Below the pieces are notes generated by a model. That model searched no databases, was not told the DNA's origin, and saw only the letters and a program-made list of their open reading frames with translations. A stretch of 64,000 nt of DNA from Candidatus Gastranaerophilales bacterium. GTDB lineage: Bacteria; Cyanobacteriota; Vampirovibrionia; Gastranaerophilales; Gastranaerophilaceae. Position numbers and translations under genes: made by a program. The DNA lies in assembly GCA_944326525.1 (NCBI GenBank), contig CALVEG010000004.1, positions 1-64,000 on the forward strand, in the 5' to 3' direction. Below, in pieces: positions 1 to 64,000 of this stretch; positions within the stretch are counted from its first letter, which is position 1, and each line of letters opens with the position of its first letter.

Positions 1-413
1 GCTTCATATTCAGGGTTTATTACCTGAATTGTGTCGCCGGTGCCAAGTTCACCTAAAACTCCGTATTTTTCCAAAAATTCTTCTAATGTATTTGAATTCT
101 CAAAGTTTGCTGCATCGGTTTCGCTTACTAATATCTGGCCTGCTGAATTTATTAATCCGTATTGATTTTTTAATTCTCCGTAAGTCGTTAATACTGAACC
201 CGTCAACGGCATTGTGATTTTATCACCTGCTGCGTTGTAATAATTATATTGATATTCTGTTTTATTCAAAGCGGCAACGTATTTGTCACTTGCTTTTTGG
301 GTGCTGTCGGATAATCTTATTTTTGCATTTGACAAATATTGCGTTTCAAGCTCGACGTGATTTAATCGCGCCGTTATTGTTAACAATCTTGCCTGTGATG
401 CTGACATTCCCAT
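1..413 (-). CDS. Hypothetical protein, 5' part only (runs off the window start)
   Basis: An open frame on the minus strand starts at ATG 413 and is still open at base 1, giving 137 residues of an incomplete protein. It begins MGMSASQARLLTITARLNHV and continues with a helical, Asn/Gln/Thr-rich stretch. I see no signal peptide or membrane segment. An AAGGA element at 426-430 lies about 12 bases upstream of this ATG; a second ATG at 407 is possible. The N-terminal region loosely recalls filament or hook-associated coiled-coil proteins, but I cannot name a family. It lies downstream of the 6S-like RNA on the same strand, separated from it by a terminator. Confidence 0.75.
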   Translation of the reverse strand, partial: MGMSASQARLLTITARLNHVELETQYLSNAKIRLSDSTQKASDKYVAALNKTEYQYNYYNAAGDKITMPLTGSVLTTYGELKNQYGLINSAGQILVSETDAANFENSNTLEEFLEKYGVLGELGTGDTIQVINPEYE

Positions 414-547
414 TTTTCTGAGGATTCCTTTTTCTTTTCTTGTCGACTTATTCTCTTTATTTGTCGGATTTTTAAGAAAAATTCTTTAATTATACGCAAA
501 ATTGTTACATTTGTTAATATTGGGGTTTGTATTTTTTTATTCATTTT

Positions 548-580
548 AAAAGCACAATTCTAAAAAAGAATTGTGCTTTT
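548..580. terminator. Bidirectional intrinsic terminator
   Basis: A perfect 13-bp inverted repeat (548-560 and 568-580) with a 7-nt loop has A-tracts and T-tracts in its arms. It ends the RNA transcribed leftward from about 748. Confidence 0.8.
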
Positions 581-748
581 GGTGTACGGATGCGATTTTG
601 TTACCTGCTGGTCTCGCAGGTGGGTGAGCGCCTTGACAAATCCGTTTCCCGCTGGCGATTTTAATCGGCGGGTATACTGCAATGTCATTGAGAGTCAACT
701 CTCCCTTTTATAAAAAATGTAGGAACAAAATTGAACACCCGTACAGTA
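548..748 (-). ncRNA. ssrS: Structured small RNA, probably 6S RNA
   Basis: This is a 200-nt non-coding stretch with its own promoter (755-783) and an intrinsic terminator at the 3' end. Its ends pair with each other: GTACGGGTG near the 5' end can form 9 bp with CATCCGTAC near 585-593. Between them are further hairpins: an ACCTGC/GCAGGT stem, a CCCGC/GCGGG stem and a GAGAGT/ACTCTC stem. A rod with a closing stem, a GGGTGTTC element near the 5' side and a GCATCC element near the 3' side resembles the closing region of known 6S RNA, which binds housekeeping RNA polymerase. That it is a structured RNA is well supported; the 6S identity is inference from shape and length. SRP RNA, tmRNA and RNase P motifs were not seen. 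Confidence 0.55.
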
Positions 749-754
749 ATAAGT

Positions 755-783
755 ATTCTAGCACATTATTTTTTATTGTTCAA
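755..783 (-). promoter_or_regulatory. Sigma70-type promoter of the 6S-like RNA
   Basis: On the minus strand, -35 TTGAAC (778-783) is followed by a 17-bp spacer and -10 TAGAAT (755-760). Transcription should start near 748, at the first base of the pairing 5' end of the RNA. Confidence 0.75.
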
Positions 784-801
784 TAGCTCTGAAAGATAAT
801 T

Positions 802-3006
802 TTACCATCTCATCGCCAAAGTTTCAGAAGCTATTTTTTCTGCATCATCACATTTTTTCATTGCAGCTGCAACTCCGGTATAATCATCCTGCGGGCCAGG
901 TAAAACCATATTTTCAGGAGATGGAACATATTTAGGTTTTGCGGGCTGCGGAGTTGACGGCTTTGGAGCTTCCGCTTTTATGTTGCAATCCGGAGAAGGA
1001 ATATAACTATATGAAAGAGTTTGAGGTGCTTGACTGTTGTGAGTCAATTTTGCAGCCGCATCTCTTACCATTGGAGAAGGTGAAGATTGTTTAACATTTA
1101 TAGGGTGAGTACCCGCCGTTGTCTGCAAAAGCGGAGAAGGCTGATTTTGAACAGTCTGCGTTGTTGTGGTTGAAGTCTGTTGACTTGTTCTTGCCTGATT
1201 TACGTATTGATTAATCAAGTTTGACGAAGATTGAGGAACTCGTGGAGGCTGGTTTTGAGCTTGAGCCGCTTTTAATAAAGCTTCTTGAAGTGCCTTTTGC
1301 TGTTCAGGTGAAATCTGAGGGTCTTTTGGTGTTTCTTCCTTATCTTCATCAAGAACTGATTTTGTCGGTTTACCAAAAATTGCGTGTGCACCTTTAGTTG
1401 TTAATTTTGCAAGGAAAGGTGAAACTATTGCTAAAGGTATTGCTATTCTTAATGGAACACCGGCCAAGTTACGGAAGAAATTACCTGATTTCCTTAAAAA
1501 ATTCAAATTCCATTTAGCCGTTGATCTTCTTGCTAAAAGCGTTTCGTTACCGATGTTAATAAATCCGCCGATTTTCTTGAATAGTTTTGTAATCGGATTT
1601 TTAACATTAGCTTTCAACATCTTTTTAAGCTCGGTTTTACGTGCCTTGTATGCTTTTTTATCAGACAACAAACCTGCTTTAACATCATTATTAAACGCTT
1701 CTCTTGCAGCACGGAACTTTTCAACCTGTTCGACTGTCATGCCTGCATATTTCAAACCGCCGACTTTGTGCATTGCAACAATCCCAAGAGGCATTGCCAT
1801 AAAGTAAGTAAAGTCGTTTACAAATCTTTCAGCTAAAGTTTTACCTTTTTCACCTTTCGGAGCTTTTAAGGTATGAATAAGCATATCAGCAAAGATTCCT
1901 GCCTGCATTGCAACGGCAATCTTGCCGCCTGCAAATCTGTTCGTACAACCTTCCAAAAACCAAGACAATGCTTTCGGTAATGCTCGGCCTAGTGCTGTTG
2001 AATTTCCTTTACCTAATGCTGCTTTATATTTATTTAAATATTCTTTAAATGAAACTTCTCGACCAAACATGTGGTGCATAAATTTTCCAAAATTACCGCC
2101 CTTTTTCCAAATGGAAACCTTTATGTCACCGTTTTTGGTCGCTTTTTCAAGCGCTTCCATAACTTTATCAGGATGTGCAACTATATCTTTCTTAACAGAT
2201 TCAAAAGCCTCAACTGAGTCAAATCCCATTTTGCGAACTTTTTTAGCATAAGCGATTTTTTCAAGACCTGCTGTGCCTCTTGTTTTATAAATATGTTCAA
2301 TAAAATCTTGTTTATATCCCAAAAGTTCCAACTCTTTTTTCTGCATCAAAAGCTGTTTTTCTGCAAAAGTCTTACCCTTTAAGGTTTTCTTAAATGCCTC
2401 TATATCAGCTTGCTGCATCCCCAAACTTTCTAATACCTGAGGATTTACGTCTTTTCCTTGTAACCACGAAAATTTATTTCTGTTCTGGCTTGCAGGTTTT
2501 AAATATTCTTCAAACATCTGCTGCATATCCATCGCCAAAAATCCGTGAACACCTTTTCCGGGAGTTTTTGCAAATCCCCATTCCGGCTGTGTCGAATGAT
2601 TTGCCAATGAATAAGCTATGCTGTTTTTCTCAGTCATCCAATGACCGAGATCCTTTGTCTTTTTACCCAAATGGCCAAATATTTCGCCTAACCAAGTCTT
2701 ATTAAATGCATTTGCAACTCTGTCACCAAATGCTCCTAATTTACCAAATGCACTCTTTTCATAATCTACCGCACATTTTTTGTTGAAAACATCCATCCCC
2801 TGCGATATTCCATACCATATCGCAGCCCCTGTTCCCGCATACAAAAGCGGATTTGTTTCCTCATCAGCAGATGCTTTTACACGGTTAGCAATATATGAAT
2901 TGTCTACTCCCTCTTTAATTTTTTCCTTATCAATGCCAACAGGAACCATCTGACCATTCACTGCCTGCATCGGTATATTATATTGTTGATTGTAATTACT
3001 AACCAT
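802..3006 (-). CDS. Large hypothetical protein with Pro/Gln-rich tail
   Basis: A 734-residue protein of no family I recognise. Residues 1-120 are mixed. A lysine-rich helical core follows (about 120-560), with hydrophobic stretches near residues 360-415 and 515-540 (PLRIAIPLAIVSPFLAKL) that could contact membrane. The C-terminal 170 residues are a low-complexity Pro/Gln/Ser/Thr region. There is no signal peptide. The start at 3006 has GGTAGG upstream. It is monocistronic, divergent from the small gene at 3190, and followed by the 6S-like RNA. Some features (glycine-rich hydrophobic core, PxPSPE repeats in the tail) suggest a lineage-specific envelope or scaffold protein, but no function can be assigned. 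Confidence 0.85.
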   Translation of the reverse strand: MVSNYNQQYNIPMQAVNGQMVPVGIDKEKIKEGVDNSYIANRVKASADEETNPLLYAGTGAAIWYGISQGMDVFNKKCAVDYEKSAFGKLGAFGDRVANAFNKTWLGEIFGHLGKKTKDLGHWMTEKNSIAYSLANHSTQPEWGFAKTPGKGVHGFLAMDMQQMFEEYLKPASQNRNKFSWLQGKDVNPQVLESLGMQQADIEAFKKTLKGKTFAEKQLLMQKKELELLGYKQDFIEHIYKTRGTAGLEKIAYAKKVRKMGFDSVEAFESVKKDIVAHPDKVMEALEKATKNGDIKVSIWKKGGNFGKFMHHMFGREVSFKEYLNKYKAALGKGNSTALGRALPKALSWFLEGCTNRFAGGKIAVAMQAGIFADMLIHTLKAPKGEKGKTLAERFVNDFTYFMAMPLGIVAMHKVGGLKYAGMTVEQVEKFRAAREAFNNDVKAGLLSDKKAYKARKTELKKMLKANVKNPITKLFKKIGGFINIGNETLLARRSTAKWNLNFLRKSGNFFRNLAGVPLRIAIPLAIVSPFLAKLTTKGAHAIFGKPTKSVLDEDKEETPKDPQISPEQQKALQEALLKAAQAQNQPPRVPQSSSNLINQYVNQARTSQQTSTTTTQTVQNQPSPLLQTTAGTHPINVKQSSPSPMVRDAAAKLTHNSQAPQTLSYSYIPSPDCNIKAEAPKPSTPQPAKPKYVPSPENMVLPGPQDDYTGVAAAMKKCDDAEKIASETLAMRW

Positions 3007-3134
3007 TTTGCTAACCTACCAAACTCTATATAATTATAAAAACATGTCTTTTGGAAAAATTGCCTGTCTATTTGTATTTTTAAATTAATTGTAAAGTTTT
3101 GTAACAACAAAGTCAAAAACTGAAATTTTTAAAA

Positions 3135-3157
3135 GTGTATATACTTTATATATACAC
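3135..3157. promoter_or_regulatory. AT-rich palindrome upstream of the 54-residue gene
   Basis: A perfect 9-bp inverted repeat (GTGTATATA / TATATACAC) around a 5-bp centre lies 33 bp upstream of the small gene. It overlaps the place where its promoter should be. It could be an operator; as RNA it would form only a weak hairpin. Confidence 0.4.
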
Positions 3158-3189
3158 AAGATGATTTTAAAGAAGAGAGGCTGAGAATT

Positions 3190-3354
3190 ATGGCAGTTGC
3201 AAATTTAGCAAAAATTGATGACAAACTTAAAGATATGTATCAAGACAAGCTTACGGCTCCAGCACCTCAGGCTTACGAAGACAGATCAGAAGTTTTGCTG
3301 GCACAGATGAATTTTATTGCAATGGCAAACAGACAAGCTTTACACTTAATTTAA
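3190..3354 (+). CDS. Small hypothetical protein, 54 aa
   Basis: This short frame starts at ATG 3190 and ends at TAA 3352-3354. GAGAGG lies about 10 bases before the start. The product is acidic-to-neutral and helical, beginning MAVANLAKIDDKLKDMYQDK, with no membrane segment or signal peptide. The gene has its own upstream palindrome and a strong intrinsic terminator 60 bp downstream, so it looks like a genuine single-gene unit and not a chance frame. Function unknown. Confidence 0.65.
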   Translation: MAVANLAKIDDKLKDMYQDKLTAPAPQAYEDRSEVLLAQMNFIAMANRQALHLI

Positions 3355-3415
3355 ATCTAACAATACTTACTATAAAATTTTAACTCCAATTAATTTTTCC
3401 CCTACAAATTTTGTA

Positions 3416-3447
3416 CCTGATTTTCCCCAAAAATCAGGTTTTTTTTT
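3416..3447 (+). terminator. Intrinsic terminator of the 54-aa gene
   Basis: CCTGATTTT pairs with AAAATCAGG across a short CCCCA loop, followed by nine T residues. Confidence 0.85.
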
Positions 3448-3480
3448 GTACACGAAGTGTACTTTTTAATCTTATAAACC

Positions 3481-4215
3481 CTAAATTATTTGTTCCTTAA
3501 TTTTTTCTGAAATCGCATTTCGCGCCTTAATCTCCGGCAAATTCGCATAATCTTTAGGATTTATCGCCTCTTTTACTTCAAAATTAAATTCCGCTGTTTT
3601 TTCTCCCATATCACAGAATAATTGTCCCTTTTGAAGAAATGGGAAATTCGTTGTAATTTTAACGGGAATTATTTCTACACCTGAATTAAGTGCAATAGCG
3701 GCTGGCCCTTTATGAATTTTAAAATCTTCATCAGGCTTGGTTCGAGTTCCTGAAGGAAATATTACTATATTAAAACCTTCTGAAAGATATTTTGCTGAAT
3801 CTTCCTTTAATTTTTCAAGATCAATATCATTAATTATATAAATTGATTTTACAATATTTCTAAAAAACGGATTTTTAAGAGTTGCCTTTTTAGCAAGACA
3901 AGTTGATTTTGGGATTAATCCTATCAATATAACGATATCTATAAAAGTCGGATGATTAGCTACAATTATTTTCCCCGATAAATTTTCCAGCTTTTCCCGC
4001 TGGGGAATTTCTATACCAATAATCTTTATTTTCATAAGAAGCCGAATAAAGAAATTCCAAGCCCTATGAACAACTTCAGAATACGCTTTTTTTTGTTCAT
4101 TTTCAGGCAGCGCAAAATGTATATATGGGAAAATTACAAAACTTATAATCCCAGCTCCAAAACCGAAAAAAGCAAAACATAACACCCCGAGAAATGAGCG
4201 CCAAAGTCTTATCAT
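3481..4215 (-). CDS. Lysophospholipid/1-acylglycerol-phosphate acyltransferase-like protein
   Basis: A 244-residue membrane-associated acyltransferase of the PlsC (LPLAT) family. It has an N-terminal hydrophobic helix (about residues 8-32). The catalytic H-x4-D motif is visible as NHPTFID (His88, Asp93), and a glycerophosphate-binding-like FPSGTRT motif lies about 65 residues later. It overlaps the end of the chain-length-factor gene by 4 bp on the same strand, so the two are translationally coupled. PlsC-like acyltransferases are regular members of aryl polyene clusters, where they are thought to place the polyene chain on a lipid carrier. That role is favoured here by context; general phospholipid synthesis is the alternative. 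Confidence 0.85.
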   Translation of the reverse strand: MIRLWRSFLGVLCFAFFGFGAGIISFVIFPYIHFALPENEQKKAYSEVVHRAWNFFIRLLMKIKIIGIEIPQREKLENLSGKIIVANHPTFIDIVILIGLIPKSTCLAKKATLKNPFFRNIVKSIYIINDIDLEKLKEDSAKYLSEGFNIVIFPSGTRTKPDEDFKIHKGPAAIALNSGVEIIPVKITTNFPFLQKGQLFCDMGEKTAEFNFEVKEAINPKDYANLPEIKARNAISEKIKEQII

Positions 4216-4805
4216 CCAACTCTCCTTATTGCATAATATGGCGCAACAAATTCTGACGCTTCTTTACTTAAAAATTTCACAAATCTTTCATATTCATTAG
4301 CTTGTAAAGATTTTTCAGAAAGAATTAATTCAACTTCATCAGCATCTGTTTGAGGCTCTTTACCTATTAAGCAAGCAGCCCCGCTCAATTCCGGCAATGT
4401 ATCAACATAAACAAAAAGTGTTTTTTCCGTTTCCAATATAGCATCCAAAAAACCTGCACTTAAACTGTTTTCACTTGCTGATATTGCGTTATACTTATTT
4501 TTTATACTCTTAAACAGCGAAAAAGCTCCGATTGAAGCATTATGAACAGAAGAACCAAATGAAATCGGTGAAACTTCACCATCTGCAGTGTATTGAGAAA
4601 TTAAGCTTTCAAGCCTGTCTAATTCACCAAATTGTGAAGCAAACACAAGATTAACATCAGTTCCGTCATAACACTCGTTTAACAGAGCAAAAGTAATCCG
4701 TGCAATCGGGCTTAACTTTCTTCTCGTCATCATAGGCACAAAAGACAAATCAAGCTTTTCGTTTTTTAAAACTGATGTCTTATATATAAAAAATTTCTGA
4801 TTCAT
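4212..4805 (-). CDS. Beta-ketoacyl synthase chain-length-factor-like protein
   Basis: A 197-residue protein matching the short ketoacyl-synthase-like chain length factor family (Ketoacyl-synt_2 type). It has an N-terminal SPIARITFALLNE region, a FASQFGELDR segment and SFGSSVHNASIGAFSLF where a true synthase would have its substrate tunnel. There is no catalytic Cys-His-His triad, as expected for a factor that pairs with an active synthase. It is divergent from the ketosynthase gene at 4835 with only 29 bp between starts, and overlaps the acyltransferase gene by 4 bp. This family is characteristic of aryl polyene and related clusters. Confidence 0.8.
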   Translation of the reverse strand: MNQKFFIYKTSVLKNEKLDLSFVPMMTRRKLSPIARITFALLNECYDGTDVNLVFASQFGELDRLESLISQYTADGEVSPISFGSSVHNASIGAFSLFKSIKNKYNAISASENSLSAGFLDAILETEKTLFVYVDTLPELSGAACLIGKEPQTDADEVELILSEKSLQANEYERFVKFLSKEASEFVAPYYAIRRVG

Positions 4806-4834
4806 GTTAACATATTATTATAGTTGGAGAGAAA

Positions 4835-5959
4835 ATGCAAAGCGGAATTTCTATAACAAGTTACGATGCAATATGCAACCTCGGAAATAACATTGACGAG
4901 ATTTTTGAAAATGCTCTTAAAGGTTCAAACGAATTTTTAAGTCCGCTTGAAGACATCGTAAAAGACAAAAAATTTTATTTTGGAAAAGTAAACTGTGACC
5001 TCCCGCAAATTAAAGATGAAAGATTTAACCTGCGTGTAAACAGGCTTCTCTTGCATCTTTTGAACAATATGGAAGAAAATCTTGAACAACTTTTCAAAAA
5101 ATATCCAAAATCAAGAATCGGTACAGTAATTGCAACTACAAATTCCGGTATTGAAGAATACGAAAAATCCCATAACAAAAAACACTTTGAAATCGGGAAT
5201 CCGGCTGAATTTATAAAATATCAATTAGGACTTGAAAGTTTTTATACAAGCGTTTCAACAGCCTGCTCATCAGGAATAAAAGCATTTGCGACGGCAAGAA
5301 AACTTATATCTAACGGGATTTGTGATGCGGTAATCGTGGGTGGAACTGATGCCCTTTCAAAACTTCCTGTTTTCGGATTTCATTCTTTGGAAATTTTATC
5401 CGAAACCAAAACAAACCCGTTTTCCAAAAACAGAAACGGAATAAACCTTGGTGAAGGCGCTGCACTTTTCATTGTAGAAAAAGCCGTAAATGGAATTAAG
5501 ATAAAAGGAATAGGCGAAACCTCCGACGCATACCATTCAGCAACCCCCGATCCAAAAGGAATAGAAGCGGAAAGAGCTATGAAAATTGCCCTAAAAGAAG
5601 CAAACCTTGTTCCGGACGCAATAGACTACATAAATTTACACGGAACGGGAACAAAAACAAACGACCTTATGGAAGCAAATGCCGTATACAATCTTTTGGG
5701 TTGCTGTACAGAGGTAAGTGCTACAAAACCACTTACAGGACATTGTCTTGGGGCAGCAGCGTCAATAGAAACAGCCCTATGCTGTCACATAATTAAAAAT
5801 AACACAATAATTCCTCACGTATATGATGGTGAATACGATTACGCATTGCCTGATATAAACTTGATTACAAAACCAGTTAACAAAAAAATAGATAATGTTT
5901 TGTGTAATGCCTTTGGATTTGGCGGAACGAATGCAGTTATGATATTGGGGAGAGAATAA
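4835..5959 (+). CDS. Beta-ketoacyl-ACP synthase (first ketosynthase of the cluster)
   Basis: A 374-residue thiolase-fold ketosynthase with an intact catalytic triad: Cys144 in STACSSG, His269 in NLHGTGTKTND and His303 in KPLTGHCLGAA. It ends in the usual NAFGFGGTNA motif. The enzyme condenses malonyl-ACP with a growing acyl chain. TTGGAGAG precedes the start. It opens a tight operon (2-bp gap, then 8-bp and 4-bp overlaps) with a dehydratase, a reductase and a second synthase. That gene set is the chain-building core of an aryl polyene-type pathway. It is somewhat shorter than FabF (about 410). Confidence 0.88.
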   Translation: MQSGISITSYDAICNLGNNIDEIFENALKGSNEFLSPLEDIVKDKKFYFGKVNCDLPQIKDERFNLRVNRLLLHLLNNMEENLEQLFKKYPKSRIGTVIATTNSGIEEYEKSHNKKHFEIGNPAEFIKYQLGLESFYTSVSTACSSGIKAFATARKLISNGICDAVIVGGTDALSKLPVFGFHSLEILSETKTNPFSKNRNGINLGEGAALFIVEKAVNGIKIKGIGETSDAYHSATPDPKGIEAERAMKIALKEANLVPDAIDYINLHGTGTKTNDLMEANAVYNLLGCCTEVSATKPLTGHCLGAAASIETALCCHIIKNNTIIPHVYDGEYDYALPDINLITKPVNKKIDNVLCNAFGFGGTNAVMILGRE

Positions 5960-5961
5960 TT

Positions 5962-6414
5962 ATGAACTATGATTTAGAAAAAGTTCTACCGCACAACCAC
6001 CCGATTATATTGATTGACGAAATTCTTGACTACAATCTTGAAGATCGTACAGCAAGCACTCTTGTCAAAATATATGAAGACAAAATGTTTTTCGATAAAA
6101 CTATTAACGGAATTTCTCCTATAGTCGGAATTGAGTTTATGGCACAAACTCTCGGCTGCTATTCATATTTTAAAAACAACAACAAAACACCGAAAATCGG
6201 ATTTTTACTAGGCACAAGATTATATAAAAACCACATTGAATGCTTTGAAAACGGTAAAGAATACCGAGTAGAGGCCAAAGAAGTTTTTTCAGATACCGAA
6301 CTTGTTTCGTTTGAATGTTTTATTTATAATGGAGATGAAATTTGCGCCGAGGCAAGCATAAACGCATATATGCCGGCAAATCAGATAAATCTTATAGGTA
6401 TGCTTAATGTCTAA
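5962..6414 (+). CDS. 3-hydroxyacyl-ACP dehydratase, ApeP/FabZ-like
   Basis: A 150-residue hot-dog-fold protein. Near the N-terminus VLPHNHPIILIDEIL resembles the LPH-x-PMxLID motif of aryl polyene dehydratases. A central GIEFMAQTLGCYSYF corresponds to the helix carrying the catalytic acidic residue. It would remove water from the 3-hydroxyacyl chain; repeated use without an enoyl reductase gives conjugated double bonds. It starts 2 bp after the first ketosynthase and overlaps the reductase gene by 8 bp. No enoyl-ACP reductase gene is seen in the cluster, consistent with polyene rather than saturated products. Confidence 0.82.
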   Translation: MNYDLEKVLPHNHPIILIDEILDYNLEDRTASTLVKIYEDKMFFDKTINGISPIVGIEFMAQTLGCYSYFKNNNKTPKIGFLLGTRLYKNHIECFENGKEYRVEAKEVFSDTELVSFECFIYNGDEICAEASINAYMPANQINLIGMLNV

Positions 6415-7135
6415 ATATGTATTAGTAACAGGTTCAAGCCGCGGAATAGGAAGAGAAGTTGCAATATATCTTGCAAAGAACGGTTTTGATATTGTTCTTC
6501 ACTGTAACAGCAATCTTCAAAAGGCACAAGAAACCGCAGAAGAAATAAAAAATCTTGGGCAAAATACCAGAATTTTGCAGTTCGACACTTCAAAAAGAGA
6601 ACAGTGCAAAGAAATTCTGACAAAAGATATAGAAGAAAACGGCTGTTATTACGGAGTTGTTTTAAACGCAGGAATTTCTCGCGACAACGTATTTCCGGCG
6701 ATGGAAGATAAGGAATGGGATGATGTTTTAAACACAAACCTCGGAGGATTTTATAATATTCTAAGACCAGTTGTAATGCCGATGATATCTTCAAGAATTA
6801 AAGGAAGAATTGTCACAATGTCTTCAATTTCAGGACTTTGCGGGAACAGAGGTCAGGTAAATTACAGCGCCTCAAAAGCTGGAATAATAGGAGCAACAAA
6901 AGCACTTGCACTTGAACTTGCCAAAAGAGGAATTACGGTAAACTGTGTCGCCCCAGGGGTTATTGAATCGGATATGACCAAAAATCTTCCTGCTGATGAG
7001 CTTAAAAAAGCAATTCCAATGAGACGTTTCGGCTCGCCAAAAGAAGTCGCAAGCCTTGTTAATTACTTGATGAGCGAGGATGCCTCCTACATAACAGGTC
7101 AGGTAATCTCAGTAAACGGAGGACTTTACCAATGA
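6407..7135 (+). CDS. fabG: 3-oxoacyl-ACP reductase (SDR family, FabG-like)
   Basis: A 242-residue short-chain dehydrogenase. The nucleotide-binding motif TGSSRGIG is at residues 8-15, NAGISRD follows, and the catalytic Ser and Tyr-x3-Lys lie in SSISG and YSASKAG. The C-terminus (SEDASYITGQVISVNGGLYQ) is typical of FabG. It reduces the 3-oxoacyl-ACP made by the ketosynthases using NADPH. It overlaps the dehydratase by 8 bp and the second ketosynthase by 4 bp, so it is most likely the dedicated reductase of this cluster and not the housekeeping FabG. Confidence 0.88.
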   Translation: MSKYVLVTGSSRGIGREVAIYLAKNGFDIVLHCNSNLQKAQETAEEIKNLGQNTRILQFDTSKREQCKEILTKDIEENGCYYGVVLNAGISRDNVFPAMEDKEWDDVLNTNLGGFYNILRPVVMPMISSRIKGRIVTMSSISGLCGNRGQVNYSASKAGIIGATKALALELAKRGITVNCVAPGVIESDMTKNLPADELKKAIPMRRFGSPKEVASLVNYLMSEDASYITGQVISVNGGLYQ

Positions 7136-8355
7136 GGCGTGTTGTAGTAACAGGTATGGCGCTTGCAAGTCCCTTAGGGTGCGATGTAAAAGGTGCATTT
7201 GAAAGATTAAAAACTTATAAAAATTGTGTTAAATATACTCCTGAACTTGAACAGTACAGAAGATTAAACACAAAACTTTCAACACCAGTTCAAGGCTTTG
7301 TAATCCCAGAACACTACACAAGGAAAGTAACCCGCACAATGGGCGAAATTGCTCTAATGAGTGTTGCAACGACAGAAAAAGCTCTTGAAGATGCAGGGCT
7401 TTTAAATGATGAAATTATCTCAAACGGCAAAACAGGAGTTTCTTACGGATCCTCATCAGGCTCAATCTCAACTCTGATTGATTTTTACGCAATGGAAGTA
7501 GATAAAGAAGTTAAAAATCTCAATTCGGGTTCTTATGTAAAAATGATGTCCCAAACAGCTGCTGTAAATATTTCGCTTTATTTTAAGACAAAAGGCAGAC
7601 TAATCCCGACGTCTTCTGCCTGCACATCAGGCTCAATGGGTATCGGAGCAGCTTATGAAGCAATAAAAGACGGATATCAAACAATTATGATATCAGGCGG
7701 AGCGGAAGAACTTCAACCGACTCATATTGCAATTTTTGATACACTTTATGCCACAAGCCTAAAAAATGACACACCTGAACTTACACCTTCTCCATTTGAC
7801 AAAAACCGTGACGGGCTTGTAATCGGTGCAGGTGCAGGAACATTAATTCTTGAAGAATATGAGCACGCTAAAAAGCGCGGAGCCAAAATTTATGCAGAAA
7901 TCATAGGCTACGGAAACACAACTGACGGAACCCATATAACTAATCCAAATCCTGAAACTATGGGAAATGCAATGACTGAAGCTTTAAAATACGCACAGAT
8001 TTCTTCAGATGAAATAGGTTACATAAACGCCCACGGCACAGCAACAATCCAAGGAGATACTGCAGAAAGTGTTGCAACTTATAACGTGTTCAAGCGTGAT
8101 GTTCCGATAAGTTCACTAAAAAGCTACACAGGACATACACTTGGTGCCTGCGGCGCAATAGAAGCAATAATGACAATTGAGATGATGAACAACAACTGGT
8201 ATCATCCGACGCTTAACCTTAACGAAGTCGACGAAAATTGTGCGCCCCTTGGTTATATAAAAAAAGAAGGGGTTGAAATGGATAACAAAATTGTAATGTC
8301 AAACAACTTTGCCTTCGGCGGAATTAACACATCTTTGATATTCAAAAAAATTTAA
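7132..8355 (+). CDS. Beta-ketoacyl-ACP synthase (second ketosynthase of the cluster)
   Basis: A 407-residue FabF/FabB-like ketosynthase with a complete triad: Cys164 in SSACTSG, His301 in INAHGTAT and His335 in KSYTGHTLGA. It ends NNFAFGGINTSLIF. It overlaps fabG by 4 bp (ATGAG), the fourth gene in a row without a gap. Two complete ketosynthases plus a separate chain-length factor match the make-up of aryl polyene clusters. Carrier protein, activating ligase, ammonia-lyase, thioesterase and exporter genes of that pathway are not in the window. Confidence 0.88.
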   Translation: MRRVVVTGMALASPLGCDVKGAFERLKTYKNCVKYTPELEQYRRLNTKLSTPVQGFVIPEHYTRKVTRTMGEIALMSVATTEKALEDAGLLNDEIISNGKTGVSYGSSSGSISTLIDFYAMEVDKEVKNLNSGSYVKMMSQTAAVNISLYFKTKGRLIPTSSACTSGSMGIGAAYEAIKDGYQTIMISGGAEELQPTHIAIFDTLYATSLKNDTPELTPSPFDKNRDGLVIGAGAGTLILEEYEHAKKRGAKIYAEIIGYGNTTDGTHITNPNPETMGNAMTEALKYAQISSDEIGYINAHGTATIQGDTAESVATYNVFKRDVPISSLKSYTGHTLGACGAIEAIMTIEMMNNNWYHPTLNLNEVDENCAPLGYIKKEGVEMDNKIVMSNNFAFGGINTSLIFKKI

Positions 8356-8383
8356 TATTCATTAAAAAGAAAGTCTAAATATA

Positions 8384-8725
8384 ATGAAAAAAGTTAAAAT
8401 TACAGTTCTCAAAACAACACTTGATAAAGAACTTGCAGAACAATACGGAGTAGAAGGCCTAACATCATGTCCAATGATGAAAACAGGACAAATATTTTAC
8501 GCAGATTATGCAAAACCAAACGGTTTTTGTGATGAGGCTTGGAAAGCAATTTATCAATATGTTTTTGCACTTGCTCATGGCGCAGAAAAAGATGTTTTTT
8601 ACTTTGGTGATTGGATAAAAGAACCCGGAGTGGCAATATGCAGCTGTAATGATGGACTTAGACCAGTAATTTTTAAACTTGAAGCAACTGATAAAATTTC
8701 AAAAATTGATTACACTCCAGTTTGA
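8384..8725 (+). CDS. TIGR04076 family protein
   Basis: A 113-residue protein matching the TIGR04076 family by its conserved blocks: CPMMKTGQIF, PNGFCDEAWKAIYQYVFAL and CNDGLRPVIFKLE. Several conserved Cys (GLTSCPM, NGFCDEA, AICSCND) suggest metal or disulfide chemistry, but the family has no established function. It lies 28 bp after the ketosynthase on the same strand and may be read through from that operon. The start has only a weak AAAGAAAG element in front. No membrane segment. Confidence 0.8.
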   Translation: MKKVKITVLKTTLDKELAEQYGVEGLTSCPMMKTGQIFYADYAKPNGFCDEAWKAIYQYVFALAHGAEKDVFYFGDWIKEPGVAICSCNDGLRPVIFKLEATDKISKIDYTPV

Positions 8726-8869
8726 TAAAATTTATAATTTGTTTAAATAATAAAAACTACGAATTAGTCTACACTTGAAAAAAAAGTCCTGTTTTGCTAA
8801 TTTATTTAGTATAAGAGAGTAACTGGCGAAATATTAAAAATTCCGTTAATTTTCAGAATTGGAGAAAGA

Positions 8870-10420
8870 ATGACAAGCACCCCTGCGATTGAAGAATGGA
8901 AACCATCAAAAAATCCTTGGATAGTAATGATACCTGTTATGTTATCAGTATTTATGTTTGCGCTTGACGAGACTATTTCAAACGTTGCTCTTCCTTATAT
9001 GGCAGGAAGCTTTTCCATAAGCCACAATGAATCCACTTGGATTATTACAAGTTATCTGGTTGCATCTGGTGTAGTAATTCCTGCAGTAGATTTTTTCTGT
9101 AAACTTTTTGGCAGGAAAGCATACTTATTAATAAGTATCGCAATATTTACAATCGCATCAATTTTATGCGGAATTTCAAATTCAATGTCAATGATGCTAT
9201 TTTCAAGAGTTCTGCAAGGAATCGGAGGCGGTGGAATTATGCCGATTTCGCAAGCAATTATTTTTGAGATTTTTCCTAAAGAAAAGCGTGCTGCTGCAAT
9301 GGCAGTTTTTGGGCTTGGGGTTGTAATGGCGCCGATTATGGGGCCTGCTCTCGGGGGATATTTAACCGAAACTTTGTCATGGCCGTTTATTTATTTTGTA
9401 AATATTCCGTTTGGAATTATTGCTATTCATCTTACAAAAATGCTTGTCGAAGATCCGCCGTATGCAAGAAAACAAAAGAACGTTTCAATGGATTATTCGG
9501 GATTTTTCTTCCTGACGGTATGGCTTTTAACTTTGCAGATCGTACTTGATAAAGGGAATGATGCAGATTGGTTTGGAGCTGCATGGATTTGCAAAACTTT
9601 TGCTATATCAATGATGGCAATGGTTGCATTTTTTATGATTCAAATTAAAAAAGAGAAACCATTAATTGATTTATCGGTTATGAAAGACGGGAATTTTTTC
9701 TTCGGAACAATAGTTTTAGTTGTGTTAATGGGAGTAATGATGGCTTCTGCTGCAATTTTACCTTCAATGCTTCAGCAATTAATGGGATACACTTCATTCT
9801 TAAGCGGAATTTCCATGGTACCTCGAGGAGGAGGATGCCTTCTTGCAACAGTTATTTGCGGAGTTCTAACCCCAAAAATTGGAACTAAACCTTTGATTAT
9901 TGCAGGACTTATAATCCTTGGAATAGGCGGATTAATGTTTGGTGAAATTAATACACAAATAGCACTTGTAGATATTGCTCTTCCAAACTTTGTATTCGGA
10001 TTAGGAATGATTATGGCAATGGTTCCGATGATGAACCTTTCTTGCAGCACTTTAACAAATGCTCAGCAAACAAATGCTGCTGGTGTACAAAACCTTCTTA
10101 AAAACATTGGAGCTGCTGTCGGAACTTCAATTGCAACAACAATGATTTCAAGATTTGCGCAGGCTCATCAGATGATGATGGTCGGACATCTAAATTATAC
10201 AAGTGACACGTTTGTTGCTAAAGCTAACGCTCTTGCAGGAAGCCTTTCTGCTATTACCGATATCTCTGCAGCAAAAGAAATGGCTAATTATCAAATTTAT
10301 CATCAGCTTCTCCAACAGGCAAACCTTTGGGGGTATGTCGAAACTTTCAGATATTTCGGGCTTATGGCTTTGGTGATTATCCCGCTTGTACTTATAATCA
10401 GACAGAGAAAAGCTCATTAA
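8870..10420 (+). CDS. MFS drug-efflux permease, DHA2 (EmrB/QacA) family
   Basis: A 516-residue integral membrane protein with about 14 hydrophobic helices. The signature LDETISNVALPYMAGSF of the 14-TM drug:H+ antiporters is at residues 28-44, and the antiporter motif C appears as GVVMAPIMGPALGGYL. It should export hydrophobic compounds using the proton gradient. A GGAGAAAG ribosome site precedes the start. EmrB-type permeases usually work with an EmrA adaptor and an outer membrane channel; neither is adjacent. It is 144 bp downstream of the polyene-like cluster on the same strand, so export of that product is a possible but unproven link. Confidence 0.88.
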   Translation: MTSTPAIEEWKPSKNPWIVMIPVMLSVFMFALDETISNVALPYMAGSFSISHNESTWIITSYLVASGVVIPAVDFFCKLFGRKAYLLISIAIFTIASILCGISNSMSMMLFSRVLQGIGGGGIMPISQAIIFEIFPKEKRAAAMAVFGLGVVMAPIMGPALGGYLTETLSWPFIYFVNIPFGIIAIHLTKMLVEDPPYARKQKNVSMDYSGFFFLTVWLLTLQIVLDKGNDADWFGAAWICKTFAISMMAMVAFFMIQIKKEKPLIDLSVMKDGNFFFGTIVLVVLMGVMMASAAILPSMLQQLMGYTSFLSGISMVPRGGGCLLATVICGVLTPKIGTKPLIIAGLIILGIGGLMFGEINTQIALVDIALPNFVFGLGMIMAMVPMMNLSCSTLTNAQQTNAAGVQNLLKNIGAAVGTSIATTMISRFAQAHQMMMVGHLNYTSDTFVAKANALAGSLSAITDISAAKEMANYQIYHQLLQQANLWGYVETFRYFGLMALVIIPLVLIIRQRKAH

Positions 10421-10489
10421 TTTTATTTAAAAATTACCTTATAAACATTTCCCCATTAGGAGAATAGTATTATCTATAAAAAGTTTTTA

Positions 10490-10514
10490 CCTTAAAAATG
10501 TAATATTTTTAAGG
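10490..10514 (+). promoter_or_regulatory. Hairpin covering the ribosome binding site of the cupin gene
   Basis: CCTTAAAAAT (10490-10499) pairs perfectly with ATTTTTAAGG (10505-10514) around a 5-nt loop. The 3' arm includes the start of the AAGGAG ribosome binding site (10511-10516) of the gene at 10524. It could hold translation down until melted, or be a DNA operator. Confidence 0.4.
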
Positions 10515-10523
10515 AGAATTTTT

Positions 10524-10829
10524 ATGTTTTACAATGTTTTAAAAGCAAAAGAAATAGTAAATCTTGACGGCGGAAAATTTGAAAGAAAAATACTGCTTGA
10601 AAAAGATGAAAGCTGTTTGAGTATAATTGCAATTAAAAAAGAAGAAATAATTGATACTCATACCTCCGCATGTGACACCGCAGTTTATGTAATTGACGGC
10701 GAAATTGAACTTCATTTTGACGCTGAAAAGTTTACAATTGCAAAAGGTGAAATTATGATGTTCAAAAAAGATGAACATCACAAAGTTTTAGCAAACAAAG
10801 ACAGTAAATTTTTATTAATCAAAATTTAG
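10524..10829 (+). CDS. Small cupin-domain protein
   Basis: A 101-residue single-domain cupin. The beta-barrel is visible from the pattern DTHTSACDTAVYVIDGEIELHF...AKGEIMMFKKDEHHKV, which covers cupin motifs 1 and 2. Putative metal ligands are His and Glu/Asp in motif 1 and His in the DEHHKV segment. Such small cupins bind metals or small ligands, and no specific substrate can be read from the sequence. A strong AAGGAG site precedes the start inside a hairpin. It is convergent with the alcohol dehydrogenase gene 26 bp downstream. Confidence 0.8.
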   Translation: MFYNVLKAKEIVNLDGGKFERKILLEKDESCLSIIAIKKEEIIDTHTSACDTAVYVIDGEIELHFDAEKFTIAKGEIMMFKKDEHHKVLANKDSKFLLIKI

Positions 10830-10854
10830 CAATTTCAGAATTTGCCAATACTGT

Positions 10855-11898
10855 TTAATCAGGTTCAACAGCAACTTTCAAGCAGCCTGCGGGTTTTTCT
10901 TCAAACAACTTGTAGGCTGCTTCTATTTCACTCAATTTAAATTTGTGAGTAATCAAAAAGTCGGTTGAAATCTTCTTTTCAGCAATTAATTTTACAAGCT
11001 TTTCACAATGAACGGCATCGACGCCTCCTGTTTTAAATGTCAGATTTTTGCCATACATTTGAGGAAGCGGAAGCGTCATATTTTCCTCATACATTGCAAC
11101 AACTCCGACAACAGAATTTGGTCGAGCTATTCTCCAAGCCATGTTAAAAGTTTCCTTTGTGCCCGCGCATTCTATAACTCCGTCTGCACCTCTTGTTTCT
11201 GTCAGATTTTTAATTTCTTTTTCTATATCACATCTAGCAGGATTAAATGTATAATCAGCAATTCCATTTTCAAAAGCGATTTTTAACCTTGAATCATCCA
11301 CATCAATTGCCACAACTTTTGAAGCACCCAAATATTTTGCGCACATCATAGCACACAATCCGACAGGTCCTGCTCCGATTACGGCTATCGTATCACCTGA
11401 TTTAATCTCACACATCTCAGCCCCAAAATATCCGCTTGATAAAATATCACCCACAAACAAAGCATTTTCATAACTTACACCATCCGGAAGCTTTGTTAAT
11501 CCGTTATCAGCATAAGGAACTCTAACATATTCACACTGGCATCCGTCAATTTTACACCCGAGTTCCCATCCTCCATGAATACAGTTATTTATAAATCCTC
11601 TTTTACAAAAATAACACTCTCCGCAAAAAGTTTCACAATTTGCACTAACCCTATCACCGATCGCAAGCTTTTTAACTTCACTTCCAACTTCAACAACTTC
11701 TCCGACAAATTCATGCCCTAGAATTATGTCATTTTTCGCCAAAGGTACAAAACCTTTCTTTATATGCAAATCACTTGTGCAAATAGCTGAAAGCTTAACT
11801 TTGACTATCGCATCTTTTGAATCTTTAATTTGAGGCTTTTCTCTTTCACAAAGCTTTATTCCGCCCTCAAAATTCTTATTATAAACAAGCCCTTTCAT
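10855..11898 (-). CDS. Zinc-dependent alcohol/polyol dehydrogenase (MDR family)
   Basis: A 347-residue medium-chain dehydrogenase. The catalytic-zinc residues lie in SAICTSD and GHEFVGEVVEVG. The structural-zinc lobe is a four-Cys set (CGECYFCKRGFINNC), and the NAD(P)-binding motif is GAGPVGLCAMM followed by AIDVDDSR. The acidic residue after the glycine motif suggests NAD+ preference. The start was set at 11898 because AAGGAG lies 7 bases upstream; an in-frame extension back to 11970 has a hydrophobic, unlikely N-terminus. It oxidises a secondary alcohol or polyol (threonine or sorbitol dehydrogenase-like), substrate unknown. Confidence 0.87.
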   Translation of the reverse strand: MKGLVYNKNFEGGIKLCEREKPQIKDSKDAIVKVKLSAICTSDLHIKKGFVPLAKNDIILGHEFVGEVVEVGSEVKKLAIGDRVSANCETFCGECYFCKRGFINNCIHGGWELGCKIDGCQCEYVRVPYADNGLTKLPDGVSYENALFVGDILSSGYFGAEMCEIKSGDTIAVIGAGPVGLCAMMCAKYLGASKVVAIDVDDSRLKIAFENGIADYTFNPARCDIEKEIKNLTETRGADGVIECAGTKETFNMAWRIARPNSVVGVVAMYEENMTLPLPQMYGKNLTFKTGGVDAVHCEKLVKLIAEKKISTDFLITHKFKLSEIEAAYKLFEEKPAGCLKVAVEPD

Positions 11899-11985
11899 AT
11901 AAATCTCCTTTTTAAGCAATAATAACCCAAATATATAATAGCAAAAAATACATATAAATTCTTTTTTCACTAAACTTCCCTCCGA

Positions 11986-12013
11986 TTAAACATTAAAAAA
12001 AATAAACTATAAT
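11986..12013 (+). promoter_or_regulatory. Promoter of the charged-helix gene
   Basis: TTAAAC (11986-11991), a 16-bp spacer and TATAAT (12008-12013) lie 47 bp before the start at 12060. Confidence 0.5.
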
Positions 12014-12059
12014 CAATTTGTGAATAGCAAATATCACACACAAATAAGGGAGATGAAAA

Positions 12060-12251
12060 ATGAAAGAAACACTAAAAGAAAAAGCCGAACATACAGCTGA
12101 AAACATCAAAGAAAAAACAGACGAAATTAAAGAAAACATCAAACACAGTGCCGAACATATTAAAGAAAAAATGGAAGAAAAAGCGGACGAAATAAAAGTA
12201 AAACACGAATTAAAAAAAGAAGAAAAAGCTGAAAAAAAGGCTGAAAAGTAA
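12060..12251 (+). CDS. Small, highly charged helical protein (LEA/YtxH-like composition)
   Basis: A 63-residue protein made almost entirely of Lys, Glu and Ala in an 11-residue-like periodicity (repeated AEHIKEK / ADEIKEN units). It should form one long amphipathic helix. Composition resembles late-embryogenesis-abundant-like or apolipoprotein-like stress proteins that protect membranes or proteins, but such similarity is compositional only. AAGGGAGATG precedes the start, and a promoter and a strong terminator frame the gene, so it is a real single-gene unit. The antisense frame is a Ser/Phe-rich shadow. Confidence 0.75.
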   Translation: MKETLKEKAEHTAENIKEKTDEIKENIKHSAEHIKEKMEEKADEIKVKHELKKEEKAEKKAEK

Positions 12252-12255
12252 AGGA

Positions 12256-12290
12256 AAAGCGGGCGGAGCAAAGTTTACCCCGCCCGCTTT
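12256..12290 (+). terminator. GC-rich hairpin, intrinsic terminator
   Basis: An 11-bp perfect stem (AAAGCGGGCGG / CCGCCCGCTTT) lies right after the charged-helix gene and before the convergent metalloprotease gene. It has A-runs and T-runs at the foot but only a weak T-tract. Confidence 0.7.
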
Positions 12291-12302
12291 ATCCGAAAAT
12301 TA

Positions 12303-12701
12303 TTATGCAATTACGTTTAATTTATTACCATTTTGCTGGTGGTTATTTTTATAATTTTGAGCTTGAAGTTTAATTTGTCTTGCTTGATTTGCGACTTTAA
12401 AATCCTGTTCTGAAGGATCCATTGGTGCCATTGCAGAACTTATCACAGTATTGGCATCCTTAATTGTTTTATCAGGATTATTCTTATCAAGAGATGGCAT
12501 CCTAATCGGCACATGCCCGCCAATCGGAATACCGTTTTTGTCACGTTCAATTACGATACCGCCTGCAAGGCTGCCGCCGGCTCTTTGATGTGCAAGTTCG
12601 TGTGAATAGATCTCGTTATACCTTTGATTAATCATATCTTGACGAGCTTGATTCTGCGCAAATGCGTAATTGTTGGCAAACATTTTAACAGCACTAATCA
12701 T
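12303..12701 (-). CDS. SprA-related putative metalloprotease
   Basis: A 132-residue protein of the SprA-related family. The zincin motif HELAH is at about residues 34-38 in IYSHELAHQRAGGSLAGG, followed by the family's glycine-rich segment and a GIPIGGHVPIRMP stretch. The two His and the Glu of HExxH are intact, so zinc-dependent peptidase activity is plausible, although none has been shown for many members. No signal peptide, so it is probably cytoplasmic. It has its own promoter (12730-12758) and is divergent from the secreted protein gene at 12851. Confidence 0.75.
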   Translation of the reverse strand: MISAVKMFANNYAFAQNQARQDMINQRYNEIYSHELAHQRAGGSLAGGIVIERDKNGIPIGGHVPIRMPSLDKNNPDKTIKDANTVISSAMAPMDPSEQDFKVANQARQIKLQAQNYKNNHQQNGNKLNVIA

Positions 12702-12729
12702 AATTACAATTCCTAACCTTTCTGCTATA

Positions 12730-12758
12730 ATTGTAGCAAATTTTTATTAACTTGGCAA
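12730..12758 (-). promoter_or_regulatory. Promoter of the SprA-like gene
   Basis: On the minus strand, -35 TTGCCA (12753-12758), 17-bp spacer, -10 TACAAT (12730-12735), about 29 bp before the start at 12701. Confidence 0.65.
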
Positions 12759-12780
12759 TAGCACATTTGAATTACTTAGA

Positions 12781-12808
12781 TTGTTTTCAAAATAATTTCT
12801 GCTATAAT
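12781..12808 (+). promoter_or_regulatory. Extended -10 promoter of the secreted protein gene at 12851
   Basis: TTGTTT (12781-12786), 16-bp spacer, TGC-TATAAT (12800-12808). A near copy of the -10 region, TTTCTGCTATAATTGTAG, occurs at about 12719-12736, so two similar promoter-like elements lie about 80 bp apart. Confidence 0.7.
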
Positions 12809-12850
12809 GTAGGTAATAAAGGGTTAGTCAACATCTTTAACGGAGGATTA

Positions 12851-13234
12851 ATGATAAAAAAAGTTTTCGGTATAGCAATTTTAATGGCACTAGCAGCACC
12901 TGCAGTAATGGCAGATGGCAGAGGTAATTCTAACAACTACGTTCCGCCGGAAGGTTACGGACAGGATTTGAACAGTTATATGTATATGAATTATAAAAAC
13001 AGCGAAGCTCAAGATGATGCAGATGATTATGCAATGCCAGTTCCAAAATTTTTCCAACGAAACAAAGAAGAAGTTGCAGCTAAACGTGAACCGCATGAAA
13101 TCAAAAAAAATTCAGACGGAAAAATGAAAACTGCTCCAATGAGTTTTGAACAGTTTCCACAGAATTATGACAGCAGCCAGCAGATGTTTATGATGCAAAA
13201 CGGTATGCAAAATATGTATGGAATGCCTTTCTAA
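12851..13234 (+). CDS. Secreted hypothetical protein, 127 aa
   Basis: The start at 12851 is chosen because ACGGAGGATTA precedes it and it opens a clear signal peptide (MIKKVFGIAILMALAAPAVMA, cleavage near residue 21). An upstream in-frame ATG at 12752 lacks a ribosome site. The mature part is hydrophilic and rich in Asn, Gln, Tyr and Met, ending in a Met/Gln-rich stretch (SSQQMFMMQNGMQNMYGMPF). It is probably periplasmic or at the outer surface. I recognise no family. Its stop codon overlaps that of the convergent gene by 3 bp. Confidence 0.75.
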   Translation: MIKKVFGIAILMALAAPAVMADGRGNSNNYVPPEGYGQDLNSYMYMNYKNSEAQDDADDYAMPVPKFFQRNKEEVAAKREPHEIKKNSDGKMKTAPMSFEQFPQNYDSSQQMFMMQNGMQNMYGMPF

Positions 13235-13800
13235 GGCGTCAATTCTTTTTCTACAATCGGCGGAATTGGCGAGGTAATTAGCATTGTCATATATTTGTCA
13301 TTGTCGGCCCGCACTTTTTCTGCTATCTTAAATATTTCATCGTTATTCTTGAAGAAATACTTAACTGCATAGCGAAATTCCGTAATCCCTTCAATCGGAT
13401 TTTTTTCGTACTTGTAAACGTTATATGTAAAGAAATTTTTGCCGTTTTCTCTTCCGTTTTCCAAGTAACTTATAACTGCCTGATCTGTCTTTTTGTTTTC
13501 AGCAAATTTCAACAACAAACAGGTATCATCACTTTCAATTTCTTTGTCTATATCCTTTGCGTAATCAATCGGATCCTTATTCTCAGGCAAATGATAAACA
13601 CCAATCATTTTTGTCCAAGAATTGTGGTTTTCGCCTGTCGGGAAATATTCATTCATTGCGTTTGGCAAATTTAGAGATTGTGCAGTTGCTTTCAAAGTAA
13701 AATTCTGGTTATCAAATTTAATTTCATTTGCTTCCGCACCATACATAAAAGATATTGTCACCAAAAGCGATAACGCCAAAATATTTAAAATATTCTTCAT
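13231..13800 (-). CDS. Secreted hypothetical protein, 189 aa
   Basis: The start at 13800 follows AAAAGGAAAAA and opens a signal peptide (MKNILNILALSLLVTISFMYGAEA). An in-frame extension to 13836 puts charged residues ahead of it and is less likely. The mature protein is a mixed alpha/beta domain of about 165 residues without Cys. The layout (signal peptide, ENHNSWTKMIGVYHLPENKDP, alternating strands) resembles small periplasmic domains involved in stress or lipoprotein-like functions, but I cannot place it. Convergent with the gene ending at 13234. Confidence 0.75.
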   Translation of the reverse strand: MKNILNILALSLLVTISFMYGAEANEIKFDNQNFTLKATAQSLNLPNAMNEYFPTGENHNSWTKMIGVYHLPENKDPIDYAKDIDKEIESDDTCLLLKFAENKKTDQAVISYLENGRENGKNFFTYNVYKYEKNPIEGITEFRYAVKYFFKNNDEIFKIAEKVRADNDKYMTMLITSPIPPIVEKELTP

Positions 13801-13903
13801 TATAATTTTTCCTTTTCTGCTTATCATTTTAAACACATCGTAAAAAGAAAAAATTACACTTGTTACTGATTTACAAGGCGAATTTTTAGATTTTTAAATT
13901 AAA

Positions 13904-14539
13904 TTACCTATTAAAATAATCATACATTTCGGACTGCAAAAGATTATCCATCAGCTTGGCACAATCCTTGACGTCTGAAGGATTATGCATTCTTCTTGCT
14001 TCATCATAATAGTTTTCACCGAAGATTTTCTTTAAATCATCACCCATGCACATCCCTTTACTTAATTCTTCACTCGCCAAATAATCTTCATTAATAACAA
14101 ATTTTTCTTCGGGTTTTTGTGAAATTTCTCTTATTGTCCTTGCAAGGTATGTAAATAACGGAAGATTTTTGTCATCCAATTCAAGAGGTTCATCATTTAT
14201 AAAAAATGATGATTCCTTAGAAAAATTACCATCTTCTTTTGATAACTCTCTATTAAAAAATATATTTAAGAAATTTTTATGTATAGGATTTCTAAAATTT
14301 GAAGTTTTCAGATGTGATTTTTCAAGAGCCTTCTGAAATTCCGTGTAATGCTTACCATTAAAATCATCCGTAAGCTGCATATTCAACAAATACCCTTCTT
14401 CCAATTGAAAATCCGGCCCTGGCATCTGAAAAATCCTCTTCCAGCTTTGATCATTTTCCTTTATCATATTTAATTTTGCGTAGTCAAACGATGTTTTTAT
14501 ATATCCGATATTTTTTATTCCGGTAAATGTAACTTGCAT
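13904..14539 (-). CDS. Hypothetical protein with N-terminal F-x-G tag
   Basis: A 211-residue, probably cytoplasmic protein without signal peptide or membrane helix. It begins MQVTFTGIKNIGYIKTS, carrying the F-x-G element also seen near the N-terminus of the proteins at 28059, 42610 and 48757. The rest is acidic and helical (ELSKEDGNFSKESS...SQKPEEKFVINED) and matches no family I know. AAGGAAGG precedes the start. It is monocistronic and divergent from the DUF4186 gene. Confidence 0.75.
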   Translation of the reverse strand: MQVTFTGIKNIGYIKTSFDYAKLNMIKENDQSWKRIFQMPGPDFQLEEGYLLNMQLTDDFNGKHYTEFQKALEKSHLKTSNFRNPIHKNFLNIFFNRELSKEDGNFSKESSFFINDEPLELDDKNLPLFTYLARTIREISQKPEEKFVINEDYLASEELSKGMCMGDDLKKIFGENYYDEARRMHNPSDVKDCAKLMDNLLQSEMYDYFNR

Positions 14540-14642
14540 TGATATCCTTCCTTTATATAATCTATATCAATATTAAACCGAATAAAAATATTTTTTGCTG
14601 TTATATTTTATTTTTTTACAAATTTTATGATAACCTGAAATT

Positions 14643-14996
14643 ATGTACGATAAAATTTTTGAAAAACTAAAGAAATCCGAATTCAGAAGCCGATTTAAAT
14701 TAAAAGAAAAAGACCGAGAATATCTGCTCTCAAAAGGTTTTGAAACAATTAAAACTCACGCGCGGGATTTTATATCAAAGAGAATTGCGCCGGCAAACCC
14801 ATCGAATGACGGAAAACAAACACCCACAAAAGGCCACCCAGTTTTTACAGCTCAACATGCAACCGCTTGTTGCTGCAGAGGCTGCATAAATAAATGGCAC
14901 AAATTCCCTAAAGATGTACCACTAACCCAAGAACAACAAGAATATTTGGTTGAAATTATTATGGAATGGTTGAGAAGACAAGTCGAAAAAGAATAA
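14643..14996 (+). CDS. DUF4186 family protein
   Basis: A 117-residue protein matching DUF4186 along its length: an N-terminal FEKLKKSEFRSRFKL, a central KGHPVFTAQHATACCCRGCINKWH and a C-terminal helix. The cluster of three Cys plus CxxC and His residues in the centre suggests a metal site. Function of the family is unknown. There is no ribosome site before ATG 14643; a TATGAT -10-like box lies 11-16 bases upstream, so the leader is very short. It is followed 17 bp later by ybaK on the same strand. Confidence 0.82.
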   Translation: MYDKIFEKLKKSEFRSRFKLKEKDREYLLSKGFETIKTHARDFISKRIAPANPSNDGKQTPTKGHPVFTAQHATACCCRGCINKWHKFPKDVPLTQEQQEYLVEIIMEWLRRQVEKE

Positions 14997-15013
14997 TTTT
15001 TTTAGAGGTTTTT

Positions 15014-15487
15014 ATGGAATTTAAAACAAATGTAATGCGAATGCTTGATAAATTAAAAATTAATTATAAACATTATACTTACGCTGACACTGAAGCAATA
15101 AGTGGAATTGAGGTTGCGACCGTCCTCAATCAAAACCCTGCACAGGTGTTTAAAACTCTTGTAACTGTTTCAAAATCTAAAAAATATTATGTTTTTATGC
15201 TCCCTGTCGCCGAGGAATTGGACTTGAAAAAAGCAGCCCATGCAGTCGGCGAAAAGTCAATCGAAATGCTTAAATCAAAAGAACTTTTGCCGCTGACAGG
15301 TTACATTCACGGAGGCTGCTCGCCTATCGGGATGAAAAAGTTTTTCCCGACGACAATTGACAAATCCGCCGAAAATTTCAGCACAATAATTTTCAGCGCA
15401 GGCAAAATCGGTTATCAGATTGAACTTAGCCTAAATGATCTTCAAAAAGTTATAAAAATTCAAACTGCAGAGATTACTGCATCATAA
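15014..15487 (+). CDS. ybaK: Cys-tRNA(Pro)/Cys-tRNA(Cys) deacylase YbaK
   Basis: A 157-residue protein of the YbaK/EbsC family, which hydrolyses Cys mis-attached to tRNA(Pro). Family blocks are evident: KINYKHYTYADTEAISGIEVA at the N-terminus, NPAQVFKTLVT (the catalytic Lys lies in QVFKTL) and LLPLTGYIHGGCSPIGMKK. The start at 15014 is set by AGAGG 8 bases upstream; a frame extension overlapping the DUF4186 gene is unlikely. It sits 17 bp after DUF4186 and its end overlaps the convergent HD gene by 6 bp. Confidence 0.9.
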   Translation: MEFKTNVMRMLDKLKINYKHYTYADTEAISGIEVATVLNQNPAQVFKTLVTVSKSKKYYVFMLPVAEELDLKKAAHAVGEKSIEMLKSKELLPLTGYIHGGCSPIGMKKFFPTTIDKSAENFSTIIFSAGKIGYQIELSLNDLQKVIKIQTAEITAS

Positions 15488-16288
15488 ATAGCACTTGCGT
15501 TCCTGACCTTCGACACCTGCGTAGAGTTCCACGTATTGTTTAGCAGGACTTGAATCAATTTTAGTCAGCAAAACTTCTTCCACTTGGAAAAAACCGACAT
15601 CACCTGACATTTCGACATCAATCTTTATAGGTTTTCTCTCTCCGTGATGAATACCTATACGATTAATAGCATTTGCAGAATACTTATGAATATCTCCAAC
15701 ACGCGGGGTTTTGTTTATAGACATCGGAATTCTTGCTCTGCCTTTTGTCATATCGCAACCGTCTGCAATTAGGATTATTCCGGCCTCTATTGAGTGAATT
15801 TTAGTGGTCGACATATGCCCGATAATCGCTTCTGTCGCAAGGGATTTTATAATTACTCTTTTGTGAAGATTGTCAGGAAAAATATGTCTTAAAGCTCTTT
15901 CAATCAATGGTTGAGCCAAAATTGCAGACATATCTTCATGTCCCTGACGTCCTATCATCATCCCTAAATCATGCATCAAGCCAGCCAAAATTACCGCACA
16001 CATGCTATCTTCAAAAGTTCCTGTTTCTTCGGCCTCAAGTGAAGTTTTTATGTTGCTGTCGTGAAGAATATTCAACATCTTTATTGCATTTCCGACAACC
16101 TGCCTCATATGAACAGGCCCGTGGTCGTTATAACCTAAGCGTTTTATAGAAACAGTGTTTGCATAATCCTGCATCTCTTGCAATTCTTCGTCAGCAAAAA
16201 GATAATTTACTAACTCAAGACATTTGGGGCTTTTTTCTAATCTTCGTTGAATTTTTGATTCAATCGAAACTTCTTTAACCGATTTCAT
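15482..16288 (-). CDS. HD-domain phosphohydrolase
   Basis: A 268-residue HD-superfamily protein. Metal-binding residues are visible as His in NDHGPVHMRQVV, the HD pair in LAGLMHDLGM and a later His in EAIIGHMSTTKIHSIEAG, followed by ADGCDMTKGRARIP. The HD domain spans about residues 50-190; a C-terminal 70-residue region (IKIDVEMSGDVGFFQVEE) forms strands. Such proteins are metal-dependent phosphohydrolases or phosphodiesterases; the substrate cannot be told. No membrane segment. Single gene, convergent with ybaK. Confidence 0.85.
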   Translation of the reverse strand: MKSVKEVSIESKIQRRLEKSPKCLELVNYLFADEELQEMQDYANTVSIKRLGYNDHGPVHMRQVVGNAIKMLNILHDSNIKTSLEAEETGTFEDSMCAVILAGLMHDLGMMIGRQGHEDMSAILAQPLIERALRHIFPDNLHKRVIIKSLATEAIIGHMSTTKIHSIEAGIILIADGCDMTKGRARIPMSINKTPRVGDIHKYSANAINRIGIHHGERKPIKIDVEMSGDVGFFQVEEVLLTKIDSSPAKQYVELYAGVEGQERKCYL

Positions 16289-16444
16289 AATATTTATTCC
16301 TTATCAAAAAATCTCTTCTATTTATATAATACCCTATTTTTGAGAAAACTTAAAGCCCGATATTTAAATTTTTAACCAAAGTTACGGAAAAACACTTGTG
16401 TTTATTATACAATATCAGGCAGAAAGAGCGGAGGTTATTTCTTG

Positions 16445-17611
16445 ATGCGAAAATCAACATGCCTTTTACCCCTTGCACTTGGCACATTCGGGCTTGGGCT
16501 TGCAGAATTTGTAATGATGGGAGTCCTTCCTGACGTTGCAAAAGCTATGAATGTTTCTATTCCGTCTGCGGGAAATTTTATATCATTTTACGCACTCGGA
16601 GTGGTTTTTGGATCAATTTTGCTTGTAATTTTCGGAAGAAAAGAGCCTTTAAAGAAAATTTTAATCATTTTATTTTCAATTTTTACGATAGCAAATCTTG
16701 CTTCTTCTTTTGCTCAAAACTATTACATATTTTGTTTATTAAGATTTGCCGCAGGACTTCCGCACGGGGCATTTTTCGGTGTCGGTTCAATTGTAGCCGA
16801 TAAGCTTGCAGATAACGACAAAGGAAATCAAGCTGTTGCAAAAATGTTTTTCGGAATGACCGCAGCAAATCTTGGCGGAATCCCAATCGGTACATTTTTA
16901 AGCCATAGTTTTTCTTGGAGATTAACCTTTTTACTTATCGGAATTTACGGACTTTTGGTTTTATATTCGCTTAAAAGGCTTATTCCTGAAGTTAAACCGC
17001 TTCCTGACAAAGGTTTTCGAGGACAATTTGGAATATTCAAATCGCTTGCGCCCTGGTTATTAATTTTTGCCGTAATCCTTGGTAACGGCGGGATTTTCTG
17101 CTTGTATAGCTATATAAATCCGCTTCTTGTAAAAGTTTCTCATATTGAGCCGAAATTTATTTCTCTGATAATGATTCTGGCTGGAGCCGGTATGTGCACG
17201 GGAAATATTATCAGCGGAAAGCTTTCGGATAAGTTTTCACCCTCAAAAGTTGCAGGATGTACTCAACTTATTGCAGCAATTGCGCTTGCCGGAATGTTCT
17301 TTTTCTCGTCAAATCCTTTTATTGCAGTAACTTTGATGTGCGTCTGTACAGCTTGTCTGTTTGCAGTTTCAGTTCCTCAGCAGGTACTTTTGATTAAAAA
17401 CTCAAAAGGCGGCGAAATCCTTGGAGCTTCTTGTGCTCAAATTTCTTTTAACCTTGGAAATGCCATCGGCGCTTACATCGGAGGAATCCCCATAACTCTT
17501 GGACTGGGGTACCAATATACCGCAGTTCCGGGAATTTTGTTTGCATTTACTGGATTTTTAATTTTATTCGGGTTCTACATCAGATACAAAAAATTCCCCG
17601 AAAAAATATAA
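16445..17611 (+). CDS. MFS transporter, DHA1 (AraJ/sugar-efflux-like) family
   Basis: A 388-residue permease with about 12 hydrophobic helices. Its N-terminal block LGTFGLGLAEFVMMGVLPDVAKAM is the hallmark of the AraJ/NepI/purine-arabinose efflux branch, followed by GSILLVIFGRKEPLKK (motif A) and FAAGLPHGAFFGVGSIVADK. It probably exports sugars, nucleosides or drugs by proton antiport. GGAGG at 16430-16434 serves either ATG 16445 or an in-frame TTG at 16442; ATG was chosen. Convergent with ispE, 22 bp apart. Confidence 0.87.
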   Translation: MRKSTCLLPLALGTFGLGLAEFVMMGVLPDVAKAMNVSIPSAGNFISFYALGVVFGSILLVIFGRKEPLKKILIILFSIFTIANLASSFAQNYYIFCLLRFAAGLPHGAFFGVGSIVADKLADNDKGNQAVAKMFFGMTAANLGGIPIGTFLSHSFSWRLTFLLIGIYGLLVLYSLKRLIPEVKPLPDKGFRGQFGIFKSLAPWLLIFAVILGNGGIFCLYSYINPLLVKVSHIEPKFISLIMILAGAGMCTGNIISGKLSDKFSPSKVAGCTQLIAAIALAGMFFFSSNPFIAVTLMCVCTACLFAVSVPQQVLLIKNSKGGEILGASCAQISFNLGNAIGAYIGGIPITLGLGYQYTAVPGILFAFTGFLILFGFYIRYKKFPEKI

Positions 17612-17633
17612 TTTCACTTTTTAAAATCCAGTT

Positions 17634-18422
17634 TTATAAAATTTTAACCCCAAACGGAACGGATTTTAGACCATTTTTTATAAAATAACCGTCAATTTCT
17701 TCAAAGTCCCCGCCAATTAAAAAATAAGAGGAGCCTGAGCCTGACATCATTGAATTCGGGTAAAGTGATTTTATTTTTTGAAGTTGTTTATAATCATCAA
17801 TCACTGCCCACTCCAAATCATTTTTAAAATTTTCACGTCCGGTTTTGTTTTCGGATTTTTTAAGCGAAAACTTTGTATAAGCTTCTTTTGCACTAATTCC
17901 AAATTCAAGAGGTTTTATCACCGAAACTTCAAGCTCCTCAAACGGCAAAGGCTCAAGAATTTCTCCTCTGCCTGTTGCAAGCTGTCTTCCGCCTTCCAGA
18001 CAAAAATTTAAATCAGAACCAAGTTTTGCGCATAATTTGTGAAGTTCATCTTGTGATAAAGGATTGTTAAAATAGCTGTTTAACCCTTTCAAAACCCCCG
18101 CCGCATCAGTGCTTCCACCGGCAAGCCCCGCAGATACAGGTATATTTTTTTCAATATAAACTGAAATTCTATGCGGAGAAAGATTTACTCTTTCTATAAA
18201 AAGCATTATAGCTTTGTAGACTAAATTTTTCTCGTTATAAGGAATTTCATCACTTGTTCCGCTCAAATTAATTTCAAATTTCTGTGAAGACTCTATTTCA
18301 AGCGTCAAATAATCGTACAAACTTATCGTCTGCATTATACTTTCAATATTATGAAAACCGTCAGGACGTTTTGAGGTTACTTTTAAGGTCAGGTTAATCT
18401 TTGCTGGACACTGGATTTTCAT
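17634..18422 (-). CDS. ispE: 4-diphosphocytidyl-2-C-methyl-D-erythritol kinase
   Basis: A 262-residue GHMP kinase of the non-mevalonate isoprenoid pathway; it phosphorylates CDP-methylerythritol. Visible are the N-terminal CPAKINLTLKV with RPDGFHNIESIMQ, the ATP-binding loop IPVSAGLAGGSTDAAG, and the C-terminal MMSGSGSSYF. The start overlaps the end of rsmA by 29 bp, the common rsmA-ispE arrangement, so translation is coupled. Together with dxr at 43210 it shows an MEP route to IPP in this organism. Length is slightly below the usual 280-290 residues. Confidence 0.95.
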   Translation of the reverse strand: MKIQCPAKINLTLKVTSKRPDGFHNIESIMQTISLYDYLTLEIESSQKFEINLSGTSDEIPYNEKNLVYKAIMLFIERVNLSPHRISVYIEKNIPVSAGLAGGSTDAAGVLKGLNSYFNNPLSQDELHKLCAKLGSDLNFCLEGGRQLATGRGEILEPLPFEELEVSVIKPLEFGISAKEAYTKFSLKKSENKTGRENFKNDLEWAVIDDYKQLQKIKSLYPNSMMSGSGSSYFLIGGDFEEIDGYFIKNGLKSVPFGVKIL

Positions 18423-19254
18423 TCTTTAAAAGCTCCTCTGATAATTTCCCGAAAGTTTCAATCGAAAGTTTTTCACCTCTGGTGTTTTCATAAATATTGA
18501 GTGCTGCAAGTGACTTTTGCACATTATCTTTTAAAAATCCCCCGTGAAGCAAGCAGTTTTTAATATTTTTTCTTCTCTGAGAAAATGCCGCTTTAACTGT
18601 TTTTCTAAAATGTTTATAATCGCTCAATTCAAGTTTCGGCTGCTCTCTTACAACTAGTTTTACAAGTGCTGAATTAACCTTCGGGGCAGGATAAAACGAT
18701 TTTCTGCCGACTTTTTTGAAAACTTCAACATCTGCCCAAAACTGCGACAAAATTGTTAATAACCCGTATTGTTTTGACGGTGAATTTTCATTCGCCGCCA
18801 TCCTTAAGGCAACTTCTTCTTGAACCATCAATATTATGTCTTTTATCAGGTTTCGATTTGTATTGTTTAAATCATCAACTTCACCGAGCAAATGCGCAAT
18901 TATCGGGCTTGTTATATAGTATGGAATATTGGCAACAATTTTAACCTTTTCATCAGTCAATTCAGAAAAATCCGTTTTCAAAATATCTTTATGAATGATT
19001 TCCAAATTCGGAGCCTCCAACTTTTGAAGTTCCTTAACTGCTTCCTCATCAAGTTCAATTGCAATAACTTTTTTAGCATACTTCACAAGCTGTTCTGTCA
19101 CAAACCCAACTCCGGGGCCAATTTCAATAACAATATCATCAGGTGAAATTTCAGCCTTTTCAATTATCGCCGAAATAACATCCGGATTTATTAAAAAGTT
19201 CTGCCCGAGGCGTTTTTTAGTCTTAAAAAATTTTGCACGTTCAAAATAGTTCAT
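18394..19254 (-). CDS. rsmA: 16S rRNA (adenine1518/1519-N6) dimethyltransferase
   Basis: A 286-residue KsgA/RsmA enzyme that dimethylates two adenines at the 3' end of 16S rRNA. Motifs: KKRLGQNFLINPDV at the N-terminus, the SAM loop EIGPGVGFVTEQL, the catalytic NIPYYITSPI, and the C-terminal KAAFSQRRKNIKN. There is no ribosome site; a TATAAT box at 19262-19267 lies 7 nt before the ATG, so the mRNA is probably leaderless. It forms an operon with ispE (29-bp overlap) and is divergent from gshA. Confidence 0.95.
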   Translation of the reverse strand: MNYFERAKFFKTKKRLGQNFLINPDVISAIIEKAEISPDDIVIEIGPGVGFVTEQLVKYAKKVIAIELDEEAVKELQKLEAPNLEIIHKDILKTDFSELTDEKVKIVANIPYYITSPIIAHLLGEVDDLNNTNRNLIKDIILMVQEEVALRMAANENSPSKQYGLLTILSQFWADVEVFKKVGRKSFYPAPKVNSALVKLVVREQPKLELSDYKHFRKTVKAAFSQRRKNIKNCLLHGGFLKDNVQKSLAALNIYENTRGEKLSIETFGKLSEELLKNENPVSSKD

Positions 19255-19261
19255 CTTAACT

Positions 19262-19267
19262 ATTATA
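19262..19267 (-). promoter_or_regulatory. -10 box of rsmA, predicted leaderless
   Basis: TATAAT on the minus strand with only 7 nt (AGTTAAG) between it and the rsmA ATG. A matching -35 is not clear. Confidence 0.55.
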
Positions 19268-19353
19268 ATACCACAGACAGGCTAATGTTTATTAATATTA
19301 TATTTGATATTTTAACAATGGTTATAGTATTATATTTTTTAACGGAGGCAGCC

Positions 19354-20679
19354 TTGAGTAATCTTCAAACTAAACAAAAACTTGAAAAAAATGATATTTT
19401 AAAACTTTTTACATCAGGATGCAAAACTGCAAGTGATTTAAATGTCGGAATTGAATATGAAAGGCTTCCGATTGCAAAATTAACCAATACAGCTGTCCCT
19501 TATGACGGAGATTTTGGAATTTGCGATTTTCTAAGAACCTTCGCTAAAAAAGAAAACTGGGATTATATAACTGATGACTACAGCATTATCGGGCTAAAAC
19601 AAAATCACGACACAATTACGCTTGAACCCGGATGTCAGGTTGAATTAAGTGTTAAACCGGAAAAAACAATTTTTGATCTTAAAAATAAAATAGATTCTCT
19701 TAACAAAAAAATGGAACCTATCTTTGACAAATTCGGAATTAAACTTCTTGAATACGGGGTTTCACCGCTTTCAACACACAAAAATATTCGGCTAATTCCT
19801 AAAAAACGTTACAAAATTATGGCAGGATATCTTTGGGGAATTTTGTCCGATGTTATGATGAGAGAAACAGCCGGAATACAAGGTGCATTTGACTTTACAG
19901 ATGAAGAAGATGCAATGAGAAAGTTTACTATCGCAAACAAGCTCTCTCCATTTATGACAGCTATGTTTGCAAATTCACCCATCCGAGGCGGAGTGGAAAC
20001 AGGGTATAAGACTTTCCGCGCCTTAAGCTGGCTTAACACTGACAACGACCGCTGCGGCTTCTGCGGAAAAATGGATAGTGATTTTTCTTTTGAAAAATAT
20101 GTCAATAATGTTCTCAAAAGTCCTATGATTTTCATTAACCGAAACGGCGCACCTATTCCGCTTAAAGGAAAAATTAATTTTGAAGAATTTATGCAAAAAG
20201 GATTTGGAGATTTTGAGGCTGAATTGGATGATTTTAATCTTCACGCAAACCTTTATTTCCCTGAAGTTCGCCTAAGAAACTTTATTGAAATTCGTAACCA
20301 CGATTGCGTCGGAAATGATTTAATCTATGCCGTTCTTGCAATATACAAAGGAATTCTATACAACAAATCCGCAATGGAAGAAATTGAAGAACTTTTTGCA
20401 AAATTTACTTACGAAGATTTTGCCGAACTGAGATACAATGTTCCTAAAAACGCTCTTGATGCTGAAATTTGCGGAATTAAAACCTCGCAAATTGCAAAAG
20501 AAATTCTCTATATCACCGAAAAATCCCTTATTGAAATGGATACAAGAGAAGAAAATTTCTTAGATCCGATAAAAGAGCTTACCCTTGAAGATCTCTGCCC
20601 AGCTGATATAATCCTACGCAACTGGAACGGACTATGGAACAAGGATATTTCAAAATTAATTAAATACTTAAGCAGATAA
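19354..20679 (+). CDS. gshA: Glutamate-cysteine ligase, GCS2 family
   Basis: A 441-residue enzyme joining glutamate and cysteine to gamma-glutamylcysteine, the first step of glutathione synthesis. It is of the plant/cyanobacterial-proteobacterial GCS2 type: NVGIEYERLP near the N-terminus, TLEPGCQVELSVKP in the middle and VRLRNFIEIRNHDC toward the end. The start is taken as TTG 19354 because GGAGG lies 5 bases upstream and the protein then begins as in the family. The in-frame ATG at 19285 would add a hydrophobic 23-residue stretch that is really the promoter region (TTGATA then TATTAT). No gshB in the window. Having this gene in an anaerobe is of note. Confidence 0.85.
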   Translation: MSNLQTKQKLEKNDILKLFTSGCKTASDLNVGIEYERLPIAKLTNTAVPYDGDFGICDFLRTFAKKENWDYITDDYSIIGLKQNHDTITLEPGCQVELSVKPEKTIFDLKNKIDSLNKKMEPIFDKFGIKLLEYGVSPLSTHKNIRLIPKKRYKIMAGYLWGILSDVMMRETAGIQGAFDFTDEEDAMRKFTIANKLSPFMTAMFANSPIRGGVETGYKTFRALSWLNTDNDRCGFCGKMDSDFSFEKYVNNVLKSPMIFINRNGAPIPLKGKINFEEFMQKGFGDFEAELDDFNLHANLYFPEVRLRNFIEIRNHDCVGNDLIYAVLAIYKGILYNKSAMEEIEELFAKFTYEDFAELRYNVPKNALDAEICGIKTSQIAKEILYITEKSLIEMDTREENFLDPIKELTLEDLCPADIILRNWNGLWNKDISKLIKYLSR

Positions 20680-20680
20680 C

Positions 20681-21343
20681 CTACATATATAACCAAAGAA
20701 TTAATCTTAAATATTTTGCAATCAATGTTAACAGATAACTTAATATGAAATCATAAATTATCTTAACACCGCTCTGCGCCATAATCCAGCCTGTTATAAA
20801 CATTAGGCCTTCTTGCTTTATCCCTGCAATCGTGAGCATATATAAAATTCCGATTATATGAATTGTAAAAACCCCTGCAAAAACAGCCTTTCCGATATTT
20901 TTATAGGTAAATCCGGACTTTAAAATACTTCCGGTTAAAAATACCGCAGGAATATATGCTAAAATATACCCGAATCCATATTCTCCAATATATCTCCAGC
21001 CTCCGCCAAGTGCAAACACCGGCAAAATAAATAACCCTGTCAAAATATAAATTAATACACTTGCAAGTCCAAATTTTCTACCCAACAATGCTGCTATAAA
21101 CATTACGGCAGGAACTTGCGGTATAAGATTAAAGTTATGTATGTAATCCTGTATTTTTAATTCTTGCCCGGAAAATAATTCTGACGGAATTGCAAAATGA
21201 ATTATATTTAGTTGAATAAACGTCGATACAACAAGCAAAAATGAACAAAAAATTATCAACACAAGACTGCTTAAACTAAACTTTAAACCTGATCTTACGT
21301 TTGCGGAGGTTTTTACACGAGGTTGTACGGCTTCTTCTGTCAT
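20681..21343 (-). CDS. bioY: Biotin transporter substrate-binding component BioY
   Basis: A 220-residue membrane protein with about six helices. The family block is clear: PQVPAVMFIAALLGRKFGLASVLIYILTG then LPVFALGGGWRYIGEYGFGY. BioY is the S-component of the biotin ECF transporter and can act alone or with an ECF module; no ECF ATPase or T-component genes are in the window. The start overlaps the end of rimI by 4 bp. A GCS2-like gene converges with a 1-bp gap. The N-terminal 20 residues are hydrophilic, longer than usual. Confidence 0.88.
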   Translation of the reverse strand: MTEEAVQPRVKTSANVRSGLKFSLSSLVLIIFCSFLLVVSTFIQLNIIHFAIPSELFSGQELKIQDYIHNFNLIPQVPAVMFIAALLGRKFGLASVLIYILTGLFILPVFALGGGWRYIGEYGFGYILAYIPAVFLTGSILKSGFTYKNIGKAVFAGVFTIHIIGILYMLTIAGIKQEGLMFITGWIMAQSGVKIIYDFILSYLLTLIAKYLRLILWLYM

Positions 21344-21876
21344 AATATATATGTAATTCCTGTTTTTTCGTTCAAATTCTTCAGATTTTGCGAGTATATA
21401 CTCTTAAATTTATCGTAAAACATGTTTTCTGTCCACATTATTAAGGCATCTTCATCATTATCCTGATAATAACCCTTCCGTGTTCCAAGTGATCTGAAAC
21501 CGTATTTTTCATACAACTTTATAGCAGGTTCATTTGAAACTCTTACTTCCAGCGTTATATATTTAACCATTGCTTTGCGACAAGATTCAATCAAAACCAT
21601 CAAAAGGGCTTCACCTACATGTTTTCGTCTAAAATCAGGCGAAACCGCTATATTTGTAACATGCGCTTCCTCTAAAATCTGCCAACAGCCTGCATATCCA
21701 ACCAGTTCGCCTTTATCGTTAAATGCACAGTAATATTTCGCAATTTCACTGTTTAATTCATTGAAAAAAGATTCCTTAGACCAATGATGAGGACCGTATG
21801 CTTTCTCCTCAACCACCATTACATCATCAAGATAATCCCTTTGCATAGGTTCAATTTTTAACAAAACTTTTTCCAT
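21340..21876 (-). CDS. rimI: Ribosomal-protein-alanine N-acetyltransferase RimI
   Basis: A 178-residue GNAT enzyme that acetylates the N-terminus of ribosomal protein S18 and possibly other proteins. It has the acetyl-CoA loop VSPDFRRKHVGEALL (R-x2-x-x-G-x-A form), the AHVTNIAV strand, the SNEPAIKLYEKYGF motif and the C-terminal RKGYYQDNDEDALIM typical of RimI. Length is a little above the usual 145-160 because of a C-terminal tail. It overlaps bioY by 4 bp and follows the DUF3137 gene by 38 bp. Confidence 0.88.
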   Translation of the reverse strand: MEKVLLKIEPMQRDYLDDVMVVEEKAYGPHHWSKESFFNELNSEIAKYYCAFNDKGELVGYAGCWQILEEAHVTNIAVSPDFRRKHVGEALLMVLIESCRKAMVKYITLEVRVSNEPAIKLYEKYGFRSLGTRKGYYQDNDEDALIMWTENMFYDKFKSIYSQNLKNLNEKTGITYIL

Positions 21877-21914
21877 AAAAAAATTTTATCACGACATTTC
21901 CTAAGGGGCAATGA

Positions 21915-22817
21915 TTAAATTTTTCTCGTAAATTGCAATAAATCCGATATTTTTAATATAAAATCAAATTGATTATACATCTTTTCAAAAAGTTTTTTAT
22001 CATTTGTACGTCTGTTAAGCTTTGCAATATTGAAAGAATCTCTTCCAATGTCAACTGCTATATAAAGATGATTCCCCAAAAAAGAAAGCGCTATGCTTTT
22101 TGCATCAAATAATATCTTTAATGCCTTTAACTTTTCCATAAACCCAGTAGTTAAGATATAACGGCATTCAACTTGATTATTTGAATATACATTAAACATT
22201 CTGTTAAATTCCGCATCTTCAAGTATAACTTTTTCATATCCCTTTGGCGCAATAAATCCGCTATCTTTGACTATTATTTCTGCAGGAAACAACAACCTGT
22301 CTTCAAAATTATACTCTATTACTATTCCGTTAAATACATTTGTTTTGTAAATTCCGTGACCTAACTTTAACGTCTGTTCACTGATTTTTACAGGAATTCC
22401 TTTATATGTTCCAACAAAATTGTCATCAGAATAGTTGTCTTTAAAATTCGGTAATATTTTTATTGATTTTAAAGTTTTTGTATCAATCTGACTGTCATTT
22501 AATGTCCAGCATTCCCAATCAAAATCACTAAAACACTCCATAAAATCTTCAATAATTTTTTCTTTTATTTTTATCTCAAAGTGTTTTTTTATATACCGAT
22601 AAAGAAAGCATCCTATAATTATCATTGCCAAAACGGCTTTAATATGAGTTGCATTGTGAAATGTTATAACACCTTCAAAAAACCAATATAATATTAAGAC
22701 CACAATCGCAAGTTCTAAAACAACTGTAATTATAAGAAGAATTATTCTGATTAACTCATAACTCTTTAAATTAGGCTCTATATATTTATAAAATTTTTCA
22801 AAAATTTCATCTGCCAT
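21915..22817 (-). CDS. DUF3137 family membrane protein
   Basis: A 300-residue protein with two N-terminal transmembrane helices (about residues 20-50 and 58-76) and a large soluble C-terminal domain. The soluble part contains FNGIVIEYNF, a region of KVILEDAEFNRMFNVYSNNQVECRYILT, and a final LGNHLYIAVDIGRDSF strand, all as in DUF3137. The family function is unknown. It lies in a same-strand run with the 143-aa gene (18 bp upstream) and rimI (38 bp downstream). No clear ribosome site precedes its ATG. Confidence 0.8.
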   Translation of the reverse strand: MADEIFEKFYKYIEPNLKSYELIRIILLIITVVLELAIVVLILYWFFEGVITFHNATHIKAVLAMIIIGCFLYRYIKKHFEIKIKEKIIEDFMECFSDFDWECWTLNDSQIDTKTLKSIKILPNFKDNYSDDNFVGTYKGIPVKISEQTLKLGHGIYKTNVFNGIVIEYNFEDRLLFPAEIIVKDSGFIAPKGYEKVILEDAEFNRMFNVYSNNQVECRYILTTGFMEKLKALKILFDAKSIALSFLGNHLYIAVDIGRDSFNIAKLNRRTNDKKLFEKMYNQFDFILKISDLLQFTRKI

Positions 22818-22835
22818 AATTGATTATTATTTATT

Positions 22836-23267
22836 CTAGTCTTCTCTAAAACTTATATTAAAATCGTCAACTTTCTCTTGAATTTTGGACATCAATTCCT
22901 TATCGTCCAATTTTTCTAAAATATCTTCTTTAGTCCCGCGCTTTAAAATTACGCTTGAAGTCTGACCTTTAGGACCTTCTCCGACAAGCTCCAAATAACG
23001 AAGCTTTTCAAAATTTTCAACTTCGCCTTTCAAAATATTAGGCAACGGAGTTACCTGCAAAGTTAATTCTTTTACCAAACTTTCTTTATTCTGCGATTGC
23101 AAGTTTTCTTTCACTATTTTAAAACTTCCGTACTCGCAAACTTCTCTTTCCGCACGTGTTTTAAGTTTTTTAATCATTGCAGAAATCTTATCTTCAATTT
23201 TCTCCATTTTAACTTTCGCTCCGGTTTGGTTTATTTTATTCAATTTTGCAGGATTTATACGTTCCAT
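22836..23267 (-). CDS. Hypothetical protein, 143 aa
   Basis: A 143-residue Lys/Glu-rich soluble protein with no family I recognise. The N-terminal half is helical (KMEKIEDKISAMIKKLKTRAER), the second half alternates strands with a GPKGQTSSVIL segment. A TGAGG element lies 8 bases before ATG 23267. It starts 27 bp after the giant RelA/GNAT-like gene and precedes DUF3137 on the same strand. If the giant protein is toxic, this is the natural first candidate for an immunity or chaperone partner, but nothing in the sequence proves it. Confidence 0.75.
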   Translation of the reverse strand: MERINPAKLNKINQTGAKVKMEKIEDKISAMIKKLKTRAEREVCEYGSFKIVKENLQSQNKESLVKELTLQVTPLPNILKGEVENFEKLRYLELVGEGPKGQTSSVILKRGTKEDILEKLDDKELMSKIQEKVDDFNISFRED

Positions 23268-23294
23268 AATCTTATCCTCATTTCTTATTATACA

Positions 23295-26200
23295 TTAATT
23301 TGGAATATATTCTATATCTGTAAAATAATTTAATGCAAGCGGTATTTCTTTATTCTGTTTTAAACACTCTTCAATCATAGCGTGTTTTTCCGGCGAAACA
23401 GCTTTAAAACCTTGCTTATAGTAAAACTCAATATTTGTTAATTTGCCATTCAAACCTTTCATCGGACTTGCTGTTGCAATTAATCTTCCGCCAAATCCGT
23501 GAGATCTACTTATGTTTTCCAGTTCTTTAATTAATTTTGTGCCAATACCTATTCCTTGAACATTTGATACCAATCCTTCAAAATAAATACTTGGCTCTGA
23601 AGATTTGTTATTTCTTACATCAAAAGTTACATTGCCTAAAATATTGCCAAATTCATCTTCTATTGATATACTACCCGAATTTAAATATTCATTGGTATTA
23701 ACTTTAATTTTGTCTAAATCAACTTTTACAGGCTTGTTTGTTTTTTGGTCCAATACGTAGCCTTTTTCAAGATGAATATCCTCGGCACTTAATTTTCCTG
23801 ACGGAATATTAACAGCCTTTTCCGTTTTTACAAAATATTTTAATAAAGCTGTTTGTTTATCTATTTTACCTTTCTTCAAGCCGTCTGAAAGTTCATGCAA
23901 TAATTCAAGATTTTCTGCTTTTAATTTGGGATCGGTCAGACCAAAATCCTCAAGTTTCGGCGGTGTGCTTTCAAATCCAAGTTCAAGCTTTCTTAAATGT
24001 TCGTAATGCGCTGTCAAATATTCATTATACAAATCGTATTTTTCAGGCGACAAAGCTTTAACTGCATTCTCAATCGGGGTATAAAGCTCCTTCAATAAAG
24101 GATTTCCACCCGTTACGTCTTTACCTTCTCTGATATCATAAGGGACATGCTCGCATTCGGCAAATTTGTTTACTTTTGAGCCTCTTAACTGCCACTCAAA
24201 GATAAATCCGTCTTTTGTCACAAAATTCATCTGCAACGCCGTATAACCTGACGGTCTGACTTTTGTAAGTTTGTTTTTTACATTAAGTTCTATACCAAAT
24301 TGCGCTGCGTAATCTCTTAATACGGCAACCTGTTTTTCTGAAAAGTACGGAATTCCGTCTTTACCCATATAGTTTGAAATATTTATCGCACCTAAGGCTG
24401 CGCTGTTTGGATCTTCTGCTTGAAGTCTAATTATCTCCTTAACTTTTGCAACATATTCTTCTGACTGTCTTTCTGCCGCCATTTGAATTGCTTTTTTAGG
24501 ATTTTTTTTGTACATTTCAACAATATCAGGATGCTTTTTGTAATCAAAATCACCAAGTTCAGTTCTTGTGCCGACGGCATCTCTTACTGATTTTATGGCA
24601 TCTTTAAATGTTGCAGGAGATTTTATATCTGTTAAAGCATTTCTTATTTTGTCATATAAACTTTGAGCGCTTTTCGGGCGATGTGTCATATTTACACCGG
24701 ATTTGCCAAGGCCAGCTTTTTCCATTAAATTAACAATACCGGCTTCAGCTTTAACAGCTTTTTCGTGTATTTCAGCCGCCGAAGCTCTTGCCATTGCTTC
24801 GCCTTCTTCATTTAAAACTAAAATCTTTTCACCTTTTGCATTTACTGATTCACGGGTGAGCGAAACCTCCTTGGAAGCTTCAACTTCTGCTGTTTTTGAG
24901 GCTTTTGCGGTTTCGGTAGCTTCGCCTGTTTTTGAAGATTCTGTCGTTTCAGCGGCTTTTACCGGTGCTGCTGTTTCAGCAACTTTAGCAGGCTCAGTAG
25001 TTTCATTCGCTTTGGCAGGCGTTGACGTATCTGTAACTTTTGAAGTTTCTTTGGCTCTTTTTTCTTCTGCTATCCTATGAACATCTAATAATGCCTTAGA
25101 AGCTTTTTCTAACTCATCTTTAGACATATTAGGATTTGATTCAAGAAGCCCCTTTTGTATTACTTTAACTTTTTCAGCATCCGAAATATTTGCAAAAGTC
25201 TTGTGCATAACAGTTCCCATCAAGGCTCCGTTTGCTGATCCGATATAATCCATTAAGGTCATATCTTCTCCTCGAGATGCTTGAATTGCATAAGTCGCAA
25301 TTACATCCGCAGTAAACTCTGCCCCCATCCCGCTTGCTTTTGAGGCATTTTCTATTAACCCCAAGGATTTACCGAGATTTGCAGGAAGTTTATGACCTGA
25401 TTTATATAAATCTATAAGCTCAGTGACTGATTTACCCGTATTTTTGGCAACTTGAGAAAGCCCTTTTTGACCAAGGAATAATCTTGCTTTATCACCGACA
25501 ACACCTGTTGCCATACCTAAAGCCATCCACATAGCTCCTTCTGCAACACTCATTCCGTAAGCTTTCCAATCCGGTTCTTTTGATGTCAAATTCTCTGTTA
25601 ATTCAACAGGACGTGTAACTTGGACAGCTATAGCCGCCGGAACTACTTTTGATGCTGCATTCGTTGCTGCTGTTGCGGCTCTAAGCACCGTACCACCTTT
25701 AGATAACAAACTTGCACCTTTTAAAACTAATCCGCTGCCCATAAACATTGTCGCCAGAGAAATTATATCCAGCGTTGTTTGAGCATACCCAGCACCTTGC
25801 TTCTGTGATTTTATATAATTATCTGCCATCGTTTCTATATTTCTTTTGCCATAAGCAGATTCAAATGACTTATTATATTCACCCTTTAAAGTGCTGTATT
25901 TTGTATCTATCAGGTTCTCAATCTCTTTACTTGTCGCAGTTTCTGAAATTTCAATACCCATTGCAGCTGCAGCTGCCCTGTTTAAACGCAACTCCATTTC
26001 TTCCGCAATTAGCTTCAATTGCTCCGTATTTGCGGGTACAGTTTTGCCTCTGTTGTTTGTCGATTTTAATATAGTATTTCCATAATAGTTCTTGCCAAAT
26101 TCGAAATCTCCGCCAAATTTTTGTATTGTTTCACTACCTTTATGAGAAGATTCTATGTCCTTTAATATTTCATTTATTTGACTTTCATCTTCTATTCCAA

Positions 26201-26822
26201 GTGCTTGAAATGCCTGCACTATACCACTGTTTAATTCATTGAACGATGCTGTAGAAAGTTTTGACTTAATCCCATCTACAACACCCTTTATATTCTCAGC
26301 ATTATTAAAAATTTCTGCCTTTCGAGCACAATCCTGCACCTTTGCTGATGAAAATTCTACGCCTCTGAGTTTTTTAAACTTGGCTTTAAAATCTTCAGGC
26401 GATTCTGCTTTTTCCAGCTCAGAAATTTCTTTTTCAATTCTTAAAATTTCATTTTCACTATCTGATTTTTTATTTTCTAAATTAAAATTTTCTTTAATAC
26501 TGTTAAATGTTCTTGCAAAAAATCCGTCGTAATTATCCTGATCGGCAAGCTTCTGTCTTGCGCTCACTGCAGTCGCATTCAAAACAGCTAAACTTTCGTC
26601 AAACGCTTTTTTATCAGCTTCCCAAGCAGGTATTACTTGAATATTACTTGCATAACCCGTATCAAACGTAGAGTTTTTTAAATATTCTGACGCATCAGAA
26701 TGACTGATTACGCCCTGCATAACCATTATCGTTAAAATTTTGCTTTTCGGCAGTGATTTCAATTCCGCATTGTTTGCTAAAAATGAACGTATTGCCGCAT
26801 TTATTTTACTAACCTCTGTCAT
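23295..26822 (-). CDS. Giant modular protein with RelA/SpoT-like and GNAT-like domains
   Basis: A 1175-residue protein. Residues 1-340 are helical, with coiled-coil-like stretches. Hydrophobic segments follow near 350-375 and 425-440. Residues about 580-640 are a repetitive Thr/Ala/Glu/Lys linker. Residues about 712-905 keep the landmark residues of the RelA/SpoT synthetase fold: RPKSAQS (R-x-K-x3-S), DAVGTR (metal-binding Asp), SGYTALQ (Y-x-S/A-L-H/Q) and FEWQLRG (E-x-Q-L-R), then AECEHVPYDIREG. Residues about 1060-1170 resemble a GNAT domain, with VQGIGIGTKLIKELE as acetyl-CoA loop. No HD hydrolase domain is seen. GAGGG precedes ATG 26822. Domain calls come from reading motifs, so (p)ppGpp synthesis or another pyrophosphate transfer is inference. 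Confidence 0.65.
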   Translation of the reverse strand: MTEVSKINAAIRSFLANNAELKSLPKSKILTIMVMQGVISHSDASEYLKNSTFDTGYASNIQVIPAWEADKKAFDESLAVLNATAVSARQKLADQDNYDGFFARTFNSIKENFNLENKKSDSENEILRIEKEISELEKAESPEDFKAKFKKLRGVEFSSAKVQDCARKAEIFNNAENIKGVVDGIKSKLSTASFNELNSGIVQAFQALGIEDESQINEILKDIESSHKGSETIQKFGGDFEFGKNYYGNTILKSTNNRGKTVPANTEQLKLIAEEMELRLNRAAAAAMGIEISETATSKEIENLIDTKYSTLKGEYNKSFESAYGKRNIETMADNYIKSQKQGAGYAQTTLDIISLATMFMGSGLVLKGASLLSKGGTVLRAATAATNAASKVVPAAIAVQVTRPVELTENLTSKEPDWKAYGMSVAEGAMWMALGMATGVVGDKARLFLGQKGLSQVAKNTGKSVTELIDLYKSGHKLPANLGKSLGLIENASKASGMGAEFTADVIATYAIQASRGEDMTLMDYIGSANGALMGTVMHKTFANISDAEKVKVIQKGLLESNPNMSKDELEKASKALLDVHRIAEEKRAKETSKVTDTSTPAKANETTEPAKVAETAAPVKAAETTESSKTGEATETAKASKTAEVEASKEVSLTRESVNAKGEKILVLNEEGEAMARASAAEIHEKAVKAEAGIVNLMEKAGLGKSGVNMTHRPKSAQSLYDKIRNALTDIKSPATFKDAIKSVRDAVGTRTELGDFDYKKHPDIVEMYKKNPKKAIQMAAERQSEEYVAKVKEIIRLQAEDPNSAALGAINISNYMGKDGIPYFSEKQVAVLRDYAAQFGIELNVKNKLTKVRPSGYTALQMNFVTKDGFIFEWQLRGSKVNKFAECEHVPYDIREGKDVTGGNPLLKELYTPIENAVKALSPEKYDLYNEYLTAHYEHLRKLELGFESTPPKLEDFGLTDPKLKAENLELLHELSDGLKKGKIDKQTALLKYFVKTEKAVNIPSGKLSAEDIHLEKGYVLDQKTNKPVKVDLDKIKVNTNEYLNSGSISIEDEFGNILGNVTFDVRNNKSSEPSIYFEGLVSNVQGIGIGTKLIKELENISRSHGFGGRLIATASPMKGLNGKLTNIEFYYKQGFKAVSPEKHAMIEECLKQNKEIPLALNYFTDIEYIPN

Positions 26823-26947
26823 AATAATCCCTCTTACGACAAAACCATGAATAACTTTAATTTTGTTAAAACTTTGTTACAAATTGGTTTTAAATATTAC
26901 AGCGTGATAAAATGCGAATAAGAGTAAGTTGACAGTAAGGATTTGAG

Positions 26948-27820
26948 ATGAGAAATATTATCGTTTATACAAGCAAAAAATCTTCCTCCCTTGCAGATGT
27001 TTTATCAGGGATTGAGGAAGTAAATGTTAGAATTGAAGATGCTTCAAAGCTAAGAGATTATGAAACTCTTAACGCCGCATTGTTAGTAATTGAAGATGTT
27101 CCGGATATTAAAGATGTTTTGATGGTTGTTAAATTTAAAACACCTGTTCTTTTTGTTGGTGAAGTTTTCAAAGGTTCAACCGTCAGAGCGTACACTTACG
27201 ATATGATTAAAACTCCGGTTGATAACGCCGAACTTCTAATCAGAGTTAAATCCCTTCTAAAAATTCGTGATTTAAGAGAAAAACTTTTACAGGTTTCAAC
27301 AACAGATGAACTGACAGGACTTCATAACAGAAAATATCTTCACGAGCGTCTTGAACAAGAAATGTCAAGAGCTAAACGTTACGGAACAAAACTGTCTTGC
27401 TTGTTGTTTGACTTAGACTTTTTCAAAGTTGTAAATGATATTTACGGCTACGATTGGGGAGATGTTTTATTACGTTCTATCGCTGATAAGCTTAAACAAC
27501 TTATTAGAAAAGAAGATATCCTAACTCGATATGGAGATGAAGAATTCTTGTTAATTCTTCCAAATACTTCTGAAGAAAATGCATTCCTTTTTGCGGAAAG
27601 ATTCAGACGTGATATTGAGAAAATGGAATTTATACCTGCTGGAGAAGAAGAAAGACATCCTATTACAATTTCCGGCGGAATTTCAACTTATCCGTGCCTT
27701 GAAGATACGGAAGAAGATGTCAATACTATAATTCGTTATGCTGAACACGCATTATATAATGCTAAAAAACGAGGTAAAAATAAAATCGTTCAATTCTCTC
27801 AACTGAATTTGGGCGACTAA
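26948..27820 (+). CDS. Receiver-like/GGDEF diguanylate cyclase-like protein with GDEEF motif
   Basis: A 290-residue protein. Residues 1-105 look like a receiver fold that ends IKTPVDNAELLIRVKSLLK, but the usual phospho-accepting Asp is not evident (LLVIEDVPD), so it may be a pseudo-receiver. Residues 115-285 are a GGDEF domain: DELTGLHNRKYL, FDLDFFKVVND, YGYDWGD and RYGDEEF (196-200). The second Gly of GG[D/E]EF is Asp and the usual His of GHxxGD is Tyr. The product-inhibition site R-x2-D (Arg187, Asp190) is kept. It may make c-di-GMP or merely bind it. AAGGA precedes the start. Confidence 0.85.
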   Translation: MRNIIVYTSKKSSSLADVLSGIEEVNVRIEDASKLRDYETLNAALLVIEDVPDIKDVLMVVKFKTPVLFVGEVFKGSTVRAYTYDMIKTPVDNAELLIRVKSLLKIRDLREKLLQVSTTDELTGLHNRKYLHERLEQEMSRAKRYGTKLSCLLFDLDFFKVVNDIYGYDWGDVLLRSIADKLKQLIRKEDILTRYGDEEFLLILPNTSEENAFLFAERFRRDIEKMEFIPAGEEERHPITISGGISTYPCLEDTEEDVNTIIRYAEHALYNAKKRGKNKIVQFSQLNLGD

Positions 27821-27849
27821 TTCAATTTGATTTCCAAAATCATCAAATA

Positions 27850-28014
27850 GTTTTATCTGTTTAAAAACGGTTTGTGGGGACAGACTTGTATTTTTACAGT
27901 ATTAATTGCAAAAGACTACTTTAAGTCTCGAGCAACAACAGAAAACTTCCTTTCTGAACACTTACATAGTGTAAATCTGGTTATCAGGCGATTTCAAACA
28001 AAATCGCCTTTTTG
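27850..28014 (+). other. Possible small RNA: three short hairpins before a terminator
   Basis: The 238-bp gap after the GGDEF gene carries three short inverted repeats (AGACT/AGTCT, CAGAAA/TTTCTG, TTACA/TGTAA) ahead of an intrinsic terminator. No good promoter was found; it may simply be the 3' UTR of the gene. Confidence 0.25.
27986..28014 (+). terminator. Intrinsic terminator after the GGDEF gene
   Basis: AGGCGATTT (27986-27994) pairs with AAATCGCCT (28001-28009), loop CAAACA, followed by a T-rich run. Confidence 0.8.
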
Positions 28015-28058
28015 CTTTTTAAAATAGCAAAAAAAAATTTGATAAGTTTTAAATAAGT

Positions 28059-28655
28059 ATGATTAATACAACCTACAATTTACCTGCACCAGCATTTACC
28101 GGACATGTCAAAGTTTCAATATCAAAACTTGAACAACATCTTAATAACGGTTTATCAATAAAAGAAATTGCAAAGATTTTAGACATTAGCGAACGAACAG
28201 TTTATTATTTAATTGCCAGATTTAACTTGAAACTCCCAAGCAAAATACATTCTGAAAAAATAGATTTCGTTCTCCCAAAATACACAGGACAAAATATTTC
28301 AATAAGAGAAATTAATAAAAAAACTGGTTTAAGCAGAGTCTCAATTCAAAAATGGTATCAGCAAAATTTCACAAACAGTCCTAAAAGAATCTGGCTTCAA
28401 AAAATCATGCCGTTACTAAAATCTGATATGAGCAGCAAAGAAATTGCGCAAATAACAAATACAGATATTAATATAATAAAATATCTTCGCCAGCAATACA
28501 AACTTGGCAACAGAAAATTAAAAAAAGAAAATATGATGGCGAAAATAATTAAAAAATTCAAAGAAGGCTTAAATAAATCAGAAATCGCCACAGATCTTGG
28601 AATTTCACGTGATACAGTAGGCAGATATCTCAAAAACTTTTTCTCTAAAAACTAA
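28059..28655 (+). CDS. Protein of four tandem helix-turn-helix units with F-x-G tag
   Basis: A 198-residue probable DNA-binding protein built of four consecutive helix-turn-helix units, each about 30-45 residues: LSIKEIAKILDISERTVYYL, ISIREINKKTGLSRVSIQKW, MSSKEIAQITNTDINIIKYL and LNKSEIATDLGISRDTVGRY. These resemble the homeodomain-like/resolvase-type HTH. The N-terminal 15 residues (MINTTYNLPAPAFTG) carry the F-x-G element shared with other proteins in the window. There is no ligand-binding or catalytic domain. It is a single gene after a terminator, convergent with the TPR gene with 1 bp between stops. Function unknown. Confidence 0.78.
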   Translation: MINTTYNLPAPAFTGHVKVSISKLEQHLNNGLSIKEIAKILDISERTVYYLIARFNLKLPSKIHSEKIDFVLPKYTGQNISIREINKKTGLSRVSIQKWYQQNFTNSPKRIWLQKIMPLLKSDMSSKEIAQITNTDINIIKYLRQQYKLGNRKLKKENMMAKIIKKFKEGLNKSEIATDLGISRDTVGRYLKNFFSKN

Positions 28656-28656
28656 A

Positions 28657-30423
28657 CTATGAAAGTCTTCTAATCATTTCATGTGCTTCTTCTAAGTCAG
28701 GGAAAATTTCAACCGCTTTTTCAAGCTCAACAAGTGCTGAAGTGTTATCGTTCATCCCCTCAAAACACTTTGCACGATTTAGCAAAAGATTTATATTCCC
28801 CGGATTTGACTTCAAAAGATTTTCGAAAATAACATTCGCCTGGGCAAAATTTCCAAGCTCCATATAGCAAATTCCAAGAAGATTTTCCACATCTTCAATT
28901 TTTTCTAATTCATAAGATTTAATCAAAAAGGTCTTCGCATCTTCATAATTTTTCATTGCAAATCTTACTTTGCCTGCAATATAAAGCATAAACGCATTGT
29001 GAACTGAATGTTCAATTGCATGATTTATCTGTTCTAAAGCTTTTTCATAATCATTTGTATGAAGCTTATTTAATGCAGAAAATGCCAATGCCTCAGCATT
29101 TTCAGGTTCTATTTCTAAAGCTTTAGCATACATCTCATCAGCCTTGTTAAATTCAGTTGTAGCGTGAAGATAATTTGCATATTCAAAAACAATACTAAAA
29201 TTATCCGGCGCAACCTTGAATGCTGTTTCAAACTCGTCTTTTGCATAATCAAAAAGTCTTTTACTTAAATAAATTACACCCAAATCTTTATGAGCCTGAG
29301 CATGTTCTGGGTTAAGCTCTATAACTTTTTTCAGAATTTTTTCTGCCTTATCGGTATCGTTTGTAACCACGCAAATATGTGCAAATTCATAGTACAAATC
29401 TTCATTTACATTCCCCTGAAGCAGAATCTTTTCGTAAATTTCTTTCGCCTGAACAGGCTTTTTAACTTTCACATAAAGATTTGCAAGCTTCTGCGCCATT
29501 GAAACCGATTTCGGATTAAGCATTACCAAATGCGCCAAAATCCCTATAGCATAATTGTAATCTTCTTTTAATTCATAACAGCATGCCAGATTATATTGGT
29601 AAATATCTTTTTCAGGATGATGACTTATCAATGTTTTATAATGAGCAATTGCACTGTCATACTTGCCGCATTTAGTTTCCGACAAAGCCAAAGCCACCAA
29701 ATAGCTGTCCGAAGGCTCGATTGCATAAGCTTTTTCAAAATATTCACAAGCTTTTTTGTGCTTATTTTTAAGTTGCAAAATTGATGCTATGTTAAAATAA
29801 GTGATTGAATTATTCGGATCAAGCTCGCTTGCTTTCACAAAATTTTTGTAAGCTTTATCAAGTTTTCCGATAGTTATATAAGAAGTTCCAAGATTGTTGT
29901 AAAGCTGAGAATGCTCAGGATTTAATTCTAAAGCCTTCTCAAGATATTTTACACTGTCTTCAAAATTTTTCTTGGACATATAAGCCGTTCCGACAATGTA
30001 ATAAAGAGTATAATCTTCCTTCTCGAATTCTAAAGCCTTCTTAGCAAGCTCAATTGCATTATCAGGCTCGTCACATCTGACGTAAAGCACGCAAAGACTT
30101 TTATACGCATCAAGAAAATTTTCTCTTAATTCAATAACTTTTAAATAAGCTGACTTTGCATGAAGCGTATCATCCAAATTGTCATAACAACTGGCAAGAT
30201 AAAACCAGCTTGAAGCATCTTCAGGGTCGTATTTGACAACGGTTTCAAAATTCTTTTGACCGTCTTTGTAAAGCTCCAAATTGACATTACAAAGCCCGAG
30301 AAGCTTTAAAGCCTCAAGTTCTTTTTCTTCATCCAAATTATATTTTACAAGCTCATTTTTAGCTTCTTCAAACCTCTTATCAACAACAAGTTGATTTATT
30401 TCATCTAATTTCTCTTTATCCAT
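28657..30423 (-). CDS. TPR-repeat protein, 588 aa
   Basis: A 588-residue protein made of at least a dozen tetratricopeptide repeats, for example LYNNLGTSYITIGKLDKAYKNFVKASELDPNN. It has no signal peptide, transmembrane helix or enzymatic domain and should be a cytoplasmic protein-interaction scaffold. There is no ribosome site. Two overlapping TATAAT boxes lie at 30430-30440, the nearer one 6 nt before the ATG, so a leaderless mRNA is likely. It is monocistronic; a second, shorter TPR protein is encoded at 32642. Confidence 0.9.
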   Translation of the reverse strand: MDKEKLDEINQLVVDKRFEEAKNELVKYNLDEEKELEALKLLGLCNVNLELYKDGQKNFETVVKYDPEDASSWFYLASCYDNLDDTLHAKSAYLKVIELRENFLDAYKSLCVLYVRCDEPDNAIELAKKALEFEKEDYTLYYIVGTAYMSKKNFEDSVKYLEKALELNPEHSQLYNNLGTSYITIGKLDKAYKNFVKASELDPNNSITYFNIASILQLKNKHKKACEYFEKAYAIEPSDSYLVALALSETKCGKYDSAIAHYKTLISHHPEKDIYQYNLACCYELKEDYNYAIGILAHLVMLNPKSVSMAQKLANLYVKVKKPVQAKEIYEKILLQGNVNEDLYYEFAHICVVTNDTDKAEKILKKVIELNPEHAQAHKDLGVIYLSKRLFDYAKDEFETAFKVAPDNFSIVFEYANYLHATTEFNKADEMYAKALEIEPENAEALAFSALNKLHTNDYEKALEQINHAIEHSVHNAFMLYIAGKVRFAMKNYEDAKTFLIKSYELEKIEDVENLLGICYMELGNFAQANVIFENLLKSNPGNINLLLNRAKCFEGMNDNTSALVELEKAVEIFPDLEEAHEMIRRLS

Positions 30424-30429
30424 AGTTTC

Positions 30430-30440
30430 ATTATATTATA
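30430..30440 (-). promoter_or_regulatory. Overlapping -10 boxes of the TPR gene, predicted leaderless
   Basis: TATAAT occurs twice on the minus strand (30435-30440 and 30430-30435); GAAACT (6 nt) separates the second from the ATG. Confidence 0.5.
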
Positions 30441-30551
30441 AAAAAACAAAATATTGCGACTGGACAGAAATTTAAATCATATGATATAATAACTATGCGC
30501 CTTAAAATTACGTCAAATGTTGTCCCTTATAAAAACAAGAAAGGGACAAAA

Positions 30552-31196
30552 ATGGGAAAATCATCAAAACCCGCATACTCTGGCGGTGTCGTAACAATTA
30601 ACGGAGAAGAAAAAGCTTCTCAATACAAAAGCGGTAACAACATTTATTCAAATTACAACATGTCAGATACCGAAAAGCAAATCTATGATTATGCGCAAAA
30701 TTCTTTTTTGGAAAACCTTCCAAAAATCAATACTTTTTCTGAAGAAACACAAAAAAATCTGCAAAACCAGCTTAACGCCTATACGCAAAAGGGCATTGAT
30801 ACAATTAATGATATCTACACCCCAATGCTAAATGATATGAAAACAGATATTGCATCACGTTTTGGCAATTTTGACAATTCAATATTTATGAACAATTTAA
30901 ACTCAATTGAATCAAACCGATCTGATGCAATTAATTCACTATCACAAGACATTCTGGCTAAGCAAAATGAACTTATAAACGATGAGCTAAACAGACGCTA
31001 CAATTATATGGATTTCCTAAGCGGAGTTCAAAACCAGACAGTTGGGAATATTTTAAGCTTTTTACAGCAAGCTTCAAACAACAGCAATTCAGGCAACTCA
31101 TATAACAACAGCAATTACTCAAATTCGTCAAACTTTAGCGATTACACAAGACTTGCCTCTAGTATTGCCTCAATGCTGCTATCCTCAAGACTTTAA
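30552..31196 (+). CDS. Hypothetical protein with Asn/Ser-rich tail
   Basis: A 214-residue protein; the start at 30552 is supported by AAAGGGA and reads MGKSSKPAYSGGVVTINGEE. An in-frame extension to 30495 has no ribosome site. The middle (residues about 40-170) is helical and polar (TQKGIDTINDIYTPMLNDMK...NELINDELNRRYNYMDF), the tail is a low-complexity Asn/Ser/Tyr run. The layout recalls phage virion or injection proteins, but there are no phage neighbours. Function unknown. A terminator follows at 31221. Confidence 0.72.
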   Translation: MGKSSKPAYSGGVVTINGEEKASQYKSGNNIYSNYNMSDTEKQIYDYAQNSFLENLPKINTFSEETQKNLQNQLNAYTQKGIDTINDIYTPMLNDMKTDIASRFGNFDNSIFMNNLNSIESNRSDAINSLSQDILAKQNELINDELNRRYNYMDFLSGVQNQTVGNILSFLQQASNNSNSGNSYNNSNYSNSSNFSDYTRLASSIASMLLSSRL

Positions 31197-31220
31197 TTCT
31201 ATTTAAAAAGAAAAAAAGGA

Positions 31221-31256
31221 AAAGGGCGGATTTATAATTTAACTCCGTCCTTTTTT
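31221..31256 (+). terminator. Intrinsic terminator before mnmE
   Basis: AAAGGGCGGA (31221-31230) pairs with TCCGTCCTTT (31244-31253), one G-T wobble, then a T-run. It overlaps the mnmE promoter. Confidence 0.75.
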
Positions 31257-31266
31257 AGTGTATAAT
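31238..31266 (+). promoter_or_regulatory. Promoter of mnmE, predicted leaderless
   Basis: TTTAAC (31238-31243), 17-bp spacer, TATAAT (31261-31266), then 6 nt (CGTTTT) to the ATG at 31273. Confidence 0.65.
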
Positions 31267-31272
31267 CGTTTT

Positions 31273-32607
31273 ATGAATATTTTACAGGAATTTGACACAA
31301 TAGCGGCAATAGCAACCCCTCTTGGAACTGGAGGTGTTGGAGTAATAAGGATTTCAGGTGACAAAAGTTTTGAAATTGCAGACAAAATATTTTCGAAACA
31401 CAATCTTGAAGCCGGAAAAATTGCACACGGCTGGATTGTAGACGGAGAGAAAAAAGTTGATGAAGTTATTATCCTTCCGTTCAAAAATCCTCACAGCTAC
31501 ACAGGCGAAGATGTAATAGAAATCCACTGCCACGGCGGGGTAAATGTTGTAAAAAACATCCTCTCGCTTGTCCTCAAAAATGGTGCAAGAACAGCAGAGC
31601 GAGGCGAATTTACAAAGCGTGCATTTTTGAATAAAAAAATGGACTTATCTCAAGCAGAAGCAGTAGCAGACCTGATTCACGCAAAAACCCAAAATTTTGC
31701 ACTTCAATCCGCAAAAAACCTTTCAGGTGTTCTGAGTGAAAAAATATCGCAAATCAGAGGACAAATTTTTGAAACTTTATCAAGAATAGTTGCCGGAATT
31801 GATTTTCCGGAAGATGTTGCCGAACCTGAATATTCATATCTTATTGAAAGTTTTGAAAAGTCGCTTTCGGAAATCGACAAAATTTTATCCTGCGCACGAT
31901 CCTCAAATATCCTAAGGCAAGGGATAAAAGTTGCCATAGTCGGACGCCCGAATGTCGGCAAATCGTCACTTTTTAATTCTTTATTAAACACAAACCGTGC
32001 AATAGTAACCGATATAGCCGGCACCACCCGTGACGTAATCAAAGAAACCCTTGATCTTGATGTTGCAGTAACCCTGATTGATACAGCAGGAATTCGTGAT
32101 ACAGATGAAGTCGGCAAAGTTGAAGAAATCGGGATTGAATTTTCAAAACAATCGGCGGATGAAGCGGATTTGGTAATTTTCCTGTATGACTCCTCAAAAG
32201 GTATAACAGAAGAAGATAAAGAGATTTATGAACTTATCAAAAACAAACCGCACCTTGAAGTTGCGAACAAATGCGACTTAATTGACAAAAAAGCCGAAGA
32301 TAAGATTTACATTTCGACCAAAACAGGAGAAGGAATCTCAGAACTTCGAGAACTTATCAAATCAAAAGTCTGCGATTTTTCGATAGAAGATACCGAATAC
32401 ATAACAAACGAAAGACAGGTTGACTGTCTTCAAAAATGCAAAGAAAGTCTGATTAATGCCCTTGAAGCTGCCAAAAGATTTGAACTTCAAGATCTTATTT
32501 CAATAGACCTAAAATCAGCGCTTCTTTTCTTGGATGAAATTACAGGCGAAGTAATAACCGATGATATATTAAACAACATTTTTGACCATTTCTGCATCGG
32601 TAAATAA
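31273..32607 (+). CDS. mnmE: tRNA modification GTPase MnmE
   Basis: A 444-residue GTPase that, with MnmG, adds the carboxymethylaminomethyl (or similar) group to wobble uridine of tRNAs. Visible are the N-terminal IAAIATPLGTGGVGVIRISG folate-binding domain, the inserted G domain (GRPNVGKSSLFN, DTAGIRDTD, NKCD), and the C-terminal FCIGK where Cys is catalytic. The start at 31273 replaces an in-frame GTG at 31258. There is no ribosome site; the promoter's -10 lies 6 nt upstream. A TPR gene converges downstream. Confidence 0.95.
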   Translation: MNILQEFDTIAAIATPLGTGGVGVIRISGDKSFEIADKIFSKHNLEAGKIAHGWIVDGEKKVDEVIILPFKNPHSYTGEDVIEIHCHGGVNVVKNILSLVLKNGARTAERGEFTKRAFLNKKMDLSQAEAVADLIHAKTQNFALQSAKNLSGVLSEKISQIRGQIFETLSRIVAGIDFPEDVAEPEYSYLIESFEKSLSEIDKILSCARSSNILRQGIKVAIVGRPNVGKSSLFNSLLNTNRAIVTDIAGTTRDVIKETLDLDVAVTLIDTAGIRDTDEVGKVEEIGIEFSKQSADEADLVIFLYDSSKGITEEDKEIYELIKNKPHLEVANKCDLIDKKAEDKIYISTKTGEGISELRELIKSKVCDFSIEDTEYITNERQVDCLQKCKESLINALEAAKRFELQDLISIDLKSALLFLDEITGEVITDDILNNIFDHFCIGK

Positions 32608-32641
32608 CGTTGCAAAAATTCACCTAAAAGCACCGCTAATA

Positions 32642-33394
32642 TTAAACAATACTAAACTTTTTAACATCAACAGCAGAAACAGCTTTCAGCTTTTCAAGAC
32701 GGGATTTGATAAACTGTGCCTGAGATGAAAGCGGATTATTTTGAAGGAATTTTCTGTAATATCTTTGCGCCTCAATTCTTTTTCCAAGTTTGTCAAGGCA
32801 GATTCCGATACCTGCGAAAGCCTCCGTATCACCAGGATTACGTCTTAAAAGCTCATTTAATACAAAAGAAGCTTCTCTGTAACGATTCATTTTCATTAAT
32901 AAAGTTGATTTATGTTCATAAGCTTTTTTGTATTCGGGAGAATTTTCAATAAGCTTCTGATAAATCATAAGCGCCATATCATATTCTTCACAAGTTTCAT
33001 GGGCAACTCCAAGCTGCAAAATAGCATCGGGATTGTCAGGATTAACTTGAACTGCACGAACAAAATTTTTAATTGCACCGCAAGGAATCCCCTCTAAAAG
33101 ATGGCATATTCCAAGTTCATAGTAGGCATCAAAATAATTTTCATCAATTTTTACTGCTTTATCAAGGTATTTAATTGCTTTTGCATAATTTTTGGTATTC
33201 TTATAGCACATTCCAAGCCCAAAATATGACTTTGCATCATCTCTTGAGATAAGTATTGCATTAAGATAGTTTCTAGCTGCTTCTTTATAAGATTTATCTT
33301 TCAAAAGACTTGCAGCTTTCTCATAAAAATTCAAATCCTTTTTATCGGATTTCACAGACATATATTTCAATTTGTTAAAATTATCGTTACCCAA
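32642..33394 (-). CDS. TPR-repeat protein, 250 aa
   Basis: A 250-residue protein of about six tetratricopeptide repeats (AKSYFGLGMCYKNTKNYAKAIKYLDKAVKIDENY, then DAYYELGICHLLEG). No signal peptide, so probably a cytoplasmic scaffold. The start is TTG 33394, preceded by AGAGG with a 6-base spacing; the next in-frame ATG (12th codon, about 33361) has no ribosome site. The N-terminal 45 residues before the repeats are lysine-rich. It is convergent with mnmE. Confidence 0.85.
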   Translation of the reverse strand: MGNDNFNKLKYMSVKSDKKDLNFYEKAASLLKDKSYKEAARNYLNAILISRDDAKSYFGLGMCYKNTKNYAKAIKYLDKAVKIDENYFDAYYELGICHLLEGIPCGAIKNFVRAVQVNPDNPDAILQLGVAHETCEEYDMALMIYQKLIENSPEYKKAYEHKSTLLMKMNRYREASFVLNELLRRNPGDTEAFAGIGICLDKLGKRIEAQRYYRKFLQNNPLSSQAQFIKSRLEKLKAVSAVDVKKFSIV

Positions 33395-33515
33395 CCTCGG
33401 CCTCTTTTCTAATACTTAAATTATACTTTTCAGGGCAATTGTGTTTAACCATCATTTGGTGTAGAGCAAACTCAATCATTGGATTTATTTATTTGATTGT
33501 GCTATAAGTATAGTT

Positions 33516-34328
33516 ATGAGAAAGCTGTTAATTTTGTTTATTATATTAGCGGGTATACCTGCATTTGCCGGGGGAGATGTTGTAACACTTAAGGGTGTCG
33601 AAAAACAACAGATAGAACTTCCAAAAAACAACGTGAAGCTGAAAGAATCCATTATAATAAGCGACGAGCAAGTAATGCAAGAGCTGATCAAACGCCAAAA
33701 AGAAAAAGATCTTGAAGATATTGAAAATCTATGGCAAGGAACAGTTGAGAACAATCAGGTTATAGGATTTGCACTAAAAAAACTTGCAACCCCTGAAAGT
33801 CAAAGGAGAATACATTCTTCTCTAATGGCAAAAACCTTGAATGCCGTAATTGCAGGAGCATCTTTTGCCCCAATGATGATGGGCTCAGATTACATGGTTC
33901 AATCCTCAGCATTTGCAGCAGGAAGGTTAGCACAAAATCTTATCAACCGCAAAAACATTCCGCAAGAAATTCCTCTAACGGATACCGAATTAATTGAACT
34001 TGCAGGATTGATAGAGAATCTTCAGGACAAAATAATTGATGCATACTACAATTACAAAAGTTCTCTAACCCAGTTAAAAGAAACTCGTGAAAAGCTTCTT
34101 TTATACAACAAAAATTACTCCAAAGCACTTGATGCGAACGATTTACTTGAGATAACAATTTCGTCGTCATTATATGATAATATGGCTCTGGAAGAGTTTT
34201 ACTATATGCAGAATGCGAAGAAATATCATTTGGAACTTCAGCGTCTTGCGGGGAAAAAAGTTGTAGATAATTTGAATTTATATCAATACAATTTTGATTC
34301 GGCACTTGTAAAAGGAGCGGAAAAATAA
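33516..34328 (+). CDS. Secreted coiled-coil protein (first of a tandem paralogous pair)
   Basis: A 270-residue protein with a signal peptide (MRKLLILFIILAGIPAFAGG). The mature part has a conserved LWQGTVENNQVIGFALKKLATPE block, a hydrophobic/glycine stretch near residues 100-130 and a long C-terminal helix region (about 165-255). That region looks like one half of a TolC-type hairpin (YYNYKSSLTQLKETREKLLLYN). It shares this plan and several residues with the next gene and overlaps its start by 1 bp. The -10-like TATAAG lies about 7 nt before the ATG, hinting at a very short leader. Likely periplasmic or outer-membrane associated; function unknown. Confidence 0.78.
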   Translation: MRKLLILFIILAGIPAFAGGDVVTLKGVEKQQIELPKNNVKLKESIIISDEQVMQELIKRQKEKDLEDIENLWQGTVENNQVIGFALKKLATPESQRRIHSSLMAKTLNAVIAGASFAPMMMGSDYMVQSSAFAAGRLAQNLINRKNIPQEIPLTDTELIELAGLIENLQDKIIDAYYNYKSSLTQLKETREKLLLYNKNYSKALDANDLLEITISSSLYDNMALEEFYYMQNAKKYHLELQRLAGKKVVDNLNLYQYNFDSALVKGAEK

Positions 34329-35209
34329 TGAAAAAAATCTTAAGTTTGTTATTATTAATTTCGATTTGCGCACCGTCATTTGCCGCAACACTAGAGGAAA
34401 TGACGGATCCGAAACCGCCTGCATACAGAACAGGACTTTCAGAGCTTCCTGAAAAAAAATATATTGAAGAAGTAACCCCCTTAGAACAAGAATACGTCCG
34501 AAAAGAAGAAACCGAATATGATTCAGCTGACTTAACTTACGCGGATTTAAGCATAAAAAAAATATCAAAAGAAATTGGACAAGACTTAGGATTTGATGAA
34601 AAAATTATGATGGAAGACTTGTCACTTTTATGGCGTGGTGCAGCTTCCAAAAGTGACACCATAGCATTTGCGCTATACAAACTTTCCAATCCTGACGAAG
34701 ACAAACCTGATGAAAAATCAGTTAAGAATATTTTGACAACAATTGCCAGCATGTCAACATTAGTCGGCGCAGGGGTAGGCAATCCTATTTTAGCGACCGG
34801 TTCGCTTATCGGCGGAAACATTCTTGGTATAATGTCACAGGATACAAAAGCCATAAACTACAAATATACAAGGGTTACAGATGCTGATATGATTATACTT
34901 GTCAGAAAAATAGAAGAGCTTCAGCAGACAACGGTAAACCTTTATTATAACTACATGACCTCACGCAAAATGCTTGGCTTAATAGATAAAGTAGTAGTTC
35001 AACGCCGCAAAAATTATGATATGGCGCAGGATGAATCAAGAGAAGTTATAATGATAACTGATGCATATTATCGTTCGGCAATAGATCAACAAATAAAAGC
35101 CCGTTCTGATTTTATGGCAAAACGAGCAGCCTTAGAGCAGTTTGTAGGGAACGAAACTTTTGTAGAATTCGAAAAGATTTTAAGTGAAAGAGATAAAAAA
35201 GAACAATGA
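34328..35209 (+). CDS. Secreted coiled-coil protein (second of the paralogous pair)
   Basis: A 293-residue paralog of the preceding protein. Signal peptide MKKILSLLLLISICAPSFAA; an acidic Pro/Glu linker; then SLLWRGAASKSDTIAFALYKLSNPDE, aligning with LWQGTVENNQVIGFALKKLATPE of the first protein; a Gly-rich hydrophobic segment (VGAGVGNPILATGSLIGGNILG); and a long helix (LYYNYMTSRKMLGLIDK...). It overlaps the preceding gene by 1 bp and the lipoate ligase-like gene by 4 bp. The pair may form a hetero-oligomer in the envelope; this is inferred from pairing and shared plan. Confidence 0.78.
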   Translation: MKKILSLLLLISICAPSFAATLEEMTDPKPPAYRTGLSELPEKKYIEEVTPLEQEYVRKEETEYDSADLTYADLSIKKISKEIGQDLGFDEKIMMEDLSLLWRGAASKSDTIAFALYKLSNPDEDKPDEKSVKNILTTIASMSTLVGAGVGNPILATGSLIGGNILGIMSQDTKAINYKYTRVTDADMIILVRKIEELQQTTVNLYYNYMTSRKMLGLIDKVVVQRRKNYDMAQDESREVIMITDAYYRSAIDQQIKARSDFMAKRAALEQFVGNETFVEFEKILSERDKKEQ

Positions 35210-35856
35210 AATTCATCCCCTACGAAGTGAAAACAGGCGCAGAAAATATGCGTATAGATTCAGACTTGCTTGATATGGCAATAGAAACGAACGAAAAAGA
35301 TGCAATTTTTCGTTTATACGGCTGGTCTCCCGCCTGCATATCTCTTGGCAGAAATCAAAAAGACGATTTTTTGGACAAAGATTTTTTAAAATCCCATAAT
35401 CTTGATGTTGTAAAACGCCTGACAGGCGGCAGAGCATTATTACATGACAAAGAATTAACATATAGCTTTATCTGCCCGTTTGAATACCTTAAACATGGCG
35501 AAAACGTAAAAGAATCTTATAAAGAGATTTCTGAATTTCTAATAAAAAAGCTGAATGAAATCGGAATTCACACAGATTTTGGCGGACAAAAACCTGTTAA
35601 TACAAAATTCGACTACTGTATGCTTTTATCAACAGGAGCAGACCTCTGTTACAACGGCAAAAAGCTTATAGGTTCCGCCCAATGCCGCAAAAATGGTTAT
35701 ATTCTTCAACACGGCTCCATACTTCTTGATTACGATAAAAAACTTCTGGAAGAAATATTCCAAGAAGAAGTAAACCCGGATGAAATCACATCTATAAAAG
35801 AAATTAACCCCAATATAACCCTTGAAAACCTGATTGAATTATTCTCTGAATGTTAA
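35206..35856 (+). CDS. Lipoate-protein ligase A/octanoyltransferase-like protein
   Basis: A 216-residue protein of the LplA/LipB/BirA fold. Diagnostic blocks are WSPACISLGRNQKDDF, VKRLTGGRALLHDKELTYSF (the R-x-TGG-x-A-x-x-H motif), and GADLCYNGKKLIGSAQCRKNGYILQHGSILLDYD, which holds the conserved Lys (KLIGSAQ). It should transfer lipoyl or octanoyl groups to a carrier protein such as the glycine cleavage H protein. The length is shorter than E. coli LplA and closer to LipM. It overlaps the secreted protein gene by 4 bp, an unexpected pairing that may be only positional. Confidence 0.85.
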   Translation: MKFIPYEVKTGAENMRIDSDLLDMAIETNEKDAIFRLYGWSPACISLGRNQKDDFLDKDFLKSHNLDVVKRLTGGRALLHDKELTYSFICPFEYLKHGENVKESYKEISEFLIKKLNEIGIHTDFGGQKPVNTKFDYCMLLSTGADLCYNGKKLIGSAQCRKNGYILQHGSILLDYDKKLLEEIFQEEVNPDEITSIKEINPNITLENLIELFSEC

Positions 35857-35946
35857 GTATTGTTAAGCTATAAAAAACCAAAATAGCAATACCGGACTAA
35901 AAAAAAACTTTATATAATTACGGGAATAATTAAGGAGAATAAAATT

Positions 35947-37098
35947 ATGTTAGGCGACAGAATATCTGCTAACGTAAATCCATATTTATGGATGTTAATG
36001 GGGCCTTATGCATGGTCATCAAACTATGGTTATGAACTGCAATTAAATGTACTTCCGGAATTTTATTCATATCAGGAAGCACAACTTTTCCATGGCATAC
36101 TGAACCCAAATCACGTAAGCCAATGGAACCCATTATTCTCCATTCCATTTAATAATAATATTACAAACCCTTATTTAACAGAAAAAGGCTTAGAAGCTGC
36201 AAAAGAATGGGGCTTAAAAACTTTTGATGCAGCCTTAAGAGGCATAAAATTTAATGAAACAACTCAAAAAATCAGCCAAATTAAAGGACAATTTAGTTCG
36301 CTTATAAAGGATAAGAATTTAAACGATGAGCAAAAGGCAAAATTGCAAGAAATAATAGAGGAAGCAACAGCAATTCAAAAAAGACTCACCGAATATAGAA
36401 ATAAAATGCAAAAAGAAAATGCTGATACAAAAACCTTAGATGCAGAATTTGAACAAATCAATAAGGATATCGAAACCCTTAACGATAAAGCAGCTACAGT
36501 TGTTGAGAAAATAAAAGAAGAACTGGAAGGAACCTCTGATCCAGACGGAACAGAAGATCCTAACGGAACGGAAGATCCTAACGGAACAGAAGCTCCTGAC
36601 GGCACGGAAGATCCTAATGGCACAGAAGATCCTGACGGAACTCAAACTCCACAAGGACAAACAGCCAAAATTAAAGGAAAACCTGGGCCTAACAATACAA
36701 TAATTAAAGATGGCAAGTACTATTCCGCATACGACGGAACAGAACTTAATCCTCAATATGCATTGGGTACAGAAATGAAATTAAAAGACGGATACTCAGT
36801 AAGAGTTTGGGCAAACGGCGAAAACGCAGTTTACCGTGATCCAAAAAGTAAGCAAATAATTGATCCGAAAGAATTCATTAAAAAATATCCTGATGAATAC
36901 ATAAAAATAATGCTTCAGCAGTTTAACAATGCACTTCCGGAAAACACAGGCGAAATAAACTATAAAAAACAAACTAACGATAAAGGTGAATTAGAAAAAA
37001 TTGAATTCACATACAATGACAAGAAAGTTGTTGGAAAAGTTCCGGTTGACGTAAAGAAAATTCTTGAAAAACTTGGAATTAAAGCTCAAAAAGCTTAA
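35947..37098 (+). CDS. Hypothetical protein with Asp-Pro-Asn/Asp-Gly-Thr-Glu repeats
   Basis: A 383-residue protein with no signal peptide. Residues 1-90 are aromatic and Asn-rich, about 90-195 a long coiled-coil (DEQKAKLQEIIEEATAIQKRL). About 198-233 are six hexapeptide repeats (DPNGTE and variants), and the C-terminal 150 residues form a mixed domain with KPGPNNTIIKDGKYY. AAGGAGAA precedes the start. The repeat looks like a flexible acidic linker between coiled coil and end domain. No family recognised; surface or scaffold role is a guess. Confidence 0.75.
   Translation: MLGDRISANVNPYLWMLMGPYAWSSNYGYELQLNVLPEFYSYQEAQLFHGILNPNHVSQWNPLFSIPFNNNITNPYLTEKGLEAAKEWGLKTFDAALRGIKFNETTQKISQIKGQFSSLIKDKNLNDEQKAKLQEIIEEATAIQKRLTEYRNKMQKENADTKTLDAEFEQINKDIETLNDKAATVVEKIKEELEGTSDPDGTEDPNGTEDPNGTEAPDGTEDPNGTEDPDGTQTPQGQTAKIKGKPGPNNTIIKDGKYYSAYDGTELNPQYALGTEMKLKDGYSVRVWANGENAVYRDPKSKQIIDPKEFIKKYPDEYIKIMLQQFNNALPENTGEINYKKQTNDKGELEKIEFTYNDKKVVGKVPVDVKKILEKLGIKAQKA
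36538..36645 (+). repeat. Six 18-bp direct repeats inside a coding region
   Basis: Units begin at 36538, 36556, 36574, 36592, 36610 and 36628; the consensus GATCCTAACGGAACAGAA encodes DPNGTE. Units differ at a few bases. Because each is a multiple of three, change in copy number would alter linker length without a frameshift. Confidence 0.9.
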
Positions 37099-37188
37099 TT
37101 AAATTATTCTATGACATGCATTCTGTTCAAGGAAAAATTAAAGGAAAAATTTTCAAAGATTTAGGAGAAAAAAGAAAAAACACAAACA

Positions 37189-37221
37189 AAAGTTTACTCA
37201 AAAATTGAGTAAAAACTTTTG
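37189..37221 (+). terminator. Intrinsic terminator after the repeat protein gene
   Basis: ACAAAAGTTTACTCA pairs with TGAGTAAAAACTTTTGT (small bulge), with T-rich flank. Confidence 0.6.
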
Positions 37222-37222
37222 T

Positions 37223-37333
37223 TACGAACCATAAAAGAAAGGTTTGGTAATTCCTCAAAATCGCATAGAAATTGAACGGAAGTGAAGAGCAGGTCAGTGC
37301 TAGAAGAACCCTTAAAAAATAAGGGTTCTTTTC
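37223..37333 (+). ncRNA. Possible structured RNA ending in a terminator
   Basis: This lies in the 336-bp gap between the repeat protein and the hydrogen module. It contains AACC/GGTT and AGCA/TGCT hairpins and ends in a strong terminator (AAGAACCCTT 37304-37313 / AAGGGTTCTT 37321-37330). A run GGAAGTGAAGAGCAGG recalls parts of the SRP RNA core but lacks the correct order. No convincing promoter is seen. Identity unknown. Confidence 0.3.
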
Positions 37334-37364
37334 ATAATTAAATTATCAGAATCAGAATAGAACT

Positions 37365-37392
37365 TGCTTTAAAAGTTTAATTGAAGTAAAAT
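37365..37392 (+). promoter_or_regulatory. Promoter of the hydrogen-sensor operon
   Basis: TTGCTT (37365-37370), 16-bp spacer, TAAAAT (37387-37392), about 43 bp before the first gene at 37435. Confidence 0.6.
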
Positions 37393-37434
37393 GAAGAAAG
37401 AAATGTAAGTCAGATAGACTTGTTTGAGGTAGTC

Positions 37435-37683
37435 ATGTCGAAATTAAATATAACAGTATGTATGGGAAGTTCTTGTTTTGCACGCGGGAATCAGTCAAAC
37501 CTTGAGTTTATCGAGAATTACATCAAAGAAAACGGTCTGGAAGCAGAAATTGATCTTGCAGGCGCACGCTGCGAAGGCAAATGCGTCACAGGACCAAATA
37601 TTACCATCAATGGAGTAGAATATACAGAAGTTGATGAAGAAAAGCTTAAACAAACTTTAGATGAACTTGTCAAAGTAAAGTAA
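37435..37683 (+). CDS. Thioredoxin-like [2Fe-2S] ferredoxin (NuoE/HoxE-like)
   Basis: An 82-residue small Fe-S protein. The four cluster Cys are seen as CMGSSCFARG near the N-terminus and GARCEGKCVTGP in the second half (C-x4-C...C-x3-C), the thioredoxin-like 2Fe-2S pattern. It would shuttle electrons to or from the hydrogenase-like protein encoded next. ATG 37435 has TGAGGTAG in front; an in-frame TTG at 37420 is less likely. It heads an operon with the sensory hydrogenase (49-bp gap), phosphatase and a second 2Fe-2S protein. Confidence 0.88.
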   Translation: MSKLNITVCMGSSCFARGNQSNLEFIENYIKENGLEAEIDLAGARCEGKCVTGPNITINGVEYTEVDEEKLKQTLDELVKVK

Positions 37684-37732
37684 AATTTGTTTTAAAAACA
37701 TCCTTACAAAAAATTAAAATACAGGGGTTAAG

Positions 37733-39454
37733 ATGAATAGTACGAATCCGGTATACACACTTTCAAACGAGTGTCACGATTGTTATAAATGCATCCGAGA
37801 ATGTCCGGTAAAAGCGATAAAGATAGAAAACGGACACGCATCAGTAATAGGAGAACGCTGCATTGCATGCGGGAACTGTGTAAAAGCATGTCCATCGAAT
37901 GCAAAGCGTGTAAGAACTGATATTGATAAAGCAAAAAATTTAATCAGAGCGCAAAAGGATGTATATGTATCTCTAGCACCGAGTTGGAGCGGGGTATTTG
38001 AGATAAATGAAGAAAAAATGGTATCGGTATTAAAAAAGCTTGGCTTCAAAGGTGTCTCAGAAACGGCCCTTGGAGCGCAGGAAGTTTCGATTAAGACCGC
38101 CGAAATGTTGAATAACGCAGAAAAAGGACTTTTTATTTCAAGCGCCTGTCCTGTAATTGTAAATTTCATTCGCAAATATCATCCTGAATATGCAGCTTGC
38201 GTAACCCCTGTTGGTTCACCAGCAATGACACATGCAAAAATGCTTAAAGAACAATATGGAGAGAATATTTCCGTTGTATTTATCGGCCCTTGCATAGGGA
38301 AAAAGATGGAAGCAGATGAATTCAAAATGTTTGATGTTGCACTGACATTTGAAGAACTTCGGCTTTGGCTCAATGATGAAGCTGTAGACATATCGTCACT
38401 ACCAGCCAATCCTGAAAACAGATTTGTTCCGCGCACAGCTTATGAAGGATCACTTTATCCTATAGACGGTGGTATGAATGAAACAATCCGCAAAATAGGA
38501 GTAAAACCGGAAGCTCAATTAATGGATGTAAGCGGACTGTTATCATTTGAAAGAGCCTTAAACCAGCTTAATCCAGAAAAACTTGATAAAGTAATATTTG
38601 TGGAAGCACTATCTTGTGAGGGAGGCTGTGTTGCAGGGCCTTGTATTTCGACAGAAAAAGCAGGAATAAGCATAGTATCCGACGTACTTTCAAACGTAAA
38701 AAGGAGAGAAATTGTTCCAAAAGTTCCGCAAACAGTAGTTGATATGGCAATAGTTCCTAAAAAAGTTGTAACAAGTGAATATCCGATAGAAGACATTTTA
38801 AAAACTCTTAAGAAAATCGGTAAACACTCGGTAGATGATGAACTTAACTGCGGCGGCTGCGGTTATGCAACTTGTCGTGACTTAGCAAAAGCACTTCTTG
38901 ACGGAGATGCGGAAACATCAATGTGCGTTTCATATATGAGAAAAATTGCAATGAGAAAAGCAGCCGCAATGCTCCGATGCATGCCATCAGCGACCGTTAT
39001 GGTTGACAGCAATATGAATATTATTGAAGCAAATGATGCATTTATGAAAATGTTTACAGGCGATATGTACGAGGTATTCAAAGCAAGACCGGACGGTGTA
39101 ACCGGAGCCGCAATTGATAGGATAGTAGACTTTGCAGACATTTTTAAAACCATACTTGACACAGGCAAAGATCTGCATAAAGAACGCTATCCAAGCAAAA
39201 ACAGGCTTTATGACATAAGCGCGTTCACAATTGAAGAAAACGAAATTGTAGGTGCTGTCATCACAGACGTAACCCAAACAGAATCAAACAGAGAAAAAAT
39301 CTCGCAAAAAGCACACGAAGTAATTTCAAAAAACATTTCAATCGTTCAAGAAATTGCCTGTCTTTTGGGAGAACACATGGTGGAAACAGAAACGCTTTTA
39401 AGCAGTATTGCAAACGACTTTGACGACAAAGATGAGTCAGAAGAAAACAAATAA
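37733..39454 (+). CDS. Sensory-type [FeFe] hydrogenase with 4Fe-4S and PAS domains (HydS-like)
   Basis: A 573-residue protein. Residues 10-55 hold two [4Fe-4S] sites (CHDCYKCIRECP, CIACGNCVKACP). The H-cluster domain has SSACP (136-140), GPCIGKK and EALSCEGGCVAGP. Near residue 375 CGGCGYATCRDLAKALL is a further Fe-S motif, and about 410-520 is a PAS domain. In catalytic enzymes the first motif is TSCCP; here the Cys that passes protons is Ala138, as in sensory HydS enzymes with low turnover. It probably senses H2 or redox and signals through the phosphatase next to it. The linker and C-terminal helix are typical of the sensory group. Confidence 0.87.
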   Translation: MNSTNPVYTLSNECHDCYKCIRECPVKAIKIENGHASVIGERCIACGNCVKACPSNAKRVRTDIDKAKNLIRAQKDVYVSLAPSWSGVFEINEEKMVSVLKKLGFKGVSETALGAQEVSIKTAEMLNNAEKGLFISSACPVIVNFIRKYHPEYAACVTPVGSPAMTHAKMLKEQYGENISVVFIGPCIGKKMEADEFKMFDVALTFEELRLWLNDEAVDISSLPANPENRFVPRTAYEGSLYPIDGGMNETIRKIGVKPEAQLMDVSGLLSFERALNQLNPEKLDKVIFVEALSCEGGCVAGPCISTEKAGISIVSDVLSNVKRREIVPKVPQTVVDMAIVPKKVVTSEYPIEDILKTLKKIGKHSVDDELNCGGCGYATCRDLAKALLDGDAETSMCVSYMRKIAMRKAAAMLRCMPSATVMVDSNMNIIEANDAFMKMFTGDMYEVFKARPDGVTGAAIDRIVDFADIFKTILDTGKDLHKERYPSKNRLYDISAFTIEENEIVGAVITDVTQTESNREKISQKAHEVISKNISIVQEIACLLGEHMVETETLLSSIANDFDDKDESEENK

Positions 39455-39488
39455 AAACCAATCCGCAAAACAAAAACAGGAATAAGAG

Positions 39489-40652
39489 ATGTTTATTGAT
39501 ATAGATTGCAATCAGATGAAAAAATACAATCAAAATGCCTATGGGGATTACTTTGTATCCAAAAGGTATCCTGATGAAGCACGTTTGATTGCAGTATTAT
39601 CAGACGGTTTAGGAAGCGGAATAAAAGCGAATATTTTATCCTGTATGACAGCCACGATGTTATTAAGATTTATTGAAAGCGGACAAATTCCAATAAGAAA
39701 AGCCGCCGAAATCATCATGAACTCTCTACCGATATGCAAAGTCCGTCACATAAGCTATTCAACATTTTCAGCAATAGACTGTGATGATTACGGAAGTGCC
39801 AAGATTGTAGAAGAAGGCAATCCGGAATTCATCTGGATCCGAAACAATGAAGTGATGAAACCTGAATACGAAACAATTCAATCTAAAACATTTAAAAACC
39901 GGATGATGCGAGTATACAAACTTCAATTAAAACTGGGTGATAGACTAATTTTCTGTTCAGACGGAGTCACTCAAGCAGGTTTGGGAGGCGGGAGATTAAA
40001 ACTTGGCTTAAGACGCGAAGGATTAATTGTACTTCTTGAAGATAAATTGAAAGAACATCCTGATATATCAAGTTCAGAACTTTCGCAATACATAGTAAAC
40101 CAGGCTCGCAATATAGAAACCGACAGAAATCCTAAAGATGATATATCAGCTTGTGTTTTGTACTTTAGAGAACCCCGAGAATCATTAGTATTTACGGGTC
40201 CTCCGTATCATCAGCAGAAAGATGCTGAGTATGCAAAATTATTTGACAATTTCAAAGGCAAAAAAGCAATTTGCGGTGGAACAACAGCGAATTTAATTTC
40301 ACGAGAACTTAACCGACCGATAGAAATGGACTCAACTATAAGTATCGGTAAACTTCCGGCCTGCTCCTACATGGAAGGGGTAGATTTGGTTACGGAAGGG
40401 ATTTTGACCTTGACTAAAACGCTGGAATATTTGGAATCAAACACCACGGATATTGACAATGCCGCAGGAAAGTTGGTAAAATTCTTGTTAGATAGTGATT
40501 GCATAAATTTCATGGTCGGAGCGAAATTAAATCAAGCTCATTATGATCCGGCGCTTCCGATAGAAATAGAGATACGCAAAAACATAATCAAAAAAATGGC
40601 TGCAACATTGCAAGATAAATATTTCAAAAAAGTTAGTATACAATATATGTGA
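39489..40652 (+). CDS. SpoIIE/PP2C-type serine phosphatase
   Basis: A 387-residue phosphatase. The PP2C-like core occupies about residues 1-225: YGDYFVSKRYPDEARLIAVLSDGLGSGIKAN (metal Asp in SDG), then LGDRLIFCSDGVTQAG and RNPKDDISACVLYF (metal Asp). The C-terminal 150 residues are an extra domain. AGGAATAAGAG precedes the start, 35 bp after the sensory hydrogenase. Paired with a PAS-bearing hydrogenase it likely dephosphorylates a protein in response to H2. No matching anti-sigma or kinase gene is in the window. Confidence 0.85.
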   Translation: MFIDIDCNQMKKYNQNAYGDYFVSKRYPDEARLIAVLSDGLGSGIKANILSCMTATMLLRFIESGQIPIRKAAEIIMNSLPICKVRHISYSTFSAIDCDDYGSAKIVEEGNPEFIWIRNNEVMKPEYETIQSKTFKNRMMRVYKLQLKLGDRLIFCSDGVTQAGLGGGRLKLGLRREGLIVLLEDKLKEHPDISSSELSQYIVNQARNIETDRNPKDDISACVLYFREPRESLVFTGPPYHQQKDAEYAKLFDNFKGKKAICGGTTANLISRELNRPIEMDSTISIGKLPACSYMEGVDLVTEGILTLTKTLEYLESNTTDIDNAAGKLVKFLLDSDCINFMVGAKLNQAHYDPALPIEIEIRKNIIKKMAATLQDKYFKKVSIQYM

Positions 40653-40681
40653 GGACACCCGCACAAGTTAGGAAGGTAAAA

Positions 40682-40948
40682 ATGGAGAAAAAAGTTAGTG
40701 TAAAAGTATGTTTAGGAACAACATGTTTTGTAATGGGCTCTGCCAATTTGCAGGAATTAATTGAAATGGTTCCAAAGAAATACGGAGAAAAAGTTGAAGT
40801 AACAGGAGTTCCATGCTTGGGCTTATGTTCAATTGACTGGGAATTTTCAAAAGCACCATACGTAAAAGTTGACGATGATGTAATAAAAGAAGCAACAGTA
40901 GAAAAAGTATTAAAAGCAATTGACGAAAAACTTGCAGCAATGCAATAG
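40682..40948 (+). CDS. Second thioredoxin-like [2Fe-2S] protein (NuoE-like)
   Basis: An 88-residue 2Fe-2S protein with Cys in VCLGTTCFVMG and GVPCLGLCSIDW. It parallels the gene at 37435. ATG 40682 follows TTAGGAAGG; an in-frame GTG at 40649 overlaps the phosphatase stop and is less likely. It is the last gene of the sensor operon, closed by a terminator at 40971-41002. It probably transfers electrons between NAD(P)H or ferredoxin pools and one of the hydrogenases. Confidence 0.86.
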   Translation: MEKKVSVKVCLGTTCFVMGSANLQELIEMVPKKYGEKVEVTGVPCLGLCSIDWEFSKAPYVKVDDDVIKEATVEKVLKAIDEKLAAMQ

Positions 40949-40970
40949 ATATAAATAAAGAAAAAACATA

Positions 40971-41002
40971 AAAATCCTTCATTTAAAATGGAGGATTTTT
41001 TA
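40971..41002 (+). terminator. Intrinsic terminator of the sensor operon
   Basis: AAAATCCTTCATTT pairs with AAATGGAGGATTTT (one wobble), followed by T residues. Confidence 0.8.
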
Positions 41003-41024
41003 TTGGTAAAAATTGAAAAAAATC

Positions 41025-41051
41025 TTGTTCATGGCATAATAATTTTATAAT
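41025..41051 (+). promoter_or_regulatory. Promoter of the catalytic hydrogenase gene
   Basis: TTGTTC (41025-41030), 15-bp spacer, consensus TATAAT (41046-41051), 28 bp before ATG 41080. The spacer is short, which may mean activator control. Confidence 0.5.
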
Positions 41052-41079
41052 GGAATAAGAAAAGAAGGAAATTAGGAAT

Positions 41080-42543
41080 ATGGCAATAAACACCCCAAAA
41101 CAAACATCCCACTTAAAAAGAGAGATTTTGGTCAGATTAATCAGAGCATTTCTAAGTGACGATTTTGCAGAGAATGCAAGATTAATTCCTTATGATATGC
41201 GTCCAAAAGGACATGAAGTTCCTTACAGATGCTGCATATATAAAGAAAGAGCAATATTAAGAGACAGAGCAGTTGCAGGTTTGGGACATTCGATTGAAGA
41301 AACTGATGACAGCGAACTTTTGTCGAATTTGGCAGAAAAAGCACTTGAAAGAACCCAACCTGATGACAAACCACTAACAGTACTAACAACAGCATGTAAG
41401 GGTTGTGTACCTTCAAGAATTTATGTAACAGATTTATGTCAAGGATGTGTTGCAAGACCTTGCGTAAACACATGTAAATTTGGAGCAATCAGCGTAATTA
41501 ACGGGAAATCAGTAATAGATCCTGCAAAATGTAAAAATTGCGGAATGTGTGCTCAAGTATGCCCATATCAAGCGATACAAAAAATCATAGTACCATGTGA
41601 AAACGCGTGCCCAGTTGGAGCAATAACAAAAGGAGAAGACGGACACGCAAAAATAGATTTTGAAAAATGTATTTCTTGCGGGAAATGCGTATCTGCTTGT
41701 CCATTTGGCGCAGTACACGAAAAAAGCCAGATAATAGATGTTTTAAAGAACATAAAAGCTGGCAAAAAAGTAATAGCAATGGTTGCCCCGGCGATTATGG
41801 GCCAATTACCTTGCACTCCACAACAATTAAAAGAAGCTATCCAAGAATTGGGATTTGCAGATGTATATGAAGTTGCACAAGGTGCAGATGTTACAACTAA
41901 AACAGAGGCAGCAGAATTTGTAGAAAGATTGGAACACGGCGCTGAATTTATGACAACATCTTGCTGTGCAGGATACAATGAACTTGTTGATAAGCACATT
42001 CCGGAGATGAAACCATTCAGATCAGATACCAAAACTCCGATGTACTATACAGCTGAAATTGTTAAAAAAGAACATCCTGATGCAGTAACGGTATTTTTCA
42101 GTCCTTGTGTTGCTAAACGTCGTGAAGCATTGCAAAATCCAAATGTTGACTACGTTCTAAATTATGAAGAAGTAGGCGCATGGTTTATTGCAATGGGAAT
42201 TCAAGTAGCGGAATGCTCTGAAAGCAAATTCAAAACAGAAGCTTCAGCAGAAGCAAGAAACTATGCCGTTACAGGTGGTGTTGCAAAAGCCGTACAAACT
42301 CTTCTTCCTGAAGAAATTCCGGCACATCCTGTAATAATCGACGGATTAAACAAACAATCAATCAGAGATTTGAAAAAATATGCTAAAAACGGTATGTGCG
42401 AACTTGGTAATCTAATCGAAGTAATGGCATGTACAGGCGGTTGCTTGGGTGGAAATGCCACAGTAAACGCTTACAAACCGGCATTAAAACAATTGACAAA
42501 CTACGTTAATGCAAGTGAATCTCTAAAAGAAAATACTAAATAA
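41080..42543 (+). CDS. [FeFe] hydrogenase, group-B-like
   Basis: A 487-residue iron hydrogenase. The N-terminal 210 residues carry many Cys: CKGC, CQGCVARPCVNTC, CKNCGMCAQVCP, CENACP and CISCGKCVSACP, giving several Fe-S clusters. The H-cluster domain has TTSCCAGYN (about 292-300), SPCVAKRREA and EVMACTGGCLGG. In the first motif the proton-transfer Cys is present but the Pro after the second Cys is Ala, a deviation from canonical TSCCP. The enzyme should make or consume H2 with ferredoxin. It has its own promoter and terminator. Maturation genes hydE/F/G are not in the window. Confidence 0.9.
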   Translation: MAINTPKQTSHLKREILVRLIRAFLSDDFAENARLIPYDMRPKGHEVPYRCCIYKERAILRDRAVAGLGHSIEETDDSELLSNLAEKALERTQPDDKPLTVLTTACKGCVPSRIYVTDLCQGCVARPCVNTCKFGAISVINGKSVIDPAKCKNCGMCAQVCPYQAIQKIIVPCENACPVGAITKGEDGHAKIDFEKCISCGKCVSACPFGAVHEKSQIIDVLKNIKAGKKVIAMVAPAIMGQLPCTPQQLKEAIQELGFADVYEVAQGADVTTKTEAAEFVERLEHGAEFMTTSCCAGYNELVDKHIPEMKPFRSDTKTPMYYTAEIVKKEHPDAVTVFFSPCVAKRREALQNPNVDYVLNYEEVGAWFIAMGIQVAECSESKFKTEASAEARNYAVTGGVAKAVQTLLPEEIPAHPVIIDGLNKQSIRDLKKYAKNGMCELGNLIEVMACTGGCLGGNATVNAYKPALKQLTNYVNASESLKENTK

Positions 42544-42566
42544 AGCGTAATAAATAATAACTTACT

Positions 42567-42600
42567 AAAAAGCTCGGAATTAAAAATTCCGAGCTTTTTT
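42567..42600 (+). terminator. Intrinsic terminator of the hydrogenase gene
   Basis: AGCTCGGAATT (42571-42581) pairs with AATTCCGAGCT (42585-42595), AAA loop, A-tract before and T-tract after. Confidence 0.9.
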
Positions 42601-42609
42601 AATTCAAAT

Positions 42610-43101
42610 TTATTTTTCTGGTACAAACAAAGGCATATATTGTTTTATAAATTTTTCTGCCGATGCAAGAATTGAGGGATTTGCATCCATTTTTCTGTAG
42701 TCTTGGATTTTGTAAACATCCAACGGCGTAACTTCTCTAAAGTTTACCTTTTCCGTTGCAGAAGCTTGATCAAACTCAATATAACTCCAATTTCTTAAAT
42801 CTTGTTCTGATTCTGTATAAAGAGTTTTCATAGCCCTCAGATTATATTTCATATAAGGTTTATCTTTAATTTGAAGTTCAACAGTACTTCCGTCAGGAGA
42901 TTTTGCACGCAAAGTAAGGGTATCACCTAGTTCCAGCGCACTTTTACCATGCCTGATGTTTTTAACTTCACTATAAGCAGAATTTATTTCTTGAATACCT
43001 TTATCAAGAAGTTTTTGAGATTCCGAACTCAAAAGCTTTCTTGTACCTGCGTGATAACCTTTAAAAGCTAAACTATTTCCAATAGGATTCACTGACAACA
43101 T
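42610..43101 (-). CDS. Hypothetical protein with N-terminal F-x-G tag, 163 aa
   Basis: A 163-residue protein without signal peptide. It begins MLSVNPIGNSLAFKGYHAGT, with F13-K-G15 matching the tag position of the proteins at 28059 and 48757. After it come a helix (ESQKLLDKGIQEINSAYSEV) and a strand-rich domain (LGDTLTLRAKSPDGSTVELQIKDKP). AAGGAG stands at the right distance from ATG 43101. It is a single gene after the hydrogenase terminator and divergent from dxr. Function unknown. Confidence 0.75.
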   Translation of the reverse strand: MLSVNPIGNSLAFKGYHAGTRKLLSSESQKLLDKGIQEINSAYSEVKNIRHGKSALELGDTLTLRAKSPDGSTVELQIKDKPYMKYNLRAMKTLYTESEQDLRNWSYIEFDQASATEKVNFREVTPLDVYKIQDYRKMDANPSILASAEKFIKQYMPLFVPEK

Positions 43102-43197
43102 ATATACTCCTTTCTGTTTCTAAGCCCTAAATTATTGAATTCATCATACAACGAAAATTTCAAAAAACAAATTACAAAGTAAAAATTCTGTTTGTAA

Positions 43198-43203
43198 TAT
43201 AAT
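43198..43203 (+). promoter_or_regulatory. -10 box of dxr, predicted leaderless
   Basis: TATAAT with 6 nt (AAACTT) to the ATG at 43210, no ribosome site between. The -35 is weak. Confidence 0.55.
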
Positions 43204-43209
43204 AAACTT

Positions 43210-44343
43210 ATGGACAGGAAGAGAAGAATAAGCATAATTGGCTCGACAGGTTCTATTGGAACTCAAGCGTTAGAAGTAATTGAAAAACTTCAGGATAAAT
43301 TTGAAATCATAGCGCTTGCGGGCGGAAATAATATCGAACTTTTAAAACAACAAGCAGAAAAATTCAAACCCAAATATATTTATGCTCAAAAACATATAAA
43401 AATTGATGGTATAAGAACTCTTGAAAGCCTTGATGAGATTGCCCAAAATCAGGAAAACGATATTATTCTGGTTGCTTGTTCTGGAAAAATCGGCTTAAGA
43501 CCGACACTAAAAGCAATTGAAAACGGAATTGATATCGCACTTGCAAACAAAGAAACCCTTGTAATGGCAGGCGATATTGTGATGAAAAAAGCAAAAGAAA
43601 ACGGGGTTAAAATAATACCTGTCGACAGTGAGCATTGCGCAATTCATCAGTGTATAAAGGATATTTCGCAAGTAGAAAAATTGATTATTACAGCAAGCGG
43701 CGGCCCTTTCTTGCATAAAAGTATCGAGGAAATGAAAACTGCGACAGTTAAAGAAGCTTTAGCACATCCAAGATGGAATATGGGAAGAAAAATTACCGTA
43801 GACAGCGCAACTTTAATGAACAAAGGATTAGAAATTATAGAAGCACATCATCTTTTCGGAATGGATTATGATGATATTGATGTTGTGGTTCATCCGCAAA
43901 GCATTGTACATTCTGCGATTGAATACAAAGACGGAAGCGTAATTGCACAGCTTGGGCTTCCTAGTATGCACATTCCAATTCAATACGCAATTTCATACCC
44001 CGAAAGATTTGAAGGAATTAAATCAAAAAGTTTTAGTTTTTCAGAAATTGCAAGGCTTGACTTTGAAAAACCTGATTTTGAAAAATTTCCGACAGTGAAA
44101 CTTGCTTATAAAGCGGGTAAAATTGGCGGAAGTGCAACAGCTTGTCTTAACGCTGCTAACGAAGAAGCAGTATTTGCATTTCTTGATGGAAAAATAAACT
44201 TATATCAGATTTATGAAATTACAAAAGAGATTTTTGACAATCATAAAGTAATTCAAAACCCGACTATTGATGAAATTTTTGAAGTGGATGAAAAAATAAG
44301 ACTTCAGACAAAAGAATTAATTGAAAAAATTACCCAAAAATAA
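43210..44343 (+). CDS. dxr: 1-deoxy-D-xylulose-5-phosphate reductoisomerase
   Basis: A 377-residue enzyme of the MEP isoprenoid pathway converting DXP to MEP with NADPH. Family blocks: GSTGSIGTQALEVIE (NADPH loop), LANKETLVMAG, VDSEHCAIHQC (metal-binding Asp and Glu), SGGPF, HPRWNMGRKITVDSATLMNKGLE and the C-terminal GGSATACLNAANEEAV. Its ATG has no ribosome site. It supports the MEP pathway along with ispE at 17634. It converges with priA 42 bp downstream. Confidence 0.96.
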   Translation: MDRKRRISIIGSTGSIGTQALEVIEKLQDKFEIIALAGGNNIELLKQQAEKFKPKYIYAQKHIKIDGIRTLESLDEIAQNQENDIILVACSGKIGLRPTLKAIENGIDIALANKETLVMAGDIVMKKAKENGVKIIPVDSEHCAIHQCIKDISQVEKLIITASGGPFLHKSIEEMKTATVKEALAHPRWNMGRKITVDSATLMNKGLEIIEAHHLFGMDYDDIDVVVHPQSIVHSAIEYKDGSVIAQLGLPSMHIPIQYAISYPERFEGIKSKSFSFSEIARLDFEKPDFEKFPTVKLAYKAGKIGGSATACLNAANEEAVFAFLDGKINLYQIYEITKEIFDNHKVIQNPTIDEIFEVDEKIRLQTKELIEKITQK

Positions 44344-44384
44344 TAAGCGGTGTACTTCGTTTTGACTTACTAAATTTTCCAAAA

Positions 44385-46610
44385 CTATAAAATATCCAGA
44401 GGATCAACGTCTACCGTAAGTTTCACATCTTTTGGCATTGTTATTCTGTTTAAAAAACTCGACACAAATTGATGCCCCTTTTCGCCCATTTTATTCTTTA
44501 TAATAATCTGAAACCTAAACATTCCGTTAATTCTCTCAATTACACAAGGCGTCGGACCGAGGACTTCAAGCCTTTCCGAAATCCCGTATTTTTCAACCAT
44601 TGTACACATCCTTAAAGCAATTTCCTGAGCTGATTTTTCTGCCCTAAAATTGTTTTGACCGCTTAGGATAAGTCTTATAATCTGGCTGAACGGTGGATAG
44701 TCAAATTCTTCTCTTGCAATAATTTCCGTTGCATAAAATTCATCATAATTTTGCGCCTTTGCACTCGCAAGAGCATAATAATCAGGGTTGTAAGTCTGAA
44801 AGAAAACTTTCCCTGAAAATTCTCCTCGACCTGCACGTCCTGCAACTTGAGTAAGAAGCTGAAAACCTCTTTCACTTGCTCTAAAATCAGGCAGGTTAAA
44901 GCTTGCATCTGCTGAAATTACACCGACTAACGTAACGTTGGGGTTATCAAGCCCTTTTGCTATCATCTGGGTTCCGACCAGAATATCAATATCACCTTTT
45001 TGGAATTTCTCTAAAAGTCTTATATGCTCACCTTTTCTGACCAAAATGTCACTGTCAATTCTTTCAACATTTTTGTCAGGAAAAAGATCCTGAATATACT
45101 GTTCAATTTTTTGTGTACCGGTCCCGCTGTTTTTGAGAGCATCCGAACCGCACTCGGGACAAAAATCAGGGAAATATTCGCTGTGGTTACAGTAATGACA
45201 CTTAAGCATTTGATCTTTGCTGTGCCAAATCATCGGAATTGCGCAATTCGGACATTCAATTACATGCCCGCAAGATTTGCATTGTGTGAAAGTCGAAAAT
45301 CCTCTGCGATTTATCAAAAGAATTACCTGTTGTTTGTTTTCTAACGTTTCTTTTATAGCATTTTGCAAAGGAATAGAAATGACGTTTTTATAAGCTGCCC
45401 GACCGTATTCCTGCATATTAATTACGGTTACAGGCGGAACTTTTGCATCGTTAAAACGCTTTTTCAATTCAAAAAGATTACCTGAATTTGTCGCCCGATA
45501 ATAAGAGGAAATATCAGGAGTTGCGGAACCCAGAAGAAGCGAGCATTTATGAAATTCCGCTAATTTTTGCGCCACAACCCTTGCATCATACCTTGGAGCA
45601 GGTGAAGTTTGTTTATAAGCTCCTTCATGCTCCTCATCAATTATTATAAGCCCAATATCCTTTAGCGGTGCAAATACTGCCGATCTTGCGCCTGCAAGAA
45701 TTTTAATTTCATTTTTATAAAGCTTTTGCCAAACATCATACCGCTCGCCGTCAGAAATACTGCTGTGCCAGATTGCGACATCTTCCGTCCCAAATTTTTT
45801 GGCTAACCTTTTGGTTAATTGTGAAGCAAGCGCAATTTCAGGTGCTAGAAAAAGAACATTTTTGCCTGCATCAATACAATCTTTTATAAGCTTGAAATAA
45901 ACTTCAGTTTTCCCTGATGCCGTTACCCCATGCAATAAAATCGTCTGAGGCAGCATTTCGTCTTTTGGCAGATTAAATCCGCCGATTTTTTCCTTGATAC
46001 CTTCATATACTTTTTTTTGATCGCCCGATAGTTCAAACAACGGTTCCTTTTCTGAAATTCTTAAAATATCAAGCGGGTTTCTATAAATATTTTCTTCAGC
46101 AAGTTTTAAACACCCTAAAGCCTCAAGTTTTTTAACTGTTGCTCTTGTTGTTTTTGCCATCTTTTCAAAACTAATGAGTGGCATTTTGCCTGAATTTTTT
46201 AAGATTTCCAAAACTTCCGCCTGACGCTTTGTTGCGCCATCAAAAGTTGCAAACTCGACAGAAAACTCGGTTTTAAAAGCTTTTTCAATAAGTTTCATCG
46301 GTATTGCAGCATTTAAAACAGTTACTAAATCGCAGCAGTAATAATTTGCAACCCACTCCAACAGTTTTAAATAATCAATAGAAAAAAGCGGGGTTTCATC
46401 AAGGATTTTACTCACCTTTTTGGCTTTAATTCCCTCAGGCAAATAATCTGAAAACCCCACACAAAAAGCATTAATAAGCCCTTGTCTTCCAAATGGTACA
46501 AGAATTGCCTGACCTATTTGAATTTTGTCTTTCATTTCATCGGGAATTAAGTAACTGAATGTCTTAACTCCAAGACCAGTAATGTTTACAAGTGCAAGGG
46601 CGTATTTCAT
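44385..46610 (-). CDS. priA: Primosomal replication protein N' (PriA helicase)
   Basis: A 741-residue superfamily 2 helicase that restarts replication at stalled forks. Visible are the N-terminal DNA-binding region, Walker A (GVTASGKTEVY), DEEH box, LGSATPD, a zinc-binding insert with eight Cys (CKSCGHVIECPNC and CHYCNHSEYFPDFCPEC), and the C-terminal helicase motifs (DILVGTQMIAKGLD, QVAGRAGRG). It starts at 46610, overlapping the last base of the PC4-like gene (TAATG junction), so the two are coupled. Confidence 0.95.
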   Translation of the reverse strand: MKYALALVNITGLGVKTFSYLIPDEMKDKIQIGQAILVPFGRQGLINAFCVGFSDYLPEGIKAKKVSKILDETPLFSIDYLKLLEWVANYYCCDLVTVLNAAIPMKLIEKAFKTEFSVEFATFDGATKRQAEVLEILKNSGKMPLISFEKMAKTTRATVKKLEALGCLKLAEENIYRNPLDILRISEKEPLFELSGDQKKVYEGIKEKIGGFNLPKDEMLPQTILLHGVTASGKTEVYFKLIKDCIDAGKNVLFLAPEIALASQLTKRLAKKFGTEDVAIWHSSISDGERYDVWQKLYKNEIKILAGARSAVFAPLKDIGLIIIDEEHEGAYKQTSPAPRYDARVVAQKLAEFHKCSLLLGSATPDISSYYRATNSGNLFELKKRFNDAKVPPVTVINMQEYGRAAYKNVISIPLQNAIKETLENKQQVILLINRRGFSTFTQCKSCGHVIECPNCAIPMIWHSKDQMLKCHYCNHSEYFPDFCPECGSDALKNSGTGTQKIEQYIQDLFPDKNVERIDSDILVRKGEHIRLLEKFQKGDIDILVGTQMIAKGLDNPNVTLVGVISADASFNLPDFRASERGFQLLTQVAGRAGRGEFSGKVFFQTYNPDYYALASAKAQNYDEFYATEIIAREEFDYPPFSQIIRLILSGQNNFRAEKSAQEIALRMCTMVEKYGISERLEVLGPTPCVIERINGMFRFQIIIKNKMGEKGHQFVSSFLNRITMPKDVKLTVDVDPLDIL

Positions 46611-46840
46611 TATTCTTCCATAAACTCTTTTTTAGCTTCCTGAATAGCTTCTTCCAACAAATCAAGCTGATCAGGACTAAAAGTTACACCTTTTTTTGTC
46701 GGAAGCCAAGTTGCACCTTCATCAGTTGTGTAGAATATTCTCATATTCAAATAACTTCTTCCTTTGTATTCACTAACAGAAATCTGAAGCTGTTCAGTAT
46801 CACTTCTTTCTATTGTTGCCAAAATTTTTGCATCAGCCAT
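46610..46840 (-). CDS. PC4/YdbC-like single-stranded DNA-binding protein
   Basis: A 76-residue protein with the PC4 fold: LQISVSEYKGRSYLNMRIFYTT (beta-strands) and LPTKKGVTFSPDQLDLLEEAI. Bacterial YdbC proteins bind single-stranded DNA. GGAGAG precedes the start. It is directly upstream of and translationally coupled to priA, a helicase working on the same DNA, which makes a role in replication restart or repair plausible. Confidence 0.82.
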   Translation of the reverse strand: MADAKILATIERSDTEQLQISVSEYKGRSYLNMRIFYTTDEGATWLPTKKGVTFSPDQLDLLEEAIQEAKKEFMEE

Positions 46841-46956
46841 TTTTTCTCTCTCCTAATTTTCATATAACAAACTAATACTATCACAAAAATAGTTTGCAAA
46901 AACCTAATTTATATGCTAAAATAGAAAAGTTAATAATTAATCATTGGAGGTTTGAA

Positions 46957-47758
46957 ATGCAGACTATAACTGAATTACAGCAAGGGGGGGGGGGCATCTG
47001 ATTCTAAATATTTTAAGGTAATAAACGTAGGATTTACATTAGCAGAAGTTTTGATAACGATTGGAATATTAGGGGTAGTTATTGCTATGACTTTACCCGC
47101 TATTATTGGTAGCTACAAAGAAAAAGCCGCTACTACTCAATTAAAGAAAACTTATTCAATATTATCCCAAACTTTTAATCGAATAGTAAGTGAAACTGGC
47201 GCTGATCCCCGTGGTTGGGGCATGGGAGATATGTATGACGCAAACTCTCATATAATCATGGCTAATCAATTTGTTCCGTATTTGAATATTATGTACAATT
47301 GTGTTGGGAAAGATTTAGCATATACAAAAAAACATTGTATTGATAATCCTGATTATTCTAATCCAATTTATTCTGCAAATGTAAGATTAATGGATGGTAC
47401 AACTCTAAATTTTAGAAACTGGCACTCTAATTGCAACGGTAAATACGGAAATAATAAATATCTGCAAAATGTTTGTGGATCTATAAAGGTAGATATAAAT
47501 GGACAAAAAAATCCTAATTTATATGGAAATGATATATTTTCTTTCTATATGACAACTTACGGAATCTATCCGATGGGTACAGAATTTGAAACCAAATTAA
47601 CTTTTAGTGATTATTGTGATAAAACAAAAGGTTGGGGAACTATGTATAATGATTACAACAACGGCGCGGGCTGCACTGCTTGGGTAATATATAACGAAAA
47701 TATGGATTATCTCAAATGCTCCGGACTAAATTGGGGCGGAAAAAAGAAGTGTAAATAA
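46957..47758 (+). pseudogene. Type IV prepilin-like gene interrupted by a poly-G frameshift
   Basis: From ATG 46957 (TTGGAGG 8 bases upstream) the frame runs through an 11-G tract (46984-46994) and stops at 46999 after 14 codons. If one G is removed it continues without a break as MQTITELQQ-GGG-A-SDSKYFKVINVGFTLAEVLITIGILGVVIA, a prepilin leader with G|FTLAE cleavage site and hydrophobic helix, then a 200-residue pilin body with paired Cys and many Trp/Tyr/Gly. The protein would be exported and assembled into a type IV pilus or pseudopilus. The open part after the tract is 47051-47758. The tract may be a phase-variation switch, a one-base sequencing error or decay. A 17-bp terminator follows. 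Confidence 0.72.
46984..46994 (+). repeat. Mononucleotide tract of 11 G in a prepilin gene
   Basis: Eleven G residues in AT-rich surroundings, inside the 5' end of the prepilin frame. Ten or thirteen G would give an intact gene; eleven stops it. This is typical of phase-variable contingency loci. Confidence 0.85.
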
Positions 47759-47783
47759 CTGTTCCAATCTTTTTAAACTATGC

Positions 47784-47821
47784 AATAATTAAGGTGCGTC
47801 GTTTGACGCACCTTAATTATT
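47784..47821. terminator. Strong intrinsic terminator, 17-bp stem
   Basis: AATAATTAAGGTGCGTC (47784-47800) and its perfect complement (47805-47821) flank a GTTT loop, after the prepilin gene. Confidence 0.85.
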
Positions 47822-47935
47822 GGAGTTCTTTCTATAAAACAATGGTATATAGTAAACTCTCAAAATTATATATTTTACAAAAAGTGATTTTTGTTTTATC
47901 CTTTGAAAAAAGTTAAGTAAAAGGAGAGAGAAATT

Positions 47936-48685
47936 ATGATAAAAGTTGCAGTATGCGGAGCTTTAGGAAGAATGGGCACAGAAGTTGTTTCTGCCGTTGA
48001 AAATGCTGAAGATATGGAACTTGTCGCAAAAATTGATATCGCAGCAGACAATATGTACAGAACAATTGAAGAAGCCGCAAGAGTTGAAGATATTGATCTT
48101 CTCGTAGATTTTACCCAGCCTAAATCAATTTACGAAAACGCATTGTATTGCTTAAACAATGGCATAAAAATCGTTATCGGAACAACAGGCTTAACTGATG
48201 AACAAATTCAAGAATTAAGAAAACTTTCACTACAGAAAAACACCGGCTGCTTTATTGCACCAAACTTTTCAACAGGTGCGGTTTTAATGATGATGTTCGC
48301 ACGCCAAGCCGCAAGATATTTTGATAATTCTGAAATTATAGAATTTCACCACAACAAGAAAAAAGATGCACCCTCCGGAACTGCCGTCAAAACTGCACAA
48401 ATGATGGCTGAAGAAAAACCCGATTTTGCACTTGATAATACTGATGAAGTTGAAACAATAGAAGGCGCAAGAGGTGGCGAAGCTTATTCAAATATACACA
48501 TACATTCTGTCAGAATGCCCGGTTTTATGGCCTCTCAAGAAGTTATATTCGGTTCTCAAGGACAGATTCTTACAATAAGACACGATTCTTCCGACAGAAA
48601 ATGCTATATGCCGGGGGTTCTCCTTGCTATTAGACACACAGCACATGCAAATAACTTCGTCTACGGATTGGATAATATTTTATAA
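47936..48685 (+). CDS. dapB: 4-hydroxy-tetrahydrodipicolinate reductase
   Basis: A 249-residue enzyme of lysine/diaminopimelate synthesis. It has the dinucleotide-binding CGALGRMG at the N-terminus, LVDFTQPKSIYENALYCL, IGTTGLT, the substrate motif EFHHNKKKDAPSGTAV and the C-terminal GVLLAIRH. It needs NAD(P)H. AAAAGGAGAGAG precedes the start. Monocistronic, with a terminator after it. Confidence 0.95.
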   Translation: MIKVAVCGALGRMGTEVVSAVENAEDMELVAKIDIAADNMYRTIEEAARVEDIDLLVDFTQPKSIYENALYCLNNGIKIVIGTTGLTDEQIQELRKLSLQKNTGCFIAPNFSTGAVLMMMFARQAARYFDNSEIIEFHHNKKKDAPSGTAVKTAQMMAEEKPDFALDNTDEVETIEGARGGEAYSNIHIHSVRMPGFMASQEVIFGSQGQILTIRHDSSDRKCYMPGVLLAIRHTAHANNFVYGLDNIL

Positions 48686-48710
48686 TATTTTGCTTTTAAT
48701 TATTGATTTT

Positions 48711-48744
48711 ATAAAAGCGATACTTAGGAAAGTATCGCTTTTAT
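48711..48744. terminator. Intrinsic terminator between dapB and the convergent tag protein
   Basis: ATAAAAGCGATACTT (48711-48725) pairs perfectly with AAGTATCGCTTTTAT (48730-48744), 4-nt loop, T-rich flank. It serves dapB and, on the other strand, the gene ending at 48757. Confidence 0.85.
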
Positions 48745-48756
48745 CTTCTTTTAACT

Positions 48757-49086
48757 TTATATTGATAAATTACCTTTTCTTATACTATTCTTTAATTTAT
48801 CAAGTTTAATTTTTTTAGCTTTCTCACGAAAAATTTTTTCTACATTTTCTTTCAACTCTAAAATGTCTATTTTACCATAGTAATCTAAAAGTTTATTCTT
48901 ATGTTTACCGGTTAAAATATAATAAGTATTCTTGTTTTTTATTTTTCTATCCCAAAAAACATAACAGTCCGGTAAACATTCCTTAACGGCTTGTTTAAGT
49001 TCTTTTGCTTCACTTGGATCACATTTAAACTTCGCAAATCCTCGAAAACTTGGATTTGTTGATGGGGTATTTACATTTAAATTCAT
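48757..49086 (-). CDS. Hypothetical protein with N-terminal F-x-G tag, 109 aa
   Basis: A 109-residue basic protein, no signal peptide. It begins MNLNVNTPSTNPSFRGFAKF, with F14-R-G16 as in the tag seen in three other proteins of this window. The body is Lys-rich helix plus strands (PDCYVFWDRKIKNKNTYYILTGKHKN) of no known family. TTGGAG precedes the ATG. Single gene, convergent with dapB. Confidence 0.75.
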   Translation of the reverse strand: MNLNVNTPSTNPSFRGFAKFKCDPSEAKELKQAVKECLPDCYVFWDRKIKNKNTYYILTGKHKNKLLDYYGKIDILELKENVEKIFREKAKKIKLDKLKNSIRKGNLSI

Positions 49087-49179
49087 ATTTTCTCCAAAAT
49101 TTTTACATGTAAATTAAAAATGATAAATATATTTTTTGCGCTATTGTTTGTATTTTGTTAATTATCTTTACAAATCAAT

Positions 49180-49755
49180 TCAATTCCAATTGGGGTGATA
49201 TTTTATTGTAATCACATTTTTTGATTTCAGTTTAACATGACCTCCTTTTATAAAATTTGTTAATGACCCTGCGGGAGGCAAAATCGTTAATGCCCATTTT
49301 AAAGGATAAACCATTAAACTTAAATCTAACCCGAATTTTTCATAAGTACTTGTCAATTTCGACCAAGGAACACCTTCTATATTAAAATCACCTAAAACAA
49401 CACTTGCAGGAATACCGTTCATTCCGTTTGCTATTATCATTTCTACCCTTGCGGTAGCAATTGTCCCATGGTTTATCACTACTTTATTTTTATATTTCAC
49501 ATCCCGAACAACACGCATTTTTATAATTTGACCTTCTTGAAGATATTTTTCATTTTTTATATCTTCTAAAACCGAAAGTTTTACATCTACAGTATCCGTG
49601 TCTTCATAATTGTAAACCAAATTTGTATATGGCTTTTTTATATTTTTATTTAACAATGTGGCTTTAACAAGTTCATCTTCCACAACCGCATAAGATTTAT
49701 TAGTCGATAAAAGAAACATGGTTAATATTATTAATATCAAGACTAATTTACTCAT
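49180..49755 (-). CDS. Secreted hypothetical protein, 191 aa
   Basis: A 191-residue protein with a signal peptide (MSKLVLILIILTMFLLSTNKSYA). The mature part is mainly beta: VDVKLSVLEDIKNEKYLQEGQIIKMRVVRDVKYKNKVVINHGTIATARVE, resembling a small barrel of periplasmic or outer-membrane proteins. Its start overlaps the end of the M48-like gene by 8 bp on the same strand, so the two are co-expressed. Function unknown; envelope maintenance is a guess. Confidence 0.78.
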   Translation of the reverse strand: MSKLVLILIILTMFLLSTNKSYAVVEDELVKATLLNKNIKKPYTNLVYNYEDTDTVDVKLSVLEDIKNEKYLQEGQIIKMRVVRDVKYKNKVVINHGTIATARVEMIIANGMNGIPASVVLGDFNIEGVPWSKLTSTYEKFGLDLSLMVYPLKWALTILPPAGSLTNFIKGGHVKLKSKNVITIKYHPNWN

Positions 49756-50440
49756 ACTTTACCCTTTCGGTCGATCCGCTTTGTATTTTTTCTTGAAGCT
49801 TTTTACGGTTTTCCAATGAAGTTAATAGAAAATTCTGATAATGAACATTGTCTAAATAGGTATTATTTACAAGAAAATAAGGATATTTAGTATAAATATA
49901 TTCATAAATTATTGCCAATCTTTTTGAAGTCAGATTTTTTGTAGAAACCATATCATATCTCTTTTGCGGATAAACTTTTTGTATATAAGTTATAAGCCCA
50001 AGCGGATTGTAACCAGCTTTCACCATTAAATCTACTGCTGTTTTATCGGCCACTATTTCAAATTTTTTAGGTGCTGCTTTTATCTGCAATGCTCTTAAAC
50101 TTCCATTTAAAATACCGTCATAAGAACGTGTTGCAATAGCAATTTCTCTTGCTAATACTGCAGCCAACTCATCATCACTATCTATAAATTTATATTTTCC
50201 TGAATATACTATTACCTGACGTCTTGTTAAATCTTTATCTATCTCCAATAGTCCGCTTTTTTCAGCCTCACTATATGCAAATATAACCCTTTCCTCAATT
50301 TTATTTGCATTCAATATTTTTGCTCCACAATCATCAATTCGACTTTGTATACTTTGCAACTGGCCCAAATGACTTTCATTCATAGCAAACGCAGGGGTTA
50401 AAAAAAACATTAATACAACGGCAAGCATAACCTTTTTCAT
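49748..50440 (-). CDS. Degenerate M48-like peptidase (secreted)
   Basis: A 230-residue protein with signal peptide MKKVMLAVVLMFFLTPAFA. The domain layout follows M48 metalloproteases: VIVYSGKYKFIDSDDELAAVLAREIAIATRSYDG corresponds to the active-site helix, and FEIVADKTAVDLMVKAGYNPLGL to the third zinc ligand (E in ExxAD). But where HExxH is expected (AHEIAH) the sequence is AREIAI, so both zinc-binding His are lost while Glu remains. It is probably a non-catalytic pseudopeptidase, acting by binding. It overlaps the next gene by 8 bp. Confidence 0.75.
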   Translation of the reverse strand: MKKVMLAVVLMFFLTPAFAMNESHLGQLQSIQSRIDDCGAKILNANKIEERVIFAYSEAEKSGLLEIDKDLTRRQVIVYSGKYKFIDSDDELAAVLAREIAIATRSYDGILNGSLRALQIKAAPKKFEIVADKTAVDLMVKAGYNPLGLITYIQKVYPQKRYDMVSTKNLTSKRLAIIYEYIYTKYPYFLVNNTYLDNVHYQNFLLTSLENRKKLQEKIQSGSTERVKYE

Positions 50441-50619
50441 ATATTATTCTCCAACTTCTCATTTTTATTATATTTGCTATATAGTATTGATTTTTACAAT
50501 TGTTCTAAAAATAACATAACAAAAAAATCAATTCATACCAACAATCAGATTCTTAATTTTTACATAATCGCAATTTTTTTTAAATTATTAAAATCTAATA
50601 TTACAAATTTAATATTGTA

Positions 50620-50628
50620 TGCTAAAAT
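50620..50628 (+). promoter_or_regulatory. Extended -10 of the glycosylase gene, predicted leaderless
   Basis: TGC-TAAAAT with 6 nt (ATAAGA) to the ATG at 50635; no ribosome site. Confidence 0.5.
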
Positions 50629-50634
50629 ATAAGA

Positions 50635-51132
50635 ATGGTTATTTGTAAAAGTTTTTCTCCTAATATTAACGAAAATTCCGAAATCCTAATTCTTGGATCT
50701 ATGCCTGGTATAAAATCCTTGGAATATCAAGAATATTACGCTCATCCACAAAATAGATTTTGGAAAGTAATCGGAAAATGCTGTAATTTTGAAAACTTAC
50801 CTGAATTAAGTTATAGTGATAAATTACAAGTTTTACTGGATAACAAAATTGCGCTCTGGGATGTTATTGAATCTTGCCAAAGAACAGGCAGTCTGGATTC
50901 TAATATTAAATCCGAAAAACCTAACAATATTACCGCTCTACTTAAAAAATTCCATATTCGAAAAATTTGCTTGAACGGAAATAAATCTTATAATGCGTTC
51001 AAAAAATATTTTCCTGAATTACTGATAAAATATAATTGTATTAAATTACCTTCAACTAGTCCAGCAAATGCTAAATTCAAATTAGAAGATCTATACGTTC
51101 AATGGAATAAAGCTATCAAAGAAAATATTTAA
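50635..51132 (+). CDS. DNA-deoxyinosine/uracil-type glycosylase (UDG superfamily)
   Basis: A 165-residue protein with the block LILGSMPGIKSLEYQEYYAHPQNRFWKVIG, typical of the UDG superfamily branch called deoxyinosine or hypoxanthine DNA glycosylase (family 6), and PSTSPANAKF as the second active-site motif. It removes deaminated bases in base-excision repair. It opens a run of three same-strand genes to 53092 (gaps 14 bp, then an overlap region). Confidence 0.83.
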   Translation: MVICKSFSPNINENSEILILGSMPGIKSLEYQEYYAHPQNRFWKVIGKCCNFENLPELSYSDKLQVLLDNKIALWDVIESCQRTGSLDSNIKSEKPNNITALLKKFHIRKICLNGNKSYNAFKKYFPELLIKYNCIKLPSTSPANAKFKLEDLYVQWNKAIKENI

Positions 51133-51146
51133 ATTAAGGAAAAATA

Positions 51147-51959
51147 ATGGAAAATAAATTTAATTATACAAAATTTGTCAATGATATAACGCAAAAAGCT
51201 GAAAAGCTTTTAACTGATAATGTTCAAGATAAAGAATATATCATAAGTTCTGTGCATAATTATACTTTTACCGCAGCTGAAGCTCTAACAAATGATACAA
51301 AATTAAATCTGGAAAATGAACAAATTATTTTTATTGCTCAGAATATTGCAAAACATATCTTTGAAAAAGCTAAAGATCTCGTACAATTTTATGATTTTGA
51401 TAAAACAACCAGAGATAACATTCTACAAAATATTGCTTTTATCATTTATGAAATAACCTACCAAGCCGCAAAAAAAGAACAATTACAGTTTTTAGATCTT
51501 AATGAACTTGAACAACAAATTTCTGAATCATACAAAAATTCAATTAACGAATCTTTAAATCCCCAAAACAAATCTTTATTAGATGACTTTACAATAGATA
51601 TTGACGAATACAATAAAAAACTTGAAAAAATTAACAAACTTATTGAACAAAATCCAAATTATACTAAATATTATGAAGATAGAGCAGACTTGTGTGAAAC
51701 AATTTGCATGTTTATTGAAACAGATGAAACTCCATATAGAAAATTATTAGTTAAAGATTATAAAAAATTAATTGAACTTAAGCCTGAAAAATCAAACAAC
51801 TGGTATTATTTCCTATATAAATCCTATTATCATATTAAAGAATATAAAAAAGCACTGAACGCACTTTCAAAATCAATAGAAAGCACCAATGATCCGGATG
51901 AAAGACTTGCACTTATTGAAGAACAAAAAATAATTATGGCAAATGTAAATCATTGTTAA
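51147..51959 (+). CDS. Hypothetical TPR-like helical protein, 270 aa
   Basis: A 270-residue protein, all helical. The second half shows tetratricopeptide-like pairs (NNWYYFLYKSYYHIKEYKKALNALSKSIES). The first half is Asn/Asp/Lys/Glu-rich. There is no signal peptide or membrane segment. AAGGAAAAATAATG stands at the start, 14 bp after the glycosylase gene. Function unknown, probably a scaffold. Confidence 0.75.
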   Translation: MENKFNYTKFVNDITQKAEKLLTDNVQDKEYIISSVHNYTFTAAEALTNDTKLNLENEQIIFIAQNIAKHIFEKAKDLVQFYDFDKTTRDNILQNIAFIIYEITYQAAKKEQLQFLDLNELEQQISESYKNSINESLNPQNKSLLDDFTIDIDEYNKKLEKINKLIEQNPNYTKYYEDRADLCETICMFIETDETPYRKLLVKDYKKLIELKPEKSNNWYYFLYKSYYHIKEYKKALNALSKSIESTNDPDERLALIEEQKIIMANVNHC

Positions 51960-52072
51960 AATTAATCAGAAAATTTAACAAAAAATATAAAAATTGTATT
52001 TTTTATATTATTCTTAGAAAAGGTACTAATTATAAATTAAGAATAGCATTTACTTTAGGAGATAAACTAAAA

Positions 52073-53092
52073 TTGACATGTAATGCCCCATATTTTTTAT
52101 CCGCAGGGAATATTGAAAAAATTAAAAATGCAAATGTTTCTATTGAAGGCAGGCACCCTAAAAAAAATTACAATGATCCTTTAACTCAATGGCCTGCAAG
52201 AGGACTTGCATACTTCAATGAAATTGGTGCCGCTATTAGTGAAGTTGCGCCGAAAACAGGGCTATTATTGTGGATTCCGACATTATTGTATTTTGGTGCA
52301 GATATTTACGATAAATATAAAAATGACCAAAATTCTTATGATCCAAGTACAAAACGTGGAACCAAACAAGCTATATTCCAACTTTTAGCCAGTGTAATCC
52401 TACCCACTGCAGCAGTTAAATTTGGTCAAAAAGTAGCTTCTGCAGTTGCAATAAAAGGTAAACACGGGCTTACACTTCAGTCACAAGAAGAATTGCACCG
52501 CTTTACAATAGATTACATTAAACAGAATAAGTTACATAAATATGCTGATAAACAAGATGAATATTATACAAAATTTGCAGAAAAATTAGCAAACCACATT
52601 GATGAAACCAAAAAAGAAAGTAAATTCAAAAATATAATTGTACGATTTGTTAATTGGTTATTCAACAGGGAACAACCTGAAGCCGTTACACGTTCAACGT
52701 CTAAAAAAATCGAAAAATTTACAAATAACAATATTAAACAAATATTTAAAATTCGTGAAAAATTAATGAACGACACAAAACCGGAAGAATTTTCGGATAA
52801 ATTATTTCAAAAATTCAAACAAGTTGAACAAGAATTCAAATCAACAAAAGGTTACACCGGAGATGCCAAAGAAGATGCCGCAAAACATGTCATAAAAATG
52901 TTTCAGGAAAAACAAATTTTTAAAAACAAACTTCTAAAAACTGTTGGAGGTTTTATAGCCCTGGGGCTTCTTGTAAAACCTATTGACAAATTTGTTGAAC
53001 ATTTTGTAATAGACAAATTTGTTGAACCCAGATTAACTATGCTTGAAAAAACACAAATAAAAGAATTTAAAGAAAAAAACATGGCTGCTTAA
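52073..53092 (+). CDS. Hypothetical membrane-associated protein, 339 aa
   Basis: The frame is open from 51953, but TTG 52073 is chosen as start because TTTAGGAG lies 11 bases upstream and the preceding segment is a low-quality Lys/Ile-rich stretch. The protein begins MTCNAPYFLSAGNIEKIKNA. It has a conserved-looking DPLTQWPARGLAYFNEIGAAISEVAPKTG block, two hydrophobic segments (GLLLWIPTLLYFGADIY, about residues 65-80, and FQLLASVILPTAAVKFG), and a long charged region, then another hydrophobic segment near the end (GGFIALGLLVKPIDKF). It has no known family. It resembles in outline the protein at 802-3006. Alternative start: TTG 51953. Confidence 0.6.
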   Translation: MTCNAPYFLSAGNIEKIKNANVSIEGRHPKKNYNDPLTQWPARGLAYFNEIGAAISEVAPKTGLLLWIPTLLYFGADIYDKYKNDQNSYDPSTKRGTKQAIFQLLASVILPTAAVKFGQKVASAVAIKGKHGLTLQSQEELHRFTIDYIKQNKLHKYADKQDEYYTKFAEKLANHIDETKKESKFKNIIVRFVNWLFNREQPEAVTRSTSKKIEKFTNNNIKQIFKIREKLMNDTKPEEFSDKLFQKFKQVEQEFKSTKGYTGDAKEDAAKHVIKMFQEKQIFKNKLLKTVGGFIALGLLVKPIDKFVEHFVIDKFVEPRLTMLEKTQIKEFKEKNMAA

Positions 53093-53140
53093 AAATTTTA
53101 TATTTTTCTTGAATTCGATATTAATTAAAATTATAAAAAT

Positions 53141-53174
53141 AAAGAACCGAATAACAAATGTTATTCGGTTCTTT
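53141..53174 (+). terminator. Intrinsic terminator
   Basis: AAAGAACCGAATAAC (53141-53155), AAAT loop, GTTATTCGGTTCTTT (53160-53174): a 15-bp perfect stem with a T-run at its foot, 48 bp after the gene. Confidence 0.85.
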
Positions 53175-53177
53175 ATG

Positions 53178-53344
53178 GTGGAGGTTGACATACGATTTAA
53201 CACTCCAGATTCGCCAAATTGCCGCATAGCTTAGGATTTGGACTGGTTGAAAACCTACAGTTTTGATGACCAATTTTTCTGTACTCCTGTAGGCAAAAAA
53301 CTGCAAAATAGGTAAAAGGCGAGAATAAATTTCTCGCCTTTTAT
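53178..53344 (+). ncRNA. Candidate structured RNA ending in a terminator
   Basis: After one terminator comes a 165-nt non-coding stretch. It holds TGGAG/CTCCA (53179-53183 / 53203-53207) and CCTACAG/CTGTAGG (53254-53260 / 53287-53293) pairings and its own terminator (AAAAGGCGAGAA / TTCTCGCCTTTT, 53314-53342). It matches no RNA I recognise. A -35-like TTGACA is at 53185 but no clear -10. May be a free-standing RNA or a read-through tail. Confidence 0.35.
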
Positions 53345-53348
53345 TTTG

Positions 53349-53558
53349 CTATCTTGTATGACACAAGCTACAACAGTAATAACAACCATCTACATTATTG
53401 GTATATTTTTTTGCTTCTTTTTTGGCCTCTTTGCAATTATCAAAATAACCAAGATATATGCGATTATTGACATCAGGTAAATAACTGCAGTCTTCCGTAT
53501 GGAATTCATGTTCACCTGTTGCTTGTGCATTTTTATTTAAATAATAATGTTTATACAT
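53349..53558 (-). CDS. Small Cys-rich conserved hypothetical protein, 69 aa
   Basis: A 69-residue protein. ATG 53558 is chosen because AAAGGA lies about 10 bases upstream; an in-frame ATG at 53576 has nothing ahead of it. It begins MYKHYYLNKNAQATGEHEFH, has EDCSYLPDVNNRIYLGYFDNCKEA and ends CYYCCSLCHTR. The pattern of Cys and His looks like a small metal-binding domain, and I recall similar proteins of this shape in many bacteria, without a known function. Opposite strand to its neighbours. Confidence 0.75.
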   Translation of the reverse strand: MYKHYYLNKNAQATGEHEFHTEDCSYLPDVNNRIYLGYFDNCKEAKKEAKKYTNNVDGCYYCCSLCHTR

Positions 53559-53662
53559 ATTAATTTGTCCTTTCATTTTGTATCACAAAATAACCATTTA
53601 CTTAACAAGTTTGCCATGGTTTATTTTATGAGCTATAGTACTAATATCAAAAATTAATTTTG

Positions 53663-53695
53663 AGTGGTTTTAGCAGTGCTAAAATCACTTTTTCT
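53663..53695 (+). terminator. Terminator-like hairpin in a non-coding gap
   Basis: AGTGGTTTTAGC (53663-53674) pairs with GCTAAAATCACT (53678-53689) with one wobble, then T-run. No gene on this strand ends here, so a small unannotated RNA may be involved. The gap 53559-53839 shows nothing else I can name. Confidence 0.45.
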
Positions 53696-53839
53696 TTTCC
53701 CTTCCCAACTCTCCCTAATCAAATTTGCATAAAAATCTCCTTTCTGATTATTTATCAAACTACGCTGGAATTCAGCTGCCATGCATGATAAGCCCATGTA
53801 AACATGCTTTGCAACCATGTTACAAAATCTTTACAATAG

Positions 53840-54466
53840 CTAAATTTCTACATTCGAATAGGTTGAATCATAAATATCCTGTAGATTCTTACCTTCATAA
53901 GTCCAATATCGGCAAGGGGCAACATTATATGGTAAATCTAACAATTTTCTGGTTAATTTAGTTAGTGAATATTCATCATGCTCAAATATAACTTTCTTTG
54001 CATTAATTGTCTTAACTATAATATCCGGATTTTTAACATATACAAAATTAGAACCTACAGGGATTCCCATCTCTTCAAAGTTTAACATTGGTCTATGAAA
54101 TTGCTTTGTAGCATTTTGTTCTTCTTTTGTAACCCCTTTATTTAATGCTTTATCTACATCAGAAGTTAGTTCTCTGACAGCTAATTCTTGTAATAAAGGA
54201 ATTACTTGATCCGGTTCAATATTAAAAAACTCTCTTTTAGGGTTTACACGATTATGTCTAAAAGCATTATGAATAATATTTTCAATTTTTTTACAGTCTT
54301 TAACCTCTCCAGCCCATAAACATTCAAAAGGGAACGGAACACCTGTTGAATATAATTCGGACATTCTTGTCTGTAAATCTTTCCTTTGTGTTATGCCTAT
54401 TTTTATAAGGTTTGGCATTGCTTCATTTCTTAAAACATATACTATTTCATACTTTTCGTTTGCCAT
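53840..54466 (-). CDS. GIY-YIG-like nuclease-domain protein (T5orf172/MUG113 type)
   Basis: A 208-residue protein. The N-terminal 100 residues form a GIY-YIG-type domain (YEIVYVLRNEAMPNLIKIGITQRKDLQTRMSELYS), then FECLWAGEVKDCKKIENIIHNAFRHNRVNPKREFFNI with the conserved Arg, Glu and Asn area. The C-terminal half is a Lys-rich mixed region. Members are found in phages and mobile elements. It is divergent from the Abi gene and starts the defence block. Confidence 0.82.
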   Translation of the reverse strand: MANEKYEIVYVLRNEAMPNLIKIGITQRKDLQTRMSELYSTGVPFPFECLWAGEVKDCKKIENIIHNAFRHNRVNPKREFFNIEPDQVIPLLQELAVRELTSDVDKALNKGVTKEEQNATKQFHRPMLNFEEMGIPVGSNFVYVKNPDIIVKTINAKKVIFEHDEYSLTKLTRKLLDLPYNVAPCRYWTYEGKNLQDIYDSTYSNVEI

Positions 54467-54610
54467 TTATCGACCTTTATAATTTCCTACTCTTAAAAGA
54501 GAAGACACTTCTCCCGATTATATTTTACATGTTTTTCTATATGTTATCATCAACCAAAAGTTGTATTTTTTGTTATGATTTGAATTAAAATTGAAAATTT
54601 TACAAACATA

Positions 54611-54639
54611 TTGAAATTTGTAATACAATGTGTTATAAT
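54611..54639 (+). promoter_or_regulatory. Promoter of the Abi leader RNA
   Basis: TTGAAA (54611-54616), 17-bp spacer, TATAAT (54634-54639). Transcription should begin near 54646, just before the hairpin. Confidence 0.75.
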
Positions 54640-54645
54640 AATAAG

Positions 54646-54695
54646 GATAGTACCTGCTAAGCCTCTTAACAATGCTCAAATCAGCAGGTCTTTTT
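54646..54695 (+). ncRNA. Small terminator-ended RNA in front of the Abi gene (abiF-like)
   Basis: A 50-nt transcript is expected from the promoter. ACCTGCT (54652-54658) pairs with AGCAGGT (54683-54689) around a 24-nt loop, and CTTTTT follows, forming an intrinsic terminator. Most transcription would stop here, giving a small RNA and only limited read-through into the Abi gene. Upstream structured RNAs called abiF motif are known for Abi_2/AbiF genes; this is likely a member, judged by position and layout. Confidence 0.6.
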
Positions 54696-54710
54696 ATATA
54701 TGAGGGAAGT

Positions 54711-55586
54711 GTGGAAAAAGTAAAATTTGGCAAACCAGCCTTAAATGTCGATAAACAGATTGAGTTATTAAAATCAAGAGGATTGATTACTAATGATATA
54801 GAATTTGCGAAAAATATTCTTAGCAATATTACTTATTATCGTTTGTCTGCTTATATGAAATACTTTCAAGTTGACGATACCTTTAAAAGAAATGTTACAT
54901 TTGAAGATATTGTTGATTTATACAATTTTGATAAAGACTTAAAATCGGTAATCTTTGAAAATATTCGAATTATAGAAATCTCTTTAAGAGCTAAAATTTG
55001 TTTACATATGTGTTCAAATTACGGGGCTCACTGGTTTTATGATATTAATAATTACAAAAGTCGATGGGATTATGAAAAAACTCTTGAAATATTAGAAAAT
55101 GAAAAGGGTTTGAAAAAAGATACTTTTATAAAATATTACTATGAGAAATATTCAGAACCCGACTTACCACCGTTTTGGATGATTTCAGAAGTTTTATCTA
55201 TGGGTGATTTATCCAAAATCCTTAACGGACTAAACTTTAAAGATGTAAAACAAATTGCAAAATCTTTAACGCCTGACTATTTTACATCGCCTGTTATTAC
55301 AAACTGGATTCACGTGCTTGCAACAATCAGGAATATCTGTGCACATCATTCAAGATTATGGAACAGGCAGTTAAAAATCAAATTTTCTGAACCTCAGAAA
55401 ATACCGCAATGGCATGAAAATCAAGTAAAAAATGATAATGTTTATGCTGTATGTTTTGTCATTGCATTGTTGATGAAACATCACCCATACAACAACTTTG
55501 AACAACAGCTTAAAGAATTATTTACAAAATATCCTAAAGTTGATATTACTAAAATGGGTTTTCCTATGGGTTGGATTTGTTTCTAG
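54711..55586 (+). CDS. Abi_2 (AbiD/AbiF-like) abortive infection protein, HEPN type
   Basis: A 291-residue protein of the Abi_2 family. The start is taken as GTG 54711, preceded by GAGGG and lying after the terminator hairpin; an ATG at 54672 would fall inside the hairpin and has no ribosome site. It begins with KPALNVDKQIELLKSRGL (family start). The catalytic HEPN motif R-x4-H is seen in ATIRNICAHHSRLWNRQL. HEPN proteins of this type cut RNA to halt phage growth; the upstream small RNA is a likely antidote or attenuator. Next to type III RM genes. Confidence 0.85.
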   Translation: MEKVKFGKPALNVDKQIELLKSRGLITNDIEFAKNILSNITYYRLSAYMKYFQVDDTFKRNVTFEDIVDLYNFDKDLKSVIFENIRIIEISLRAKICLHMCSNYGAHWFYDINNYKSRWDYEKTLEILENEKGLKKDTFIKYYYEKYSEPDLPPFWMISEVLSMGDLSKILNGLNFKDVKQIAKSLTPDYFTSPVITNWIHVLATIRNICAHHSRLWNRQLKIKFSEPQKIPQWHENQVKNDNVYAVCFVIALLMKHHPYNNFEQQLKELFTKYPKVDITKMGFPMGWICF

Positions 55587-55683
55587 AATTCTATAGTTAC
55601 AATTTGATTAAAAAGTTGCCAATATATTAATAAAAAGTTATTTTATAAATGATAGATAGGGATATTGTTTAAGAGAGAGTGAA

Positions 55684-57615
55684 ATGGAACGGGATAAGAA
55701 TGGTTTTTACCATGAATTGCTTAATGTTTTAAAGCAAGATTCAGGAAAAAGATTTTATGCTGAAAATGGGGATTTACTGAGGAATAAAGTAGCTGAATGT
55801 GCTATGAATTTGGATAATGAGTTAATCAAATTACTTTTATCCAATGAAAAAATCAAAAGCAGATTTTTTACAAAAGTTAATGACCTGTTGGTTTTTGATA
55901 AAATGGCTTTTGTTTGGGCTATTAACAACAAAGCTTTCTTAAAGGATTCTTATACAAGATTCAAAAACAAAATAGGATTTTCTGATGAAAACGGTCAATT
56001 TATTTCCTCTAAAAAAGAGATTGTTTTGTCTTTCCCTTACAAAGATTGTATCTTAGAGGGCGGACAAACTAAAGAAGATAGAAATCGAGATGAGATATAT
56101 TACAATGAACTACTTGCTCCTGATGATATAGATAGACTTTTAGCCCCAAAAGTATTCACAAATGCTAAAAAGTATACAAAAGATAAAGTCATTGATATTA
56201 CAAAATTTGATGAAAATGATAACCTTATAATCAAGGGAAATAATTTGTTAGGACTTTCTTCTTTGCTGGGAAGATTTGAAAACAGCATTAAATGTGTTTT
56301 TATAGACCCACCTTATTATTTTATTGATACAAAACCATCGGATACTTTTTGTTACAATTCCAATTTCAAACTTTCAACTTGGCTTGTCTTTATGAAGAAT
56401 AGACTTGAACAGACATACAAATTGCTAAAGGAGAATGGTGTTCTTTTTATAACAATATCAGATGAAGGAGCTCATTATTTAAAAGTACTTGCAGATGAAA
56501 TTTTCGATATGGAAAATTTTATTGCTGATATTACTTGGGAAGCAAGAAAATCTATTTCAAGTGATGGACTTATGTCTATGAATAGCAATCATATTTTAGT
56601 TTACGCAAAAGATAAAAATTCTATAAACAAAAACGATTTTAGACTTGCGTTAAATATTGAAGACTTTAAATATGATGATAATGACGGCAAAGGTCGTTAC
56701 AGGTTAGAACCTTTCGACGCACCAAATATAAGAAAAAACTTAGAATATGATATTGTTAATCCTAATACTGGAGAAATTTTTAAACCTCCTGTTGGTAGAC
56801 ATTGGAGAACAGAAAAGATTACATATGAGAAATATCTTAGAGAGGGTCGAATACAATTTGGTACTAATGGGACATCCAAACCGCAATATAAGGCATATTA
56901 TAGTGAAGTAAAAGATGCTGGGAAGGGTAGAGCTGTTAGCACAATTTTTCACGATATTGATTTAGAAACAATTATATGGCAAGAATTAGACACAAATACC
57001 AATGCAACAAAAGATTTGGTGGCATTGTTTGGCTCGAATGTATTTACAAATCCTAAACCAGAAGATTTGTTAAAACGTATTATTGAATTATCTACAGATG
57101 AAAATGACATTGTTTTAGACTATTACATGGGTTCAGCTACAACTCAGTCTGTTGCAATGAAAATGAGAAGACGTTTTATTGGTATTGAGCAAATGGATTA
57201 TATAAACACAGTATCAATAGAAAAACTGAAAAAAGTAATGAATGGTGATGATTCAGAAACAAAAGTTGCAAAAGCTGAAAATTGGACTGGAGGAGGGAGC
57301 TTCGTATACTGTGAACTAAAAGAATTAAATATAAAATACATTAAAAGAATCAATTCAGCAAAAGGGAAAGATCTTCTGAATTTATATGAGGAAATTTCAA
57401 AATCAGAATTTATAAGTTATATTCCTAAATTTCAAGATTTTCAAAATAATGTTTTAAACTTTCAGGAATTATCAGAGGATAACCAAAAACATTTCTTAAT
57501 AGATTTACTTGATAAAAATATGCTTTATGTGAACTATTGTGATATTGATGATAGTGATTTTAAAGTTACAGAACAGGAAAAAGCATTTACAAAAAGCTTT
57601 TATGGAGATAAGTAA
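55684..57615 (+). CDS. mod: Type III restriction-modification methyltransferase (Mod)
   Basis: A 643-residue N6-adenine DNA methyltransferase of the beta class. DPPY is at about residues 208-211 in CVFIDPPYYF, ahead of the SAM motif DYYMGSATTQS (about 479-489). The target-recognition region lies between them. It methylates a specific site; Mod also gives the sequence specificity to the Res subunit. GAGAGAG precedes the start. It abuts res with no gap. No simple-sequence repeat of the kind that makes other mod genes phase-variable was seen. Confidence 0.93.
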   Translation: MERDKNGFYHELLNVLKQDSGKRFYAENGDLLRNKVAECAMNLDNELIKLLLSNEKIKSRFFTKVNDLLVFDKMAFVWAINNKAFLKDSYTRFKNKIGFSDENGQFISSKKEIVLSFPYKDCILEGGQTKEDRNRDEIYYNELLAPDDIDRLLAPKVFTNAKKYTKDKVIDITKFDENDNLIIKGNNLLGLSSLLGRFENSIKCVFIDPPYYFIDTKPSDTFCYNSNFKLSTWLVFMKNRLEQTYKLLKENGVLFITISDEGAHYLKVLADEIFDMENFIADITWEARKSISSDGLMSMNSNHILVYAKDKNSINKNDFRLALNIEDFKYDDNDGKGRYRLEPFDAPNIRKNLEYDIVNPNTGEIFKPPVGRHWRTEKITYEKYLREGRIQFGTNGTSKPQYKAYYSEVKDAGKGRAVSTIFHDIDLETIIWQELDTNTNATKDLVALFGSNVFTNPKPEDLLKRIIELSTDENDIVLDYYMGSATTQSVAMKMRRRFIGIEQMDYINTVSIEKLKKVMNGDDSETKVAKAENWTGGGSFVYCELKELNIKYIKRINSAKGKDLLNLYEEISKSEFISYIPKFQDFQNNVLNFQELSEDNQKHFLIDLLDKNMLYVNYCDIDDSDFKVTEQEKAFTKSFYGDK

Positions 57616-60207
57616 ATGACTTTTTTGTATGAAAAATTGGATACTTTGCGTTCCGCCGGATTTATTAAAGATTTTCCTAAGTTTATTGAAGAAAATCTTA
57701 CATCTTCTTTGGAATTGAGAGCTTATCAGAAAAAGGCTTTTCAGAACTTTGTAACATATTACGAAAATGATAATTTGCGTAATCAAGATAATAATTATCC
57801 TTTGCAAGTTCTTTTCCATATGGCAACAGGTAGTGGAAAAACCGTCATTATGGCAGGTTTAATCATTTACTTGTATAGTCGTGGCTATAGAAATTTCTTG
57901 TTCTTTGTAAATTCAGATAACATTATAAAGAAAACAAAAGAAAATTTCTTAAACGGAACATCATCAAAATATCTTTTTAATAGTTCTATCAACATTGACG
58001 GAACTTATGTAAAAATTCGGGAAGTTGATAATTTTCAAGATACAAATGCAGATGATATAAATATCTGTTTTACAACTATTCAAGGCTTACATACAAAACT
58101 TACAACGATATATGAAAATAGTATTACTTTTGATGATTTCAGAGACAAAAAAGTTGTGTTTATCGCTGATGAGGCACACCATTTGAATGTAGAAACACGT
58201 AAAAATGGTAAAACAAATACTAATGAGCCAAATTGGGAGAATACTGTTGATACTATTTTTAAATCAAACATAGATAATGTTCTTTTGGAATTTACTGCAA
58301 CATGTGATTTAGAAAATCCAAATATCAAACAAGCTTATGAAAACAAAATCATAATGGATTATTCACTTAAAAATTTCAGAAATGACAAATTTTCAAAAGA
58401 AGTTGAAACTTTATCTGTCGGCTTAGATTTAGACGATAGGGTTATTCAAGCAGTTTTACTAAACCAATACAGGTTAAAACTTTTTCAAAAAAACAAGCTA
58501 ACAATAAAACCTGTTATTATGTTTAAACACAAAACTGTAAAAGAAAGTGGAGCATATAAAGAACATTTCCATAAACTGATTGCAAGTTTAACACCTCAAC
58601 AAATACAACATATACGAGATTTATCTACTGCTCCAATAGTACAAAAGATGTTTTCATTCTTTGATAAAGAAACAACTTTTGATAACATTATTTATGAGAT
58701 AAAACAAGATTTTGCAAATGATAAATGCGTTTCAGCTAATGAAGAAAAAGAGGTCAAAAATTTACAAATACAAATCAATACTTTAGAAGACAGAAACAAT
58801 CTTATAAGATGTGTTTTTGCAGTAAACAAGCTAAATGAGGGGTGGGACGTTCTTAATTTATTTGATATTGTAAGATTATATGAAACTCGAAGTGCAAAAC
58901 GTGATGGAACACCTGAAAAACAAACTATTCAAGAAGCTCAACTAATAGGTAGAGGTGCAAGATACTGTCCTTTTGTTTTGCCTAATTATGAAGACAAATT
59001 CAGACGAAAATTTGACAGCGATTTAGATAACGAATTACGAGTTTGCGAAACTCTTTATTATCATTGTCAGCATAATCCGTTATATATAAGAGAATTACGC
59101 AGAGCAATGCGAGATATTGGATTACAAGATTCAAATACAAGAACAGTTACATATGAACTCAAAGAAAGCTTTAAACAAACTGAAATATACAATAATGGAT
59201 TAGTCTTTGAAAATTCCCAACAAATCAAAAATTCGAATGATTTAACTGAAGATTTTCCTTACTTGAAAGATAAACCTATTAACATTTTGCTCCCGAGCGG
59301 GGAAAGTAAATCGGTAATTTTGTTAGATGACTCAGATAATCACGATAAGGAATTGAGTGTTGCAAAATATCCAACTGAAACTCTTTTCAAAAATATTGAT
59401 TACAGAATTTTACACAAAGCATTAAGAAAATTTGATAACTTGGCCTTTAACAAGATAAAGAAGAAATATGAAAATTTGCAATCTACAAAAGAATTTTTAA
59501 CAGATGATAAATACTTAGGTAATATCAAAATCATTATCAATTCTACACAACAGAAAGATGAAATTACTCAAAGTCAATATTTTTATGCCTGCAAAAACAT
59601 TCTTGGCAGAGTATCAACATTGATTATGCAAAAAGATGATAAATATGTTGGTACAAGAGAATTCAAAGCTAAAAAGTTAAAAGATGTTATTACTGACAAA
59701 AAAATACAAGTTGCGATCAAAGAAAATAACGGTTGCGGTGTATCACAAAAAGAATGTAATGATGAAGAATTAAGATTAGATTTGTCAAACAAATCGTGGT
59801 TTGCTTTTAAAGATAATTTCGGGACAACCGAAGAAAAAGCTTTTGTTAAATACTTTGATACTTTCATAAACAAAATTCAAGATAAGTATGATGAAATTCA
59901 TTTAATCAGAAATGAACGTCAGCTAAAACTGTTTGCCTTTGATGATGGTAAACGATTTGAACCTGACTATTTATTGATACTTGATAAAAAAGGTAAAAAA
60001 CCACAGTATTATCACATATTTATAGAAGTAAAAGGAACAGTTTATCTCCAACCGGATAAATGGAAAGAAGATTTCTTATTACAAATAGAAAAAGAAGGAA
60101 GTGTAACTATCGCCGATGATGACAAATACAAAATTTTAGGTTTGCCATTTTTCAATTTAACTGAAAGATATGCACAATTTGACTCAGCATTAAATTCTGT
60201 AAAATAA
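57616..60207 (+). CDS. res: Type III restriction enzyme helicase/nuclease subunit (Res)
   Basis: An 863-residue protein. SF2 helicase motifs: Walker A in HMATGSGKTVIM (about 68-79), DEAH near 184, LEFTAT (motif III), and AQLIGRGARYCPF (motif VI). The C-terminal nuclease has FEPDYLLI and IEVKGT (PD...ExK) near 781 and 803. It cleaves DNA when two unmodified inverted sites are met by the Mod-Res complex, using ATP. ATG directly follows the mod stop. Confidence 0.93.
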   Translation: MTFLYEKLDTLRSAGFIKDFPKFIEENLTSSLELRAYQKKAFQNFVTYYENDNLRNQDNNYPLQVLFHMATGSGKTVIMAGLIIYLYSRGYRNFLFFVNSDNIIKKTKENFLNGTSSKYLFNSSINIDGTYVKIREVDNFQDTNADDINICFTTIQGLHTKLTTIYENSITFDDFRDKKVVFIADEAHHLNVETRKNGKTNTNEPNWENTVDTIFKSNIDNVLLEFTATCDLENPNIKQAYENKIIMDYSLKNFRNDKFSKEVETLSVGLDLDDRVIQAVLLNQYRLKLFQKNKLTIKPVIMFKHKTVKESGAYKEHFHKLIASLTPQQIQHIRDLSTAPIVQKMFSFFDKETTFDNIIYEIKQDFANDKCVSANEEKEVKNLQIQINTLEDRNNLIRCVFAVNKLNEGWDVLNLFDIVRLYETRSAKRDGTPEKQTIQEAQLIGRGARYCPFVLPNYEDKFRRKFDSDLDNELRVCETLYYHCQHNPLYIRELRRAMRDIGLQDSNTRTVTYELKESFKQTEIYNNGLVFENSQQIKNSNDLTEDFPYLKDKPINILLPSGESKSVILLDDSDNHDKELSVAKYPTETLFKNIDYRILHKALRKFDNLAFNKIKKKYENLQSTKEFLTDDKYLGNIKIIINSTQQKDEITQSQYFYACKNILGRVSTLIMQKDDKYVGTREFKAKKLKDVITDKKIQVAIKENNGCGVSQKECNDEELRLDLSNKSWFAFKDNFGTTEEKAFVKYFDTFINKIQDKYDEIHLIRNERQLKLFAFDDGKRFEPDYLLILDKKGKKPQYYHIFIEVKGTVYLQPDKWKEDFLLQIEKEGSVTIADDDKYKILGLPFFNLTERYAQFDSALNSVK

Positions 60208-60280
60208 ATCCCTGCATTTATTTTGATTATTAAATTTTCATAAAAATTTGTTTATATGACAGATTAACAGGAGAATTTTT

Positions 60281-60802
60281 ATGTATTACTTTCCTGACCT
60301 AGACGGACAAACAAGGCTGAATATGCTTAGTGAGCTTGAATTTGACATCCGTACAGGCTTATTTTATGAGCCGTTATCTATGACAGCGTCAGGCATGATA
60401 AGTTACAAGCGGTTGTTGAAAGAGTGCTTTGAAAAAGGTACTCCTGAAACTTTGCAGCAAAAACTTACTTCTTCTTTCTTTAGAGAAAAAGACCGAAACG
60501 GTCGTAAAGTTCCTTCTAACATTCGTGAAACGGTTGCTTTTTCTGACTTTAACCGTTATTATGTTCGTGCTTTGCTGCTGCGGGCACTGAGTGAGGGCAA
60601 AAAGCTTTGTGTTTATCGGGCAAAGCAGGTTATGAATGAACGCAAAGAATCCAGATTAGCTGTTAACAAAGTTTATTTTGACAAAAGGCAAATCGGGCAA
60701 ATGCTTGAATTGTTCAGGGATTATCGAAAACTTTTCAGCTCACAACATGAACTATTGAAGCCAAACTCAGGACTTAGCCTGAGACTTGTTGAAAAACCCT
60801 AA
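60281..60802 (+). CDS. Hypothetical protein, 173 aa
   Basis: A 173-residue basic protein of no recognised family, with helical stretches (NRYYVRALLLRALSEGKKLCVYRAKQ). No signal peptide or membrane segment. CAGGAGAA precedes the start. It follows res by 73 bp and converges with the XRE gene pair. By position it may be an accessory of the RM system or a relic of a mobile element. Confidence 0.7.
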   Translation: MYYFPDLDGQTRLNMLSELEFDIRTGLFYEPLSMTASGMISYKRLLKECFEKGTPETLQQKLTSSFFREKDRNGRKVPSNIRETVAFSDFNRYYVRALLLRALSEGKKLCVYRAKQVMNERKESRLAVNKVYFDKRQIGQMLELFRDYRKLFSSQHELLKPNSGLSLRLVEKP

Positions 60803-60810
60803 ATTCTCAT

Positions 60811-61164
60811 TTATGATTTTCGGTTATTACTGTTATTGATTTTATCTACAACAAAAGCAAGTGTATCGGTTATGATTTTAGGGTGGTTTTCTAACAATGC
60901 TTTTATGTCGGCAAGTGCTGTTTTTTCTTCTTGTGTGAGTATTCTTTTGACCTCGAAAGCGAACAAATCCTTAGGTTCACAGTCGAAAGCAGTGCATAAT
61001 TTTTTGATAGTTCTTTCGCTTGCAAACTTTACTCCTCTTTCGATTTGAGATATTCCTATCAGCTTGAAGTCGATTAGGTCGGCAAGTTGTTGCTGTGAAA
61101 GATGATGTTTCTTTCGCAACTCTGCAACTCTAGCACCAAACAACTCTTTCAGATTAGTTTCCAT
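60811..61164 (-). CDS. XRE-family helix-turn-helix regulator (first)
   Basis: A 117-residue protein. The HTH is in residues about 8-60: ARVAELRKKHHLSQQQLADLIDFKLIGISQIERG. The C-terminal half is helical. Start is set at 61164, 2 bp after the end of the next XRE gene; an in-frame ATG at 61200 would overlap it. Represses or activates nearby genes; the target is unknown. Convergent with the 173-aa gene. Confidence 0.85.
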   Translation of the reverse strand: METNLKELFGARVAELRKKHHLSQQQLADLIDFKLIGISQIERGVKFASERTIKKLCTAFDCEPKDLFAFEVKRILTQEEKTALADIKALLENHPKIITDTLAFVVDKINNSNNRKS

Positions 61165-61166
61165 CG

Positions 61167-61496
61167 TTATCTTTCTATGAATTTGGTGAGGACATCGCAC
61201 AAAAGGTCGAGTTCTTCTCTGTTACATGTTTTTAATCTTGTGAGAACTCTTTCTCTCCTCAAATCGTCTGCAATCTCTCCTGATGTCTCATTTGTGAGGA
61301 AAAGCTGGAACGGTTCGACTTCTAAAACTTCACAAAGTTTTGGCATATCTTCCAGTTTTATGAAACTGCGACCTGTTTCTATAGGACTAATCACTTTATC
61401 GCTGATTTCTGCTAATTCAGCCAGTTTTTCTTGTGTGTAGCCCTTTTTTAGCCTGTACTTTTTTACGTTTGAACCAAAAATCTTTCTTATGTCCAT
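61167..61496 (-). CDS. XRE-family helix-turn-helix regulator (second)
   Basis: A 109-residue protein with an HTH of the XRE type (VKKYRLKKGYTQEKLAELAEISDKVISPIETGRSF). The C-terminal tail is acidic and helical. It is the first gene of a pair with the regulator at 60811 (2-bp gap), and divergent from the third XRE gene 157 bp away. The shared gap is the likely operator region, but I see no clear palindrome there. Confidence 0.87.
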   Translation of the reverse strand: MDIRKIFGSNVKKYRLKKGYTQEKLAELAEISDKVISPIETGRSFIKLEDMPKLCEVLEVEPFQLFLTNETSGEIADDLRRERVLTRLKTCNREELDLLCDVLTKFIER

Positions 61497-61653
61497 ATTC
61501 GTTTATGATATGACATTTTTCCTACCCTCTCCACTAATGAATATTAATATATCTAAATATACATTACAGTTTTGCTAATTAACATCAGGCATGACCTATA
61601 AAATTAGACAATACAGGTTGGTTTTTCTTGTCCATAGTGTTTAAGCTAATATT

Positions 61654-61986
61654 ATGGATATAAGGCAAAGTTTAGGAAATAAAATAAGGGATTTGAGACG
61701 GCAAAACAAAATGTCTCAAGAAGATTTAGCAGAGGCTTTAGATATTAGGACATCTTCTTTGAGTGCTTTAGAGACTGGAAAGTCTTTCCCTTCTTATGTA
61801 ACAATAATGGGGCTGTGCAAAGTATTCAATATTTTGCCTAAAGAATTATTTGACTTTAATATGACTGTGATTGATTCCGAACAACAAGACATTATTCACG
61901 AAATCAATACGGTTCTGCCTGAGTTGGATAGCGAAAAGCTTTATTATTTGAACAACATAGCCAGAATGTTTGCAAACAAGGATTAA
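61654..61986 (+). CDS. XRE-family helix-turn-helix regulator (third)
   Basis: A 110-residue XRE protein; HTH in LGNKIRDLRRQNKMSQEDLAEALDIRTSSLSALETGKSF. It resembles the divergent regulator in start (MDIR...), length and tail and may be a paralog. There is no ribosome site before the ATG. It may control the LuxR-like gene that follows or the RM operon. Confidence 0.87.
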   Translation: MDIRQSLGNKIRDLRRQNKMSQEDLAEALDIRTSSLSALETGKSFPSYVTIMGLCKVFNILPKELFDFNMTVIDSEQQDIIHEINTVLPELDSEKLYYLNNIARMFANKD

Positions 61987-62114
61987 TTTTGTTGTGATTT
62001 TGATTTCCCTGTCTGGCTACCGCCAAGCAGGCTATTTACTTTTGGCAAAATTCTAATAGAATAAAACATGTTCTTAACGGATAAATTAGATGAAACACTA
62101 TGAAAGGACATGTT

Positions 62115-62885
62115 ATGGTCAAAAATTTACATGAAAAAGTCAGCTTTGAAAAAGTTATGCCACAGTATGAAAAACTGCTTATGCTGAAAAAAGCCTTAAT
62201 GTTAGGTGAGAGTGAAGAAGTTAACGAAAAAATTCTTCTTGAACGGTCAAGGGAGCACAATTTGAGAGAAATCTACCTTGTAGGGTATTTAGTCGATGTT
62301 GTTTTGAAAGCACCAAAAGAAGTTCGGGAACAGAATGATTTGCTGATCTCCTGTTATGACAAACCAAAGGAGTTTGCAAAAGCACAAAAGCAGTCGGAAA
62401 ATCTGTTCAAGACCAACCCTAAGTTCAGGCGGTATTTTGCAAATATTTTTTCTTATTTAGACCTGTTTGCTCCGATGAATCGTGTTATTACCAACATGAC
62501 AATATTCGGGCTTTGTCCTGAAATTATCTCTACCAGTGTTCCGCTTGAGTCGAAAAACGTTATTTTGAACTTTCACATCTTACAAAAGTGGCTGAGTGAA
62601 CAGAGGAAAGTTGATTTTTCTTTGTTGAGCGATATTGAGAAAAAAGTTGTTTTGTATCTGGCAAACGGTTATTCTGTTGAAGAAATCGTTGAAGATGATG
62701 TTATTGAGGGGGATTATGATGATAAGCGGTTACAAACTGTGCTTTATGAGCTTCTTCCTGCACGCTGCAATGTGCAGTCTGTGTGTCAGGTAATGGCGGT
62801 TATGTTTATGAGCAATCCCGAATTGAATGACATCTACAAAGCTATGGATATGCTTGAGGATTTACTCGAAAACGGTGAGTTTTGA
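62115..62885 (+). CDS. Hypothetical protein with LuxR-like C-terminal HTH, 256 aa
   Basis: A 256-residue protein; ATG 62115 has AAAGGA 8 bases upstream, while an in-frame ATG at 62100 has none. The N-terminal 170 residues are helical, without known domain. The last 80 residues (LSDIEKKVVLYLANGYSVEEIVEDDV...VQSVCQVMAVMFMSNPE) resemble a LuxR/GerE HTH with insertions. A regulatory role is likely but the HTH match is weak. Confidence 0.65.
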   Translation: MVKNLHEKVSFEKVMPQYEKLLMLKKALMLGESEEVNEKILLERSREHNLREIYLVGYLVDVVLKAPKEVREQNDLLISCYDKPKEFAKAQKQSENLFKTNPKFRRYFANIFSYLDLFAPMNRVITNMTIFGLCPEIISTSVPLESKNVILNFHILQKWLSEQRKVDFSLLSDIEKKVVLYLANGYSVEEIVEDDVIEGDYDDKRLQTVLYELLPARCNVQSVCQVMAVMFMSNPELNDIYKAMDMLEDLLENGEF

Positions 62886-63114
62886 ATGATTTTTTGCACA
62901 AAATTTCTGTCTTTGATGATGTTTTCCTCATGCCTGCTTTGTTGAAAGGTTTTCTATGTGATTGCGGGCTTTCTTAGCCAAAACTACGCTTTTGCTTCAC
63001 TCGAACGACTGGGAAACTACATTTTGGCGCATGGCTGAAATCTTTTCTCTGCTCCGTTGTTTAGATTTTGACTACAGAAACTACACTTTTTTGAGACAAT
63101 CGAACAAATTTTTC

Positions 63115-63474
63115 TTAGAAGTTTTCAACCACAGGCTTGAAATTCGGATTGAGTGCCATTTCGTGAAGAACTTCTCCAATTTCGTTTTTGGGCAATATGA
63201 TTGAGGGATTTTTGTAGAGGATTTGCAGAAGTATTTTTATTGAAGATATGCTCATTTTATGGTCTTTAACAAGAATTCTAAGGCTTTCTAACCATTCGAC
63301 ATCGTACATACTATAGAGACGTTTTTCTATTTTACCAGTCTTTACTCTCTGGGTTTTGATTAGCTTTTCTGTGTCGTATGTTCTCAGTCTGTCAGGAGTA
63401 ATCCCCAACCTTTTGGCTACAATACTTGTTGTGAACAGTAATTCATCTTTCTCAAACTTATTCTTGAGTACCAT
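63115..63474 (-). CDS. MerR-family regulator
   Basis: A 119-residue protein. The N-terminal HTH-wing is TTSIVAKRLGITPDRLRTYDTEKLI followed by TQRVKTGKIEKRLYSMYDVEWLESLRIL, the standard MerR layout. A short C-terminal helix (SISSIKILLQILYKNP) replaces a ligand domain. It is divergent from the secreted protein gene; the 160 bp between hold an inverted repeat over that gene's promoter, a plausible binding site. Confidence 0.85.
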   Translation of the reverse strand: MVLKNKFEKDELLFTTSIVAKRLGITPDRLRTYDTEKLIKTQRVKTGKIEKRLYSMYDVEWLESLRILVKDHKMSISSIKILLQILYKNPSIILPKNEIGEVLHEMALNPNFKPVVENF

Positions 63475-63571
63475 ATTTTACCCTCGTATCTTTTCAATGA
63501 TAATACACTAGGCAAATTATAGCTATTTGCATGTGGCTATTCGACAAAAGGCTAAATTCTTAATTTATGTA

Positions 63572-63595
63572 AACCATATTTACAAATTTATGGTT
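63572..63595. promoter_or_regulatory. Inverted repeat over the promoter of the last gene
   Basis: AACCATA (63572-63578) and TATGGTT (63589-63595) with a 10-bp centre cover the -35 box of the promoter below. Possible operator of the divergent MerR regulator. Confidence 0.4.
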
Positions 63596-63607
63596 AACGT
63601 GTATTAT
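63579..63607 (+). promoter_or_regulatory. Promoter of the last secreted protein gene
   Basis: TTTACA (63579-63584), 17-bp spacer, TATTAT (63602-63607), 27 bp before ATG 63635. Confidence 0.6.
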
Positions 63608-63634
63608 GGGTTTGGTTATGAAAGAGAGGTAAAA

Positions 63635-64000
63635 ATGAAAAAAGCTTTATTTATGGTAGTTTTATGTTTATCTGTATCCGCAGGTTTATGTTATGCAGAA
63701 GATTTAAATGGTGTATTTCGAGGTATTAGAAATGGAATTAATACCTTTTCAGACGTAAATAAACTAAAACAACAAATTCAACAACCACTGAATCAAACAC
63801 CTCAATCGCAAACAGAAACTAAAACTGCACCAACAAATGATGGTTTTACCATAACGAATGAACCAACTTCAAATGTTCAAGATCTTCAACAAAAACCTGT
63901 AGAAGTGAGTTTTTTCGCAGGGTTAAAGCCCGATAGTTCTATATTAGATGTAATCAATACCTTTAAAAATTATGAATCGGTTACAAACATAAAAGTATCC
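63635..64000 (+). CDS. Secreted hypothetical protein, N-terminal part only
   Basis: ATG 63635 follows AGAGAGG and the frame is open to the window end (122 residues shown). A signal peptide (MKKALFMVVLCLSVSAGLCYA) is followed by a Gln/Thr/Asn-rich linker (QQPLNQTPQSQTETKTAP) and the start of a folded region (VEVSFFAGLKPDSSIL). Probably periplasmic or surface-exposed. The rest lies outside, so no family can be judged. Confidence 0.75.
   Translation, partial: MKKALFMVVLCLSVSAGLCYAEDLNGVFRGIRNGINTFSDVNKLKQQIQQPLNQTPQSQTETKTAPTNDGFTITNEPTSNVQDLQQKPVEVSFFAGLKPDSSILDVINTFKNYESVTNIKVS

Follow-up and report, generated by a model that had tools for sequence, protein, structure and literature searches.

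How can a pilin gene be maintained when its start codon leads almost nowhere? At one locus of a Gastranaerophilales genome (1.95 Mb, 27 contigs, 98% complete), translation from a well-placed start codon would pass a run of 11 G and end after 14 codons, and an intact prepilin-like frame lies behind the run in another register. We examined this locus in the window, the whole 64-kb stretch of DNA that was analyzed (GC 34%), and in related genomes. Gastranaerophilales are common, largely uncultured gut relatives of cyanobacteria, and little is known of their contact with the host. The features of the locus are the following.

46894 to 46922, + strand: sigma-70-like promoter candidate, TTGCAA-17-TAAAAT with TG ahead of the -10 (consensus match only)
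46946 to 46950, + strand: Shine-Dalgarno GGAGG, 6 nt 5' of the ATG (from the sequence)
46957 to 47001, + strand: short frame from the ATG, MQTITELQQGGGGI then TGA, the prepilin N-terminal leader (from the sequence and orthologues)
46984 to 46994, + strand: homopolymeric tract G11, the proposed switch (equal length in orthologues L152 and L153)
46997 to 47758, + strand: prepilin frame with the leader remainder, G/F cleavage site (47030-47035), hydrophobic helix, pilin body and stop
47783 to 47822, + strand: terminator-like hairpin with an 18-pair stem (shuffle mean 0.3 such sites)

The initial annotation described a prepilin frame that opens with a good ribosome site, crosses an 11-G run and stops 14 codons in. 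We recovered each of these elements: GGAGG at 46946-46950, the ATG at 46957, G11 beginning nine codons after it, and TGA at 46999-47001 (ATG CAG ACT ATA ACT GAA TTA CAG CAA GGG GGG GGG GGC ATC TGA). The prepilin frame, from 46997, reads SDSKYFKVINVG/FTLAEVLITIGILG... (the slash marks the cleavage site) and runs for 253 codons to a TAA at 47756-47758. The two frames join with one G fewer or two more, confirming the claim that 10 or 13 G would restore read-through into an intact leader and pilin body. Between the tract and the cleavage site, the pilin frame contains no ATG, GTG or TTG, so an ordinary downstream start cannot rescue the gene. We observe here both the anatomy and its dependence on the tract: a unit change at this position toggles the frame and no start bypasses it, as required of a switch.

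The tract is also longer than chance predicts, as expected of a homopolymer that drives phase variation. The window holds four 8-G matches, all within this tract, where shuffles average 0.11 and never give as many as four. Beyond G11 it has no G-run above 5 (the next longest is 5) and no C-run longer than 5. The neighbors of the gene are a divergent, unrelated gene and one resembling dapB. Its promoter candidate lies 34 nt 5' of the ATG, in a region with 8 promoter-type matches where 6.6 are expected. With a promoter candidate of its own and a strong 3' hairpin, it looks like a single-gene unit.

The protein carries the prepilin motif, namely a short leader with a final G, then FTxxE and a hydrophobic segment (G/FTLAEVLITIGILGVV), and so meets the sequence criterion for a prepilin. 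Matches to profiles of the N_methyl/IV_pilin motif fall below the curated cut-offs (TIGR02532, 15.5 bits for a cut-off of 16.3; PF07963, 16.3 bits for 21.2). An AlphaFold2 model built with 30 relatives has an N-terminal helix (15-67) and a beta-rich head at a pLDDT of 88, the architecture sought for a prepilin, and the C-terminal signature WVIYNENMDYL is conserved among these relatives together with several cysteines. A Foldseek search of the pilin head against solved structures returned no match with E<1, a missing match that is not evidence of a different fold. The product is thus predicted to be type IV prepilin-like; its cleavage and assembly remain putative, and the model does not distinguish a major pilin from a minor pilin or a pseudopilin.

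The closest orthologues, found in two related species (L152 in G005 and L153 in G011), share 86-88% protein identity with the window gene. Both have a nearly identical leader, 11 G and the same out-of-frame phase, with short frames MQTITELQRGGGGTRF and MQTMTELQRGGGGTRF, respectively, each ending at a stop. The 253-codon pilin frame is intact in all three species, and its body shows dN ~0.07, dS 0.17-0.40 and dN/dS ~0.17-0.39. Although out of frame, the pilin body is thus conserved by purifying selection.

We then asked how widely this arrangement occurs. The pattern counted was RBS, ATG, about 10 codons, poly-G and prepilin leader, with the reversed pattern as a control. Only stretches around tracts were read, and loci of the genus and family were sampled, not exhausted. 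A script assigned each locus its start codon (the RBS-linked one) and its main frame (the longest one following the tract), and the phase given for an individual locus may therefore be wrong. A second prepilin-like gene in the window's genome has an equivalently placed G11, in frame (C1:35628). Across the genus, a pattern of RBS, ATG, short spacer and poly-G is found in 13 of 14 species, and in the 14 genomes tracts of 10 G or more number 327, while just 13 have exactly 9. The family yields 886 start-proximal poly-G sites and 48 reversed-pattern sites, and 85 of its 170 genomes are positive. These 85 are also the only positives among the 192 genomes of the order, the start-proximal pattern being absent from all 22 genomes of other families. 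Positive genomes carry up to dozens of such sites, and the frame behind the tract has a prepilin motif at 164 of 177 tabulated loci. Both the recurrence of the tract and its placement are thus observed. The initial annotation spoke of a single pilin gene: its reading of a phase-variable gene holds, and its "one gene" does not, since a large repertoire was found.

Within a genome, the start modules (RBS, ATG, 6-14 codons, poly-G) are near-uniform, as in ATGAAAAAGCAGACTATGATTGAAATTCA-G12-CAACCCGTAAAACAGGCTCCTG of G003; those of different genera are unrelated. In three genomes (G194, G182 and G117), the pilin retains a Met directly 5' of the leader, which is missing from some copies. Judged from the sequences, this looks as if a module had been placed ahead of an existing prepilin gene.

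Several other tracts were noted along the way. In the window's genome, an acyltransferase-3-like membrane protein carries an equivalently placed, start-proximal run of 10 G in frame (G000:C11:35743-35752; L009 2744-2753), and one in another species (L119, G002) has 14 G, out of frame. Other G9-G10 runs of this genome are not start-proximal (G000:C1:314488, C2:1106, C2:162778 and C3:131782). In G085, a recurrent start module, CGCATGAATAGTGCATTTGC-G12, has no long prepilin frame behind it (L297-L305); these are possibly orphaned modules. In loci of G003 and G008 (e.g., L076, L087 and L142), 40-230 in-frame codons separate the tract from the prepilin motif; they are rich in sequence derived from palindromic repeats (HSGLDPESIN etc.) and form an odd leader for a prepilin. 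At some of these loci, an RBS-like site accompanies an internal ATG. A poly-G tract directly adjoins mutS in three species (G003:C4:139 kb, G007:C8:27.5 kb and G013:C1:335 kb), that of G003 including a prepilin start module. Finally, one cluster (L131, G006:C8:21281-25008) contains two DNA methyltransferase-like genes with a G-run at an equivalent internal site: 10 G leave the frame of one intact (FSGSGTT follows), and 12 G break that of the other, a possible case of phase-variable methylation.

Is the phase of these tracts random? Only 26 of 197 loci (13%) are in frame, or ON, where random phases would give 33% (binomial P ~2e-10, ignoring the non-independence of paralogues). Weighting the 177-locus set by its 73 leader classes leaves 10.5 of 73 ON and divides the OFF phases into 35.7 and 26.8 (~36:27). 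Both off-frames stop early, at a median of 3 and 5 codons against codon-shuffle means of 12 and 9.5, and a usable internal start is absent from 87 of 87 short-leader loci. Differences in tract length are observed as well. The number of G differs without any flank gap in 16 of 80 pairs whose 40-nt flanks are both at least 80% identical; in G002, for example, L015 has 11 G and L123 has 12 with flanks 100% and 97% identical, and near-identical copies in G182 have 9, 10 and 12. What is apparently one gene in three species (L010/L116/L118) has 11, 11 and 12 G, that is, ON, ON and OFF. Length variation is seen elsewhere in the system; the window gene keeps 11 G in each of the three species where it was compared. 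As far as sequences can tell, early stops, missing internal starts and G-number differences within intact flanks are the marks of a frame switch.

Besides the large repertoire, a second point goes beyond the initial annotation or against it: OFF consensus states greatly exceed chance expectation, with one OFF phase dominating in the genus. The ORF lies in the +1 frame of the ATG at 87 of 109 genus loci of the first table, and one G fewer is needed at 30 of 32 loci in G003 and at 15 of 20 newly read loci in G010. Elsewhere in the family the opposite phase, needing one more G, prevails (14 of 16 loci in G049, 4 of 4 in G194 and 5 of 7 in G182). Tracts of one genome also tend to have similar lengths: 12 G in most of the genus, 10 in G049 and 9 in G194. 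One-sided phases and uniform lengths count against simple random switching and a freely slipping tract.

This bias is what makes recoding the most serious rival. Programmed +1 ribosomal frameshifting or transcript slippage could join the two frames, making the 11-G form a working gene with a fixed low output instead of an on/off switch. Slippage of transcripts at such runs is well established, as cited in PMC9187656. The dominance of one phase, in the first-table loci of the genus as in G010, would suit such a mechanism, as would the persistence of the phase in G003 where an edge substitution alters the count (CA-G12 versus C-G13), the phase common to all three window-gene species with their conserved ORFs, and the very early end of the ATG frame behind the tract. 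The phase is reversed in other genera, however, and the leader-class-weighted OFF phases stand at 36:27. Codons behind the tract are not conserved either (AUC UGA, CCG UAA, AAA UAA and GUA UAG). A prfB-like device should have a phase fixed across the lineage, which holds largely within the genus and is reversed in G049, G194 and G182, and a conserved slippery codon and stop behind the tract, which are not found because leader classes differ. In-frame copies occur, and phase uniformity within a genome can reflect one copied leader and a common modal length. Universal programmed +1 frameshifting, suggested by the one-phase genus loci, is ruled out by the opposite-phase genera and survives only as a rival. 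We rate recoding at the window gene as unlikely, and the dominance of one OFF phase in its genus means that it cannot be dismissed. Slightly more doubtful still is its broad form, in which ribosomal frameshifting or RNA-polymerase slippage would keep dozens of consensus-OFF prepilins per genome expressed at a constant low level, and the length of the tract would adjust how much is made; if it were true, G-run recoding would be a genome-wide recoding device doubling as a mutational switch.

Two simpler readings would make the consensus itself misleading or the gene dead. Poly-G is difficult for Illumina, with "G's end" artefacts (PMC9187656), and several contigs terminate at such tracts, so the true tract might be in frame and the consensus off by one, a caveat that the initial annotation had raised. 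It proposed comparing relatives, where a uniform in-frame 10 G would have pointed to such an error; G005 and G011 instead have 11 G out of frame. Since length and phase recur in separate assemblies of these two other species, a consensus error is unlikely. Among the hundreds of tracts, which come from different projects, most are out of frame, some in one direction and some in the other, and assembler mistakes would not position tracts behind start codons. The caveat is largely refuted, if not wholly, and we give it very little weight. A decaying pseudogene fixed out of frame would likewise explain why all three species have an OFF consensus. The frame of a dead gene would not have lasted, though, and here the 253 codons are intact and of equal length in all three, with the low dN/dS given above; the RBS and promoter candidate are retained, and frames are open in nearly all other copies. 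Decay is accordingly just as improbable.

We consider slipped-strand phase variation of a large prepilin repertoire, mostly OFF in the consensus, to be the probable explanation. G11 would act as a contingency switch between the start codon and the leader of a type IV prepilin-like protein: adding or dropping a single G would bring the ATG frame into or out of register with the pilin, and the cell would make either the pilin or a 14-residue peptide. The window gene, alone with its promoter candidate and terminator and OFF in the assembled consensus, would be one part of a family-wide system of Gastranaerophilales gut bacteria, in which each genome would set its own near-uniform start module ahead of different prepilin genes, from a few up to several dozen. 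The one-sided phase in the genus can be put down to descent from one copied leader with a common tract length of 12. The earlier proposal of a likely phase-variable pilin is supported by the same-placed tracts across the family, their length variation, the coexistence of ON and OFF copies and purifying selection. Switching itself was unobserved: reversible slippage within populations, an effect on pili or expression and a benefit in the gut are all inferred. With one genome per species, our data measure no within-species variation, and the comparison relatives of established origin are all metagenome-assembled, which we counted against this explanation.

Other routes to the same pattern were rejected. 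Hypermutability through loss of mismatch repair is not the driver, because mutS1 is present in all 14 genus genomes. Neither the window gene nor any of the 87 short-leader loci has an alternative start in the pilin frame. DNA inversion of the start region between RBS-complementary repeats would leave reversed (poly-C) copies, and none occurs among the tabulated tracts. A hairpin between SD and anti-SD as the main mechanism is absent from the window gene and most other genera. In most genus leaders, the RBS could pair with a stretch that follows the tract (on average 5.8 complementary bases, versus 5.4 swapped and 4.2 base-shuffled). At L122, L129, L142 and L344-L363, this stretch lies 15-20 nt behind the G-run (AGGAGCU and variants), and some such leaders show matching changes (AGGAGAG/CTCTCCT, AGAGG/CCTCT). 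An RNA hairpin over the ribosome site is possible at those genus loci, on the strength of base complementarity alone.

The mechanism is already known. In the AT-rich genomes of Campylobacter and Helicobacter, G8-G13 tracts occur by the dozen in genes for surface structures; most of these genes concern glycans or adhesins, and they share no start module. The system described here resembles them in its AT-rich genome and its many poly-G tracts in surface genes, and differs in that the window's genus keeps MutS1 and has a common start module. The closest cases are the pilus G-tracts of Bifidobacterium breve and Neisseria pilC. The sortase-dependent pili of B. breve UCC2003 are under a G-tract switch (bbr_0113 and bbr_1889) at which slippage was measured, ON being minus one G, plus multiples of three (PMC9187656). 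There too, in a gut commensal, G11/G12 in the first pilin gene parts the signal-peptide frame from the pilin frame, the second frame has no active start, and ON needs one G fewer. B. breve, however, is an actinobacterium with LPXTG sortase pili and one or two loci per genome, whereas here the genes are type IV prepilin-like, number up to dozens per genome and have a common start module. Neisseria pilC likewise has a G/C homopolymeric tract that turns the frame of a type IV pilus component ON or OFF (PMC5953494 and its ref. 40); PilC modulates pilus retraction, has at most two copies, is not the pilin subunit and belongs to a pathogen lineage. Neisseria pilE/pilS also offers a big repertoire of variant pilins of which few are expressed (PMC5953494), but it recombines into one expressed locus, while in the present system start and switch are separate for every gene.

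In the literature searched, we found no description of a poly-G-gated prepilin system in Gastranaerophilales. What appears new is the lineage, how many type IV prepilin-like genes share one kind of leader, and the marked OFF bias. If our explanation is true, most of these genes go unannotated or are cut short in automated annotation, and existing gut metagenome reads suffice to measure switching in people and animals. The common start module within a genome raises the testable question of how one regulatory leader reached dozens of different genes. Since most prepilins would be OFF at any moment, many combinations of surface fibres would coexist in a population, and the surface fibres of Gastranaerophilales would differ from cell to cell.
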